Positions 1 through 49,614 of a stretch of DNA of 49,614 nt are shown piece by piece. Origin of the DNA: Candidatus Woesearchaeota archaeon (GTDB taxonomy: Archaea; Nanobdellota; Nanobdellia; Woesearchaeales; GW2011-AR9); contig JAGVYE010000047.1 of the NCBI GenBank assembly GCA_018303445.1, positions 1 through 49,614 of the forward strand, written 5' to 3'. How positions within the stretch are numbered: the first letter of the stretch is position 1; the number at the start of each line of letters is the position of its first letter. The notes beneath the pieces were generated by a model that saw only the letters and a list, made by a program, of their open reading frames with translations, was not told where the DNA came from and did not search any database. Made by a program: the position numbers and the translations under genes.

Positions 1-412
1 GGCTGTCAATAATGCTTGCTCTAACTTTTCCAACGCCGTTGCTTGCCTCAAAATAATAAAAATTGGTGCTCCCTGAGTTAGGAACATAATTATAAACATG
101 AGTAGCTCCTGTTTTTGGATCTCCTTTTAACAATTTCATATCATGCCATTGGCCATTAAGATTAATTCTCATATATTCTGATTTACGTCCTTTTTCATCT
201 TTATAGATTGCATAATAAGTATAGTTGGTACAGGGAACACCCCAAAAAGGATAGACCTCAGAATTAACAATAATAGGTGCATCCTTAGTTTCTTCAGCAG
301 TTAGTTTAGGTATCATTACTCCAGCCGGTTTTTCTTCAGCAAGAACGAGACTAGATAAACAAATAATAAAAATCAAGAGTATAAATAATAAAATTAAAAC
401 TATTTTTTTCAT
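1..412 (-). CDS. Exported Ig-like domain protein, partial (runs off left edge)
   Basis: The minus-strand frame opens with an ATG at 412 and stays open to the window edge, so only the N-terminal 137 residues are seen. It begins with MKK, a hydrophobic stretch of about 20 residues and an LAEE signal-peptidase-like junction, so it is predicted to be exported. The visible mature part reads as one beta-rich module (PFWG, a YTYYAIYKDEKG strand pair, a later NFYYFEASNG strand), which resembles immunoglobulin/fibronectin-like surface repeats; that resemblance is by eye. Its ATG overlaps the TAA of the upstream gene by one base (TAATG), suggesting translational coupling. More repeats may follow beyond the window. 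Confidence 0.65.
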   Translation of the reverse strand, partial: MKKIVLILLFILLIFIICLSSLVLAEEKPAGVMIPKLTAEETKDAPIIVNSEVYPFWGVPCTNYTYYAIYKDEKGRKSEYMRINLNGQWHDMKLLKGDPKTGATHVYNYVPNSGSTNFYYFEASNGVGKVRASIIDS

Positions 413-858
413 TATTTCATAAAACTTTGTAAACTCAAATTCACGACATTCTCTTTTGCTTGCAATTCCTTAAACTGTGGCGCCAACTTGAAGAAAAGCT
501 GATTGCAGGAGTAAGATCGTTCTAGAGGAATACCTTTCTGCACTAAGGAAGAAACACATTCCGGCACAATCGCTTCAGGCAGGGCGACTTTCTGTGCGAT
601 TTCTGCAAAGGACAAAGGCGCTTCTTCAGTGTACAGAACTAAAAAAATACGTCTCTCTTCATCATTAAGGGGGCTAATGGCCAACTTCTCATTTCCAGAA
701 CCTAACTGTAATTGGTCCAAACGCTGTGACAACTTCTCTACTTTTAGCTCTACTTCCTGAACATAATCCAACAGGGCTTGAATTTCAGAAGAGTTTTCAT
801 TTATGGCATTAAGGTGTTCTTCCAACGCCTGTTTGATTCTATGTAATTCTTCGCTCAT
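412..858 (-). CDS. Coiled-coil plus winged-helix protein, putative transcription regulator
   Basis: 148 residues from the ATG at 858. An upstream in-frame GTG at 867 is possible, but GAGGT lies about 10 nt before the ATG, which I prefer. The first 45 or so residues form a heptad-like helix (SEELHRIKQALEEHLNAI), and the middle and C-terminal part (PLNDEERRIFLVLY, SFAEIAQKVALPEAIVPECVSSLVQKG) has the three-helix layout of a winged helix-turn-helix, usually DNA binding. The ending KELQAKENVVNLSLQSFMK is amphipathic. It overlaps the next gene by one base. Function unknown; regulator is inference from the fold pattern. Confidence 0.6.
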   Translation of the reverse strand: MSEELHRIKQALEEHLNAINENSSEIQALLDYVQEVELKVEKLSQRLDQLQLGSGNEKLAISPLNDEERRIFLVLYTEEAPLSFAEIAQKVALPEAIVPECVSSLVQKGIPLERSYSCNQLFFKLAPQFKELQAKENVVNLSLQSFMK

Positions 859-1056
859 AGCTAACACTACCTCATACTTTTAATAGTATAGCAGATAAAA
901 GTGAATATCATCTGCTTTTTCTACCACCAACCCCGATTTAAGATGATTTTTTTGAAATTTAAATAGCTTTCGATTTTGCAAAACTACTTACTTGACAGGA
1001 GTCAGAAAACATATTTAAAGAGTTATTTTTCCTTTTTTCCTCATAAACGGAAGAAA

Positions 1057-1653
1057 TTATTTTTTCTCCGACGAAAGCGAAGGGGATCTTCTTTTATATT
1101 CAGCCAAGGAAATAACGGATGCAACAACCGGAGCTTTCTCATCAAAAACAGGTGCAACAAGATTTGCTGGAAGAGGAGTATCAATTTTAGGACTAGATAT
1201 TATTATCTGTCCTCCATCCAGGTATGTTTCAGAAGCAAAACGATAGCCTGTCAAAGAACGTTCTAAAAGCCCTTGAGAACCAAACTCCGTGGTTCGCATA
1301 CTTTGTAACCAATATTTCCGTGTTATGGCTTTTTTTGGATTAATTTGCATCGTTCTAACTGTTTCCCCTTTGTGACATAACCGAAAAGGCGTAAAAGGAA
1401 AGTCATCAGTTTCTCCACCTTTCACGGCAAATTTTGGAAAAAGGTATACGCCCAGAGCTGTTTCTAACAGTTCAACTTTTTCCCTGTCCCTTTGCACGAG
1501 AATCGTTGCTCCTTGATCAAGGCACATATACTCGGTGATATATACAGCTAAAGCTGCGGTAAATAAAGTGTCCATAGAAGGAAAGCCTGTTTCGCGCCTA
1601 AGTACATCTATCTCATCTAAAGCTGTTTCAGAAACTCGGATCGGAAATTTCAT
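1057..1653 (-). CDS. Hypothetical protein, 198 aa
   Basis: ATG start at 1653, divergent from the METTL5-like gene with a 90-nt AT-rich gap that must hold both promoters. The first 45 residues (MKFPIRVSETALDEIDVLRRETGFPSMDTLF) have a strand followed by two helices, weakly like a ribbon-helix-helix DNA-binding fold. The rest mixes strands and short helices and ends in a basic, serine-rich tail. No catalytic motif, membrane segment or signal peptide is seen. I do not recognise the family. Reality as a gene rests on length, ATG start and natural amino-acid make-up compared with the poor opposite-strand frame. Confidence 0.6.
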   Translation of the reverse strand: MKFPIRVSETALDEIDVLRRETGFPSMDTLFTAALAVYITEYMCLDQGATILVQRDREKVELLETALGVYLFPKFAVKGGETDDFPFTPFRLCHKGETVRTMQINPKKAITRKYWLQSMRTTEFGSQGLLERSLTGYRFASETYLDGGQIIISSPKIDTPLPANLVAPVFDEKAPVVASVISLAEYKRRSPSLSSEKK

Positions 1654-1743
1654 TATTGTCGTCTTTTTTACCTGTATTTTAAAAATTCGCTGTTTAAAAC
1701 AAAAAACTTAAGAAAAAACACGTTCACACTCCTCCTTCTTCCG

Positions 1744-2373
1744 ATGACGATTCGCTCTCAAAAAGATTTAGAACTGGAATTAAGCAAACTTAAAGATTTC
1801 ACTAACCCTTCTTTCACTTTAGAACAATATTCTACTCCGGCTCATATTGCGGCCGAATGGATCTGGAGCCTGGCCATGAAACGCGAAGTTGTCGGAAAAA
1901 CAATTCTTGATGCGGCCTGTGGCCCAGGCATTCTCGGCCTGGGCCTTTTATTAATGGGAGCACACAAACTTTATTTTATAGATAAAGATAAGAGAGCAAT
2001 TTATCTTTGCATGGAAAACTACCAAAAATGCAAAAAGGAGTACGAAATTGGCGAAGCAGAATTTATCCTTCAGGATATCAGTCTTTTTGATGAACACGTT
2101 GACTTGGTCGTCCAAAATCCTCCTTTCGGCACGAAAGAAAAACATCTTGACAAAAAATTCTTAGAAAAAGCTTTCCAAACCGCTTCTGTGGTTTATAGTA
2201 TGCATAAATGGGTTACCAAACCATTTGTAGAAACCATAGCCAGAGATCACGAGTTTTGCATTACCGATGTCTGGCGCTATGATTTTCCTATTAAAGCGAC
2301 TTTTTCTTTTCATGAAAAACCGGTCAAGAACGTAGATGTGGGATTGTGGAGACTGGAGAAAATAAATCCTTAA
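1744..2373 (+). CDS. METTL5-like N6-adenine RNA methyltransferase
   Basis: 209 residues. A class I SAM-dependent fold is clear: motif I ILDAACGPGILGLG near residues 61-74, an acidic strand end (FIDKD), and the catalytic motif IV NPPFGT near residue 127. NPPF marks amino-group (N6-adenine) methylation, and the early LEQYSTP stretch plus NPPFGT are typical of the METTL5/COG2263 archaeal-eukaryotic group. Eukaryotic METTL5 methylates one adenosine of small-subunit rRNA together with TRMT112, so an rRNA target is likely here; a Trm112 partner is not in the window. Monocistronic, with two small insertions downstream. Confidence 0.85.
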   Translation: MTIRSQKDLELELSKLKDFTNPSFTLEQYSTPAHIAAEWIWSLAMKREVVGKTILDAACGPGILGLGLLLMGAHKLYFIDKDKRAIYLCMENYQKCKKEYEIGEAEFILQDISLFDEHVDLVVQNPPFGTKEKHLDKKFLEKAFQTASVVYSMHKWVTKPFVETIARDHEFCITDVWRYDFPIKATFSFHEKPVKNVDVGLWRLEKINP

Positions 2374-2422
2374 ATGCTTTTCAAAGGTTATCTTTTATTC
2401 AGGATTTATTTTCAACTCTATT

Positions 2423-2520
2423 AACTATTTAGTAGTGTGTAGAAATGACTGATACGTTAAACTAATTCTTGCATAAAAAGCAATAATCCATCAGTCAAAT
2501 ATGTGCACTACCAACTATTT
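2423..2520. mobile_element. 82-bp inverted-repeat insertion with 8-bp target duplication (element 1)
   Basis: The element proper is 2431-2512. It is bounded by a perfect direct repeat AACTATTT at 2423-2430 and 2513-2520. Its ends are inverted repeats: AGTAGTG against the complement of CACTACC, then an 8-bp perfect pair TGACTGAT / ATCAGTCA, with a small TTGC-GCAA hairpin in the centre. No coding frame is inside. Terminal inverted repeats plus direct flanking repeats are the mark of a non-autonomous (MITE-like) insertion. The transposase source is unknown. Confidence 0.6.
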
Positions 2521-2705
2521 TTACAAAAACGGCTTCATCCAATAATTCGCTAACGCTCAGGTAGTACCAACTCGCTCTTCTACTTCAATTATTAAAGTGT
2601 GGGTTCCCTTCCGTAGAATCAACCCTCCCCACAATAGAAAGTTGAGAGAGATTCTATCGCTCGTGCATTGGTGCTACCCATTTATTGGATGAAGCTTACA
2701 AAAAC
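2521..2705. mobile_element. 165-bp inverted-repeat insertion with 10-bp target duplication (element 2, family A)
   Basis: Perfect 14-bp terminal inverted repeats, GCTTCATCCAATAA at 2532-2545 and its complement at 2682-2695. A perfect 10-bp direct repeat TTACAAAAAC (2521-2530 and 2696-2705) flanks them. Inside is a second inverted pair near GTAGTACCAA / TTGGTGCTAC and a core starting GGTTCCCTTCCGTAG at 2602. The same core recurs at 28519 (element 3). The left duplication starts on the base after the right duplication of element 1, so the two insertions are back to back. No protein is encoded. This accounts for most of the 370-bp gap between the flanking genes. Confidence 0.7.
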
Positions 2706-2743
2706 AAAAACCTTAAGAATCTTAATCTCCTTCTCAGGAAGAG

Positions 2744-3991
2744 ATGGTAGATGTTAGTGTGATGCAGAATTTTTTGGTGGCGTTAGCGTTAGGAGCATTA
2801 ATTGGCTTAGAAAGAGAATATGCTCGTTATCGCCAGCGAGGCTATGAATTTGCGGGAATTCGAACCTTCCCTTTAATTTCTTTGTTTGGAGCGCTCTGCG
2901 CCTATCTTGGGGATAGTGTATCTATTTGGATCTTACTCATAGGGATGATGATTATAGGAATGCTCACGGTGATTGCGTATTTTACCATCAATAAGCGAAT
3001 GCCACAGGATGTCGGAGCAACGACGGAAGTGGCGGGAATTCTAACTTTTCTCATTGGAGCTTTAAGTTATTATCAGGAAATTACGTTTGCGGTTATTTTA
3101 GCGGTGACCATTGCCGTTATTCTCTTTGCGCGCTCTATTTTACATTCGTTTGCGAAGAAAATCCAGAAACAGGAAATAGCTGACACATTGAAATTTGCCG
3201 TGGTGGCCTTTGTTATCCTTCCCTTTCTTCCTAATAAAGGATATGGGCCTTTTGAAGTTTTTAATCCTTTTCTCATCTGGTTGATAGTGGTTTTTATTTC
3301 TGGAATTAGTTTTGCTGGCTACATCATTATGAAATGGTTTGGCGAGAGGGGATTAAGGATCGCCGCGCTTTTAGGAGGGCTAGTAAGCAGCACGGCATTG
3401 ACGACGAGTTTTGCCGAGCGAAGCATGCGGCAAAGAACATTACATCAGACGTTAGCGTTAGGCGTGATTTTGGCGAATGGAATGATGTTTGTACGTATTT
3501 TAGTAGAAGTTTTCGTTCTTAATCGAGATTTATTCTTGGTGATAGTACTTCCTATTACTATTTTAACATTCCTTACCGCAGTTTTTGCGTACTATCTCTG
3601 GAAGCAAAGTAAAGTTATAAAGGAGAAGGTAAGTGAACTTGGTTCACCATTTACCTTAGGCCCAGCTTTGAAATTTGGCGTCTATTTTGCAATTGTTTTA
3701 GCATTGATAAAACTTGCTGAAGTGTACTTTTCCGCAAAAGGGGTCTATGCTGTAAGTTTCCTTTCGGGATTTGCAGACGTTGACGCCGTGATCGTTTCTC
3801 TCTCACAGCTGGCAAATGATTCTCTCTCTCAGGAAACGGCACGAAATGGAATTATCGTCGCTGCGTTAACAAATATTGCCGCAAAAGGAGGGATAGCCTA
3901 TTGGCTTGGAAGCAAGGAATTTTCCAAAATAGTGGTGGGGTCTTTTGGGATAATTATTGCTGTGGGTCTTCTATTAATGGTAGTTTTGTGA
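2744..3991 (+). CDS. MgtC/SapB-DUF4010 family inner-membrane protein
   Basis: 415 residues with about 11-12 hydrophobic segments. The first 130 residues match the MgtC/SapB pattern: an ALGALIGLERE motif near residue 20, then GIRTFPLISLFGAL, and VGATTEVAGILTFLIG near residue 95. The rest, with LLGGLVSSTALTTSFAERS and a final Asp-containing FADVDAVIVSLSQLA helix, matches the DUF4010 domain fused to MgtC in many prokaryotes. The transported or regulated substrate is unknown; MgtC itself is tied to magnesium stress and ATP synthase control. The start is uncertain between the ATG at 2744 and the ATG at 2762; AGGAAGAG directly precedes the first. Confidence 0.8.
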   Translation: MVDVSVMQNFLVALALGALIGLEREYARYRQRGYEFAGIRTFPLISLFGALCAYLGDSVSIWILLIGMMIIGMLTVIAYFTINKRMPQDVGATTEVAGILTFLIGALSYYQEITFAVILAVTIAVILFARSILHSFAKKIQKQEIADTLKFAVVAFVILPFLPNKGYGPFEVFNPFLIWLIVVFISGISFAGYIIMKWFGERGLRIAALLGGLVSSTALTTSFAERSMRQRTLHQTLALGVILANGMMFVRILVEVFVLNRDLFLVIVLPITILTFLTAVFAYYLWKQSKVIKEKVSELGSPFTLGPALKFGVYFAIVLALIKLAEVYFSAKGVYAVSFLSGFADVDAVIVSLSQLANDSLSQETARNGIIVAALTNIAAKGGIAYWLGSKEFSKIVVGSFGIIIAVGLLLMVVL

Positions 3992-4016
3992 AATAATTTT
4001 CTGAATCTCATAAAAA

Positions 4017-4027
4017 CTTTTATAATC
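4017..4027 (+). promoter_or_regulatory. TATA box for the GH114 lipoprotein gene
   Basis: CTTTTATAATC is centred about 30 nt before the ATG at 4052, the normal archaeal TATA position for a transcript with a very short leader. Nothing resembling a Shine-Dalgarno site lies between. Confidence 0.5.
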
Positions 4028-4051
4028 ATTTGTTTCTTAATTCAAATAATC

Positions 4052-4924
4052 ATGAAAAAAAAACGTTATATTTTATTTCTTGTTTTTTTAGCCATAATTC
4101 TAATAGGATGTATAAACCAAATTCGACGCGATAAGATTGAAACTACAAACGAGGATGTATCTTTGATAAATAAAAACGGAGAGGAAAATGGTAACATTCA
4201 AAAAATCACTAAAGAAGATTGGTGGTATAAACCAAAACCAGGTATTTCGTGGCAATTGCAATTACAAGGAAATATCAACAAAAGTTACGACGTTGATTTA
4301 TATGACTTTGATCTTGTTGAAACTCCCAAAACAGTTATTGATGAACTTCATAATAAAAATATCACTGTTATTTGTTATATCTCTACAGGAAGTCTGGAAG
4401 AATTTAGAAATGACGCAAAAGATTTCCCAAAAGAGGTTATTGGAAAAATCGTGGCTGGATGGCCAGAGGAAAAGTGGTTAGATATTTCAGATTACGACAA
4501 ATTTACAGACATCATATTGAGTCGTTTAAATCTAGCAGTTCAAAAAGAATGTGACGGTATTGACCCAGATAATATTCAGGCCTATCAAGAAGATAGCGGT
4601 TTTCCACTAACATACCAAGACCAGTTAAATTATAATAAGTGGCTTGCTGACGAAGCCCATAAGAGGAATCTTTCTATCGCCTTAAAAAATGATATTGAAC
4701 AAGTTGATGATTTGATTGATTACTTTGATTTTGCTATTAACGAACAGTGTTTTTACTATGATGAATGTGAGAAACTATTACCTTTTATCAAACATGGAAA
4801 AGCTGTTTTGGGAATGGAATACGAATTAAAATTTGATGAATTTTGTGAAAAAGCAATTCGTTTAAATTTCAGTTGGTTGAAAATGAATTATGATTTAAAC
4901 GGAAGCAGAATTTCTTGCAGATAA
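4052..4924 (+). CDS. Lipoprotein endo-alpha-1,4-polygalactosaminidase-like glycoside hydrolase (GH114)
   Basis: 290 residues. A lipoprotein signal is visible: MKKKRYILFLVFLAIILIGC, with the lipobox Cys at residue 20, so the protein should be anchored outside the membrane. The remainder follows the GH114 (PF03537) barrel closely: ISWQLQLQG, a VDLYDFDLVET strand, ICYISTGSLEEFRNDA, WPEEKWLDISD, CDGIDPDN with the acidic residues expected at the active site, AHKRNLSIALKND and FAINEQCFYYDEC. Known relatives cleave polygalactosamine or related amino-sugar polymers such as fungal exopolysaccharide and bacterial Pel. The substrate here is not shown. Length is normal for the family. Confidence 0.85.
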   Translation: MKKKRYILFLVFLAIILIGCINQIRRDKIETTNEDVSLINKNGEENGNIQKITKEDWWYKPKPGISWQLQLQGNINKSYDVDLYDFDLVETPKTVIDELHNKNITVICYISTGSLEEFRNDAKDFPKEVIGKIVAGWPEEKWLDISDYDKFTDIILSRLNLAVQKECDGIDPDNIQAYQEDSGFPLTYQDQLNYNKWLADEAHKRNLSIALKNDIEQVDDLIDYFDFAINEQCFYYDECEKLLPFIKHGKAVLGMEYELKFDEFCEKAIRLNFSWLKMNYDLNGSRISCR

Positions 4925-4961
4925 TATGCCACAGAAATTTACTAAAACTACGTTGCACTTG

Positions 4962-5900
4962 TCACTTAACAGCAGAAAGAAATTGATTAATGAGTTGTTC
5001 TAACTCCGTTGGTTTTAATTTACTACCAACTCTTCTCGGCGAACCGCCAATAATATTACTTCCCCCCCATTTAAACTTAGCATGAACATCAATACATTCT
5101 TGTGAATTAAGAAATTCGTACAACTTATTTACTGGAAACAGAACAAATTCTGATTGTCGAGCCAGAGTATAAGTATATGTTCCATCAGTATTCTCTCTTA
5201 CCGAAACAAAAGCATCTATTCCATCAGTAATCATTCGCGGACGAGCATCAATGCCTTTCTCGATCACCATTTTCCAATTCTCGCCGCCGCCAATGATCTT
5301 ATATCGAGTATCAGTCTTAATCCTCTTCCCCTTTCCAGCATAGTACTGGTCAATTCTAGAGCAGACCATTTCAATTACCTTGCGCATTTCCGGCTCATCC
5401 ATCTGATGCAGCCTTCCAGTTAACCTTGCTAAAGTATATGGCTCAAACAGCCAGGCTCTTTCCCGAGCCAGTTTAGAATCCATCTTCAGAGGATACATTC
5501 CGCCAGTAGCATCAACCAAGTCGGTTATTTGAACTAATTTAATAATTAAAGGGCCGTCTTTAGTTCCAGCTATCTGCTCATGATTTTTTAACAGCCAGTA
5601 AGCCGGGCAGACATCTTGGTCAGGATCGTCAACAAAGACGTTGGCTTCCGGTATTCCTTCTTTTTGAAAGCATTTAAATAAACCAGCTTTAATACAGAGA
5701 AAAACCTGACCGGTTGTACTTCGTGTACTTAATCGATCAACACCATCATGATGATCAAAATTAATGTAAGGACCATTAAGATCAAAACATGGGGCTTCAT
5801 GAACATAGCCATCTAAGGCTATAGAATAAGGCGGGTTTTCTGTTCTAAACTGGTCCCAGTTCTTGCTTACTCCTGGCTCTATAAATAAATTAATGCCCAT
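4962..5900 (-). CDS. Putative DHH-family phosphoesterase-like protein
   Basis: 312 residues from the ATG at 5900 (an upstream TTG at 5906 is less likely). A YINFDHHDG stretch near residue 50 looks like the DHH metal-binding motif. Further acidic clusters follow in order (VFVDDPDQD, then KLVQITDLVDA), as in the DHH superfamily. The C-terminal part holds KWGGSNIIGGSPRRVGS, similar in style to the glycine-rich substrate loop of DHHA1-type domains. The usual products are phosphatases or exonucleases acting on small nucleotides or short DNA, but I cannot assign a subfamily. Convergent with the GH114 gene. Confidence 0.5.
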   Translation of the reverse strand: MGINLFIEPGVSKNWDQFRTENPPYSIALDGYVHEAPCFDLNGPYINFDHHDGVDRLSTRSTTGQVFLCIKAGLFKCFQKEGIPEANVFVDDPDQDVCPAYWLLKNHEQIAGTKDGPLIIKLVQITDLVDATGGMYPLKMDSKLARERAWLFEPYTLARLTGRLHQMDEPEMRKVIEMVCSRIDQYYAGKGKRIKTDTRYKIIGGGENWKMVIEKGIDARPRMITDGIDAFVSVRENTDGTYTYTLARQSEFVLFPVNKLYEFLNSQECIDVHAKFKWGGSNIIGGSPRRVGSKLKPTELEQLINQFLSAVK

Positions 5901-6099
5901 AACCAATAGATTTCTAAATTAGTTTAAAAATTATTGCACCAATATTCAACTAAAATAGCCATTAACTCCCGTTTGACACTTTTTCCTTAACTCATCAATA
6001 AATTTTTGAATTAACTAAGAATGAAAACGGAAGAAATATATAGAAATATCAACTACAAAATAACTAAGAGGTCAAAGATAAGCTACTATTTATTATCAG

Positions 6100-6876
6100 A
6101 TGGAGAAAAAAAGCCAGATCACGGTGTTTATTATTGTTGGAATTATTATGCTCGGACTAGCTGGGGGCATTTTTTTCTTGACTAAGTACACCGCCACCAA
6201 GGATCTTGAAACGGAAATTCCATCCCAATTACCTATTGCAAGCATTAGTTCATTTACACAATCATGTATTGAACGTATTGCAAAAGAAGCTGTGGCGCAG
6301 AATGGCGTCCAAGGAGGTTACTTTGAACCTCCTCCCGAATACGTAGAAGTTGCGAATCTAAAAATTCCCTACTTTTATGATGGAAAGAATGATGCAACTC
6401 CTCCCTCCAGAACTTTACAGAAGGAATTAGCAAAGAACGTCCAAAGAAATTTAAATAATTGCCTGCAAGATTTTTCTTTTATTAAGGATCAAGGCTATAC
6501 CGTAGAAACAGGGCCCATCCAGTCAGATATTATTTTTGGCGATAGTATCTTCTTTGACTTTACTTTTCCGGTAACGATTAGCGCTGAAACGACCAGCAAG
6601 ACCATTGATACCTTTTCAACCAGAGTTAACGTAAATATTCCTAAGATTATAGATACCTATGAACAGATCATAGAACAGCAAAAGATAAAACCTAATTTTG
6701 TGATGGTAAGTTATCTGAACGATCTAGCTTTAGAAAAAGAAGTGAGGATAGAATTAAATTATATTGATGGAGATTCTGTCTTATACACCATTATTGACCA
6801 AGATTCTCTCATCGATGAACATCCCTATCAGTTTACGTTTGCGATTAAGTACGACTGGACTAAAGAAGGTAAATAA
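6100..6876 (+). CDS. Pilin-like exported protein with N-terminal hydrophobic helix
   Basis: 258 residues. The N-terminus KKSQITVFIIVGIIMLGLAG is short, charged, then strongly hydrophobic, as in archaeal class III (type IV pilin-like) signal sequences. Proteins with this KKxQITxFIIxG start are common in Woesearchaeota-type genomes. The outer part has conserved-looking Cys residues (SCIERI and NNCLQDF) that could form a disulfide, and many beta-strand stretches. The stop overlaps the start of the next gene by one base (TAATG), so the two are probably co-translated and may work together at the cell surface. Exact role unknown. Confidence 0.65.
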   Translation: MEKKSQITVFIIVGIIMLGLAGGIFFLTKYTATKDLETEIPSQLPIASISSFTQSCIERIAKEAVAQNGVQGGYFEPPPEYVEVANLKIPYFYDGKNDATPPSRTLQKELAKNVQRNLNNCLQDFSFIKDQGYTVETGPIQSDIIFGDSIFFDFTFPVTISAETTSKTIDTFSTRVNVNIPKIIDTYEQIIEQQKIKPNFVMVSYLNDLALEKEVRIELNYIDGDSVLYTIIDQDSLIDEHPYQFTFAIKYDWTKEGK

Positions 6877-9158
6877 TGAATAAAGCAATCATAATAGTTA
6901 CCGTTTGGCTGCTTTTGGCAAGCAGCGCACTGGGAGAAAAACATGCTGCTGAGCCCAGCCTAAATAATCCTAATAGTTGGACTGCTGATTTCGTGCTAAA
7001 AAACCCCGCAGTTTACCAAACCAATCCAGAAATGGTTATAGATAGATTCCCTCAAGAAGCAAAGAATTATTTCTCTAGCTCAAGTAATGCCGCTTCAAAT
7101 CCTCAAGCGTATGGTTTGTTAATCGGAAAATATCCTGAAGAAATCCTTAGATATCCAGCGTCATATGAAACGGCAATATCTACTGATATTAGTGTGCTTA
7201 ACAATAACAAGGATACTTTTCTAGCTTACGCTCAATCACAAGGATTAATCCTTGAGCTTGATGAATTCGAAATTATCGGAGCTTTTAACCGCTTTTCTAA
7301 TGGAAATTTTGTAACTAAGGGTGATTCCTCTCTTTCTTTTACAATAGACCAGTTGAAAAAGTTGAAAGCTGATGGAAATTCTAATTTTAACATTGAAAGC
7401 GATGGTTCACTCACCTTCTCAAGGGAGGGAGAAAAATATGGTATACATGGAACCATGACTTTGAATGAGCAAGGTAAAGTTACCTTAACTAAGGGAAGTT
7501 TACAACACCCAGTTTTTTCTGAAAAGATAGATATTAAGGAAGAATGTGTGGGCTGCTCTATAATGCTGAATGCCGATGGAACTGCTCAAGTAAAAGGAAA
7601 AAACTTTTTTTTACCAAATGGGGAGATATTAATCCAAGGAGAAACGGTGTTGCATTCACCAGCACATTATACCTTTCTAGATGGTTCTTCCTTTTCAACA
7701 CCAGAAAAAGGCAGTTTTTCCGTCAAGATAGACACGGATTATTTTACTGACAATATTGATCATAGCGGTAATGAACAAAGTTATATTCAATCTTATTTTG
7801 CCATTACTCTTGATAGAGTTCCAGAAGATGTCCATAAGCCCGTTATATTTGCAAGAAGATTAATTGTCGTGCCAAGGGAAGAAAATAGTATAGAAGCAGT
7901 CCTATCCACAGACCATGCCTATACCAATCTGGACCTAAACTCACTCCAAGGAAAGGTCAACATCGTGGAAGAGACCGATACCGGTAGCATAGTCATACAG
8001 GCTTCTCACGGCGAGGTGTTGATGCAAGGGAACATGGAAAATTCAGCCTTGGCAGCGATAACCAATACCGAAGGAAACGGAAATATCCTGCAGATAAAAT
8101 CGTACCCTGGAGAAAAAGAAGTATATTCCTGTCCACTATCATCAGGCAGCTCTGCCACCGGTTCTGCCATTACCGGAGCTGTAGCGGTAGGAAGTCGGTG
8201 TACGGTAACAGTTATTCTTTCTGATAAGTATAACAAACAAATTGTTGACGTTCTTGGAAAGGATGCGAAAAAAGTGACAGAACTCCTTACTGGTAATTTG
8301 GAACGAGAGTTTTTACGGGTTGCCGAGCGTAAGTATGGAGCAAGAGTCAAAGACCTCAGAATCAGGTTTGTTCTTCCCGAGGAGTTGCCAGAGCAGGTTG
8401 CTGCTTTTGTTAAAAGCGACGTAGAGCTACGGGGAGGAGTAACCTACCAAACTCCAGGGGTTATGTATTTTAATATAGAAGATATAGATCCAGAGTTCGC
8501 AACCTTCGGCAGATTGTTTAACAATGATGAAGCTGAAGAAACTTTTACCCATGAATATGCACATATTATATTTAACCAAGGGCATCCCGCTATTACCCGC
8601 GACACAAGAGGGGTATCTGAACAAGAATATACTGTTCTTTCGAATAAAATTAAGGCTGAGCTGGGATTTACTGACGAAAGCTTAAATGATAAAAGAAACG
8701 ATGATTTATTTTTGTTACGTGCAACACAGGAAATGGAGAAAATTGCGCGCTCCGGAGGAGATAAACTGCGTTTAGAGATTGAAGATCTTATTCAAGATGG
8801 AAGACGAGAGCTCGCTCCAACTGAAGATTATACTGAATGGGAGACTTACAGCACTGCGCATGCAGGCTGCTATCGTGCATATATGTGTTCCGATCCAGAC
8901 GAATATATAGCAGAGATGGCTAAATTTGTGAGGCATAAACCGGAACTGGTGGCGATGAGCATTCAACAAGGCTCTCGATTTTACAAATCTACCCCCTATT
9001 TAAGTTCTCGCCAGAATTATGATCCACGATTCAAGGAGGGTTTGGAAATTGCACGCAAGACGGAAGTCATTACAGAACAAGAATACAACAAAGTTATAAG
9101 CTTATCAAAACAAAAGAAAATACCTTGCAATTATTGTGATAAATATGTAGTTGATTAA
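6876..9158 (+). CDS. Exported zinc metalloprotease-like protein (HEYAH), 760 aa
   Basis: A signal peptide of about 20 residues (ending SSALG) is followed by a long beta-rich region, about residues 110-440, with repeated glycine/aspartate turn patterns. A gluzincin-like domain comes next: HEYAH at residues 559-563, and a downstream EYIAEMA helix (E676/E680) that could give the third zinc ligand. One likely disulfide region is seen near CYRAYMC, and a C-terminal CNYC pair. The protein is probably secreted or surface bound, coupled to the upstream pilin-like gene by a one-base overlap. The beta region may bind carbohydrate or other surface polymers; that part is guesswork. No named peptidase family recognised. 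Confidence 0.65.
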   Translation: MNKAIIIVTVWLLLASSALGEKHAAEPSLNNPNSWTADFVLKNPAVYQTNPEMVIDRFPQEAKNYFSSSSNAASNPQAYGLLIGKYPEEILRYPASYETAISTDISVLNNNKDTFLAYAQSQGLILELDEFEIIGAFNRFSNGNFVTKGDSSLSFTIDQLKKLKADGNSNFNIESDGSLTFSREGEKYGIHGTMTLNEQGKVTLTKGSLQHPVFSEKIDIKEECVGCSIMLNADGTAQVKGKNFFLPNGEILIQGETVLHSPAHYTFLDGSSFSTPEKGSFSVKIDTDYFTDNIDHSGNEQSYIQSYFAITLDRVPEDVHKPVIFARRLIVVPREENSIEAVLSTDHAYTNLDLNSLQGKVNIVEETDTGSIVIQASHGEVLMQGNMENSALAAITNTEGNGNILQIKSYPGEKEVYSCPLSSGSSATGSAITGAVAVGSRCTVTVILSDKYNKQIVDVLGKDAKKVTELLTGNLEREFLRVAERKYGARVKDLRIRFVLPEELPEQVAAFVKSDVELRGGVTYQTPGVMYFNIEDIDPEFATFGRLFNNDEAEETFTHEYAHIIFNQGHPAITRDTRGVSEQEYTVLSNKIKAELGFTDESLNDKRNDDLFLLRATQEMEKIARSGGDKLRLEIEDLIQDGRRELAPTEDYTEWETYSTAHAGCYRAYMCSDPDEYIAEMAKFVRHKPELVAMSIQQGSRFYKSTPYLSSRQNYDPRFKEGLEIARKTEVITEQEYNKVISLSKQKKIPCNYCDKYVVD

Positions 9159-9299
9159 ATACTATTCCACCAACATTAACTGCCTCCAGCCAGAAAATTC
9201 TGCCGGCAATTATGATAATGAAAAATAAAATAAGTTAATCGCCATCTTATATCTAAGATCGAGTTTACTTTAAAAAGCTTTACATTTCTTTAACGGCAG

Positions 9300-9578
9300 C
9301 TAAAAAAATTCGACTTTAGGAATTTCTTCTTTCTTTTGAAGCGTATTTTGCTTTGTTAAGCTTAGAAAGGAACTAAAATCGGGAGCGCGGTCAGGAACTT
9401 CTTTTTCTTCTGGAGAAGAAGAGTCGTTAAACATGCTCATTAACGGAGCGGTGTCGACATTTTCGGTTGAAAAGGAGGAAGCGGAATGGCCTTTACGCTG
9501 AAGAATATCGCCTAGAACTTGAAAAACACGCTTAATGTCTTCAGAAGAATCTTCCTTTGTGTCAATGGTAACTTTCAT
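9300..9578 (-). CDS. Small conserved-type hypothetical protein, 92 aa
   Basis: ATG at 9578, preceded by GGTGAAG. The N-terminal third (MKVTIDTKEDSSEDIKRVFQVLGDIL) reads as a strand plus amphipathic helix. The rest is low-complexity, Ser/Pro/Glu rich and probably disordered, ending in PKVEFF. Similar MKVTIDTKED-type small proteins occur in DPANN genomes, from memory. It is divergent from the purine genes and could be a binding partner of some larger machine; function unknown. Confidence 0.6.
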   Translation of the reverse strand: MKVTIDTKEDSSEDIKRVFQVLGDILQRKGHSASSFSTENVDTAPLMSMFNDSSSPEEKEVPDRAPDFSSFLSLTKQNTLQKKEEIPKVEFF

Positions 9579-9687
9579 CTCTTCACCTATTCATTTTGGG
9601 AGAAAGAAGGAGTTTATAATATTTACTGTAACCTTTGTACTGAATGATATAAATCTATTTAAAGAGATTTTCTCTTTTTGCATTTTC

Positions 9688-10662
9688 ATGGAAATTCGCA
9701 TGATCTTTGGCTCTGATAGTGATCAAGGAAAAATTTTACCTGGTCTTCTTGAGTTTAGTAAAGAACATCCAGATATTTCTCTGGTAATACAGTATGCTTC
9801 GGCAGATAATACTCCTGATAAGGTTCGACGTCTTGCCTTAAAGTGGTATGGCGACCCCGACATGGGAAGTGGGAATTATCACCAGCGAGAACCAATAGCA
9901 TTTATCAGTGGAGCAGGCATGAGTAATGCTCTGACGGGGGCGGTGAAAGGATATGCAAGAATGGATGATTTAGTTATCGGAGTATCTATCGGAGATTCTG
10001 TAACGCAAGGACTGAGTGCTGTTCTTTCCACGTGTGAAAAGCCGCCGAGAAATCCGGTGTTAACGGTTCCTTTAAATGGAACGTATGCGGCGGCAAATAT
10101 TGCCAAGAGGTTTATGGAAGGGGAAGGAAGATATACTAAAGTTGTTGTCGCCATGGATGAGAGTAATGTGTTAATAGGCCTAGAATTCAGAAATGAGGTA
10201 GGAAACGTACTTTCTCATTATGATCTCCCCTATCTTGTTCTCCCTAGTTCAAAAATCTCAGCTGATGATCTTGTGGTCACTCCATTTAGTGCAGGAAAGG
10301 TTGATTTAAGTTCCCTGCTCTTTATTGATACAAAACTTCAGATGGGAAAAGGAGTGCAGATTGCGGTGAAGGATTCTCTTCCTCTCGTGGAATTAGAAGC
10401 TGAAGATAGGTCAGATGATGCCTTTGCAGAACAAGATGTTTTGGAATACTTGACTTATTTTAAAGGAAATTTTAAGGCAACAGGATACGTAACTGCTGGA
10501 CAGCCTGTCAATGCCATGATTGTTGCCGCGCAAATGATGAGAAGTAAAGACGTTCTTGAGAGAGTTGAAAAGGAAAAAAAAGAAAAAGCCAAGAAGTTAG
10601 GCTGCCACCCAGGGTTTGTTGTTAAGGAAGGAAATATTATTATTGGCGGTGAGCAAAGATGA
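9688..10662 (+). CDS. purE: PurE-like phosphoribosylaminoimidazole carboxylase/mutase with C-terminal extension
   Basis: 324 residues from the ATG at 9688 (MEIRMIFGSDSD). The frame is open further upstream, but a TTTAAAG TATA-like site near 9655-9661 lies about 30 nt ahead of this ATG and the PurE fold begins here. PurE signatures: GSDSD near residues 8-12, SADNTPDKVRRLA in place of the usual SAHRTP, FISGAGMSNALTG, and VPLNGTYAAANIAKRF. The enzyme carboxylates AIR or rearranges N5-CAIR to CAIR. The last 150 residues or so are beyond normal PurE length (about 160) and unfamiliar, ending in a Lys/Glu-rich helix. Its stop overlaps purC by 4 bases (ATGA). The change of the substrate His in SAHR to Asp is noted. 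Confidence 0.75.
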   Translation: MEIRMIFGSDSDQGKILPGLLEFSKEHPDISLVIQYASADNTPDKVRRLALKWYGDPDMGSGNYHQREPIAFISGAGMSNALTGAVKGYARMDDLVIGVSIGDSVTQGLSAVLSTCEKPPRNPVLTVPLNGTYAAANIAKRFMEGEGRYTKVVVAMDESNVLIGLEFRNEVGNVLSHYDLPYLVLPSSKISADDLVVTPFSAGKVDLSSLLFIDTKLQMGKGVQIAVKDSLPLVELEAEDRSDDAFAEQDVLEYLTYFKGNFKATGYVTAGQPVNAMIVAAQMMRSKDVLERVEKEKKEKAKKLGCHPGFVVKEGNIIIGGEQR

Positions 10663-11804
10663 AGTATCTACGAACAGTAGAAAATGATACCAGTGTGAAG
10701 ACTATCGGGGTTACACAAGAACCTACACCCAGAAAACCAGGTTTAGCTGATTTTACCTATCGTCCTGTTTTTTCCGTTTTTGATTTTGGAACCATTACGC
10801 CAGATGTTTCGTTAGATAATACTACGGTCTGTTTAATGGCCGGGTTTAATTTTGAATTGTTGAGAGAAGCAGGAATTGAAAGCCATTATCAAGGATTAGT
10901 TAATGAAAAGGGACAATTATTGACGGCCAATACGGCAATAGGGAGTCAATATGCTCCGAGAACCATGAGAGTGCGATTTGTGAATAGGGTGAAGCCAGAA
11001 TTTGTTAACGGAAAATGGAATTATGGTAATTTTGCCGCACGAACCGTTACTAATTATGTCCAGCCGATCGAGTTTATATCACGAAATTCTTTGCCAGCAA
11101 GTTCTTCCGTATGGAAGCGGGTAAGGAAAGGGGAAATAACACTGCAAGATTTAGGATTGCCGGAAGGATTTAAGCCTGGAGATGAAATTCCTGAAGCGTT
11201 GCGCCCCCTTCTTGATTATAGTACCAAGTTTGAACCTGAAGACAGATATCTGAAGCCGGAAGAAGCACAAGCACTGATGTATTTGAGCACAGAAAGATTT
11301 AACGGTATTAACGAAACAACGAGAAAAGCCAGCAAGGTCATGACTGATTATGCTAGGAGCAGAGGATTTGCGAGAGAAGATGGAAAAGTAGAATATGTCG
11401 TAATTCTTGATAAAGATGACCAAGTCCAGGATGTTCTTGGCGATGTTGTCTGTACGTGGCATGAAGATAGATTAACGTGGAAAGGCTTAGCCATCAGCAA
11501 GCAGCTTATCCGCGACGAAGTAAAAAGAGTAAATCCACAATGGTATGGTGAAATTGAGCGTGCGAAGAAACAAGCCAAAGAAGAAGGTCATTCTGATTTC
11601 AGAAAATTAATGGATCCGTCCATTGAATATGTTTCTCCTTCAGACGCCTTTTTCAGCGCCATCAACTATTTATTCGAAGCCGCGACAAATCAGTGGGTTG
11701 GTTCGAGAGTCTATCATACTTCAATGAGAGATTCTCTTGAGGATGCCGTTGATCAGGCATTAGAACTGTTAAAGAAAACACAGACGCCAATAGTTGATTA
11801 TTGA
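10659..11804 (+). CDS. purC: SAICAR synthetase (PurC), divergent long form
   Basis: 381 residues; longer than the usual 240-300. The fold is recognised from VFSVFDFGTITPDVS near residue 40 (the usual D-R-x-S-x-F-D-x-G type segment), LLREAGIESHYQGLV, the RVRFVNRV strand, and an EYVVILDKDDQVQDVLGD stretch resembling the metal/substrate Asp region. The reaction joins aspartate to CAIR using ATP. It sits between purE and purB with a 4-base overlap upstream and 33 nt downstream, so the three form one operon covering CAIR formation to AICAR. Assignment leans on context as well as motifs. Confidence 0.7.
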   Translation: MKYLRTVENDTSVKTIGVTQEPTPRKPGLADFTYRPVFSVFDFGTITPDVSLDNTTVCLMAGFNFELLREAGIESHYQGLVNEKGQLLTANTAIGSQYAPRTMRVRFVNRVKPEFVNGKWNYGNFAARTVTNYVQPIEFISRNSLPASSSVWKRVRKGEITLQDLGLPEGFKPGDEIPEALRPLLDYSTKFEPEDRYLKPEEAQALMYLSTERFNGINETTRKASKVMTDYARSRGFAREDGKVEYVVILDKDDQVQDVLGDVVCTWHEDRLTWKGLAISKQLIRDEVKRVNPQWYGEIERAKKQAKEEGHSDFRKLMDPSIEYVSPSDAFFSAINYLFEAATNQWVGSRVYHTSMRDSLEDAVDQALELLKKTQTPIVDY

Positions 11805-11837
11805 ATATAATTAATGAATTATTTAGAAATTTAAAAA

Positions 11838-13292
11838 ATGACTTCGGAACTCTCTACTAAACCAAAGCGCCGCTTCCCAGAAGGATATAAACCAAATACC
11901 ACTGATCTTACAGCAGGAAGATACGGCACTCAGGAAATGGGGATAATATGGGGTGCAGAACGAACTATGCACTATCAGTTACTGGTCCAAGGACAGGCGG
12001 CTTTAACCTTAAGCGAGATGCATGCGGATATTCTTCCTCGTGAAATTGCTGACGAGATTGCTTCTAAAGCGACATTAGAACATGTTTCATCAGCGAGAAT
12101 TCGAGAACTGGAGGAAAAAACAGAGCACGATATTATTGCTCTCAACATGGCCTTAGAAGAAGTGGTGAGTGAGGCGGCAAAACCACACATCAATAAAGCT
12201 AAGACCAGCGCGGATACAACACAACCAGCACGTGCTCTGCAATTAAAAGCAGCGCTGGAAGTTATCATTGATTCTCTGGAAAATTTGCGAGATATTACGA
12301 TTGAAAGGGCTGTGGCCTGGAAAGAGATTCCTCACATGGATACAACTCATTTAATTGATGCCCTGCCCACAGTTGCGGGAAGACCTTTTGCTTTCTATGC
12401 CGAAATGTTGCAAAAAGGCCTAGACTTCCTGAAATTTGTTTATCAAAATTCTCTGATGGGAAAATGGGCCGATGCCACGGGAAATCATCATGGAGCAACT
12501 GTATTAGGAATTCATGGACAAAAATTAGAAGAAGCATATTGTAAAAATTTAGGAATTGGACATATGGTGGCTTCCGCGCAAATTCCTGGTTTAGAATTTG
12601 AAGCGCAGATTATTTGCGCTTTAGCCGGTGTCGCAGAGACCGTGGGCAATATCGGTCGTTATCTTCGAATGCATAAAGGAAGTGATGCCCACTTATTTTT
12701 AGATCTTAATCCTAAAAAGAAAAAAGGTTCTGCAGCTATGCCTCACAAAGATCTGCGGGGAGGGAATCCTACGGCAGAGGAACAAGCAGAATCGATGTGC
12801 CGCCTTATGCGAGGATATGCGAGTGCAGCACTCTCAAATTGTGAAATGGATTATGGAAGAGATTTGACCGCCTCAGCAAACATGAGAATTATCTTAGAAT
12901 CAGGATTTAAATGTTTGGATCATTCCGTGCGGCAAATGGCAGCAGCAGTATATTATTTAGGAATTGATGAACAGCGAGCGAGAGAGCGCATAGAGCGTAC
13001 TTTTGGCATCACAACTTCAAGTCGAGTGCTGCAATATATTACGGATTCGAGAACTACGGCAAATCCGTTGCCACGAAGTACGGCCCACGATTTATTAGGT
13101 GTGCTGGCAACAAAAGCATGGAATGGGAAAAGGGATTTTAGTGAGGTGTTATTACAAAATGGGGAGATAAATTCACGAATAGATGAAACGAAAATAGGTG
13201 AACTAGCGAATCCTTCTACTTATATTGGGGAAAGTAAAAGAATTATTACCATGATTTTTCTGACCTATTATCAAAAAAAGACATTAAAGTAA
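11838..13292 (+). CDS. purB: Adenylosuccinate lyase
   Basis: 484 residues of the fumarase/aspartase superfamily. The signature loop reads KGSAAMPHKDLRGGNPTAEE near residue 297, with the Ser-Met-Pro-x-Lys core and a short insertion. TQPARALQLKAAL and the GNHHGATVLG segment supply the usual first and second conserved regions. The enzyme cleaves SAICAR to AICAR and also adenylosuccinate to AMP, so it would serve purine salvage even if the rest of the de novo pathway is absent. Last gene of the purECB cluster. Confidence 0.85.
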   Translation: MTSELSTKPKRRFPEGYKPNTTDLTAGRYGTQEMGIIWGAERTMHYQLLVQGQAALTLSEMHADILPREIADEIASKATLEHVSSARIRELEEKTEHDIIALNMALEEVVSEAAKPHINKAKTSADTTQPARALQLKAALEVIIDSLENLRDITIERAVAWKEIPHMDTTHLIDALPTVAGRPFAFYAEMLQKGLDFLKFVYQNSLMGKWADATGNHHGATVLGIHGQKLEEAYCKNLGIGHMVASAQIPGLEFEAQIICALAGVAETVGNIGRYLRMHKGSDAHLFLDLNPKKKKGSAAMPHKDLRGGNPTAEEQAESMCRLMRGYASAALSNCEMDYGRDLTASANMRIILESGFKCLDHSVRQMAAAVYYLGIDEQRARERIERTFGITTSSRVLQYITDSRTTANPLPRSTAHDLLGVLATKAWNGKRDFSEVLLQNGEINSRIDETKIGELANPSTYIGESKRIITMIFLTYYQKKTLK

Positions 13293-13362
13293 GTGTTCAT
13301 CTTTATAATAATTCTTTTGACGATCATTTCTAAATAATCTGACAGAACCATGTAAACTCCTT

Positions 13363-14166
13363 TCATTTCACAACGTGTATTTCTGCCGTTCTTGTTTTGA
13401 AATTAGAAGGCATCTCTCCGATTTTTCGTTGAAAATGGGTTTGTAACCAGTCAGCTTCCGCGGCTTCTGCGTAAAAGTATTCTTTCCCATCAAAATGGTA
13501 AAAATCGCCTTTAAAATTACCATAAACGCCTAAAGCAACATGACCGCCATTTTCTCCCTCTAGCGGTGGAAAGTAGAGTAATGCTACTTCAATTCCTATT
13601 GATTTCATTAATGCTGCCGCTAATATTGCGGCATCTTCACAGTCTCCATTACGTTCTACCATAGTTTCAATGGGATATCTGACATAATCTCTATCTTTTT
13701 CAATACTGTTATCATAAACATGTGTTCGGTGTACAAAGTCAAGCAATAACTGTGCTTTCTCCTCGAGAGACTTTGCATCCTTGGTCATAAATTCAGCATA
13801 TGTTTTAATGGTTTGATTATAATATGTAACCCAGTTAACTAAATCAGTCTGATATTTTCTTCTGTGCGGCTTTTGTTTAAATCTAAAGTATTCCTGTGTT
13901 GAAACTGGCAATTTGTAGCTTTTGCCGCCGATTTCATCAACATAAACCATAATGAAGGCTTCGTCTCTGGCTATATTTTCAGGAAGGGAATTCGCCATTG
14001 AATCCAAAGGTGATTTACCAATGACTTCTGCATTCACTATATTACCGGACTGGTTTCTTTGTAATTCTTCTTCAAGCTGTTGAACTCTAAAAAGATGATA
14101 AGCGATGCTTCCAGCTGCTAAACTTCCAACAAAGAGGCTTCCCATGACCAATCGCTGTAATCCCAT
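13363..14166 (-). CDS. Membrane-anchored transglutaminase-like cysteine protease
   Basis: 267 residues from the ATG at 14166; an in-frame TTG at 14175 is the alternative. One N-terminal membrane segment (VMGSLFVGSLAAGSIAYHLF) is followed by a predicted outer region. The transglutaminase-like core is seen in order: LLDFVHRTHVYDN, ERNGDCEDAAILAAALMKSIG with the likely nucleophile Cys, GGHVALGVYG with the His, and a YFYAEAAE strand that may give the acidic third residue. Bacterial and archaeal members are usually cell-surface proteases or amidases. It follows mutS by 26 nt on the same strand. Confidence 0.75.
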   Translation of the reverse strand: MGLQRLVMGSLFVGSLAAGSIAYHLFRVQQLEEELQRNQSGNIVNAEVIGKSPLDSMANSLPENIARDEAFIMVYVDEIGGKSYKLPVSTQEYFRFKQKPHRRKYQTDLVNWVTYYNQTIKTYAEFMTKDAKSLEEKAQLLLDFVHRTHVYDNSIEKDRDYVRYPIETMVERNGDCEDAAILAAALMKSIGIEVALLYFPPLEGENGGHVALGVYGNFKGDFYHFDGKEYFYAEAAEADWLQTHFQRKIGEMPSNFKTRTAEIHVVK

Positions 14167-14192
14167 TTCAGGCAACTCTGCAAAGGATCTTT

Positions 14193-16703
14193 TTAAATCT
14201 TCTTTCTTCCAAATTCTTCCAGCCCTTTCTGTTCTTGTAATCGTTTCACTTTCATCTTCCGCATCATCTCATCATCTTTTTCTAGAATGGACTGAATCTC
14301 CTGTGCTCGGGCAATGATTTCTTCTGGAACGCCCGCCAATTTGGCGACCTGAATTCCATAACTCTGATCTGTTCCCCCTTCTACTAATTTGTGCAAAAAT
14401 ATTAACTCTCCCTGGACTTCTTTAACGGCAATGTTATAATTCTTAATTCTGGAACATTTTTCTGCCAGCTTATTTAGAACATGATAATGAGTGGCGAATA
14501 ACGTCTTCGCTTTCACTTTATGATGGAGATGCTCCGCCACGCTCCAGGCAATGGAAACACCATCAAAAGTTGATGTTCCCCGGCCAATTTCATCAAGAAC
14601 GATTAAACTATTTTCAGTAGCATTATGTAAAATGTTGGCTGTTTCATTCATTTCCACGAGAAAAGTTGATTGTCCAGAAGAAAGGTCATCATGAGCACCA
14701 ACTCTCGTAAAAATTCTATCAACAAGGCTAAGGACACATTCTTCTGCCGGCACAAAACTCCCGATCTGGGCCATAAGAACAATCAGTGCGGTTTGCCTCA
14801 TGATCGTACTCTTTCCAGCCATATTCGGGCCGGTAATCACCATCATTTCCCCGGGATAAAGAATAAGGTCATTAGCGATAAATTGTTTTTCTGTTTTCTC
14901 GACGATCGGATGTCTTCCTTTTCGAATCTGGATGATGCTTTCTTCTACGAAGCGCGGTTTGCAGTACTCATTTTCCAGAGCTACTTTTGACAGCGAGCAC
15001 AAGACATCGAGTACCGCCAGATGAAAGGCCGTATTTTGTATCTCTTCTGTTTTTTCTGCTATTTTTTGCAAAATTTCCTGAAAGAGAGTGTATTCCAACT
15101 CCTGAATTTTCTCTTCTGCCCCCAGAATTTTTTCTTCTTCAATTTTCAATTCTTCTGTGATATACCGTTCGGCCGTCGCCGTAGTTTGTTTTCGTATATA
15201 TCCTTCCGGCACACGGTGAAGGTTCTTTTTCGTTATTTCTATAAAGTACCCAAAAACATGATTATAGGAAATACGTAAGTTTGGAATTCCCGTTTTTTTC
15301 TTTTCTTCTTCTTCTAATTTCTGTAAATAATGTTTACTCCCTGTTTTAAGGGCGTATAATTCATTCAATTCCAGATGAAAAGAAGTTTTAAAAATCCCCC
15401 CTTCCCTTGTTGTCACGGGCGCATCTTCATGAATGGCTTCTTCTAAAAGAGCGGCCAGCTCTTCCATGGCACTTATCGTAGAAATTTTTTTCAACAAACT
15501 GCTCTCCTGAAAACTCTGTGCTTTCTCTTTGATGAAAGGGACTTTTTGTAAGGACTGTTTTAGAGATAATACTTCTCTAGGGGTAGCTGTACCATAGGTA
15601 ACGCGACTCAGCACTCTTTCTAAATCAGATACTTCTTTTAAAAAGCCGCTCAATTCCTCTCTCGTAATGATTTTCTTGCTGAGAAGTTCAATTGCCTCGA
15701 GTCGTTGTTGAATTAATTCTCTTTGCAGAAGCGGCGCTTTCACCCACTTTTTTAACAAACGGCTCCCCATGGCAGTGATAGTTTTATCCAAAATACTCAG
15801 CAGCGTTCCCTGATGGGAACCATCTTTCATATTATGAATTAATTCCAGATTGCGGAACGTGCTGCTGTCTAGCATCATGGTCTGATTATTACTAGTGAGA
15901 AAAATTTTTTTAAGATGAGCTAACGTTGTTTTCTGCGTTGCTTGCAAGTAATGCAATAGACCTCCACAAACGGCTATGCTCCCTGGTTTGTCTTCCAATC
16001 CAAAAGCATCGAGAGACTTAACGTTGAAATGATTACAGAGAATTTCCCGCCCTTTCTCCTGACGGAAAAAATAATCTTCTTTCGTGGTAAGAAAACAGCC
16101 CTTTCTTTGGATCATTTCCAGTAATTCTTGATTAACTTTCAGACTTTCGGGAATTATACATTCTCTAGGAAGAAGACGCGACATCTCGTGAAGTAAAGGC
16201 GGTGCACTTGAATAATTAGCGGTAAAGAATTCTCCGGTTGAAACGTCACAAAAAGCGGCGGCAATTTCTTCTCCTCTCGTCGTCAGCCCCATAATATAAT
16301 TATTTTCTTTTTCATCCAGCATCGAAGATTCAATCACCGTTCCGGGAGTAACAATTCTTACCAGACCCCTTTTTACCAGACCTTTGGATTTTTTGGGATC
16401 TTCCAATTGCTCGATAATTGCTATTTTATGCCCTTTTTTGATAAGCCGTCCCAAATAAACATCCAGAGCATGGAAAGGAACGCCAGCAAGAGGGGCTCGT
16501 TTTTCTCCCGTTCCCCGCGCCGTTAACGTAATCTCTAATTCCCGTGCTGCGGTAATCGCATCTTCGTAAAACATTTCATAAAAATCACCCATCCGGAGCA
16601 TGATCAGGCAGTCAGGATTGGCTCGTTTCGCTTCCTGATACTGTAACATGCCAGGAGTTAGATTTTTTGGATCAATGTTCAGAACGCTCCTTGTTTCTGC
16701 CAC
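14193..16703 (-). CDS. mutS: DNA mismatch repair protein MutS
   Basis: 836 residues, normal MutS1 length, with a GTG start at 16703 and no better start nearby. The mismatch-contact Phe-x-Glu is present as MGDFYEMFYED near residue 40. Then come the connector, lever and clamp domains, the ATPase P-loop GPNMAGKST, the Walker B LIVLDEIGRGTSTFDG and the ATHYH switch. MutS1 binds mispairs and passes the signal to MutL; no mutL is in this window. MutS1 is patchy in archaea and usually explained by transfer from bacteria. The stop is close to the transglutaminase-like gene, which may be co-transcribed. Confidence 0.95.
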   Translation of the reverse strand: MAETRSVLNIDPKNLTPGMLQYQEAKRANPDCLIMLRMGDFYEMFYEDAITAARELEITLTARGTGEKRAPLAGVPFHALDVYLGRLIKKGHKIAIIEQLEDPKKSKGLVKRGLVRIVTPGTVIESSMLDEKENNYIMGLTTRGEEIAAAFCDVSTGEFFTANYSSAPPLLHEMSRLLPRECIIPESLKVNQELLEMIQRKGCFLTTKEDYFFRQEKGREILCNHFNVKSLDAFGLEDKPGSIAVCGGLLHYLQATQKTTLAHLKKIFLTSNNQTMMLDSSTFRNLELIHNMKDGSHQGTLLSILDKTITAMGSRLLKKWVKAPLLQRELIQQRLEAIELLSKKIITREELSGFLKEVSDLERVLSRVTYGTATPREVLSLKQSLQKVPFIKEKAQSFQESSLLKKISTISAMEELAALLEEAIHEDAPVTTREGGIFKTSFHLELNELYALKTGSKHYLQKLEEEEKKKTGIPNLRISYNHVFGYFIEITKKNLHRVPEGYIRKQTTATAERYITEELKIEEEKILGAEEKIQELEYTLFQEILQKIAEKTEEIQNTAFHLAVLDVLCSLSKVALENEYCKPRFVEESIIQIRKGRHPIVEKTEKQFIANDLILYPGEMMVITGPNMAGKSTIMRQTALIVLMAQIGSFVPAEECVLSLVDRIFTRVGAHDDLSSGQSTFLVEMNETANILHNATENSLIVLDEIGRGTSTFDGVSIAWSVAEHLHHKVKAKTLFATHYHVLNKLAEKCSRIKNYNIAVKEVQGELIFLHKLVEGGTDQSYGIQVAKLAGVPEEIIARAQEIQSILEKDDEMMRKMKVKRLQEQKGLEEFGRKKI

Positions 16704-16728
16704 CTTCTGCTAAGAAAAAAAGGTGTTT

Positions 16729-17373
16729 TTAACTTTTGTGGGGATGAACTAGTGATAATGGTGAAACCTGATTTTTCTTCCACGGAAAGTATTGTGCAGC
16801 CACGTATTTAACTTCTTCGCTTAGGGGCAACGTACCCCTTTTTGTTATTTTACCATTATATGCTAAGTAAACGTCGGCTTGATTCGTGAGAGGATGATAA
16901 TTTAAGAGGTAGGCCGGGATGGACCATCTCTGCCCGCTAGTGAGATCGTTTATTTCTTCTTCTCTTTTACCAATGGAGATATAGAGATAGGCTGTTGCCC
17001 GTTCCTCAGGAATGTACCATTTTGGAGGAAGAAGATGACCGGAAAAACTTTTTCGAACATCCCACGGTCCAAGTTCCGCTTTTGAAATCATCATCTCAGA
17101 CCATATTCCTTGTCGGACATAATAGCGAGCATCAGTTCTGCCTGTTTCCAAGAGATTTTCGAGATAATCATCCAGCATTGTTCCCTCGTAGAAATCATGT
17201 AAAAAAAGATCTAGGGCAACTTCTGTATCTGTTTCTGAGGTTTTGGCAATAGATTCTAACAAATGAACTCGTAGGACATCAATAGATCTATTTTTACGTT
17301 CTGAAACAGGGGTTTCAGCAGGCACAAAGAAAGTTCTAAGGCTATGAAGCCCATTAATAATTGTTTCCAGCAT
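16729..17373 (-). CDS. Hypothetical protein, 214 aa
   Basis: ATG at 17373; 25 nt ahead of mutS on the same strand, so probably the first gene of a mutS operon. Mostly helical in the first half (LESIAKTSETDTEVALDLFLHDFYEG, an acidic patch) and strand-rich in the second (AYLYISIG, ADVYLAYNGKITKRGTLPL), with a basic end. No catalytic motif or membrane segment. I do not recognise it. Confidence 0.6.
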   Translation of the reverse strand: MLETIINGLHSLRTFFVPAETPVSERKNRSIDVLRVHLLESIAKTSETDTEVALDLFLHDFYEGTMLDDYLENLLETGRTDARYYVRQGIWSEMMISKAELGPWDVRKSFSGHLLPPKWYIPEERATAYLYISIGKREEEINDLTSGQRWSIPAYLLNYHPLTNQADVYLAYNGKITKRGTLPLSEEVKYVAAQYFPWKKNQVSPLSLVHPHKS

Positions 17374-17412
17374 TCTGGAGTACGATTACAGGTTATTTAT
17401 AAAGTTTACGTG

Positions 17413-17452
17413 AGATTTTTAGTACTTGTGAGTGAGTATTCACTGAAAATCT
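17413..17452. other. Hairpin in the promoter region of a small gene
   Basis: AGATTTTTAGT at 17413-17423 can pair with ACTGAAAATCT at 17442-17452 (10 of 11, the odd pair being G-T) around an 18-nt loop. It lies directly ahead of the TATA-like CTTTATAAAT and could be an operator or a relic; no direct flanking repeats were seen. Confidence 0.3.
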
Positions 17453-17460
17453 TTATAAAT
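17451..17460 (+). promoter_or_regulatory. TATA box for the frameshifted small gene
   Basis: CTTTATAAAT is centred 29 nt before the ATG at 17484, the position expected for a leaderless archaeal transcript. Confidence 0.45.
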
Positions 17461-17483
17461 AGAAACTCCATATTTGGCTTTTC

Positions 17484-17619
17484 ATGTTATACGTCCTAAA
17501 AAAAATCAGAACTCTCTCAAGTAGATGTAACATTAAAAGAAATAGTAGAGGGAATTGAAAAATTCATTGAAAAAATAGTAATTAATAACAAGATTACAAA
17601 AAGGCAGATTTTTAAATAA
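17484..17619 (+). pseudogene. Small gene broken by a one-base shift in an A8 run
   Basis: The ATG at 17484 opens a frame that soon becomes non-protein-like and stops. Removing one base from the run of eight A at 17498-17505 joins MLYVLKK to SELSQVDVTLKEIVEGIEKF and on to ...KITKRQIFK with a stop at 17617, giving a natural-looking 44-residue helical protein. A TATA box lies at the right distance. It could be a real broken gene, a homopolymer sequencing error, or a slippage site. Function unknown. It ends 19 nt before the radical SAM gene. Confidence 0.4.
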
Positions 17620-17638
17620 AGAATGAAAATAAAAAGTC

Positions 17639-18850
17639 ATGGCAATCCTTACCTTTGAAACTCTTTCCTTTGCAAAGAAAGAAAGACAAATAGAAGTAAC
17701 TCTCCTAAAACTCTTTAAAACTTCCATCCCTCAGGAAGAGATAGAAACAATTGCTCTTTTTGAACTCAGGGACTCTCATACTCTTTCTTTCAACCATCAA
17801 GATCAAGAAAAAATTGAAACTAAGTTCTTCTTTCTTCTTACTAAATACTTTGACCATCTTACCAATAAACTTACAGGCAATAAAGCCACTTACATTCATA
17901 AGAACTCCGGTATCCCTCTAATTGGCAACGTCGCTTTTGGCATTGTTCATCGTGGTTCTTCGATTATTGAAATAAAGCCGGTTACTTCCTGCAATCTGGA
18001 CTGCATTTATTGCTCCATTTCAGAAGGACTTTTCTCAACGAAGAATGATTTTGTGGTGGAAAAAGACTATTTAATTGGGGAATTAAAGAAAGTGCTTGAT
18101 TTTGTCGATGAAGAAATAGAAATCCATATTGGCGTGCAAGGAGAACCATTTCTTTATGCGGATATGGAAAACTTAATTTCAGATTTACAGGCCATGAAGA
18201 AAGTGCATACGATTTCCATTGACACAAATGGGACGTTGCTTACTAAAGAAAAAATTGATAGTCTGGCAGAGAACAAAAAATTACAACTTAATCTTTCTCT
18301 TGATGCTCTTGATGAAGAAACAGCCAAAAAAATGGCTGGCGCAAAAAGTTATAATATCAAGCACGTGAAAGAAATCATTGCTTATGCCACGAAGAAACTG
18401 AACGTTATCGTGGCTCCCGTTCTTACTGAAGGATATAATGAACAAGAAATGGAAAAAATTATCAATTGGATAAAAACGCTTCATCCTCAGCCAAAATTAG
18501 GCATTCAGAATTTCTTACACTATAAAACTGGCCGCACTCCAAGTAGAGAAATTCCCTGGGAGAAATTTTACGCCCTCCTCGAAACCTGGGAAAAGAAATA
18601 TGATCTTAAATTACACTGGAGAAAAGAAGATTTTAAGGTACGAGAAGTACGTGATTTACCAAAGCCATTTAAAGTAGGGGATGTGGTAAAAGCAGTAATA
18701 AAGTGTGTTGATCGCTTTCCGGGATCAGTCATTGCTGTTACTCAAGATAGAACTATTTCTGTGCCCCATTGCGAGTTTAAGAAAGACAAGAAGATTAAAA
18801 TCCAGATTATGAGGGATAAGCATAATATTTTTGCGGGAAAACCGACTTAG
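17639..18850 (+). CDS. Radical SAM protein with C-terminal TRAM-like domain
   Basis: 403 residues. The 4Fe-4S motif CxxxCxxC is CNLDCIYC with cysteines at 118, 122 and 125. It is followed by the GVQGEPFLYADM motif and the IDTNGTLL and LNLSLDAL strands of the radical SAM barrel. Residues 1-115 form an N-terminal domain not needed for the cluster. The last 65 residues (PFKVGDVVKAVIKCVDRFPG ... IMRDKHNIFAGKP) look like a TRAM-type RNA-binding barrel, suggesting an RNA or ribosome target. It resembles the archaeal COG2100-type group; the reaction is not known. Confidence 0.8.
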   Translation: MAILTFETLSFAKKERQIEVTLLKLFKTSIPQEEIETIALFELRDSHTLSFNHQDQEKIETKFFFLLTKYFDHLTNKLTGNKATYIHKNSGIPLIGNVAFGIVHRGSSIIEIKPVTSCNLDCIYCSISEGLFSTKNDFVVEKDYLIGELKKVLDFVDEEIEIHIGVQGEPFLYADMENLISDLQAMKKVHTISIDTNGTLLTKEKIDSLAENKKLQLNLSLDALDEETAKKMAGAKSYNIKHVKEIIAYATKKLNVIVAPVLTEGYNEQEMEKIINWIKTLHPQPKLGIQNFLHYKTGRTPSREIPWEKFYALLETWEKKYDLKLHWRKEDFKVREVRDLPKPFKVGDVVKAVIKCVDRFPGSVIAVTQDRTISVPHCEFKKDKKIKIQIMRDKHNIFAGKPT

Positions 18851-18882
18851 TAGCAACTATTGAGTGGTGAAAATTAAGAAAG

Positions 18883-18892
18883 ATTTATAAAG
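18883..18892 (+). promoter_or_regulatory. TATA box for the caspase-like lipoprotein gene
   Basis: ATTTATAAAG is centred 28-29 nt upstream of the ATG at 18916; no Shine-Dalgarno site is seen, in keeping with a leaderless transcript. Confidence 0.5.
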
Positions 18893-18915
18893 AGGGCCTC
18901 TTTTAGCCTATTTAA

Positions 18916-20082
18916 ATGAATCGTAGACTCTTATCTATTGCAGGATACATAGGTCTAGCTTTAGGAATAGCTTCTGCACCAGGCTGCGCCGCGCAGAGAT
19001 CTTATAGGCATCCATCTGTAAGTGTCACCGAACAAAGATTAGATATCGATGAAAATAGACTCGCGGCACTGATTGCTGGATCTATCTCGGTTTACAATGA
19101 TGGGAGTTACTCGATTGAATCTGTGGAAAGAACTATTGAAAAAGAATTAGAGCGACAAACAGGGAGAAATCTTGCTGTTATCCCCAGCTTTCTGGAAAAT
19201 ATTCTTGAAGAAGGATTGATCTTGCGGAAAGACCATGCTCTTGATGTAAGCGCCTCTGGAGAGTTCTATAGTGACCATGAAATAAGGCAAGTGATAGAAG
19301 ATTTACATCTTCCTTTCATTGAAACAAAAGCTGATCATCATGACTTAACACCATACTTTGTTATTGCTGCGGAAGGAAAGAGAGCAATTGCGGAAGAACT
19401 GCGTCGACGTTATCCACAAAGAGTAGAAGAGATTACTCGTAAGGTAGATGCTGAATTTAGCAAGGCTAAAGAAGTAAAACTGCAAGAGTTAAAAAAACAA
19501 ATAAGGAGCAATAAAAAACTCTATGTATTTATTCAAGGAAGTATAAACCCTTTCACAGCCAATTATGAGCATTATAGAGAAGAACTGAGAAAAGATAATC
19601 AAGAGTTATCATCTTTTTTTGCAAGAAAAGGCTATTCTGAATTTGTTGTGAAGGAGAATAAAGCGTACTTGAATAGGTTATTTAGGCTTATCTCAGAAGA
19701 AGGAAGTGAAGAAACGCAATTAACTGTATTCTATGCGGGTCATGGAACAGCTGATGGTTTAGCGCTGGGATTTAATGAAACGGTTACGTCTTTTGAATTA
19801 GAAAGTTCATTAAAAAAATTCCTAGGAGATGCCACGCTCTTTCTCGCAAGTTGTTACTCAGGTAATATAAAGGATAACTTTAAAGACAGGAGAAGCAAAA
19901 TGAGAGTAATTTCCGCTTCTAATAATGGACAGCCAGTGCAAACGAATGATCCCGGCAATTCTGGACACTTAGTCTTCGATGTTATTCGGTCAAATCTTGA
20001 TTTTAGAAATTTTGAAGCAACATTTAGGTCCATCCCAGAGCGGGATTATTATCCAGCGCTATACGAACCAGCCAGAAAGTAA
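18916..20082 (+). CDS. Caspase-like (clan CD) cysteine peptidase lipoprotein
   Basis: 388 residues. The signal ends in a lipobox-like ASAPGC, so Cys24 should be lipidated and the protein surface anchored. Residues 30-190 are helical with no known domain. The C-terminal 190 residues have the clan CD layout: a first strand KKLYVFIQG, then LTVFYAGHGT with His276, and LFLASCYSG with Cys313, matching the YSGHG...CHSG dyad of metacaspases and related C13/C14 peptidases. A later RVISASNNGQPV strand also fits. The acidic S1 pocket cannot be judged by eye. Archaeal members exist but are few; roles in cell-cell attack or in protein processing are both possible. Confidence 0.75.
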   Translation: MNRRLLSIAGYIGLALGIASAPGCAAQRSYRHPSVSVTEQRLDIDENRLAALIAGSISVYNDGSYSIESVERTIEKELERQTGRNLAVIPSFLENILEEGLILRKDHALDVSASGEFYSDHEIRQVIEDLHLPFIETKADHHDLTPYFVIAAEGKRAIAEELRRRYPQRVEEITRKVDAEFSKAKEVKLQELKKQIRSNKKLYVFIQGSINPFTANYEHYREELRKDNQELSSFFARKGYSEFVVKENKAYLNRLFRLISEEGSEETQLTVFYAGHGTADGLALGFNETVTSFELESSLKKFLGDATLFLASCYSGNIKDNFKDRRSKMRVISASNNGQPVQTNDPGNSGHLVFDVIRSNLDFRNFEATFRSIPERDYYPALYEPARK

Positions 20083-20096
20083 TAGCTGAAGAATAT

Positions 20097-20106
20097 GTTT
20101 ATAAAC
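20097..20106 (+). promoter_or_regulatory. TATA box for the SWIM-domain gene
   Basis: GTTTATAAAC (itself a palindrome) is centred 27 nt before the ATG at 20129. Confidence 0.5.
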
Positions 20107-20128
20107 AAACTATCGTTTAAAATGCACC

Positions 20129-21082
20129 ATGACTGAGCAAATCGGTTTATTCTCAGGACCTCAACAAGGAATTGAGGAAGCGGTTAGAGTTACTTCTCCA
20201 ACGCTCAATACTGATCCAGCTTTTGGCTTTGATGATCAAGGAGTTCCTGAACAAGTAAAAAATCTCGTTCGCAGGCGCTCAGGCTTAGAAGATCATACTA
20301 ATTTCTCATTAATAAAACGCGCTGTTCAGGGCTATCATCAAGTGGAAGTTCCGGAAATATTGGGCGTTCCTCAAGAAGTGCTCCAGCAGCTTAATACCAC
20401 TGATATTCTTTCGCTCTACATAGGCATAGAAACTCTGAAAGGACGTTTTCTTCAACTAGATGAAACACTGATCGGGCAACCCTTTGGAAAACTTCTCCCC
20501 ACGTTAGTTGCCACAGGATACCAATCAACTCCCCAAGAAGCTGCGAATGCGATTCGGGAAATGAAACGAATGAACGTAGGTTATACTGGTCATAGTAATA
20601 CTCCTTCTCTGGAAGAACGTATGACTGTTCTTACTGAAGACGTTAAAATAGCCTTCTTACGAGCTTTTTACACTCCACGGAAATTTTCTCAAGAAATACG
20701 ACATGAGGGAGCTGATTTCTTCGATGAAGTATATGCTGCACATCAGAGAACTAACGGTCAACCTATCGACTCTAACCAATCTCGTGATCAGTATGTTGCC
20801 GTATTTATTGAATTAATGAGAAAAAAACAACCACGGGGAAATGATTTTGACGCCGCTTCTTTTCAAGGAAGAATTGTTCCCAGTGAAACGGAAAAAGGAA
20901 GAGAATATTTTGTCCAGAGAAAGGTCACGCTGATTCCGGCTATGGTAATCGCGGGAACAGAAAAGGGAGGAAAGGAGATAGAAAGATATGATTGTTCTTG
21001 CCCCCACGGTTATCGAGCCATGTATGAACAAGCGGTACGTGGCGATGAATGTAAGCATCTTGTGAACTTCAAAAAAGAATGA
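20129..21082 (+). CDS. SWIM zinc-finger protein
   Basis: 317 residues. The C-terminal end holds the SWIM pattern CxCx(n)CxH: YDCSCPHG near residue 290, then GDECKHLVNF close to the end. SWIM fingers bind DNA or proteins and often accompany helicases, transposases or recombination factors. The first 270 residues are mostly helical with strand-rich FQGRIVPSETEKGREYFVQR just before the finger; I recognise no other domain. It has its own TATA box and sits between the caspase-like and M1 aminopeptidase genes without clear functional linkage. Confidence 0.7.
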   Translation: MTEQIGLFSGPQQGIEEAVRVTSPTLNTDPAFGFDDQGVPEQVKNLVRRRSGLEDHTNFSLIKRAVQGYHQVEVPEILGVPQEVLQQLNTTDILSLYIGIETLKGRFLQLDETLIGQPFGKLLPTLVATGYQSTPQEAANAIREMKRMNVGYTGHSNTPSLEERMTVLTEDVKIAFLRAFYTPRKFSQEIRHEGADFFDEVYAAHQRTNGQPIDSNQSRDQYVAVFIELMRKKQPRGNDFDAASFQGRIVPSETEKGREYFVQRKVTLIPAMVIAGTEKGGKEIERYDCSCPHGYRAMYEQAVRGDECKHLVNFKKE

Positions 21083-21109
21083 TCTTAAAATCACTTCTTC
21101 AAAATAGTT

Positions 21110-21121
21110 AAATTTAAATAA
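21110..21121 (+). promoter_or_regulatory. TATA box for the M1 aminopeptidase gene
   Basis: AAATTTAAATAA is centred 30 nt before the ATG at 21146. Confidence 0.5.
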
Positions 21122-21145
21122 CTCTCTCTATATTTCGCTCCAATC

Positions 21146-23692
21146 ATGAGTGCAAAAGACCTGCCAGAGACTTTTCGTCCCGAACAGTATGACATTCATT
21201 TTATTCCGGCATTACAGAAAGACTCTACAGGTCAATACCACTTTGAGGGCAGCGAGACAATTATGTTCAGAGTTCTAAAACCAGCGTCTGAAATTGTCCT
21301 TCATGCTCGTGGTCTTACCATTGATAATGTCGTTGTCAGTTCTGGAGAATCTGAGCAGACTATTGATTCCTCTCTGGTGCGATATGATGCCAAAGAGCAA
21401 ACTGTGTCCATTCCTTTACCTTATCTTGTAAACCCAGGCCCTCTTTCGTTATCACTACATTTTTCTGGGAATATGAAAAAAGGCAAAGGCCTTTACGCCA
21501 GTAACTATAAAGGAAGAGACGGGACAGATCGTGTCATGGCCACAACGCAATTCGAAGCCGCTCACGCGCGGGAAGCTTTTCCTTGCCTTGATCATCCTGC
21601 AGCGAAAGCAAAATTTAACGTTTCTGTGACTGTTGATTCAGATTTAGAAGCCCTTTCTAACGCCTCTGTCTTTCGAGAAATAGATTTTGGGAATGGCACA
21701 AAAATGGTTTACTTCGAAAAAACTCCTCCCATGTCAACATACCTTTTGTATCTTGGTGTAGGCGAGTTTGATTCTATTTCCAGTTCCGTCAATGGCGTTC
21801 CTCTTCGCGTTCTTACCACGCCAGGAAAACAAGAGAAAGGCCGCTTCGCCTTGGAAGCGGCCCAAAAATTCCTCACCTTTTATGAGGCTTACTTTGCTAT
21901 TCCTTACTCGGATTCTCTCCCTAAATTAGATCATGTCGCCGTTCCTGACTTTGCCTTTGGCGCGATGGAAAATTGGGGGGCAATCACCTTTCGCGAAGAT
22001 GCCTTACTCTGTGATCCCGAAAAAGCTTCTTCTGCAAATAAACAACGCGTCGTGACTATTCTTGCTCATGAATTAGCTCATATGTGGTTTGGTAATCTTG
22101 TCACCATGAATTGGTGGGATGATCTCTGGCTCAATGAATCTTTTGCCGATTGGCTTTCGTATAAGACCGTTGATTCTTTCTATCCCGAACTCGATATCTG
22201 GTCCACTTTTATGACTGATGGTGTCACTGCTGCCTATGCTCAGGATTCTCTTTCTACTTCTCATCCTATCCATCAGCCGGTGGATACTCCGGAAGATACG
22301 GAACAACTTTTTGACCATATCAGTTATTCAAAAGGCGGTATGGTTTTACGCATGCTTGAAAAGTACCTTGGAGAAGAAGTCTTTAAACAAGGTCTTCGTC
22401 AGTATCTCCAGCGGCATAAATATGGAAATGCTCAGGGTGATGACCTTTGGCAGGCCATGGAAGATGTTTCAGGAAAACTTGTGAAAGACTTAATGGAAAG
22501 CTGGATTTCTCAAATAGGATATCCTTTAGTCGATGCCACTCTGGAAGGATCTACACTACGTCTTACTCAGCAACGTTTCCGCTATAAAAGGTTGGATAGA
22601 GAAACGAAATGGCCTATTCCTCTCACCATCACTGCTGATGGGAAAACCTTAGATGCTATTCTTTTCACAGATGAGGATCAGGAAATCGATCTTGGCATGG
22701 AACCACAGCGGCATCTGAAATTAAATGCTGGCCAGTTTGGTTTCTTTCGAGTTCGATATGATCCAGCTACACTTTCTCAACTTAAGCATGCTGTTGAAAC
22801 AAAAGAACTAGATGTCATGGACAGATGGGGTCTTCACAGCGACCAAGCGGCATTATGTCTTGCGGGAGAGATTTCTCTTTCTGATTACATCAATTTTGTT
22901 GAGGGGTATAAAAACGAGGACTCTTATCTTGTTACGAAAGATGTCATCACCAGTCTGGAAAAAATCGCCTTGTTGTGTTCAGAGGAATCTTTTGTTTCCA
23001 GAATTCATGAAACGCAAAGAACAATCTATAAATCTATCTTAGATCGTTTAGGTTGGGAGCGGCAAGATGGTGAAAATGAAACTGATGGTCAACTCCGCGC
23101 TGATGCTATTTTTGGTTTAGGAAGGCTTCATGATTCAGACGTTATTGAAGGTGTGAATAAACTGATGAGTAACAGATCTTCGATTCATCCCGATTTGCGT
23201 AGAGCTGCCTACGGCATTGCCGTGTGGTCAGGCGGCAGAGAACGCTTTGAACAAATGCAGCAACTTTATGAACAAGAAGAAGATCCTCAAGAAAGAATAA
23301 ACCTTCTAAGATCCTTGATGGGAAGTAGCGATGGTGGTATCATCGACCAAGCTCTTGCCTACATTCTTACTGATAAAGTAAAGACACAAAATAAAGTTTA
23401 TGCCCTTGCGAACCTGATCATGAACCCTCAGGGAAGAAAACATGTTTGGCCATGGATACAACAACATTGGCCGAAAATAAAAGAAACCTATGCCGATTAT
23501 CACGGTCATTTTCGTATTATCCTAGAGTATCTCAGTAATGCAGGGGATCTGATCGATGCACAAGAAGCCAGAACTTTCCTCGAGAGAGATCCTATTTTAG
23601 GAACAGAGCGTCATACTCTTCAATTAGCTGAAATGCTAGATATTAATCAAGCCTTCTTGGAACGTGCTCGCCAGAATTTTGCTATTCCTTAA
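21146..23692 (+). CDS. M1-family zinc aminopeptidase (puromycin-sensitive/tricorn-factor type)
   Basis: 848 residues, the full M1 length. GAMENWG at residues 272-278 is the exopeptidase N-terminus-binding motif. HELAH at 308-312 with E331 gives the HEXXH-X18-E zinc site. A tyrosine-containing ISYSKGGMVLRMLE segment follows, then a beta domain and a long helical C-terminal domain. No signal peptide, so it is probably cytoplasmic and finishes peptide breakdown after larger proteases. Its 3' end overlaps the convergent Lhr helicase gene by 11 bp. Confidence 0.92.
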   Translation: MSAKDLPETFRPEQYDIHFIPALQKDSTGQYHFEGSETIMFRVLKPASEIVLHARGLTIDNVVVSSGESEQTIDSSLVRYDAKEQTVSIPLPYLVNPGPLSLSLHFSGNMKKGKGLYASNYKGRDGTDRVMATTQFEAAHAREAFPCLDHPAAKAKFNVSVTVDSDLEALSNASVFREIDFGNGTKMVYFEKTPPMSTYLLYLGVGEFDSISSSVNGVPLRVLTTPGKQEKGRFALEAAQKFLTFYEAYFAIPYSDSLPKLDHVAVPDFAFGAMENWGAITFREDALLCDPEKASSANKQRVVTILAHELAHMWFGNLVTMNWWDDLWLNESFADWLSYKTVDSFYPELDIWSTFMTDGVTAAYAQDSLSTSHPIHQPVDTPEDTEQLFDHISYSKGGMVLRMLEKYLGEEVFKQGLRQYLQRHKYGNAQGDDLWQAMEDVSGKLVKDLMESWISQIGYPLVDATLEGSTLRLTQQRFRYKRLDRETKWPIPLTITADGKTLDAILFTDEDQEIDLGMEPQRHLKLNAGQFGFFRVRYDPATLSQLKHAVETKELDVMDRWGLHSDQAALCLAGEISLSDYINFVEGYKNEDSYLVTKDVITSLEKIALLCSEESFVSRIHETQRTIYKSILDRLGWERQDGENETDGQLRADAIFGLGRLHDSDVIEGVNKLMSNRSSIHPDLRRAAYGIAVWSGGRERFEQMQQLYEQEEDPQERINLLRSLMGSSDGGIIDQALAYILTDKVKTQNKVYALANLIMNPQGRKHVWPWIQQHWPKIKETYADYHGHFRIILEYLSNAGDLIDAQEARTFLERDPILGTERHTLQLAEMLDINQAFLERARQNFAIP

Positions 23693-26552
23693 ATTTCTCT
23701 ATCACAAACTCCTTCAACTCTTCCGGCCATTCTTCCTCAATTTCTTTCCGGTAATTTTTACATTCATCAAAAACATCTTTCCTCATATTGCCAAACTCAA
23801 CTAATTTTACCAATTCTTCTTTCGCATATACAGGGACATGTTTTAATCCCCACACTTGCATTTTAAGCTTTTCTTTGACGGTATCTTTTTCCTCTTGCTG
23901 TTTTTTCTGCACCTCTTCCCAAAAAGACTGATAGGAAAATTCTTCTTTCTTTTCCTGTATTTTTCGTTTTCCTTCTTTCAATGCGATTTTTGCTATCACG
24001 ACTTGATGCATTCGCCGCAGAAATTCCTGCTTGTCTTCAATTTTAATCACATCACTATAGCCTCCCGCAATCAAGCCAAAGGCAAAAGGGCTAGGAAATT
24101 CCGTGGGCATTTCTTCCACTTTAATCTCGCCTTTGATAACTTTATCTATAATCACCTGCGCATGCGTATAATCCATCATGTCTTCTAACACTTCCCGCCG
24201 CGCTTCTTGTAGAATAGGGAAATTATTACTTATTCTTTTCACGGCATTAAACAAAATTTTGCTGCCGATCTGCATTCTTCCCACTTTCTTTTTTTGCCCC
24301 ATATACTGCCGGAGGATCATTAATGATCTCGTGGCGCAATGGCGAAAGCGCCTCTGCAAAATCTCGCTTCGTTCAATGGCGTCTTCCAGAACCTGTCTGA
24401 AATTATCTGATTTTAATAACGCAAACGCTCTTCTGGCCTGAAACTGCTCTTCTGCAGAAAGATAAAATCCATTGTCGGTAACGCCGATCTCGACATCACG
24501 ATGCTGTGACTTTCCTATCACATAGGCTAAAGCTCTTGACAAGCAGTCATTTACTCTTCTTCCAAAAAGAGTTTGGAAAATAACATACTTTCTTCCTCTA
24601 TCAACATAGGTTTCAATAGTAATTTTTTGGTCATGGGGGATAACGCTAAAGTGATATTGCTGATAAAAATAATGATAAATGCTTTCTGCGACCTGCTCAT
24701 CAACATAGAGAAATTCATGAATAAATTTCTGTATTTCTTCCTGGTTTTGTTTTTGCGCAAACTTTTCTTCCATTAAGTGTCGAAAATGGGAAATTTCCAT
24801 AGCTAAGTCAAATGATAAGGGAAGCATTTCTGAAAACCAACTGGGAACAGTAGGAGGTCTATTAACGGAAGTACTGACTTGCGCCGTCATTCCCCTAGAA
24901 AATTTAAACATATACACATTTCCACCTAAAATAAACACGTCTCCCGGTCTTAATCTCTCGAGAAAGCCTTCATCAATCATGCCTACAATCTGCTCGCCTA
25001 CTTTTACAGTTACATACGTTTCCTCTGGAATCGTGCCAATATTCGTCATATATATTACTCTCGCCATTTTCCCTTTTTTTCCAATATTTCCCGTTTCTTC
25101 ATCGTACCAAATACGGGCATAGACATGACGCTCCTCTAAATCTACATATTGTCCAGAGAGAAATTTGATAAGCTCAAAGAACGCTTCCCAGGATAAGGAA
25201 TGATAACAATAACTCTTTTTGAGGAGATGAAATAATTCATAGATGTTAATAATTTCATTAATGGCAATGCCATAAATATGTTGGGCTAAAACATCAAGGG
25301 CATTAAGGGGGATATGCACTTTGTCAATTTTTCTTTCGACGGCAGATTTCAACAATAATGCGCATTCTACTAAATCATCTCGATCCATAACGATAATCCG
25401 CGCTTTGACCGTGCTCTGCAGCTGATGTCCAGCTCTTCCCGCACGCTGCAGAAATCTGGCAACGGATTTCGGACTGCCTAAACAGATAACCAAATCAATA
25501 AATCCAATATCAATACCGAGTTCTAGTGAGGTTGAAGAGACTATTACCTTTAAATTTCCTTCACGTAATTCCTGTTCTGTCGCAAAACGGCTGGATTTGC
25601 TTAAACTCCCATGATGCGCGGCAATTTTTTCTTTATAATCTTCAGGAAAAAGTTCTTTGAGATTATGAACAACTCTTTCTGTCGCACTTCGTGTATTGGT
25701 AAAAATTAACGTTGTTTTGTGCTCTTGAATCAAATTATGAATTTGTTCATACATTTTTTTATGTTTAAGCAAATAGTCGGTATCAACTAAACTCTTTACT
25801 GGACTCATAACCTGCAGATCCATCAGTTTAAGAAATTGCACATCAACGATCTCGCAGTCCCTTTCCTCTTCTCCTCTGTACCCTGCTAAATATCGGGCAA
25901 TTTCTTCCAATGGGGCAATGGTCGCTGACAAACCAATTCGTGCTAAGGCTGGTGAAAGGCGCTGCAATCGTTCTACAGTCAAACTTAAATGCACGCCTCG
26001 CTTGTTCTCTGCGAGAGCATGAATCTCATCAATAATCAACCATTGCACATCTTTCAATTTCTCATGGAATTTAGGAGAATTTAACACGATCGCTAATGAT
26101 TCAGGGGTAGTTATCAAAATATGAGGAGTGTGCTTCAACATCCGCTGTTTCTCAGAGGCGGTTGTATCTCCTGTTCTAACACTAACTCTAATTCCTAGCT
26201 TCTTATCTGCTATTTTTTCAATCTCTTCTAACGGCTTCAACAAATTGACAGCAATATCATAGTTAAGCGCTTTTAACGGAGAAACATATACCGCATACAC
26301 TTTATCCTCAAGAATTTTCTTCTGGGCAGAATCAACGAGCTCGTTGAGAATGGCTAAAAACCCGGTCAATGTTTTTGTTGCTCCTGTGGGAGCAGAAATA
26401 AGAATATTCTTTCGGTTATGAATTTCCATTACTCCATAAAGTTGCGGCAGGGAAAATTCTCTAAACTTCGAAAAGAACCATTGTGTAAGCAAAGGATGAA
26501 GAATAGCTTTAAGCTGTACGGGAGTATATGGTTCTTGGGCTATGGTAATCAT
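23682..26552 (-). CDS. Lhr-type superfamily 2 ATP-dependent helicase
   Basis: 956 residues from the ATG at 26552 (MITIAQEPYTP); 22 further in-frame residues upstream look non-conserved. Helicase motifs in order: ISAPTGATKT (Walker A), WLIIDEIHALAENKRGVHL (DEIH plus the Lhr-style ENKRG), IGLSATI, STSLELGIDIG and QRAGRAGHQ. After the RecA pair come the winged helix and the beta-barrel region typical of Lhr core proteins (FILGGNVYMFKFSRG). Lhr enzymes unwind 3'-tailed DNA or DNA-RNA hybrids and are tied to repair. A TATA-like CTTATAAAG lies 44 nt upstream. Confidence 0.88.
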   Translation of the reverse strand: MITIAQEPYTPVQLKAILHPLLTQWFFSKFREFSLPQLYGVMEIHNRKNILISAPTGATKTLTGFLAILNELVDSAQKKILEDKVYAVYVSPLKALNYDIAVNLLKPLEEIEKIADKKLGIRVSVRTGDTTASEKQRMLKHTPHILITTPESLAIVLNSPKFHEKLKDVQWLIIDEIHALAENKRGVHLSLTVERLQRLSPALARIGLSATIAPLEEIARYLAGYRGEEERDCEIVDVQFLKLMDLQVMSPVKSLVDTDYLLKHKKMYEQIHNLIQEHKTTLIFTNTRSATERVVHNLKELFPEDYKEKIAAHHGSLSKSSRFATEQELREGNLKVIVSSTSLELGIDIGFIDLVICLGSPKSVARFLQRAGRAGHQLQSTVKARIIVMDRDDLVECALLLKSAVERKIDKVHIPLNALDVLAQHIYGIAINEIINIYELFHLLKKSYCYHSLSWEAFFELIKFLSGQYVDLEERHVYARIWYDEETGNIGKKGKMARVIYMTNIGTIPEETYVTVKVGEQIVGMIDEGFLERLRPGDVFILGGNVYMFKFSRGMTAQVSTSVNRPPTVPSWFSEMLPLSFDLAMEISHFRHLMEEKFAQKQNQEEIQKFIHEFLYVDEQVAESIYHYFYQQYHFSVIPHDQKITIETYVDRGRKYVIFQTLFGRRVNDCLSRALAYVIGKSQHRDVEIGVTDNGFYLSAEEQFQARRAFALLKSDNFRQVLEDAIERSEILQRRFRHCATRSLMILRQYMGQKKKVGRMQIGSKILFNAVKRISNNFPILQEARREVLEDMMDYTHAQVIIDKVIKGEIKVEEMPTEFPSPFAFGLIAGGYSDVIKIEDKQEFLRRMHQVVIAKIALKEGKRKIQEKKEEFSYQSFWEEVQKKQQEEKDTVKEKLKMQVWGLKHVPVYAKEELVKLVEFGNMRKDVFDECKNYRKEIEEEWPEELKEFVIEKFKE

Positions 26553-26726
26553 CTTGTAGAAAATATTTATCAGAAAATTGGTAGGGAGTGTCTTTATAAG
26601 CCTTATGCCTGGTTTCAAGCTGCTTTGGGGGTAAATTTTCTTTGGAAATGAGCGGTAAGAAATAGCTATTCTTCGATCTTTCTACGAAAGAACAGCTTGA
26701 TAGGGGTACTATTTCACAGTAATTAA

Positions 26727-26738
26727 CTTTATATATTT
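26727..26738 (+). promoter_or_regulatory. Archaeal TATA box driving the sigma factor gene
   Basis: CTTTATATATTT is centred about 26 nt ahead of the ATG at 26758. No -35 TTGACA-like box is placed upstream of it and no ribosome site lies before the ATG, so the gene appears to be read by the normal TBP/TFB machinery as a leaderless mRNA. Confidence 0.6.
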
Positions 26739-26757
26739 ACTTGAAAATTTCCAATAA

Positions 26758-28041
26758 ATGTTTTATTTCTATTATTCTAAGGATCTACAGAAGAAAACAG
26801 CTGCTGATCTTCAAGAAATAGATCTGCATGTTGGAGCCTATTTAGATCGTGATGCTTTGGTTAAATTAACTGGATCTGAAAAACGGAAAATTAATGAGGA
26901 ATTAGAAAAAGCTCATGGTCAGGCTTTTAGAGAGGGCCGTTATTGGTATTTCTGGGTGGATAAAACTTTCCTGAACCGCTTTTCTTCAGCTAATTTAGAA
27001 TCACCAGCAAACTCCCCAGGAAGCATTGATTTGAGAGAATTTGCCCCTTCCCCAATGGCAAAGAAAATTTATTGTCGAACCAACACCAGTGATCAGGCAA
27101 GCGGCGAAACCACAACAGAAAATTCCAAACCTGAAAGAGATTATCACCACCCATCAGCTTTTAAACTTTATCTTCGAGAGATAGCGAAACATCCTCTTCT
27201 TAGCGAAGACGAAGTGGCGAAGTTATCTAATCGCTACCAGCAGGGAGATTTGACGGCTAGAGACCAATTAGTTAAAAATAATTTAAAATTGGTAGTTAGT
27301 ATTGCCAAAAAAATTTTCCGACATGGTATGACTATAGAGGATTTGGTTTCAGCAGGAAATTTTGGTTTGTTTAAAGCTGCTGAAGGATTTAAGCCAGAAC
27401 TTGGTTGTCGATTCTCTACTTATGCCACTTTGTTGATAAAGCATGAAATTATTCGTGAAATTGATAATAATGGAATGGTTGTACGACTTCCAGTGGAGAG
27501 GATTCAAGACATTAGAACTTGGAATAAATTGTATCGAAAATATCAACAAAGTGGAGCCAAAACTTATTTTGAGACTTACGTGGCTGGGGAAACAGGCTGG
27601 AAATTAGCTAAGCTCCGAAGAGTGGAGTCTGATAGCTTTAGTTATTCTCTAACTTTGAGTTTAGATGCCCCGCTGGCAATGAACAGAAACGATGATGGAA
27701 AAGAGAGAAGGGAAGGCAATTTATTGGGACTTATCGCCGATTCGCGAATAGCAGACGTTGTTGATGTTTTAGATAAAAAAAATAAATTAGAAGCAATTGA
27801 AGAGATTGTTGATTCCGGCTTTATTGAAGGAAAAAAGCGTATTCAATTTACTGATAAAGAAAAAATTACCTTGACCAGGCGCTTCGGGTTATTTGACGCG
27901 GCAAGCGAGGAGACCTTAGAAGAAATTGCACGAGATTTTCACCTTAGCAGAGAACGTGTTAGACAAATTGAAACTAAAGGACTAAGGAAACTGCGAAGAA
28001 TACTTTCTCTCAAAGGATATCTTGTTGAAGAAACGGAATAG
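26758..28041 (+). CDS. Bacterial-type sigma-70 family RNA polymerase sigma factor in an archaeon
   Basis: 427 residues. Region 1.2: PSAFKLYLREIAKHPLLSED from residue 132. Region 2 (167-240): LVKNNLKLVVSIAKKI, EDLVSAGNFGLFKAAEGF and CRFSTYATLLIKHEIIREI. Region 3: RLPVERIQDIRTWNKLYRKY from 243. A finger-like segment SLDAPL ... GNLLGLIAD follows, then region 4: LTRRFGL and EETLEEIARDFHLSRERVRQ from 384. Residues equivalent to the E. coli -35 contacts R584, E585 and Q589 are kept (R398, E399, Q403). Equivalents of core-binding Q406/E407 are S198/A199, and of W433/W434, Q437 and T440 are L225/L226, H229 and I232. There is no region 1.1; residues 1-75 form an unknown winged-helix-like part joined by a Ser/Pro/Thr-rich linker. 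Complete sigma factors in a few uncultivated archaea have been reported before (Rinke et al. 2013). Function unproven. Confidence 0.93.
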   Translation: MFYFYYSKDLQKKTAADLQEIDLHVGAYLDRDALVKLTGSEKRKINEELEKAHGQAFREGRYWYFWVDKTFLNRFSSANLESPANSPGSIDLREFAPSPMAKKIYCRTNTSDQASGETTTENSKPERDYHHPSAFKLYLREIAKHPLLSEDEVAKLSNRYQQGDLTARDQLVKNNLKLVVSIAKKIFRHGMTIEDLVSAGNFGLFKAAEGFKPELGCRFSTYATLLIKHEIIREIDNNGMVVRLPVERIQDIRTWNKLYRKYQQSGAKTYFETYVAGETGWKLAKLRRVESDSFSYSLTLSLDAPLAMNRNDDGKERREGNLLGLIADSRIADVVDVLDKKNKLEAIEEIVDSGFIEGKKRIQFTDKEKITLTRRFGLFDAASEETLEEIARDFHLSRERVRQIETKGLRKLRRILSLKGYLVEETE

Positions 28042-28045
28042 AAAA

Positions 28046-28408
28046 TTAACTGAAAAATTCCACATCATCAGTAGAAATCGTCGTTTCTTTCTTTTTCTCT
28101 GAAGTGAAGAGTTGTTTATTCAGATTTTTCTTTTCATCATCTACGAGGATGTTTATCATTCCCTTTAATTCCATTCCTTTCTTATACGGCACATTTCCAC
28201 ATTTCAGGCAATGAAAATAAGGTCCAAACTTCCCGCTTCTGCTTTCCAACCAGGAACCGCAACTGCAGCGTATTTCTTCCATCAGCTCTTTGGTATGAAG
28301 ACGACAAACTTCCAACCCTTGAGGATTCTTCTGTGTTGCAATTTTGCCACAGAAAGGACAATTTGCTTCCCTATAATTACCGTATTGCTTTTTGGCTTTA
28401 AAACGCAT
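28046..28408 (-). CDS. Topoisomerase-type zinc-ribbon protein, 120 aa
   Basis: Two Cys clusters: CPFCGKIATQKNPQGLEVC near residue 17, then CSCGSWLESRSGKFGPYFHC with CLKCGN near residue 49. The second matches the zinc ribbons at the C-terminus of type IA topoisomerases (SGKFGPYFxC), here as a stand-alone protein, a form seen in DPANN genomes. The charged tail ends TTISTDDVEFFS. Such ribbons bind nucleic acid. It is convergent with the sigma gene with a 4-nt gap and divergent from adk across element 3. Confidence 0.7.
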   Translation of the reverse strand: MRFKAKKQYGNYREANCPFCGKIATQKNPQGLEVCRLHTKELMEEIRCSCGSWLESRSGKFGPYFHCLKCGNVPYKKGMELKGMINILVDDEKKNLNKQLFTSEKKKETTISTDDVEFFS

Positions 28409-28452
28409 AGCGAATAGAAATAAATCAGCTTTATAATTTTACTGCTTTTTTC

Positions 28453-28616
28453 GTACGTATTAAGTTTGCTCCTTTGTGGGCAGTCCGACCCGCTTTCAGT
28501 AGGCGACGTTGAGAATGCGGTTCCCTTCCGTAGGAACCACCCCTTTCCGCACACAAAGATATTCTCGATTCTATCACTCGTGAATTGGCATAGCCTACTA
28601 CAGACTTAATACGTAC
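28453..28616. mobile_element. 164-bp inverted-repeat element between divergent genes (element 3, family A)
   Basis: Perfect 13-bp ends: GTACGTATTAAGT at 28453-28465 and its complement at 28604-28616. A second pair AGTAGGC / GCCTACT lies inside. The core GGTTCCCTTCCGTAG at 28519 and a GATTCTATC.CTCGTG motif at 28567 are shared with element 2, at the same 48-nt spacing. No target duplication was found. It fills nearly the whole intergenic space between the zinc-ribbon gene and adk, so it must lie close to or inside their promoters. Confidence 0.6.
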
Positions 28617-28660
28617 TCGAAACCACAACCTTTTTTAATCCGCGTCTATTAATCAGCATC

Positions 28661-29263
28661 ATGAAACTTATCTTCTTAGGCCCCCCTGGGGCAGGAAAAG
28701 GCACATACTCTGAAAGACTCGAAAAAGAATTCCACTTTAAGCATTATTCTTCCGGAGATATTCTCCGTGCCGAAGTTAAGAACGAATCAGTTACAGGAAA
28801 AAAAATAAAAGACTTTTTAGATCAGGGAAAGTATGTTCCTGATGATCTTATAACAAAAATGATGTCCGAGCGTCTGAAAGGAAAAGATAATTATATCCTT
28901 GATGGTTTCCCACGAACTTTGCAGCAAGCCCAAGAAGCGGAAAGCCTTGGTATTGACTTTGTTATTTATCTTAAAATTCCCCTGCGTGTTGTCCTGCAGC
29001 GATTAACAGGAAGGCGCATGGATCCTGTTACCGGAAAAATTTACCATCTTCAGAACATTCCCCCGCCAAAAGAAATTATTCGCCGCTTAACACAGCGTGA
29101 TGACGATAAATCCGAAATTATTAAACAGCGTTATAACGTCTATCAAGAATTAACGGAACCTATTGTTGCCTATTATACAAAAAAAGGTCTTCTTCAGGCG
29201 GTGGACGCGGCCAGAGGTCCAGACCTTGTTTATAAAGATATTAAGAAATTTCTGAAAAAATAA
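28661..29263 (+). CDS. adk: Adenylate kinase, short-lid form
   Basis: 200 residues. P-loop GPPGAGKGT at 7-15, YSSGDILR for AMP binding, DGFPRTLQQA, and GRRMDPVTGKIYHL followed directly by the RRLTQRDDD region, so the LID is the short type. This is the bacterial/eukaryotic adenylate kinase family, not the archaeal trimeric AdkA kind. It converts AMP and ATP to two ADP and links to the purine genes in the window. A weak T-rich TATA-like site lies between element 3 and the ATG. Confidence 0.92.
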   Translation: MKLIFLGPPGAGKGTYSERLEKEFHFKHYSSGDILRAEVKNESVTGKKIKDFLDQGKYVPDDLITKMMSERLKGKDNYILDGFPRTLQQAQEAESLGIDFVIYLKIPLRVVLQRLTGRRMDPVTGKIYHLQNIPPPKEIIRRLTQRDDDKSEIIKQRYNVYQELTEPIVAYYTKKGLLQAVDAARGPDLVYKDIKKFLKK

Positions 29264-29275
29264 CATGTCCACAAA

Positions 29276-29285
29276 CTATAAAAAC
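29276..29285 (+). promoter_or_regulatory. TATA box for tRNA-Arg
   Basis: CTATAAAAAC is centred about 30 nt before the tRNA 5' end. Confidence 0.45.
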
Positions 29286-29310
29286 CGATTCCTTTTTTTC
29301 TTAACCTTAA

Positions 29311-29385
29311 GGACCCGTAGCTCAGCTTGGATAGAGCGACAGCCTCCTAAGCTGTAGGTCGTGAGTTCAAATCTCATCGGGTCCG
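29311..29385 (+). tRNA. tRNA-Arg (anticodon CCT), no intron
   Basis: Acceptor GGACCCG pairs with CGGGTCC. D arm GCTC/GAGC, anticodon stem ACAGC/GCTGT with loop CTCCTAA (anticodon CCT at 29346-29348), T arm GTGAG-TTCAAAT-CTCAT, discriminator G. CCA is not encoded. The loop sizes are standard, so neither an anticodon-loop nor a T-loop intron is present, unlike the two minus-strand tRNAs below. Confidence 0.95.
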
Positions 29386-29453
29386 TTCTTTGATTTTTAT
29401 GTCTCACTTTTATCAAGCAGGATTATATTTGATAAAAACATCTTTCCTTTACC

Positions 29454-30263
29454 ATGTATCAAATGTCTCAGAGTTATGTCTCTGCATCAATAAGCCGATT
29501 AGAGTCTATGGCCAGCTCTTATTCTCCATCTCCACATCAGGATCCGGGTATTATTAGGTATGCGGCGGCAAGCTTTCCTTCTTTCCAGGATTATATGCCC
29601 AAAACTCTTTTTACTTCTTTACCGTTAAATTCCCCTTATGTCTCTGAATCACAACCTCGGCCTTATCAACACGCAACAGCAAATTACCACTTTTTTCAGC
29701 CTCATCAGGAGTATCAGTTCATTCCGGATAATTTTCTCCAGGGAGATCTGGGAGGATTTGTTGGTAAAGCGGAGGAAGTACATGGATTTGTTGAAGAAGC
29801 ATTCCAGAATCTCTTCGCTGTTCCTTTTCCTTCTACCATTAAAATCTGCGTTCTATCGGAAGTTGAGTTTCGCAAAGTAGCTCTTTCTCCTGAAACTATC
29901 GGCCTTTCTATTAATCGGCAAAAAGATGGTTTGCTTTCAGAAATTTTTGTCCTTAATGATTCTTTAGCACGAGTTTTGTTAACTATTGGACATGAGCTTG
30001 GCCATGTACTTACGGAAACTTTAGATCATGTTCACGATGAAGAGGCTAAAGCTTATGCTTTCTCTTTAGTCTGGATGAAGACAATCAAGGAACATAACAT
30101 TGCCAATTTGCAGAACACGATCATCTTAGAAAATCCTGCCGAGAATGGATTGCATAATGTTGCCTTTGCTTTTGTGACAAAATTATTAAAGGAAGGAAAA
30201 GATATCTGGGAAATTTATAATGGGCTGATTAAACGCCTTTTCTCTCTTTCTTTATCTTTTTAA
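29454..30263 (+). CDS. Zinc metalloprotease-like protein (HELGH), 269 aa
   Basis: The first 100 residues are Ser/Pro/Tyr-rich and probably disordered. The zinc site is GHELGHVL with HELGH at 180-184, followed about 15 residues on by DEEAKAYAFSLVW, whose acidic residue can be the third ligand (gluzincin style, as in ImmA/M78-like and small minimal proteases). There is no signal peptide, so it is likely intracellular. Starts at 29454 or 29463 are both possible. Family not recognised with certainty. Confidence 0.6.
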   Translation: MYQMSQSYVSASISRLESMASSYSPSPHQDPGIIRYAAASFPSFQDYMPKTLFTSLPLNSPYVSESQPRPYQHATANYHFFQPHQEYQFIPDNFLQGDLGGFVGKAEEVHGFVEEAFQNLFAVPFPSTIKICVLSEVEFRKVALSPETIGLSINRQKDGLLSEIFVLNDSLARVLLTIGHELGHVLTETLDHVHDEEAKAYAFSLVWMKTIKEHNIANLQNTIILENPAENGLHNVAFAFVTKLLKEGKDIWEIYNGLIKRLFSLSLSF

Positions 30264-30280
30264 GTAAAATAGAAAGTATC

Positions 30281-31006
30281 TTATTGTTGTAGCCTTATGA
30301 AAGCATCGCTTTTGATGATAAGATCTAAAGTTATGTTTAAACCTTGATTTGCCAATTTGTAACAGCGTTGTAGTTTTTCCTGATTTTCTTTTTCCAATAT
30401 GCCCCCATATTGTTCTTCTAACTTCTGAAAAAATCGTATTCCATAGCGAAAGGTCTCTTGCGCTACGATCTCCCGCTGTTTGGAGATAGCGTGATTCTCA
30501 ATAGCATTTTCTTGATAACCTTCAAAAGTTGTTCCAAGCGCCCAACAGAGCGGGGTGAAAATAAATTTAATGATTTCTGGATTATATGCTTGTATTCGCT
30601 CCTGTTGTCGTTGTTTTCTTTCAACAGCCTTGCCTTTTTCTTTGAGATCTCTCTCTAAGATGCCGCATCTTTCTTCAAGAAGCGTGAGTTCTTCGTCTAA
30701 ATACAGAGATGGATTTTGCCTAAAATGACTTTCACTGTACATAACATGTTCTTTGGTGTTTACTTGAGAAGAAGGTGTTAAAAGTGGTTGAGTAAGGCTT
30801 TTTTTTTGAAAATATGCTGAAATGGCAAGGTAGGAATGAACACCACCCATTGAAAAAAATAAGGCTGCTGTGGAAAAATCAAACATAAAAAGGGCCGTTC
30901 CGGCAAAGAACGCTCCTGCTTTCAGTGCTCCGCCCATGATTCTTTTTTTAGATACTATCTGAACTATTTCTTCCAGCGTCTGTTGTTCTTTTTCTATCTG
31001 TTCCAC
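30281..31006 (-). CDS. Hypothetical membrane protein with coiled coil, 241 aa
   Basis: GTG start at 31006 (no earlier ATG). A short N-terminal helix is followed by one or two hydrophobic segments at about residues 24-65 (GGALKAGAFFAGTALFMFDF, AALFFSMGGVHSYLA). A long charged helical region (LTLLEERCGILERDLKEKGK) and a second helical bundle follow. No catalytic motif. Divergent from the DUF483 gene, with element 4 between them. Confidence 0.55.
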   Translation of the reverse strand: MEQIEKEQQTLEEIVQIVSKKRIMGGALKAGAFFAGTALFMFDFSTAALFFSMGGVHSYLAISAYFQKKSLTQPLLTPSSQVNTKEHVMYSESHFRQNPSLYLDEELTLLEERCGILERDLKEKGKAVERKQRQQERIQAYNPEIIKFIFTPLCWALGTTFEGYQENAIENHAISKQREIVAQETFRYGIRFFQKLEEQYGGILEKENQEKLQRCYKLANQGLNITLDLIIKSDAFIRLQQ

Positions 31007-31075
31007 AAAAAATTCTTTTCTTCATTTACGTTTTAAATCTATAGGATGAAAGATCTGATTTTTGTGCAAATATAA

Positions 31076-31296
31076 ATGATAAGGTAAATAATATGTCTTC
31101 TTTTGTCTTTAGCATCGGTTCGGCTTCTCCTGCAAGACGAGTGGATTTTTCTCTCGGGAATACTCAAAAATCAGTTGATTTTTAGTACACCAAAAATTTG
31201 TGAATTTTCTAGTGCTCCAAAAAATCCTTGTAGTGGAATCAGAAAAGCCTCGCATTATTGATGCTAAAAACTCAGACATATTACTTACATGATAAG
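31076..31296. mobile_element. 205-bp inverted-repeat insertion with 8-bp target duplication (element 4, family B)
   Basis: Ends GTAAATAATATGTCT (31084-31098) and AGACATATTACTTAC (31274-31288) pair at 14 of 15. They are immediately flanked by a perfect direct repeat ATGATAAG (31076-31083, 31289-31296). An inner pair TTAGCATC / GATGCTAA lies 24 nt in from the left end; TTTAGCATCGGTTCG at 31108 is found at the same 24-nt offset in element 5. No coding frame. It accounts for most of the 328-bp gap here and ends just before the TATA box of the DUF483 gene. Confidence 0.7.
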
Positions 31297-31302
31297 AAAA
31301 TA

Positions 31303-31313
31303 ATTATAAATTA
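31303..31313 (+). promoter_or_regulatory. TATA box for the DUF483 gene
   Basis: ATTATAAATTA is centred about 28 nt ahead of the ATG at 31335, only 6 nt beyond the right target repeat of element 4. The insertion has therefore replaced whatever upstream control sequence existed. Confidence 0.5.
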
Positions 31314-31334
31314 AGACGTTCTTTCTTCATTTTA

Positions 31335-31934
31335 ATGATCAAGAAACTTTCTTATATCTTTGGCTCTAAAACCCATGCCCAAGAAATATTGTTCCTGTTG
31401 CACGATGCTAAAGAGGTTGTTCGCCAAGGCTTTTATGCGGAAGAGCTTCCAAAAATTGAGAAATTTTGCCGGGACTTTAATTTGATTATTGTGAAATCAA
31501 AATTTAAAGTTCTCCTTGCTGATGCCGAAGCTTACTCAAATAAAGGAATACGTGTACCAGAAGATGATATTAGGGAAGGGATGTATTTCGTGTACATTTC
31601 AAAAAGCGAACAAAAAGCCTGCCTGGCTTCGTATTATGAACTTATTAGCAATGACCGAGATTTGGGGATTTTGTTAGGATTCCCGTGTTGTTGTGTAGAT
31701 TTCTTTTGCCAGAAGTTTACCGTAAATAAACAAAATTTGGAATTGCCGTCCACAAACCCTTTCACGAATCTTAGTAAGAGAGCTCAAGATCTGGTTATTC
31801 TCTCTCATTTTCCTTGCCGTTCTGATTGCCAGGATAGTATTAATTTAGCCAAGAGATATTTGGATGTCTTGATGAAAGTTGATAGTAGAAGGGTAGAGGA
31901 ATTGCTTAAAGCTTTGAAAGATAGCGCTAATTAG
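31335..31934 (+). CDS. DUF483 family protein
   Basis: 199 residues. It has the archaeal DUF483 look: an N-terminal helical and strand region, a GILLGFPCCCVDFF segment with three adjacent cysteines near residue 120, and HFPCRSDCQDSINLAKRY near residue 155. The Cys arrangement (CCC...C..C) suggests metal or Fe-S binding. The biochemical role of DUF483 is not established. Transcribed from a TATA box next to an insertion element. Confidence 0.7.
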   Translation: MIKKLSYIFGSKTHAQEILFLLHDAKEVVRQGFYAEELPKIEKFCRDFNLIIVKSKFKVLLADAEAYSNKGIRVPEDDIREGMYFVYISKSEQKACLASYYELISNDRDLGILLGFPCCCVDFFCQKFTVNKQNLELPSTNPFTNLSKRAQDLVILSHFPCRSDCQDSINLAKRYLDVLMKVDSRRVEELLKALKDSAN

Positions 31935-31951
31935 AAAAATATTTTTTATTT

Positions 31952-33682
31952 TCACGAAGACTCGCTGTTATCTTGGGAATTATAAAATAAACCGCCCCAT
32001 TGAGGACGTTGGCAATTTTCATCCCAAACGTCAGTGGTGCCATCCCGGTCATTGTCGTAAAAATCTTCACATTCCGCAAAGGGTTCAAATTCACTTAAAG
32101 TATTAGGGTCATAGGCTCCATTTCGGAAGCAACTCCAATCCGTATCATCTCTGGATGGGAAAACTCCTTCCCCAGAATTATCATTGTTAAAGCCATCATT
32201 GCATTGAGTTATAATTCTCCCATTCACAGGAATAGTGCGTATACTGAGTCTAGCTCCTTGCGGTGTAACTTGTTGCACGGTTATCGTCAAGCCAATTTCA
32301 GGGTGAGTGTAAGGTACTCCTACCTGCATGGGAGAAAATTCAAATTGTGTGGCATCGCCAAAAGGAGGGGGATCTAAAAGGAAAGACCAGCTTGTCGATA
32401 AATCATTAAGATAGAGAAAAACCCCATCTAATGGTTTTTCATTTCCGGCATCAAATCCAACGGGCTGGCGGAAATCAAGGAAGTATTGGTAAGTTGATAA
32501 GGGAATCGGAATTTTAATAAGTTTGGGACCATCCGAAGGCGTTTCCAGCGGCTCAATGAGATAATCACCATTATTAGTTGTTATAACGTTTTTTTCAGAA
32601 AGCCAGCCTAAACGTTCTTTATATAGAGCATTATAATGGTTTGAATAAAAGGTATTCCCCATCGGATCTATGGCGGCTAGACCAAAAATATTTTCACAAT
32701 TAGCGCTCCAAGTGACTTTATTTCCTGCGGAATCTCGACAAAAATTAGCATTTAAGTGGGATAAGGCAAAACTGCTTCGATAATCAGATTGACTATGGCC
32801 AAATTCATGAAGAATATTCCCATCTTGAAGACTAAAAGAGGAGTAAGGAATTCTGGTGAAAGAAGCAGACACTTGACCATCGTTTGAGTTCAGGAGAGGA
32901 AATAATGAATCACCTTCCCTTAAGATCGTGCTTCCTGAGTTTCCTGTAGGGCATAAATTGTAATCTTTATTTATAAAAATGAGACGGTTAAATTGTCTAA
33001 GATCAACATCTGGATCAGCGGCTTGAATCCCGCGCTGCAGCATAAGGCGATCATTGGTATCATAATTACCACCTCCACCTGGAATGCATCCTTCTCGTGA
33101 TAAAGTATAAGGGCCTACAACCGTATTAATGATTCTTGTTTTCCCATAGGAAGCTTCTTGAAAATATTGCTGCACAAAAGCGGCTCTCTCTTCACTTTCT
33201 CTTTTATAAATTTCATAGTTTTGCGGGTCATCCTGGAAGCCGACAATAATCGTCAGCACGCGCTGATCTCCTAACGATTCCTGGCGATGACATTGGCTGG
33301 GATGGCCTCTACAGACAAATCCATATTCAGCAGTGCATTGAGAAGAACAGCCATCATTATTATTTCTGTTTCCGTCATCGCATTCTTCCGTGTTATCACG
33401 AACTGCATTTCCACACGTAGCAGGAACGGTAGGACAAGATGGTTCCTGACCACGAATCAAAGCGGAGATGAAATTACGCGCATCTAAGAGAGAGATAGCC
33501 CCATCGCAATACTCTGGAGCATTCGGATTTAAAGATGAAGACGGGGGATTTACGATATGAAAGAGGAGGTTACGCACATCTTGTTGCTGAAGCGCTATTA
33601 CACTCCAAGAGGTTAAGAGTAACATCACCACAAGTAACATAACCACATAAAGGGCAACTCTTTTCTTTTTTAACAATATCAT
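31952..33682 (-). CDS. Exported M11/M6-like metzincin with Cys-rich and Asp-rich repeats
   Basis: 576 residues. An N-terminal membrane segment is followed by a DUF4215-type Cys-rich repeat, CDDGNRNNNDGCSSQC, near residues 95-120. The protease core has LHEFGHSQSD (HEXXH near residue 287) and a Met-turn-like DPMGN followed by YNALYKERLGWL, the arrangement of gametolysin (M11) and related M6 proteins. The third ligand is not the usual His and may be Asp. A C-terminal pair of CNDGFNNDNSG / CEDFYDNDRDG repeats resembles calcium-binding surface modules. Its start lies 1 nt after the stop of the upstream small membrane protein, so they form an operon. Confidence 0.75.
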   Translation of the reverse strand: MILLKKKRVALYVVMLLVVMLLLTSWSVIALQQQDVRNLLFHIVNPPSSSLNPNAPEYCDGAISLLDARNFISALIRGQEPSCPTVPATCGNAVRDNTEECDDGNRNNNDGCSSQCTAEYGFVCRGHPSQCHRQESLGDQRVLTIIVGFQDDPQNYEIYKRESEERAAFVQQYFQEASYGKTRIINTVVGPYTLSREGCIPGGGGNYDTNDRLMLQRGIQAADPDVDLRQFNRLIFINKDYNLCPTGNSGSTILREGDSLFPLLNSNDGQVSASFTRIPYSSFSLQDGNILHEFGHSQSDYRSSFALSHLNANFCRDSAGNKVTWSANCENIFGLAAIDPMGNTFYSNHYNALYKERLGWLSEKNVITTNNGDYLIEPLETPSDGPKLIKIPIPLSTYQYFLDFRQPVGFDAGNEKPLDGVFLYLNDLSTSWSFLLDPPPFGDATQFEFSPMQVGVPYTHPEIGLTITVQQVTPQGARLSIRTIPVNGRIITQCNDGFNNDNSGEGVFPSRDDTDWSCFRNGAYDPNTLSEFEPFAECEDFYDNDRDGTTDVWDENCQRPQWGGLFYNSQDNSESS

Positions 33683-33683
33683 T

Positions 33684-34085
33684 TTAGTGAGAGGGATGAT
33701 CTAAGCAGGCGCCATTGGAACAGCCAAAAGAGCAACCAAAGCGTAGTTCTCCAATTCCTTTATTATCAATATTGCAGTATGTTTCGATAAGCATATTTGC
33801 TGATTCTGGATCACAGCGATCTTCACGGGATTGAAGAAGTTCCCGTGAATTTTGTGTGACTCGCCACAAGGTTGTAGTTCCTTTCATAAATAAGTTAATT
33901 TCTTCCTGATCATCACAAAATCGGTCTTCCCAAAGGAAGCTGGCTTGTCCAGCAAGAGCTTTATTTCTTACAAGAAAAAAAGTGAGGAGGATTAGTATCC
34001 CTATGAGAAAGAGAATCCCAATTACTTTTAACCAGTTATTATTACTATATTGACCAAATGATTCTTTCTTTTCCTCTTTTTTCAT
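33684..34085 (-). CDS. Single-span membrane protein, 133 aa
   Basis: A Lys/Glu-rich cytoplasmic start, one hydrophobic helix near residues 22-42 (VIGILFLIGILILLTFFLV), then an outer domain with seven Cys (CDDQEE, RCDPES, YCNIDN, GCSFGCSNGAC) likely in disulfides. It is the first gene of an operon with the metzincin protease and may anchor, inhibit or mature it. No known family. Confidence 0.6.
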   Translation of the reverse strand: MKKEEKKESFGQYSNNNWLKVIGILFLIGILILLTFFLVRNKALAGQASFLWEDRFCDDQEEINLFMKGTTTLWRVTQNSRELLQSREDRCDPESANMLIETYCNIDNKGIGELRFGCSFGCSNGACLDHPSH

Positions 34086-34150
34086 ATTACAATCTTCTGT
34101 AATTGGTTATATAGTAAAATTCTTTCTTATTTAAATGTGCCTACTTTATT

Positions 34151-34352
34151 GTATGTATTAAGTCTGGGGCTTTTGCATCAACCCGTGAGCCTTCTTTCCA
34201 ATCAATATCGAGTAAAAAGGGGATTCATGAAATGTGAAAAATATCACATTTCAGTACTGAAAATAAATCTCTGTTTATTTTCATGTTCCAAAAGGAATTT
34301 TTGCCTTTGAGTGCGAACCGATGCTAAAGCAGAAAGAAGACTTAATACATAC
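34151..34352. mobile_element. 202-bp inverted-repeat element (element 5, family B)
   Basis: Perfect 15-bp ends: GTATGTATTAAGTCT at 34151-34165 and its complement at 34338-34352. On the minus strand TTTAGCATCGGTTCG starts 24 nt from its end, exactly as in element 4, and GATGC pairs back on the other side. Inner hairpins are present (for example AAATGTGA / TCACATTT). Its terminal TATTAAGT sequence matches that of element 3. Possible decayed target repeats TACTTTATT / TACCTATT flank it. The right end lies 4 nt from the stop codon of the lipid kinase gene. It accounts for most of the 270-bp gap. Confidence 0.6.
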
Positions 34353-34355
34353 TAC

Positions 34356-35390
34356 CTATTGGGGCACGATAAATTTCATAGTTCTATCACACGAAATCTC
34401 AAATCTCTTTCCTTTATAGATATCACCATCAATTTGGGCCAGAAAGGGCTGGGAAGATTCCAGGGAAAGTTCATGAGCATAAGCGTACTTGGTTTTATCT
34501 AATTCTTGGCCTCGAAACAGCTTTGCTAATTGTGTTGTAACTGCTTCTTCAGGTGTTAGAGTTGTGATTAAGACTCTCATTTTTCCTTCTACAGCACGTG
34601 CTCCTGGAAGTGGTTCCGGCATTAAAAACAGACCTAAGCTAACCTGTTCATAAGCGGCAGTCATAATAGCCGTAGCTGGGCGTGAGGAAGAGGGAATAAA
34701 CTTTTTGCCATCAATATATATTTCAACGTCTAATTCCTCATTAAAATAACTCTGTGCAGAAGATGAAAGGTGGACAGCACCGGCAATACCAAGAAAACTC
34801 GCCCTAAGGGCTCGGAATCTTCCTGGCAATCTTCGAAGTAAACTTTCACTCCGTTTTGCGGCTTCTGTTGGAAAACTTTGTGGCTTTTCTATAAAAAGTT
34901 CATAGTCTCTTATGGAATGCCCTTCATAGAGCCAAACAAGCTTGGGAACTAAACCGAAACCTACATTAAAGCCATAACGCTGGTTAATTTTTAATAAAGA
35001 AAGGCTACGATAGGCTATTCCTCTGACGCTTGTAAGAGACCCAACATATCGGGCTACTTCTAATGGTTTCCCATTAAGTCCCACGGCCAAGGTCACATTG
35101 TTTATGGTTCCAATGCCATAAGGAGCTATATAAGCAGGAACATCACCCCACATTTTCATAACTGCGGTTATTGTTTCAGCAAAAGTTCCATCTCCTCCCC
35201 CTATTCCTAAGATATCGCAAGACTCTGCGGCTGATTCTGCAAGGAACTTTTCCAAATCAGAAGAACCTTCGGTAGCAATTACCCTCCCTGTTATTCCTTC
35301 ACCATTGATGGTATGAGAACATATTTGTTGATATAAAGTTGGCGAAAATCTTCCTGCCTTTTTATTAAGAACAGTAAAATGTTTTAACAT
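34356..35390 (-). CDS. Diacylglycerol/lipid kinase-family protein
   Basis: 344 residues from the ATG at 35390. The catalytic motif is ILGIGGGDGTFAETI near residue 65 (GGDGT nucleotide loop), followed by APYGIGTINNVTLAVG, which corresponds to the P-x-GTxND region of the DAGK/LCB5 group. Residues 190-340 form the beta-sandwich half. Bacterial relatives phosphorylate diacylglycerol or other lipids; the archaeal substrate could be an isoprenoid glycerol lipid or an unrelated alcohol. It may share a transcript with xthA (30-nt gap, same strand, downstream of it). Confidence 0.75.
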   Translation of the reverse strand: MLKHFTVLNKKAGRFSPTLYQQICSHTINGEGITGRVIATEGSSDLEKFLAESAAESCDILGIGGGDGTFAETITAVMKMWGDVPAYIAPYGIGTINNVTLAVGLNGKPLEVARYVGSLTSVRGIAYRSLSLLKINQRYGFNVGFGLVPKLVWLYEGHSIRDYELFIEKPQSFPTEAAKRSESLLRRLPGRFRALRASFLGIAGAVHLSSSAQSYFNEELDVEIYIDGKKFIPSSSRPATAIMTAAYEQVSLGLFLMPEPLPGARAVEGKMRVLITTLTPEEAVTTQLAKLFRGQELDKTKYAYAHELSLESSQPFLAQIDGDIYKGKRFEISCDRTMKFIVPQ

Positions 35391-35420
35391 GAAGTTCAAA
35401 TAATCTGCTGTTTTAAAAAA

Positions 35421-36179
35421 CTAACTTAAAACGATTCCTATCGGGCAATGATCAGACCCCATGATTTCTTTTAGAATGAAGGCTTTTTTCAGTTTTTTTT
35501 GAAGAGAAGATGAAATCAAAAAGTAATCTATCCGCCAGCCAATATTTCTGGCCCGAAGATTATTCCAGTAACCCCAATACGTATACTGTCCAGGCTCTTT
35601 ATGAAATTCTCGAAACGTATCGATGAAATCTGCTTCAAAAAATTTTTGGAATCCGTTAATTTCAACTTGAGTGAATCCAGCCGTTTTATTATAATTACTG
35701 TCAGGATTCGCTAAATCTGTTCTTGTCCGAGCCACGTTAAAATCTCCACAAACGACGATTGGTTTTTTTCTTTCTAATTTTTTCAGAAAAGACAAGAAGT
35801 CTTTATCCCATTGGGCACGGTAGCTTAATCTAGGCAGTCCTCTCCCTGAGTTTGGCACATAAACATTTACCAGAAAATAATCCTGAAATTCTAGGTTTAC
35901 AATTCTACCTTCCTGATCGTGTTCTTTGATTCCCATTCCATAACTTACTTGCAATGGTTTTATTTTACTAAAAGTTGCTGTTCCGGCATATCCGGCTTTT
36001 TCTGCCGCATTCCAAAAATGATGCGGAAATTCTGAAAGAAGATTATCGACTTGGCCTGGATGCGCTTTTGTTTCCTGGATACAAAAAATATCCGGCTTTA
36101 TCTCTTCTCCGATAGGATTTAAGCAATTTCTTTTAAAGCAGGCACGAATGCCATTAACATTCCAAGAAATGATTTTCAT
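35421..36179 (-). CDS. xthA: Exodeoxyribonuclease III / AP endonuclease
   Basis: 252 residues from the ATG at 36179 (MKIISWNVNGIRA). EEP-fold motifs: Asn in SWNVNG, DIFCIQETKA with the metal Glu, VNVYVPNSG, VVCGDFNVA with the Asp/Asn pair, WRIDYFLIS, and the final MGSDHCPIGIVL His. The enzyme cuts 5' of abasic sites and trims 3' ends in base excision repair. The family is shared by bacteria, eukaryotes and archaea. Confidence 0.93.
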   Translation of the reverse strand: MKIISWNVNGIRACFKRNCLNPIGEEIKPDIFCIQETKAHPGQVDNLLSEFPHHFWNAAEKAGYAGTATFSKIKPLQVSYGMGIKEHDQEGRIVNLEFQDYFLVNVYVPNSGRGLPRLSYRAQWDKDFLSFLKKLERKKPIVVCGDFNVARTRTDLANPDSNYNKTAGFTQVEINGFQKFFEADFIDTFREFHKEPGQYTYWGYWNNLRARNIGWRIDYFLISSSLQKKLKKAFILKEIMGSDHCPIGIVLS

Positions 36180-36236
36180 AAACCTTACAGGAAAGATCAA
36201 TTATATTTAAAATTAACTTTAGTCAAAAGAATAAAT

Positions 36237-36452
36237 TTAAGTCAAAATCTTTCTCACTCTTCCCTGGCCGCCTTTTTTATAAGGGTTAAAACGCTCTTTT
36301 TCCCTCTGACTTTTACGCACCCCGTAAGGGAAAGTTTCAGAATCTAACTCTTCATATCCACATTTATTACAGTGAATAAACTCGAGATCATCATAGAGTT
36401 CAACATCGAAAGAGCCACATTTGGGACAATATTTCCTAGGCTTATTTACCAT
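36237..36452 (-). CDS. Small zinc-ribbon protein, 71 aa
   Basis: YCPKCGS near residue 8 and HCNKCGYEE near residue 28 form one zinc ribbon. A basic C-terminal tail (KSQREKERFNPYKKGGQG) is well suited to nucleic-acid binding. It overlaps the upstream 51-residue Cys protein by 7 nt, so the two are coupled. Role unknown; possibly a ribosome- or RNAP-associated factor. Confidence 0.65.
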   Translation of the reverse strand: MVNKPRKYCPKCGSFDVELYDDLEFIHCNKCGYEELDSETFPYGVRKSQREKERFNPYKKGGQGRVRKILT

Positions 36453-36601
36453 TTTTCATCATCAGGATCTGGGAGTTCATTTTCTTCATTAAAAAGTTCT
36501 TCCGGGCAAGTATAACATCTTCCTTTTGGAGTCGTATAAGAGCGGCAACAGCTAATTTTGCAATGTTTTTTTTCCGAAATCTCTATCTCTTCTTTGATCA
36601 T
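36446..36601 (-). CDS. Very small cysteine-rich protein, 51 aa
   Basis: Minus-strand ATG at 36601, stop at 36446-36448. The product begins MIKEEIEISEKKHCKISCCR and continues with GRCYTCPEE, giving five Cys plus a His that could bind zinc, then a highly acidic tail (ENELPDPDDEKW). Its stop lies inside the start of the next zinc-ribbon gene (7-nt overlap), good evidence that both are translated. No family recognised. Confidence 0.55.
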   Translation of the reverse strand: MIKEEIEISEKKHCKISCCRSYTTPKGRCYTCPEELFNEENELPDPDDEKW

Positions 36602-36684
36602 GATTAAATAGAAAAGCGATTATTCTTTTAAATTTTTTGATGTACAATTTTCTCTCGTTGCTTTTCTTCTTTTATAAGAAAAAG

Positions 36685-36834
36685 CGCCACGGCTCGGAGA
36701 ATCATCAGCATACGGTGTTCAGTATGCTGCATGCCGTATGCTGAGTTTGAACCGAGATACCCTTGCGGGAACAAGCTTGATGTTGACTGTTGTCAATTCC
36801 AGGCTTGCGCAGTACCAGGTTGTGCCACCGTGGC
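36685..36834 (-). tRNA. tRNA-Ser (anticodon GGA) with two introns
   Basis: Acceptor GCCACGG pairs perfectly with CCGTGGC; discriminator G, as usual for archaeal Ser. Anticodon stem CAAGC/GCTTG with loop C-T-GGA-A, interrupted after position 37 by a 19-nt intron (36778-36796, hairpin TTGAC/GTCAA). The long variable arm (CCC-GCAA-GGG) supports Ser. T stem CTCGG/CCGAG with loop TTCAAA, interrupted by a second intron of about 47 nt (36699-36745). Removing both gives a standard class II tRNA. CCA is not encoded. Confidence 0.88.
36699..36745 (-). other. T-loop intron of tRNA-Ser
   Basis: About 47 nt lying between TTCAAA and the last T of the T loop. It folds as one long hairpin, TCAGCATACGG with CCGTATGCTGA, and closely resembles the T-loop intron of tRNA-Met; the exact splice points are uncertain by one or two bases. 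Confidence 0.75.
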
Positions 36835-36902
36835 GTGAGTGACACGAACGACATGGTGGCGACCAGAAGAGTACTCTTCTGCGTATGCCACCGTGGCGTG
36901 AG
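36823..36902 (-). repeat. Duplicated tRNA-Ser 5' end with an intervening palindrome
   Basis: The 17-mer CTCACGCCACGGTGGCA occurs at 36823-36839 (the tRNA 5' end plus 5 nt) and again at 36886-36902, upstream on the minus strand. Between them is a perfect 18-nt palindrome CAGAAGAGTACTCTTCTG (36864-36881) within a larger stem GGTGGC (36855-36860) / GCCACC (36887-36892). The second copy lacks the rest of a tRNA. It looks like a partial duplication or a structured 5' leader. Confidence 0.65.
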
Positions 36903-36920
36903 ATGATGAGCAAAGAAGTT

Positions 36921-36932
36921 CCTATTTAAAGA
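36921..36932 (-). promoter_or_regulatory. TATA box for the tRNA-Ser transcript
   Basis: On the minus strand TCTTTAAATAGG lies about 26-30 nt before the upstream copy of the tRNA-Ser 5' end (36896-36902), not before the real tRNA 5' end at 36834. Confidence 0.5.
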
Positions 36933-36952
36933 TTTCTCTATAAAGCTTATTT

Positions 36953-37243
36953 TTAGATAACTTTTCCAGTGTCTCCATCAATAACTTCTCCAAACGTTTC
37001 AAAATGATATTTTTCCCGCCTTTGTTTTTCAAGCAAAGTGTCATATGCTCTGGAAACATCTTCTTGATAAAATGATTTGACTAAAGGATCCTCACTGTGA
37101 AGGCCAAATAATAATTGCCGCTCCAGTTGCCTATGCGCTTCATAAAGCTGATCCATATTGGCATGAAGATCAACGTTAAGTATATTATACAAATTTAGAT
37201 CCAGAGAAACCGCGGTCCTATTAATCCTCGTGTCTTCTGTCAT
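36953..37243 (-). CDS. J-domain-like protein without the HPD motif, 96 aa
   Basis: LDLNLYNILNVDLHANMDQL ... YEAHRQLERQLL ... DVSRAYDTLLEKQRREKYHFETFG follows the helix I-II-III-IV order of a J domain (compare Y-x-x-L-G-V, A-Y-x-x-L, R-x-x-Y-D). The loop between helices II and III reads LLFGLHSEDP and has no His-Pro-Asp, so it should not stimulate an Hsp70. Probably a protein-binding adaptor. Its start overlaps the stop of the upstream zinc-ribbon gene by 4 nt. Confidence 0.6.
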   Translation of the reverse strand: MTEDTRINRTAVSLDLNLYNILNVDLHANMDQLYEAHRQLERQLLFGLHSEDPLVKSFYQEDVSRAYDTLLEKQRREKYHFETFGEVIDGDTGKVI

Positions 37244-37371
37244 AACTTCTCCTCATAACCACAATCCAGGCAGGACTTAAATGTTATTTTTTCAAGTTCA
37301 TAAATGTCAAGATGCGAAGAATGGCATTTTGAACAAACATATTTCTTCCCAGGACGAGCGGTATGAACCAT
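37240..37371 (-). CDS. Very small zinc-ribbon protein, 43 aa
   Basis: ATG at 37371, TGA overlapping the next ATG (ATGA). The product has YVCSKCHSS and SCLDCGYEE, a classic two-knuckle zinc ribbon, separated by 18 residues. It is coupled to the J-like gene and could form a two-protein module with it. Similar in style to the 71-aa ribbon 800 bp away. No family name can be given. Confidence 0.6.
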   Translation of the reverse strand: MVHTARPGKKYVCSKCHSSHLDIYELEKITFKSCLDCGYEEKL

Positions 37372-37380
37372 ATTAAAAAG

Positions 37381-37544
37381 TGGCGGTGGGGGAACAGTCA
37401 TCAGCACACAGCGTTCAGCATGCTGTATGCTGATTTTGAATCCCCGACCTTCACGTAACCCGATTGAGTTTTTTCATCGAGCCAAGGCTCTCATTGCTCA
37501 ACAGATATGAGCGTGACGCTATAACCAGGTTAAGCTACACCGCC
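37381..37544 (-). tRNA. tRNA-Met-type (anticodon CAT) with two introns
   Basis: Acceptor GGCGGTG pairs with CACCGCC; discriminator A. D stem GCTT/TAGC (last pair T-T), anticodon stem TCACG/CGTGA, loop C-T-CAT-A then a 49-nt intron (37457-37505) at the standard 37/38 site, variable AGGTC, T stem GGGGA/TCCCC. The T loop TTCAAA is interrupted by about 40 nt (37395-37434). The three G-C pairs of an initiator anticodon stem are absent, so it is elongator Met or the Ile2 tRNA whose C34 is modified. CCA is not encoded. Confidence 0.85.
37395..37434 (-). other. T-loop intron of tRNA-Met
   Basis: About 40 nt forming a hairpin TCAGCATACAG / CTGTGTGCTGA. It aligns with the tRNA-Ser T-loop intron, with one 7-nt gap and compensating changes in the stem. 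Confidence 0.75.
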
Positions 37545-37570
37545 TTGCCTTATACTGAAAAGAAAATAGT

Positions 37571-37582
37571 GGTTATATAAAG
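37571..37582 (-). promoter_or_regulatory. TATA box for tRNA-Met
   Basis: On the minus strand CTTTATATAACC lies about 30 nt before the tRNA 5' end at 37544. Confidence 0.55.
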
Positions 37583-37589
37583 ATTATGC

Positions 37590-37856
37590 TTATTTCAGGG
37601 AAATAATCTGCAGTCCATACTTTTCCACTTCTTCTACGGACCAAAATAGAAGTTTGGGTAATTTGACTTTTCCGACAAAACCAACTTTTTTCTCTATAAC
37701 TCTCCCTGTATATTGTTTCTTGCCAGGATCATATTCCTTTAAAATGAGGATATCCCCCCTCTCACATTCCCAATCAGCTAACCGCAGTTCAAATGTTTTT
37801 TCTCCAGTACTAATTTCTTCAAAATACGGTGGCCAAACCTTTTTTTCAATTTTCAT
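37590..37856 (-). CDS. ASCH/DUF3850-type RNA-binding-fold protein, 88 aa
   Basis: The pattern PPYFEEISTGEKTFELRLADWECERGDILILKEYDP...YTGRVIEKKV is that of the small ASCH-like DUF3850 domain: a G-x-K-x-x-E-x-R strand, a GD turn and a final beta strand. The fold relates to PUA and is thought to bind RNA or modified bases. It overlaps the HIT gene by 4 nt and should be co-translated with it. Confidence 0.75.
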   Translation of the reverse strand: MKIEKKVWPPYFEEISTGEKTFELRLADWECERGDILILKEYDPGKKQYTGRVIEKKVGFVGKVKLPKLLFWSVEEVEKYGLQIISLK

Positions 37857-38248
37857 TCTAAAACCTTTCTAATTTTGCTTGCTATCTGTTTCATCTCATC
37901 CTCTAAAATTAATTTTGTTTCTTGTAACTTAATTAATGCTTCATGTCCATCATCGGGAAATCTTGGAACAAGATGGATGTGAGCATGAGGAACCTCCTCA
38001 CCCATAACATAAGCTACAACATAATCTGTGGTAAATGCTTTTTTTAGTGCTTTAGCCACCTTATTCGTAAATGGGGAATAATCTTCTTGTATATCCCAAA
38101 CCCAGCGATAATGTTTTTTAGAGATTACGAGAGTATGTCCTTTATTTGTGGGGCGGATGTCAAGAAAAGCAAGAAAGTTTTTGTTTTCATAAATGGAATG
38201 GCAGGGAATTTCACCTTTAACAATTTTACAGAAGATACAGTTTTCCAT
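37853..38248 (-). CDS. HIT-family nucleotide hydrolase
   Basis: 131 residues. CIFCKIVKGEIP at the start gives the zinc-binding Cys pair of the HINT-like branch. FLDIRPTNKGHTLVISKKHY follows, and the active HAHIHLVPR triad lies near residue 98. HIT proteins remove AMP or other groups from small substrates such as adenosine phosphoramidates or dinucleoside polyphosphates. Operon with the ASCH-like gene downstream. Confidence 0.9.
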   Translation of the reverse strand: MENCIFCKIVKGEIPCHSIYENKNFLAFLDIRPTNKGHTLVISKKHYRWVWDIQEDYSPFTNKVAKALKKAFTTDYVVAYVMGEEVPHAHIHLVPRFPDDGHEALIKLQETKLILEDEMKQIASKIRKVLE

Positions 38249-38306
38249 ATAATTATTAAGTATGTAATAATATATAAAAGTTATTGAAATATTTTCATAG
38301 ACAAAA

Positions 38307-38317
38307 GTTTAAATAAC
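38307..38317 (+). promoter_or_regulatory. TATA box for the histone-fold gene
   Basis: GTTTAAATAAC is centred 26 nt before the ATG at 38338. An earlier in-frame ATG at 38320 lies only 8 nt from it, so the internal ATG is the likely start. Confidence 0.6.
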
Positions 38318-38337
38318 TAATGTTTATTATTAATAAC

Positions 38338-38508
38338 ATGATCACAGTTCGAACGCAAGTTAAAGACATCATGAAAGAAGCGGCCATGGAAAATATGTCG
38401 GGAGATTTCATTGATAAATTAGATGAAAAAGTAAAGCAGCTCATTCTGGATGCGATACGGCGGGCAAAAGAAAATGGCAGAAGAACAGTGATGGGCAAGG
38501 ACATTTAA
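38338..38508 (+). CDS. Single histone-fold protein, 56 aa
   Basis: MITVRTQVKDIMKEAAMENM then SGDFIDKLDEKVKQLILDAI and RRAKENGRRTVMGKDI: short helix, long central helix and a final R-T-V-x-x-x-D loop, the pattern of archaeal histone-fold proteins (close to the DUF1931 style). Such proteins dimerise and may bind DNA. The start is chosen from the TATA position. The 3' end overlaps the convergent gene by 4 bp. Confidence 0.75.
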   Translation: MITVRTQVKDIMKEAAMENMSGDFIDKLDEKVKQLILDAIRRAKENGRRTVMGKDI

Positions 38509-39245
38509 ATTTTCTTTTTTGGCGGTGGAGGAAGAGGTAATTCTTTTTCAATTAATGATAAGGTCGCTTTTTCTAAGGAAGAGGGACGATGTAAAATAAA
38601 GCGATGCTGTATTTCTTCTGTTCTCTTCCCAGTAATGGGAAATTCTGGGAGAAAGGGGTTTAATTTTCCTTGATACACTCTTAATTTCTGCTCTAAATTT
38701 TGTATCTGCAATTCGAGTCTTTGTACTTGGTCTGGTTTTAGATGCGTTTTTTGTATGACGAGTATTTTTTTCAGAGCATCAAGACGATAAAGTAGGGCTC
38801 TCGCACGATTTTCTTTAGGAGGCAGAGGCTTCTTTTTGGTCAGTAAGCCTTTTTCTATCGCTACCTCTTTCCTTATGTCGGCTTTAGCCATACACTCCCC
38901 CAGTAAATAATATAATTTGTCCACTTTTTTTTGTAAATCCTGATTTTTGGATATCGCAACTATTTTCTGAAAGTGAGCAATCTGGTCCTTAAGAGCGGTA
39001 ATTTTAATTGATTCTTTTTTCTTTTGCTGCGTTAAGGCTTTTTCTAATTCAAAAATCCCCTGCAAAGTATTTTCAAGGTGGATGATTTCTTTTCGTAGAG
39101 TTAATTTAGGGATTTTTTTTTGGGCAGAAAGGTACTTAATTTCATTTATCTTTTTAACGATTTCTTGTCGAGAAAAACTTTTTTTTTGTTGCTGGTACAA
39201 TTCCGCTGCGGTCGTTAATAAGTGAAGGGCATTAAAAGTGCTCAT
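38505..39245 (-). CDS. Coiled-coil protein, 246 aa
   Basis: Almost entirely helical and rich in Lys/Gln/Leu (KKIPKLTLRKEIIHLENTLQ and similar), ending in a proline run followed by KKKI. It overlaps the next upstream coiled-coil gene by 4 nt (ATGA), so the two are a coupled pair. No enzymatic motif. A structural or scaffold role is only a guess. Confidence 0.6.
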   Translation of the reverse strand: MSTFNALHLLTTAAELYQQQKKSFSRQEIVKKINEIKYLSAQKKIPKLTLRKEIIHLENTLQGIFELEKALTQQKKKESIKITALKDQIAHFQKIVAISKNQDLQKKVDKLYYLLGECMAKADIRKEVAIEKGLLTKKKPLPPKENRARALLYRLDALKKILVIQKTHLKPDQVQRLELQIQNLEQKLRVYQGKLNPFLPEFPITGKRTEEIQHRFILHRPSSLEKATLSLIEKELPLPPPPKKKI

Positions 39246-39790
39246 CTGAATAGCCCCCCGCGTTTCTTGCCGGGAGGACTTGGTGGAGGAAGAGGAAAAT
39301 CTGCCCCTCCAAGCGGTGTTAATGGCATCTGGGGGTTTACCATCGGCCGTGGAGCCATTCGTTCCATCCCGGGTGTTGGTAAACCTACGGTATGTTTTAC
39401 GGATGGGTTTAACATCATGGGAGGAGCGTTCATAGGCACTGAAGCTTCCATTTTCGGTTTCAGGTTTTGCTTTTGTATGAAATCTTCTACTTTATCGGAA
39501 ATCGCAATCATTCCTTTGGCAATAGTTTCATTTTGGGACACGACATCATCAATCTTCTCCTGCAGCGTTTTGATGGTCTTGGCGATGTTGTCTTCCCCTT
39601 TCACTTCTTCTAATGCTTTTTGAAAAACAGTTGTCAACTCATGAAGCGAATCTTTAAAGCTTTCTATTTCTAGTATAAGCTCGTTTGCCTTGGCATCCGG
39701 CTCAGAAAGTTTCTTCTTTAGGGCCTCAACATCATACTTTAGATCTGACAGCAACTGATGAGGAAGGATTTCATAATCGTCTTCTGACAT
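39242..39790 (-). CDS. Coiled-coil protein with proline/methionine-rich tail, 182 aa
   Basis: Start taken at the ATG at 39790 (MSEDDYEILP). Residues 10-110 are heptad helix (LLSDLKYDVEALKKKLSEPD; TLQEKIDDVVSQNETIAKGM). The last 65 residues are low-complexity, with many Pro, Met and Gly, ending PPGKKRGGLFR. First gene of a coupled pair. A filament-, membrane- or chromosome-associated scaffold is possible, but nothing shows which. Confidence 0.6.
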   Translation of the reverse strand: MSEDDYEILPHQLLSDLKYDVEALKKKLSEPDAKANELILEIESFKDSLHELTTVFQKALEEVKGEDNIAKTIKTLQEKIDDVVSQNETIAKGMIAISDKVEDFIQKQNLKPKMEASVPMNAPPMMLNPSVKHTVGLPTPGMERMAPRPMVNPQMPLTPLGGADFPLPPPSPPGKKRGGLFR

Positions 39791-39907
39791 ACACACCACC
39801 ACGCTTTTTATAGAGGAAACAAACAAAAAGGGTATATAAATGTTTTCCCATTTAAATGACCTTGTGTTCTGGAGATACGTTCCTTACGTTTGTTGGAAAG
39901 GGGAATA

Positions 39908-40261
39908 TCATTTCAACTTATCATCCCTTCCACAGTAAGGGCAACGTATTCGTGTTGCTCCGGAATCAGAGATGTCAAAGGTGTACTTACAACGCAGGCA
40001 GATTCTAGAGCTTTTTATAGATTTTTGTGTTAGAGGAACTTGTTTAGGAATATTTTGTATCTGCTCTTTTGGCTTATAAACATTCTTAATAGGATTTTTT
40101 TTAAAATAGTTGCTGTCGCCTTTGTTTTTAAGAATATCACAACAGGCTTCACATAGTAACCAATTCTTCTCTGCATCCCTGGCAAAGAGCCGCACATTAG
40201 CTAAGGGAACTTGTGCTTTACAGCGTTCACAAGTTCTCGTTTTTCGAATATCTGAATCCAT
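39908..40261 (-). CDS. Double zinc-ribbon protein, 117 aa
   Basis: The first knuckle pair is TCERCKAQ with LLCEACCD, the second is ICLRCKYTF with IRCPYCGRDD at the C-terminus, joined by a Lys/Pro/Gln-rich linker. Likely nucleic-acid or protein binding. Own promoter region to the right; no family known to me. Confidence 0.65.
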   Translation of the reverse strand: MDSDIRKTRTCERCKAQVPLANVRLFARDAEKNWLLCEACCDILKNKGDSNYFKKNPIKNVYKPKEQIQNIPKQVPLTQKSIKSSRICLRCKYTFDISDSGATRIRCPYCGRDDKLK

Positions 40262-40410
40262 GATCTCCCCCTCTTTTCTTCAATACAAAATTGATGTTAC
40301 TTCTCATAAATAAAGCTCCCTTTAAATAAATTTCTTTAAAAAATGGCTACTGTGTACTGCTAAATCTATTTTATTTTATATGTGTTGTAAATGTGTCGTA
40401 AGTAAGGTAT

Positions 40411-40457
40411 TACATTATAAAATTTTTATTTGATCAAAAAGTTTAACTATAAATGTA
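40411..40457. promoter_or_regulatory. 47-bp quasi-palindrome centred on TTTGATCAAA
   Basis: TACATTATA at the left pairs with TATAAATGTA at the right, and the centre TTTGATCAAA (40429-40438) is a perfect palindrome. It lies in the 277-bp gap between the double zinc-ribbon gene (minus) and tRNA-Pro (plus). The remaining gap is AT-rich, plus a GC-richer 50-nt patch (40464-40512) that I cannot explain. It could be an operator. Confidence 0.35.
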
Positions 40458-40538
40458 TCTATAGGGGCTCTGTAGAAAATCTTGCTGTCGCTCGGTCACT
40501 ACCAGGCTACGCACTTAATGATATTATTGAAAATGTGC

Positions 40539-40624
40539 GGGGTTGTGGTCTAACTTGGCTAGGATTAGCGGTTCGGGTGGATCAGAAAAGCCGCTCGGTC
40601 GGGGTTCAAATCCCCGCAACCCCA
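40539..40624 (+). tRNA. tRNA-Pro (anticodon CGG) with a 12-nt intron
   Basis: Acceptor GGGGTTG pairs with CAACCCC; discriminator A. Anticodon stem AGCGG/CCGCT with T-T-CGG-G, then 12 extra nt (40578-40589) before position 38. T arm CGGGG-TTCAAAT-CCCCG is normal, with no T-loop intron. CCA is not encoded. The intron is near the smallest size seen for archaeal tRNA introns. Confidence 0.88.
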
Positions 40625-40677
40625 TTACTTATCTAAATCAAGAATATTTTAATAATTCATAAAATTATAGTCTCAAT

Positions 40678-41469
40678 ATGTGGCCATTAGTAAGAAAAAC
40701 AGCATCGCTAGAACGAGAAAGTGGACCTTTAAGAAAACGAGTAGGTAGTAAGTCTCTTTCCGGCCAACAAATTCTCAAAACTCTAATTGTAATAGCAGAC
40801 GAAGCAGACAAACAATTCGCTCCAGACCTGCTTACTGATTTTTGGAAACCATTTGATGGAAATTACTTAAGATTTGTTAGAAATATAGCTGCTAGTTTAG
40901 GCTTAAATGAAAGACCATTATACCATCCTCATGAACCATTTGGTGGATACAACCAACACCATTTTCCAAAAAAAATAAGTTTAGCAAGATTGTTCCCATA
41001 TCTCCAGGTTGTTGATTCTTCATTATTAGCTAAAACTGGCGACAACGAAGAATTTTTATTAGTTTCATACCATCTATGGCATTCAATAAGCTCTTCAACC
41101 AATTATTTTGATTCTAGGTTGATATCAGGAATTTATGAGAGATATCTTAAATTGAGAAGTATAAGAGAAAGATCAGAAGTAGAAGAAGAGATTACGAATA
41201 TCTTAAAACCACACCAAGTAAATCCAAGTGAAACCCCTTTAGAAATTCTAACATCTCCAAGAGATTTATTTGAACATAAAAAGAGATTATTTTCACTTCC
41301 ACAAAAATCAGATGATTATCATCAAAATGATGGAGGATTGGTTGATATAATTTGGGCTTTTGGTGTTTATACGAAATGGCCAGAATTAATTGGTTATGTT
41401 TTATTCAATGAGCAATTAAAAGATAAAAATGGACTATTCTTGCCACGTGCAGAGGAAAAAAGTACTTAG
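40678..41469 (+). CDS. Hypothetical protein downstream of tRNA-Pro, 263 aa
   Basis: ATG 54 nt after the tRNA-Pro 3' end, with a TATA-like CATAAAATTATAG between. Mostly helical, His/Tyr/Phe rich in the middle (PLYHPHEPFGGYNQHHFPKK), with no membrane segment or clear active site. Its base use is more AT-rich than the DNA ligase next door. Placement right behind a tRNA is a common integration spot, so a late arrival is possible but not shown. Not recognised. Confidence 0.6.
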   Translation: MWPLVRKTASLERESGPLRKRVGSKSLSGQQILKTLIVIADEADKQFAPDLLTDFWKPFDGNYLRFVRNIAASLGLNERPLYHPHEPFGGYNQHHFPKKISLARLFPYLQVVDSSLLAKTGDNEEFLLVSYHLWHSISSSTNYFDSRLISGIYERYLKLRSIRERSEVEEEITNILKPHQVNPSETPLEILTSPRDLFEHKKRLFSLPQKSDDYHQNDGGLVDIIWAFGVYTKWPELIGYVLFNEQLKDKNGLFLPRAEEKST

Positions 41470-41494
41470 TTTTTCTATCGACGCTATGTTCTAC

Positions 41495-43207
41495 TCATTT
41501 CTCCCTTACCATTTCCTTAATCTCTTCTATCGTCGTTGCCTGTTCGGCTTTCTTGTCTTCTCTAAAGCGAACAAAGCGGGGAAAGCGCAATGCTAACTCT
41601 GCACTATGAAAAGGGCTTTTTGTAATTTCTGCGGCTAAGATTTCAATGACTAACTTCGGTTCAAACCAGACATTCGGTTCCATCTCCTTTTTACAGTTAA
41701 TACGTGCTGGTTTGGCATTCATCTCATATTTCTTCAGTTTCTTTGGCAACTCTTCCAGTAATTTATCTGTAAATCCCGTTCCTACTTTACACACGGTTTC
41801 AAAGGAATCTTTTTTTTGGTTATAGGCAGCACAGAGTAAGGCTCCATATACGCCGCTCCTTCTGCCTCGTCCATAATAAGCTCCAACAATTACTAAATCA
41901 AAGGTATCTACCATTTCTTTCACATACTCTTTCTTCCACTTAATCCATTGCCATCCTCTGGTCCCGGCTTGATACTCGCCAGCGAGAGATTTGGCAATAA
42001 TTCCTTCGTACTTTTTTTTAAGCATCTTTTGAAAGAATTCATCAATTTCTTCTACACTCTCAGTGATAATACGATCAGCAGGCATAAGATGGTTATTTTT
42101 GTTGATAGATTTTTCTAAATAATGCCAGCGCTTTTCATAAGACTCGTGAAGAAGCGATTTTCCGTCTATAAACAAAAAATCAAAAACTTTAAGCTGAAGA
42201 GGGATTTTTTTTACGTATTCTGTTATATCATACTTTCGACGGCGCTGCATTAAAGTTTGAAAAGGCAGAGGGTTCTCTTTTTCATCAACAGCAATAATCT
42301 CTCCTTCTAACACAAATTCTTTTGGCTGAAGATATTTTTTTAGATATTCGACTAAATCGGGAAATTGGTGGGTAATGTTCTCTAAACGACGGGAGAATAA
42401 AGTAATTTTTCCCTTTTGATCTTTATGAGTTTGGACGCGTTCACCGTCAAATTTTGCTTCAACAGCAATTTTTCCTTCCATTTTTTCTGGAATTTCCTCT
42501 AGTTCCTGCACTCGCTGAGCGAGCATCATTTTAATTGGTCTTCCAACATGAAGGTCAATTTTTTCTAATCCTTTAAGGCCTTTCGCGACGAGAGTTTCAG
42601 CAATAATTTTTACATCCGGACAAATGTTATAGGCTTTTTCCAAAAACTCTTTATTTTTTTTATCGCCAGTATAAGCGATGGCTAAGGCATCGAGCACGGT
42701 CATGTCGCCAACGCCCATTCGCAACTGGCTTAAAGCAATTCTGACAACGTATTTAGCTTCTTTTGCCGATGCTTTGGAGAGCAAGGAAGCTAACAGATTT
42801 GTTTTAAGATCCTGTGATCCAGGCCCTGAAGAGGATGCTATTTTATGTAATTTTTCAAAAAGTTCATGAATGGTAAGAGGGCTTGTTGAGACCAGAGGCC
42901 GTGGCTTTTTCTGCCACATTTTCTCAGCGACACTTCCTGCATCGCCAGTTTCCCGTATCATCTTCTGAATTTTTGACAAATCCTGCCCTGCAGCAAGGGC
43001 AATAGCTTTCAGCACGGACTTTTCTGCCATTCCTAACACTACATCATCAAATTCAGAAGCAAGCCGTCCTAAAGTAAGATAAGTTACTAGGCCTATCTCT
43101 CCGGGGGGTACTTTTTTAAAGAAATCGGAGAGAAGTTCCCTCATTTTGTTTCCAGAAGAGGTTTGCTCAAGTTCTTCATACAGTTCAACTAATTTTTGAA
43201 AGTCCAT
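41495..43207 (-). CDS. lig: ATP-dependent DNA ligase
   Basis: 570 residues, the usual archaeal/eukaryal ligase I length. The N-terminal DNA-binding helical domain fills residues 1-220 or so. The nucleotidyl-transfer lysine is K252 in VEAKFDGERV (KxDG). Later motifs are LFSRRLEN, FVLEGEIIAVD, EGIIAKSLAGEYQAG and WIKWKKEY, then the OB fold ending RFPRFVRFREDK. It seals nicks in replication and repair using ATP. Divergent from smc across about 200 nt. Confidence 0.95.
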   Translation of the reverse strand: MDFQKLVELYEELEQTSSGNKMRELLSDFFKKVPPGEIGLVTYLTLGRLASEFDDVVLGMAEKSVLKAIALAAGQDLSKIQKMIRETGDAGSVAEKMWQKKPRPLVSTSPLTIHELFEKLHKIASSSGPGSQDLKTNLLASLLSKASAKEAKYVVRIALSQLRMGVGDMTVLDALAIAYTGDKKNKEFLEKAYNICPDVKIIAETLVAKGLKGLEKIDLHVGRPIKMMLAQRVQELEEIPEKMEGKIAVEAKFDGERVQTHKDQKGKITLFSRRLENITHQFPDLVEYLKKYLQPKEFVLEGEIIAVDEKENPLPFQTLMQRRRKYDITEYVKKIPLQLKVFDFLFIDGKSLLHESYEKRWHYLEKSINKNNHLMPADRIITESVEEIDEFFQKMLKKKYEGIIAKSLAGEYQAGTRGWQWIKWKKEYVKEMVDTFDLVIVGAYYGRGRRSGVYGALLCAAYNQKKDSFETVCKVGTGFTDKLLEELPKKLKKYEMNAKPARINCKKEMEPNVWFEPKLVIEILAAEITKSPFHSAELALRFPRFVRFREDKKAEQATTIEEIKEMVREK

Positions 43208-43369
43208 CTAATTTGTTAGAGAGAAAAGGCAGTTATTTAAAGGTTGTTGTACAACTATTTTTGAAGTCACTTTATATTAGTGGCTATAATTAAGCGGCAT
43301 AATTTTTAAGAGATGTAATCTCTAAATTTTACAGAGGCCTCCTTTTCACCACCCTAGCATTAAGCACAA

Positions 43370-43379
43370 CTTTTATAAA
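43370..43379 (+). promoter_or_regulatory. TATA box for smc
   Basis: CTTTTATAAA is centred about 34 nt before the ATG at 43409, allowing a short leader. Confidence 0.5.
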
Positions 43380-43408
43380 GCGAAAACAAAACCTTCTGTG
43401 ACGTTAAA

Positions 43409-46400
43409 ATGACGAGAATTAAGAGGATTACCGCACAAGGCTTTAAGAGTTTTGCGCATAGAATAGAAATACCGTTTGAAGATGATTTTAATTGTATTTT
43501 AGGCCCTAATGGGAGTGGCAAGTCTAACATTGGCGATGCTCTTTGTTTTGTTCTCGGCCGATTATCCGCAAAATCAATGAGGGCAGAAAAGGCGGCTAAC
43601 ATGATTTTTAACGGTGGGAAGGATCGAAAACCTGCTTCCCAGGGAATGGTGGAAATAGCTTTTGATAACGAAAAAAATATTTTTCCCTTGCCAACAAAGG
43701 AGGTGCTTATCAGCAGAACCATTACTAAGAATGGCAACAGCATCTATAGAGTTAATGGGAAAAAGATGACTAGAACAGAAGTGCTGGACTTGCTTTCCCA
43801 TGCCAAAATTAACCCCGAAGGATATAATATTGTCATGCAGGGCGATATTACCAGATTTGTGGAAATGTCTCCATTGGATCGTCGGCAGATTATTGAGGAA
43901 ATAAGCGACATTTCCCTCTATGAAGAAAAGAAGCACAAAGCTACGTTAGAATTAGAGAAAGTGGAAGAAAAGTTGAATAATGCCGATATTATCTTTAAGG
44001 AAAGGAAGACTTATCTCAAGGAGCTTAAAAAAGATCGAGACCAAGCGTTCCAATTTAAAGAATTGAGAGACAAAATTAATTCTAATAAAGCCACTTTACT
44101 TCAGGCCCAAATTAAAGAGAAAGAAGAGGTAAAAGGGAAGTATGATCAAGAAATAACTTCTCATCAGCAAAAAATTGACGAGTCTGATAAGAAAATCAAA
44201 GAAGGAAAAGAAAAAATTGAGAAAGTAAAGCAGGAAATTTGGGCTATTAACCAAGAGATAGAACAGAAGGGAGAAAAAGAACAACTCAAAGTTCATCGTG
44301 AAGTTGAAGATTTAAAAGTGGAGATAGCCAAAGATAAAACTAGGGTTTCTACATTAAAAGATGAAATTAACAAAATACAGCAGAGAAAGGATCAATTTAA
44401 GGAAGAAACGCAGGAACTAGGAGAGAAGTCAAAATCTTTATCTCATCATCATCGTGAACTTCAACAGCAAATTACGGGCAAGAAGCGGGAGTTAGAAGAA
44501 GTAGAGAAGAATATTTCTCAATTTAAGAGGAAACATCATCTTGAATCATCGCAAGAACTGGACAAGGGAATAGAACAAAAGGAAAAAGTAATGGAGGAGA
44601 AGCAGGAAGAAATTCAACTCCTTCGTCAATCGCAACAAGAACTTCTCCGAGAAAAAGATCGTTTAGAGTACCAAATTCAAAATACCGACGAGCAGATAAA
44701 AAAGGTGAAAGAAGTAACGGAACAGAATAAAGAGCAAATTAAAGTACTCCAAGGACATAAAACTGACTTTAAAGCAGCTACCTTACGTTTAAACCAGCTT
44801 CTTGACGTTGATAGCAGTTACGCTTCCCAATTGGGAAATGCCAGGAAAAGACGAGGTGAATTGCAAGAACTGCAAGCCCAGTTGAATGCTAAAACGGTTT
44901 CTATGCAAGCCGGTTTAGCGAGTAATGAGGCCATTAAAAATATTCTACAAAACAAGAAGAAATTTGAAGGAGTGTATGGAACCATTGCGGAATTAGGCCA
45001 AGTTAACAAGAAATATGCAACGGCTCTGGAAACGGCCGCAGCAGGAAAAATGCAGCATCTGGTTGTGGAGACAGATAAAAATGCCGCTGATTGTATAAAA
45101 TTTCTGCAGCAAAATAAAATGGGCATGGCTTCATTTATTCCTCTCAACAGAATTAAAGGCCAGGAAATAAGTACTGACGATCAAAAGTTACGCCAACAGC
45201 AGGGTGTTCATGATTTTGCATTAAACCTCATTTCTTTCAAGTCCCAGTACAAAAAAGCGTTTACGTATGTTTTTGGTAATTCATTAGTCGTAGAGGATAT
45301 CGATATAGCCAGGAAAGTGGGCATTGGAAGAATCAAGATGGCTACGGTGGATGGAAACCTTGCGGAAGCCAGCGGGGTGATGAAAGGAGGCTTTCGCAAC
45401 AAACGAGGGGCCGTTGGCTTTCAGGAAAAGGACAGTTTAGAACAGTTGGATAAAGTAGAAAGAGAACTTGAGGAAATTCAAGGAGTTATGACTAACATTG
45501 AAACAAAACGTGTTGCTAATGAACAGGAAATAATAACTTTACGAAACAAAAAAGCGGAGCTGGAAGGGGAAATTATCAAACTGGAAAAGAGCCTTCACCT
45601 CGGCTCTGATGATTTAGAAGCTACGGCTGAACTCAAGAAGGAAGTATGTTTGCGCCTTAAAGAAGTAGAGAGCCAGTTAGGAGAGGTACAGAAAAAAATC
45701 GCTTTTATAAATCGTGATTTAGCAACTATTAAATCAGAAAAGCAGCTGTTGCGTTCCCAAGTAAGTGAGTTGCGCAATCCACGCCTTCTAGCTCAATTGC
45801 AGGCTTTTGAAGAGTCTCGGCAGAAGACACGGGAAGAGATCGTGCGCTTGGAAGGAGAATTGAAAACAAACACGGCTCAAATTGAACAACTCGTTTCTCC
45901 TGAAATAGAAAAAATAAGTGAAATTTTAAAGCAGCACGAGAAGGAAGAAACAAGTTTTAAAGAAGAAATTGCAAAGTTAGCGGCTATTATTACTCAAAAT
46001 GAAAAAGAGCTTATCGAAAAAGAAAAAGCGAGTAAAGAGTTTTATAGTAGATACCATGCTTTGTTTGCAAAACGGGATACTCTGAGCAGTGAAGTAAATA
46101 AAGTTGAAAATAGTATTGAAACCATCCGAGAAAGAACCAGAGGGAATGAACGTGAGTTAAATCTCATTTCTTTAAAGAATGCAGAAATTAAGGCTAAACT
46201 TGCGGGCCTACAGGAAGAATTTTCGCGATACAAAGATGTCGCTCTCGTTAGAAGTAAATCACTGACGGAAATTCAAGAAGAAATTCATAAATTTGAAGTG
46301 ATGCTTGGTCAAATGTCGGCCGTCAATATGAAGGCGTTAGAGGTATATGAACAAGTAGAAATAGAATATAATAAATTAGTGGAAAAAAAGGGAAGTTTGG

Positions 46401-46900
46401 AAAAAGAAAAAGTGGATGTGCTTACCCTTATGAATGAAATTGAAACTAAGAAAAAAGACCATTTTATGAGAACATTTACGGAAGCAAATGAGAACTTTTC
46501 CCGTATCTTTAGTTCTTTATTTAAGAAAGGAAAGGCTTATCTCCAGTTAGATAACTCTCAAAATCCGTTTGAAGATGGTCTTAGCATCAAAGTAAAATTG
46601 ACTGGCAATCGTTTTATGGACATTAAATCCCTTTCAGGGGGAGAAAAAACGCTTACCGCGTTGTCATTTATTTTTGCCATTCAAGAATACCAGCCGGCTT
46701 CATTCTATATCCTTGATGAGATTGACGCGGCGTTAGACAAACAGAATGCAGAAACCCTGGCTAAATTAATTCGGCAATATGCAGACAAAGCCCAGTACAT
46801 TGTTATAAGCCATAATGATGCTTTGATCTCAGAAGCGGATACGTTGTTTGGCGTGAGCATGAACGATGGCGTCAGTAAAGTAACAAGTTTGAAGATTTGA
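43409..46900 (+). CDS. smc: Chromosome segregation protein SMC
   Basis: 1163 residues with full SMC architecture. Walker A GPNGSGKS is at 32-39. A coiled-coil arm of about 300 residues is followed by the hinge near residues 500-650 (MASFIPLNRIKG, ASGVMKGGFRNKRGAVGF), the second arm, and the C-terminal head with LSGGEKTLTALSF and FYILDEIDAALDKQNA (signature and Walker B). It forms a homodimer that compacts and aligns chromosomes, usually with ScpA/ScpB kleisin partners, which are not in the window. The gene stands alone under its own promoter. Confidence 0.97.
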   Translation: MTRIKRITAQGFKSFAHRIEIPFEDDFNCILGPNGSGKSNIGDALCFVLGRLSAKSMRAEKAANMIFNGGKDRKPASQGMVEIAFDNEKNIFPLPTKEVLISRTITKNGNSIYRVNGKKMTRTEVLDLLSHAKINPEGYNIVMQGDITRFVEMSPLDRRQIIEEISDISLYEEKKHKATLELEKVEEKLNNADIIFKERKTYLKELKKDRDQAFQFKELRDKINSNKATLLQAQIKEKEEVKGKYDQEITSHQQKIDESDKKIKEGKEKIEKVKQEIWAINQEIEQKGEKEQLKVHREVEDLKVEIAKDKTRVSTLKDEINKIQQRKDQFKEETQELGEKSKSLSHHHRELQQQITGKKRELEEVEKNISQFKRKHHLESSQELDKGIEQKEKVMEEKQEEIQLLRQSQQELLREKDRLEYQIQNTDEQIKKVKEVTEQNKEQIKVLQGHKTDFKAATLRLNQLLDVDSSYASQLGNARKRRGELQELQAQLNAKTVSMQAGLASNEAIKNILQNKKKFEGVYGTIAELGQVNKKYATALETAAAGKMQHLVVETDKNAADCIKFLQQNKMGMASFIPLNRIKGQEISTDDQKLRQQQGVHDFALNLISFKSQYKKAFTYVFGNSLVVEDIDIARKVGIGRIKMATVDGNLAEASGVMKGGFRNKRGAVGFQEKDSLEQLDKVERELEEIQGVMTNIETKRVANEQEIITLRNKKAELEGEIIKLEKSLHLGSDDLEATAELKKEVCLRLKEVESQLGEVQKKIAFINRDLATIKSEKQLLRSQVSELRNPRLLAQLQAFEESRQKTREEIVRLEGELKTNTAQIEQLVSPEIEKISEILKQHEKEETSFKEEIAKLAAIITQNEKELIEKEKASKEFYSRYHALFAKRDTLSSEVNKVENSIETIRERTRGNERELNLISLKNAEIKAKLAGLQEEFSRYKDVALVRSKSLTEIQEEIHKFEVMLGQMSAVNMKALEVYEQVEIEYNKLVEKKGSLEKEKVDVLTLMNEIETKKKDHFMRTFTEANENFSRIFSSLFKKGKAYLQLDNSQNPFEDGLSIKVKLTGNRFMDIKSLSGGEKTLTALSFIFAIQEYQPASFYILDEIDAALDKQNAETLAKLIRQYADKAQYIVISHNDALISEADTLFGVSMNDGVSKVTSLKI

Positions 46901-46979
46901 GCATTTCTTTTTCGTTAAGCTCTTTTAATTTGCCGTTAAGGCGGATAAATTCCTGCTTGGTTTGCGTTTTTTGATGCAT
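46872..46979 (-). CDS. Possible tiny protein, 35 aa, antisense to the smc 3' end
   Basis: Minus-strand ATG at 46979, product MHQKTQTKQEFIRLNGKLKE... ending in TGA at 46872-46874, which overlaps the smc end by 29 nt. A TATATAAAG site on the minus strand lies about 26 nt ahead of the ATG. The peptide is basic and helical, and could be real or chance. Confidence 0.3.
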   Translation of the reverse strand: MHQKTQTKQEFIRLNGKLKELNEKEMLKSSNLLLY

Positions 46980-47054
46980 TGATAATTCTAAGCCTGTTCT
47001 TTATATAATATTTTCTATAATAAGATTTAAGAAGATGACAATCTTCTACTTTTT

Positions 47055-47921
47055 ATGCTCAAAAAGGAAGAAGGACAGACCTTTCGCAGGAAAATTTTTA
47101 ATAAACGCATTCTTGTCTTTCTCATTCTGGTATTATTGACGAAAGGGATTATCATTGCCAGTGGTAAAGGTCTTATCAGCACCTCGCCTTTCGTGATTAG
47201 AGTGTTAGACTTATTTCTTATCACTTCCGTTTCTCTCTTAATTGCCAATGTTTTTCTTCGCCTTACTGTCGGCCGAGTACTTGATCTTTTCGATGGAGAA
47301 ACAGAAATAGAGCAACGACTTTTTCTCAGTAAAATGTATAGTTTCTTTATTTACGTCATGGCCTTTGCGGTTATTCTTTCCCATATCGGTTTGTCGGTGG
47401 AAAATATTACCCTCTTTCTCGGTCTTGTAGCAACAGGGATGGCCTTGGCAATTAAAGATATCCTTACCTCTATTTTTTCTTGGACAATCCTTCTTTCTAA
47501 GAAACCTTTCCGTATCAGAGATGTAATTAAGATCGGTGATGAGTCTGGAGAGGTATTGCGCGTGGGAACATTTTACGTTACACTCAAAGCCCTGGAAGAT
47601 GATGGAGAGGTCATTAAAATCCCTAGTAAGACTTTCTTGGAAAAATCAATCTTTAATTATGGCAAAGGAAAAAGCGTCAAGGAACTTAAGATCCCATTAG
47701 AGAAAACCATTTCTTCTATCAGAATGAAAACTATTGAAGATCATATTCAAAGTACTTATCCTCTCGACCACGTAAATCTTTCTTTAGACGTTGAAAAAGG
47801 CCAATTAAACGTCGTTGTGAAATTACAAGGCCAAGCTTGGGAAATAAGAAGAATAACTTCCGGTGTTCTCGATATTTTGTTTAAAGAGTGCCCGGAATTG
47901 ATACGGAAAGAAGTAAAATAG
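47055..47921 (+). CDS. MscS-family mechanosensitive channel
   Basis: 288 residues. Three or four membrane helices in the first 150 residues are followed by the pore-lining helix (LGLVATGMALAIKDILTSIF, with Gly/Ala packing) and the beta domain (FRIRDVIKIGDESGEVLRVG, then a TLKALEDDGEVIKIPSKTFL strand). The C-terminal alpha/beta part follows as in MscS. It opens under membrane tension to release solutes in osmotic down-shock. A modest-size member of the family. Confidence 0.88.
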   Translation: MLKKEEGQTFRRKIFNKRILVFLILVLLTKGIIIASGKGLISTSPFVIRVLDLFLITSVSLLIANVFLRLTVGRVLDLFDGETEIEQRLFLSKMYSFFIYVMAFAVILSHIGLSVENITLFLGLVATGMALAIKDILTSIFSWTILLSKKPFRIRDVIKIGDESGEVLRVGTFYVTLKALEDDGEVIKIPSKTFLEKSIFNYGKGKSVKELKIPLEKTISSIRMKTIEDHIQSTYPLDHVNLSLDVEKGQLNVVVKLQGQAWEIRRITSGVLDILFKECPELIRKEVK

Positions 47922-47925
47922 AGGT

Positions 47926-48153
47926 TTAAATTTGCTTATTGACAGCAACTTCTAATCTCTTTCCTTGTTTTACCGCTTTTAATTCATATGTTCCTTTCAT
48001 GAAACCACGTTCTTGCGCCCAGCGATGAGCTCCTTCTTCAGTTGCAAAAGTCTTTGGCCGGTGCAGAGCAGGCTTAGGATGGAAGAAGGAATAAGTATTA
48101 TTATGAGAACGGATGCGATAATGCCTCTTCATCCTGGTATGAATTTTCTTCAT
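47926..48153 (-). CDS. Small basic protein coupled to eS17, 75 aa
   Basis: Start at the ATG at 48153. A GTG 6 nt earlier is possible, but GGAGG lies 9 nt before this ATG and sits inside the last codons of the eS17 gene. The product is very basic at the start (KKIHTRMKRHYRIRSHNN) with a RPKTFATEEGAHRWAQERGF segment. Position behind a ribosomal protein gene and its charge suggest an rRNA- or ribosome-bound protein; no name is known to me. Confidence 0.65.
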   Translation of the reverse strand: MKKIHTRMKRHYRIRSHNNTYSFFHPKPALHRPKTFATEEGAHRWAQERGFMKGTYELKAVKQGKRLEVAVNKQI

Positions 48154-48155
48154 TT

Positions 48156-48347
48156 TCACATTCCTCCTTTTTTCACGAGCCTGGTGACGTAACCAGCAAC
48201 AATATTACGCAACTTTTTAGAATCTGTCTTAAGTAAACTTTTTAAGCTCTCTCTATTTTTTGCAAACTCTGTGGTGAACTTATCAGGATAGCGCTTCAAC
48301 ACTTCTTTGGTTATCCTTTTCACTTGCACGGTCTTAATTCTGCCCAT
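48156..48347 (-). CDS. rps17e: Ribosomal protein eS17 (S17e)
   Basis: 63 residues from the ATG at 48347 (MGRIKTVQVKRITKEVLKRY), with GGGGTG upstream as the ribosome site. The sequence runs through DKFTTEFAKNRESLKSL to VAGYVTRLVKKGGM, the standard archaeal S17e, a small-subunit protein with no bacterial counterpart. Its last codons GGA GGA ATG TGA double as the Shine-Dalgarno site for the next gene. Confidence 0.93.
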   Translation of the reverse strand: MGRIKTVQVKRITKEVLKRYPDKFTTEFAKNRESLKSLLKTDSKKLRNIVAGYVTRLVKKGGM

Positions 48348-48401
48348 AGTTCTTAACACCCCAGTTTAAAAGAAGGAGAAAGTAGTTCTCCGATTCTCTT
48401 C

Positions 48402-48497
48402 TCATTCATTTTCTCCAGGATCAGCAAAGTCGTCATCATCGTCATCGTCATCGTCATCTTTTCCATATCTTTTTACTTCCCAAACTTGCTTTTTCAT
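48402..48497 (-). CDS. Tiny acidic protein with a ten-Asp run, 31 aa
   Basis: ATG at 48497 with a strong GGAGG 8 nt upstream. The product is MKKQVWEVKRYGK, then ten Asp, then FADPGENE. An in-frame ATG 15 nt earlier is less favoured, as the GGAGG lies inside it. It is 55 nt ahead of rps17e on the same strand. A poly-acidic tail could mimic nucleic acid or bind basic ribosomal proteins. Confidence 0.55.
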   Translation of the reverse strand: MKKQVWEVKRYGKDDDDDDDDDDFADPGENE

Positions 48498-48678
48498 GCC
48501 TTTCGCCTCCATTTGAGTTATACTGAAAGAACGAAATCATTGTAAATTTATCCTCGTTCTTTCATATCTAACTCGCGTATTTTTATTACGATTATTTAGG
48601 TACGCTCGCCATATAAATGTAAATTCTCTTGAAAAGCAAGTGAAATATAAACTTTTCTACATAAAATAAGCGTAATGA

Positions 48679-48804
48679 TTAAAGCTCTTGCGCGCAATAA
48701 GGGCACAATACGCCTTCGTCTTCTAGATATTTTGGTTCTATAAAAAGATGACAGTGAGGGCAATAAGTTCCATTTTCTTCCTTTTTTATAGTTGTCTTTT
48801 TCAT
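48679..48804 (-). CDS. Very small zinc-ribbon protein, 41 aa
   Basis: ATG at 48804, stop at 48679. The product has TYCPHCHLF and VLCPYCAQEL, a two-knuckle zinc ribbon with a 17-residue spacer. No upstream Shine-Dalgarno site is clear. One of five tiny or small ribbon proteins in this part of the window. Role unknown. Confidence 0.55.
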   Translation of the reverse strand: MKKTTIKKEENGTYCPHCHLFIEPKYLEDEGVLCPYCAQEL

Positions 48805-48886
48805 GCTTTTAATCATTAATCTCAAGGAAGATATTAATCTTTCTGTCGATCAGCCAGGTACTCTTCTTTGGTTCTGTTTGAGTTTT

Positions 48887-49291
48887 TTATGAAATCATTT
48901 TTTTTGATTTGTAGCTTATTATAAATACGGTAATAAAAACCAGTAGACCTATAATAATCTGTAGATAAATGTCTATATCAAAATTTCTAAGTTTACTTGC
49001 TGTGAACAGAGCCAAAAAAATGCTTAAAAGTAAAGCAAATTTTACAGGTTTCAGGGATGGTATTTTGTGTATGGTGTAAATTAACAAAGAAAATAAGATA
49101 ACGATAAAAATTAAAGTTGATATTGACATGATGATAATCATTATTATATCAGAATTGAGCTCTTTACTACTCTTAAAGGAGACATAGAATAATGAAAAAA
49201 ATACGGCGAGTCCGATTATTATTAAGCTGGGTATCCATACTTTTTTGTTATTATTAATTTCGTCTTTAATATTTTTAAAAAATAATTTCAT
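48887..49291 (-). CDS. Four-helix membrane protein, 134 aa
   Basis: A charged start (MKLFFKNIKDEINNNKKVW) is followed by four hydrophobic helices (SLIIIGLAVFFSLFYV, IMIIIMSISTLIFIVILFSL, KFALLLSIFLALFTA, QIIIGLLVFITVFII). No motif points to function. The DNA is more AT-rich than the informational genes to its left. Confidence 0.55.
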   Translation of the reverse strand: MKLFFKNIKDEINNNKKVWIPSLIIIGLAVFFSLFYVSFKSSKELNSDIIMIIIMSISTLIFIVILFSLLIYTIHKIPSLKPVKFALLLSIFLALFTASKLRNFDIDIYLQIIIGLLVFITVFIISYKSKKMIS

Positions 49292-49400
49292 GGATGTTAA
49301 ATAGTCAATCTTACTATAAAAAGATTTTCAATTAAACTACGCCACCGGTCACGCTCACTGCGGTTTGCTCAAGACCTGTGGAAAACCTATTTTATACATT

Positions 49401-49614
49401 TTACAAATATTTTCGTGCTTTTTCTATCAATGGCAGGATGGCTTCAACTTCTTCTTTAATTAATCTCCCTAATTTCCCAAATTGCAGTTCGCCATTCAGG
49501 TCTCGTGTTTGGCGCGAGATTTGTAATTTTGCCGTCCCACTATTATAAGAGTACACCGCAACAGTAATTAAGGCTAATCCTACTTCCACTGATTCTGAAA
49601 ACAATTCTTTATCC
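49401..49614 (-). CDS. Hypothetical protein, partial (runs off right edge)
   Basis: The minus frame is open to the window edge; 71 residues are visible, ending in a stop at 49401. The part seen has a strand-rich stretch (VGLALITVAVYSYNSGTAKL) and a closing helix (EEVEAILPLIEKARKYL). No start, motif or family is visible. Confidence 0.45.
   Translation of the reverse strand, partial: DKELFSESVEVGLALITVAVYSYNSGTAKLQISRQTRDLNGELQFGKLGRLIKEEVEAILPLIEKARKYL

Follow-up and report, generated by a model that had tools for sequence, protein, structure and literature searches.

A sigma-70 family protein encoded by a resident gene of a woesearchaeal genome

Introduction

In archaea, transcription is normally initiated by TBP and TFB. 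Archaeal sigma factors are said to have been first described by Rinke et al. in 2013, and our literature search found no functional study of them. Sigma-70 proteins have been reported across the DPANN archaea, where they are "particularly prevalent in Woesearchaeota", mis-binning was excluded, and no anti-sigma factor was found (Castelle et al. 2021, PMC8204110). The initial annotation of the DNA studied here regarded the class as known from the 2013 work but unstudied. The class is known and little studied, but the prior art is broader than that and includes the 2021 report.

The window analyzed here is the entire contig C8 (49,614 nucleotides) of a 1.22 Mb, 95% complete woesearchaeal genome, G000. 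This genome encodes TBP, TFB, and archaeal Rpo1 together with one sigma gene, whose product we call P0001. Like the 2013 proteins and family fam00359 (Castelle et al. 2021, PMC8204110), P0001 is a bacterial-type sigma-70 in a small archaeal genome with TBP and TFB. Like fam00359, its class is prevalent in one archaeal group, and the two agree in description and distribution.

Results

P0001 belongs to the sigma-70 family

The initial annotation had placed a 427-residue sigma-70 protein at 26758–28041. The limits of the open reading frame are exact, and regions 1.2, 2, and 4 pass their Pfam cut-offs. The gene was characterized by Pfam and profile searches, structure alignment, and an AlphaFold model.

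26758–28041, + strand: P0001, sigma-70 family gene, 427 aa, ATG start
27163–27249, + strand: sigma region 1.2 (residues 136–164), Pfam PF00140 Sigma70_r1_2, 28.9 bits, above the cut-off of 22
27268–27465, + strand: sigma region 2 (residues 171–236), Pfam PF04542 Sigma70_r2, 56.1 bits, above the cut-off of 24
27493–27651, + strand: sigma region 3 helices (residues 246–298) in the AlphaFold model, no Pfam match
27658–27741, + strand: finger/region 3.2 segment, SLDAPL...GNLLGLIAD, longer than in relatives by alignment
27820–27843, + strand: predicted beta-hairpin inserted immediately ahead of region 4.1 (residues 355–362), from the alignment and AlphaFold model
27850–27996, + strand: sigma region 4 (residues 365–413), Pfam PF04545 Sigma70_r4, 44.0 bits, above the cut-off of 24.1

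A Pfam search of region 3 at E ≤ 1 gave no match. The NCBIfam RpoS model (TIGR02394) covers residues 128–424 continuously, through region 3 (E = 3e-52), and the RpoD model (TIGR02393) also spans this region. The scores of 177.7 bits for RpoS and 150.8 bits for RpoD are under the equivalog cut-offs of 378.7 and 354, and the superfamily model TIGR02937 matches above its cut-off (86.6 versus 42.9). RpoS structures align with residues 112–420 (E = 2e-35), and RpoS is the top Foldseek match to the AlphaFold model, which contains the sigma-3 helices and the sigma-4 fold at mostly high confidence. The hairpin insertion is missing from the other DPANN rows of the alignment. Sigma70_r2 matches were confined to bacteria among 14 control genomes searched, which puts the sigma assignment far beyond chance. 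These data confirm that P0001 is a sigma-70 family protein. The initial description of the sigma factor as complete is too strong, because region 3 has no Pfam match and core-binding, melting, and -10 residues are replaced in P0001.

The gene has an archaeal promoter and archaeal neighbors

The upstream and flanking features are as follows.

23682–26618, − strand: Lhr-type helicase, divergent neighbor (Pfam)
26725–26735, + strand: archaeal promoter, AAC followed by TTTATATA; the TATA box is at 26728–26735, with leaderless spacing
28046–28408, − strand: small cysteine-rich protein, 120 aa, convergent neighbor
28661–29263, + strand: adenylate kinase (Pfam), with a 44% identical homolog near the sigma gene of genome G011

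A TATA box 26 nt from the ATG had been noted initially, and its center lies 26.5 nt upstream. TATA-like hexamers peak about 32–26 nt before the start codon in 422 sigma-locus and 177 own-genome upstream regions, the own-genome statistics being drawn from 20 stretches of G000. In the 177 own-genome intergenic upstream regions taken by themselves, the peak is at -32 to -28, and an 8/8 TATA match occurs in that window in 11/177 compared to 0/177 in a control window. The P0001 box, TTTATATA, scores 8/8 and is one of these 11; it is also the best box of the 47 sigma genes scanned.

Of the two flanking genes described initially, the Lhr helicase was recovered by Pfam, but the "DPANN-type zinc ribbon" is the 120-aa protein, which has weak zinc-ribbon-like matches only. 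A 77% identical Lhr ortholog lies 5.7 kb from a sigma gene in genome G008, and the two genes are oriented to each other as they are in the window. An Lhr gene was also considered beside the G011 sigma gene and was rejected, since that gene encodes a Ski2-like helicase with 25% identity. Elsewhere in the window, a 760-aa protein without a Pfam match is encoded at 6876–9158. ARAGORN calls a tRNA-Ala at 40539–40624 with anticodon AGC and a length of 86 nt, both odd for archaea, which suggests that the tRNA is mis-called or intron-bearing.

Sigma genes in related genomes occupy recurrent archaeal loci. In two genomes (L037:8386–10803 and L041:9718–10773), they lie directly upstream of and co-oriented with the rps13-rps4-rpo3 operon, and L037 has two sigma genes in tandem. 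A second locus adjoins a class I tRNA synthetase, identified by its sequence as LeuRS, in L040, L043, L050, L051, and L070, and also in L056, L057, L061, and L067. It spans several genera, contains one or two tandem sigma genes, and often includes a DUF7343/MarR-like membrane protein and a Lon_C-domain protein. Separately, L037:10846–13665 encodes a primase-related protein with matches to an intein-like splicing domain and a homing endonuclease.

The sigma class is resident in the archaeal family

Within the archaeal family of G000, sigma homologs were detected in 40/49 genomes, in 30/36 genera, and in 22/25 of the genomes of high quality. In the phylum they were detected in 125/371 genomes; some DPANN genomes gave partial matches only. 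Family genomes have up to six sigma matches, which are paralogs. A scan of genome contigs with P0001 alone found no relative. P0001 and its neighboring genes have the same GC content and codon use. Selection was estimated from same-genus pairs of family members other than P0001. These pairs are mostly 37–70% identical (54–70% for the closest ortholog pairs) and have a dN/dS of about 0.2–0.56 by the NG86 method, with high dS. The sigma family members other than P0001 are thus under purifying selection but evolve fast.

Contamination is ruled out as an explanation of the sigma class, and a chimera at the P0001 site is very unlikely, because of the family distribution, the recurrent archaeal loci, the host-like GC content and codon use, and a dN lower than dS. 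The initial annotation had raised a bacterial chimera as the finding that would undo it, and no signal of one was seen given the host-like codon use, the recurrent loci, and the homologs in most family genomes. We regard the probability of an assembly chimera or bacterial contamination at 26.5–28.5 kb as negligible: the homolog in G011 has the same N-terminal domain, the promoter is archaeal, the composition is uniform, and the closest named bacterial matches are only 31–36% identical. The original claim of a sigma-70 protein resident in an archaeal genome, under an archaeal promoter, is right.

P0001 has bacterial ancestry and a long branch

Patterns derived from the full alignment matched bacterial records only. 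The ancestry of P0001 is a bacterial group 1/2 sigma factor. Most DPANN sigma factors form one tree group (support 95/98), and some are placed elsewhere. P0001 has the longest branch (1.7) and is placed beside RpoS/Verrucomicrobia (support 97/91) in a tree whose bacterial members were picked by similarity to P0001 and are a biased sample. Neither a tree that unites P0001 with the main DPANN group (p-AU 0.33) nor one that unites it with the G011 copy (p-AU 0.36) was rejected. Because of the long branch and these alternative placements, we make no claim on the bacterial donor. A tight placement within one bacterial genus, the other outcome that the initial annotation had set against itself, is contradicted by the 31–36% identity to the best named bacterial matches.

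The main DPANN group also includes proteobacterial-type RpoD from contigs labeled viral. Two such contigs, L260 and L274, were considered as archaeal viruses and rejected because the end of L260 resembles, by its sequence, an ordinary proteobacterial-type RpoD gene. The "viral" sigma factor of L260 is probably host DNA.

Region 2 residues are replaced and -35 residues are kept

The residues of P0001 and 52 DPANN sigma factors were compared by alignment-based mapping onto E. coli numbering, using the E. coli residue numbers and roles in core binding, melting, and -10 and -35 recognition. Three segments of P0001 were identified in the alignment.

27340–27354, + strand: region 2.2 core-binding motif DLVSA (family consensus DLIQE); D403 kept, Q406 replaced by S198 and E407 by A199
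27430–27444, + strand: region 2.3/2.4 segment LLIKH (family consensus WWIRQ); equivalents of the W-dyad and Q437 lost
27949–27966, + strand: -35 recognition residues RERVRQ; equivalents of R584, E585, R588, and Q589 kept

Among the core-binding equivalents, D403 (D195) and N409 (N201) are kept, and Q406 and E407 are changed. The equivalents of the melting residues W433 and W434 are L225 and L226, and that of Q437, which reads the -10 element, is H229. The departures are Q406S, E407A, W433L, W434L, R436K, Q437H, and T440I; T429 and Y430 are kept. The -35 contact residues R398, E399, R402, and Q403 correspond to R584, E585, R588, and Q589. Across the 52 DPANN sigma factors, position 403 is acidic in all (D in 46, E in the other 6), and E407 is kept in 43, Y430 in 45, W434 in 42, and Q437 in 39. 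The four -35 equivalents are kept in 45–48 of the 52. With these residues kept, the DPANN proteins taken together resemble functional sigma factors with bacterial DNA specificity.

Positions 406, 407, and 433/434 vary in some working bacterial alternative sigma factors, for example FliA, and some such factors lack E407 and the W-dyad. Since such factors work, the changes in P0001 lower, and do not abolish, the chance that it initiates transcription, and those at 406, 407, and 433/434 are weak evidence for lost initiation.

The lost residues, the longest branch in the tree, and the partial matches in some DPANN genomes would also fit a sigma gene that was acquired, has no function, and is decaying toward loss. 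The gene has an intact 427-codon frame, a perfect TATA box, fully kept -35 residues, and host-like codon use, and dN is lower than dS in other members. These features argue against decay, which we consider quite improbable.

P0001 has a predicted MerR-like N-terminal domain

Alignment, searches, and a low-confidence model point to an additional domain before the sigma regions.

26815–26988, + strand: MerR/HTH_17-like winged-helix domain (residues about 20–77)

The order of elements in the low-confidence part of the AlphaFold model is beta-HTH-beta-beta-helix (strand, HTH, hairpin, helix). The P0001 domain itself has no Pfam match, and one of the copies in G011 scores 20.0 bits against MerR_1 (E = 7.6e-4), under the cut-off of 21.6. 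Among the 49 family genomes, the domain is convincing only in G000 and G011; G020 gives a weak match (E = 2e-4). The G011 protein (C39; L049:8696–13348) is encoded in one uninterrupted reading frame and has about 1550 aa, with four MerR-like HTH domains and three sigma modules. Two of the modules are degenerate, and the last is canonical and keeps WWIRQ and DLIQE.

The host polymerase and promoters show no sign of adaptation to sigma

In E. coli and B. subtilis, the clamp helix on which sigma docks carries basic residues (R271, R275, K280, R281, K296, and R297). The residues at these positions in the G000 clamp are acidic or hydrophobic (D, I, F, E, W, and D), and R278 is shared. The charge is reversed, with E. 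coli R271, R275, R281, R293, and R297 corresponding to D, I, E, E, and D in the archaeon. A comparison of sigma-bearing with sigma-lacking relatives detected no difference that would indicate adaptation of the clamp to sigma. An apparent frameshift at L165:3340–3440 (C50, about 12371–12376) breaks the archaeal Rpo2' gene of G000 between positions 126 and 144 of PF00562; the gene is unbroken in most relatives, and the frameshift is probably an assembly error.

The 660 kb of sigma loci contained 25 TTGACA-(16–18)-TATAAT dyads at one mismatch, compared to 34.5 expected, and so showed no enrichment. Neither there nor in 314 kb of the own genome, its upstream regions included, were -35/-10 dyads enriched over shuffles or scrambled controls. 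The promoters thus give no hint of a second promoter system used across the genome, nor the clamp of an adapted polymerase. These tests would miss a regulon that is small or whose motif has changed, and any P0001 regulon would be of that kind.

These results bear on the idea that P0001 is a true initiation sigma factor, which would join the RNA polymerase of its own cell in a holoenzyme and drive a second, bacterial-style class of promoters for a few genes. The full domain order 1.2-2-3-finger-4, the functional residues largely kept across the 52 DPANN sigma factors, and the two genomes with a sigma gene directly upstream of the Rpo3-encoding operon speak for it. The reversed clamp charge, which is the same in sigma-bearing and sigma-lacking genomes, the lack of a TTGACA-TATAAT signal, and the region 2.2 and 2.3/2.4 residues lost from P0001 speak against it. 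We consider this idea unlikely, but with an appreciable chance of being right.

A different idea is that the archaeon delivers P0001 to an attached bacterium, where it would redirect the bacterial RNA polymerase. The acidic core-binding residues of most family members, which would suit a basic bacterial clamp and not the archaeal one, are consistent with such delivery, as are fast evolution, multiple paralogs, and the lack of cognate promoters in the archaeal genome. Against it, no signal sequence was seen in P0001 by eye, its annotated neighbors include no secretion genes, several family genes reside in housekeeping loci, and core-binding and -10 residues are missing from P0001. Delivery of P0001 is very improbable. 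The broader proposal that the archaeal sigma family is made for the RNA polymerase of co-living bacteria, and not for the archaeon's own, is suggested by the bacterial-like core-binding and promoter-reading residues of most members and the lack of matching features in the archaeal polymerase and promoters; its chance is also very slim.

Discussion

The explanation that we tentatively favor, at somewhat less than even confidence, is that P0001 is a bacterial-derived sigma-70 protein, now a normal archaeal gene, that acts in its own cell as an accessory, promoter-selective DNA-binding transcription factor. We infer the DNA target, polymerase contact, regulon size, and function of P0001 as follows. 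It would be expressed from an archaeal (TBP/TFB-type) promoter. Its intact sigma-4 helix-turn-helix would bind a TTGAC-like element, and the MerR-like N-terminal domain may bind a second site or a partner. P0001 would recruit or modulate the RNA polymerase of the archaeon itself at a few promoters, and on its own it probably melts promoters weakly or not at all. DNA binding is favored over autonomous promoter opening because of the loss of Q406, E407, W433, W434, R436, and Q437 and the addition of the HTH-like domain.

The resident distribution, the archaeal loci, a dN lower than dS in other members, the host-like codon use and GC content, the 8/8 TATA box, the presence of TBP and TFB, and the kept -35 residues, which mark the DNA-reading part as constrained, were all counted for an accessory factor. 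The sigma finger and the full domain order count against it, as they are needless for a pure DNA-binding repressor. So does the archaeal clamp, which lacks the basic docking residues and does not differ in sigma-bearing genomes. The initial annotation had offered three options. A second promoter system has no support in the promoters of the genome, use against bacterial neighbors has little positive evidence, and a repurposed DNA-binding protein, extended here to an accessory factor, fits P0001 best of the three.

That about 80% of the genomes in one archaeal family keep a sigma homolog implies either a second route to transcription start alongside an archaeal polymerase or a domesticated DNA-binding protein. 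The accessory-factor explanation predicts TTGAC-like DNA binding, weak promoter opening by P0001, and a polymerase contact other than that of bacterial sigma factors. Members that keep the functional residues, some of them upstream of the Rpo3-encoding operon, are better test objects than P0001.

Among known systems, bacterial RpoS and RpoD (groups 1–2) are the best profile and structure matches of P0001 and share its domain order and intact -35 residues. P0001 differs from them in scoring below the equivalog cut-offs, in its 31–36% identity, in its lack of the W-dyad, Q437, Q406, and E407, and in its extra N-terminal domain, archaeal promoter, and archaeal host. MzaA of the MZA anti-phage system (NF041931) is among the best NCBIfam matches and also combines a sigma module with a long N-terminal part. 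However, the score of 145.8 bits is far below the cut-off of 800, and Pfam scans of neighbors of P0001 revealed no recognized defense gene. Compared to fam00359, P0001 adds a MerR-like HTH, a hairpin before region 4, and the loss of conserved region 2 residues. The G011 protein is the sole other family member with the N-terminal HTH domain and also has an adenylate kinase gene nearby, but it contains four HTH domains and three sigma modules per chain, and its neighboring helicase is Ski2-like and not Lhr. Besides the lack of a -35/-10 signature in the genome and the opposite charge of the archaeal clamp, two features of P0001 appear to be new: the predicted MerR-like HTH-sigma architecture, common to one other genome of 49, and a set of putative -35-reading residues that stays intact while Q406, E407, W433/W434, and Q437 are replaced.
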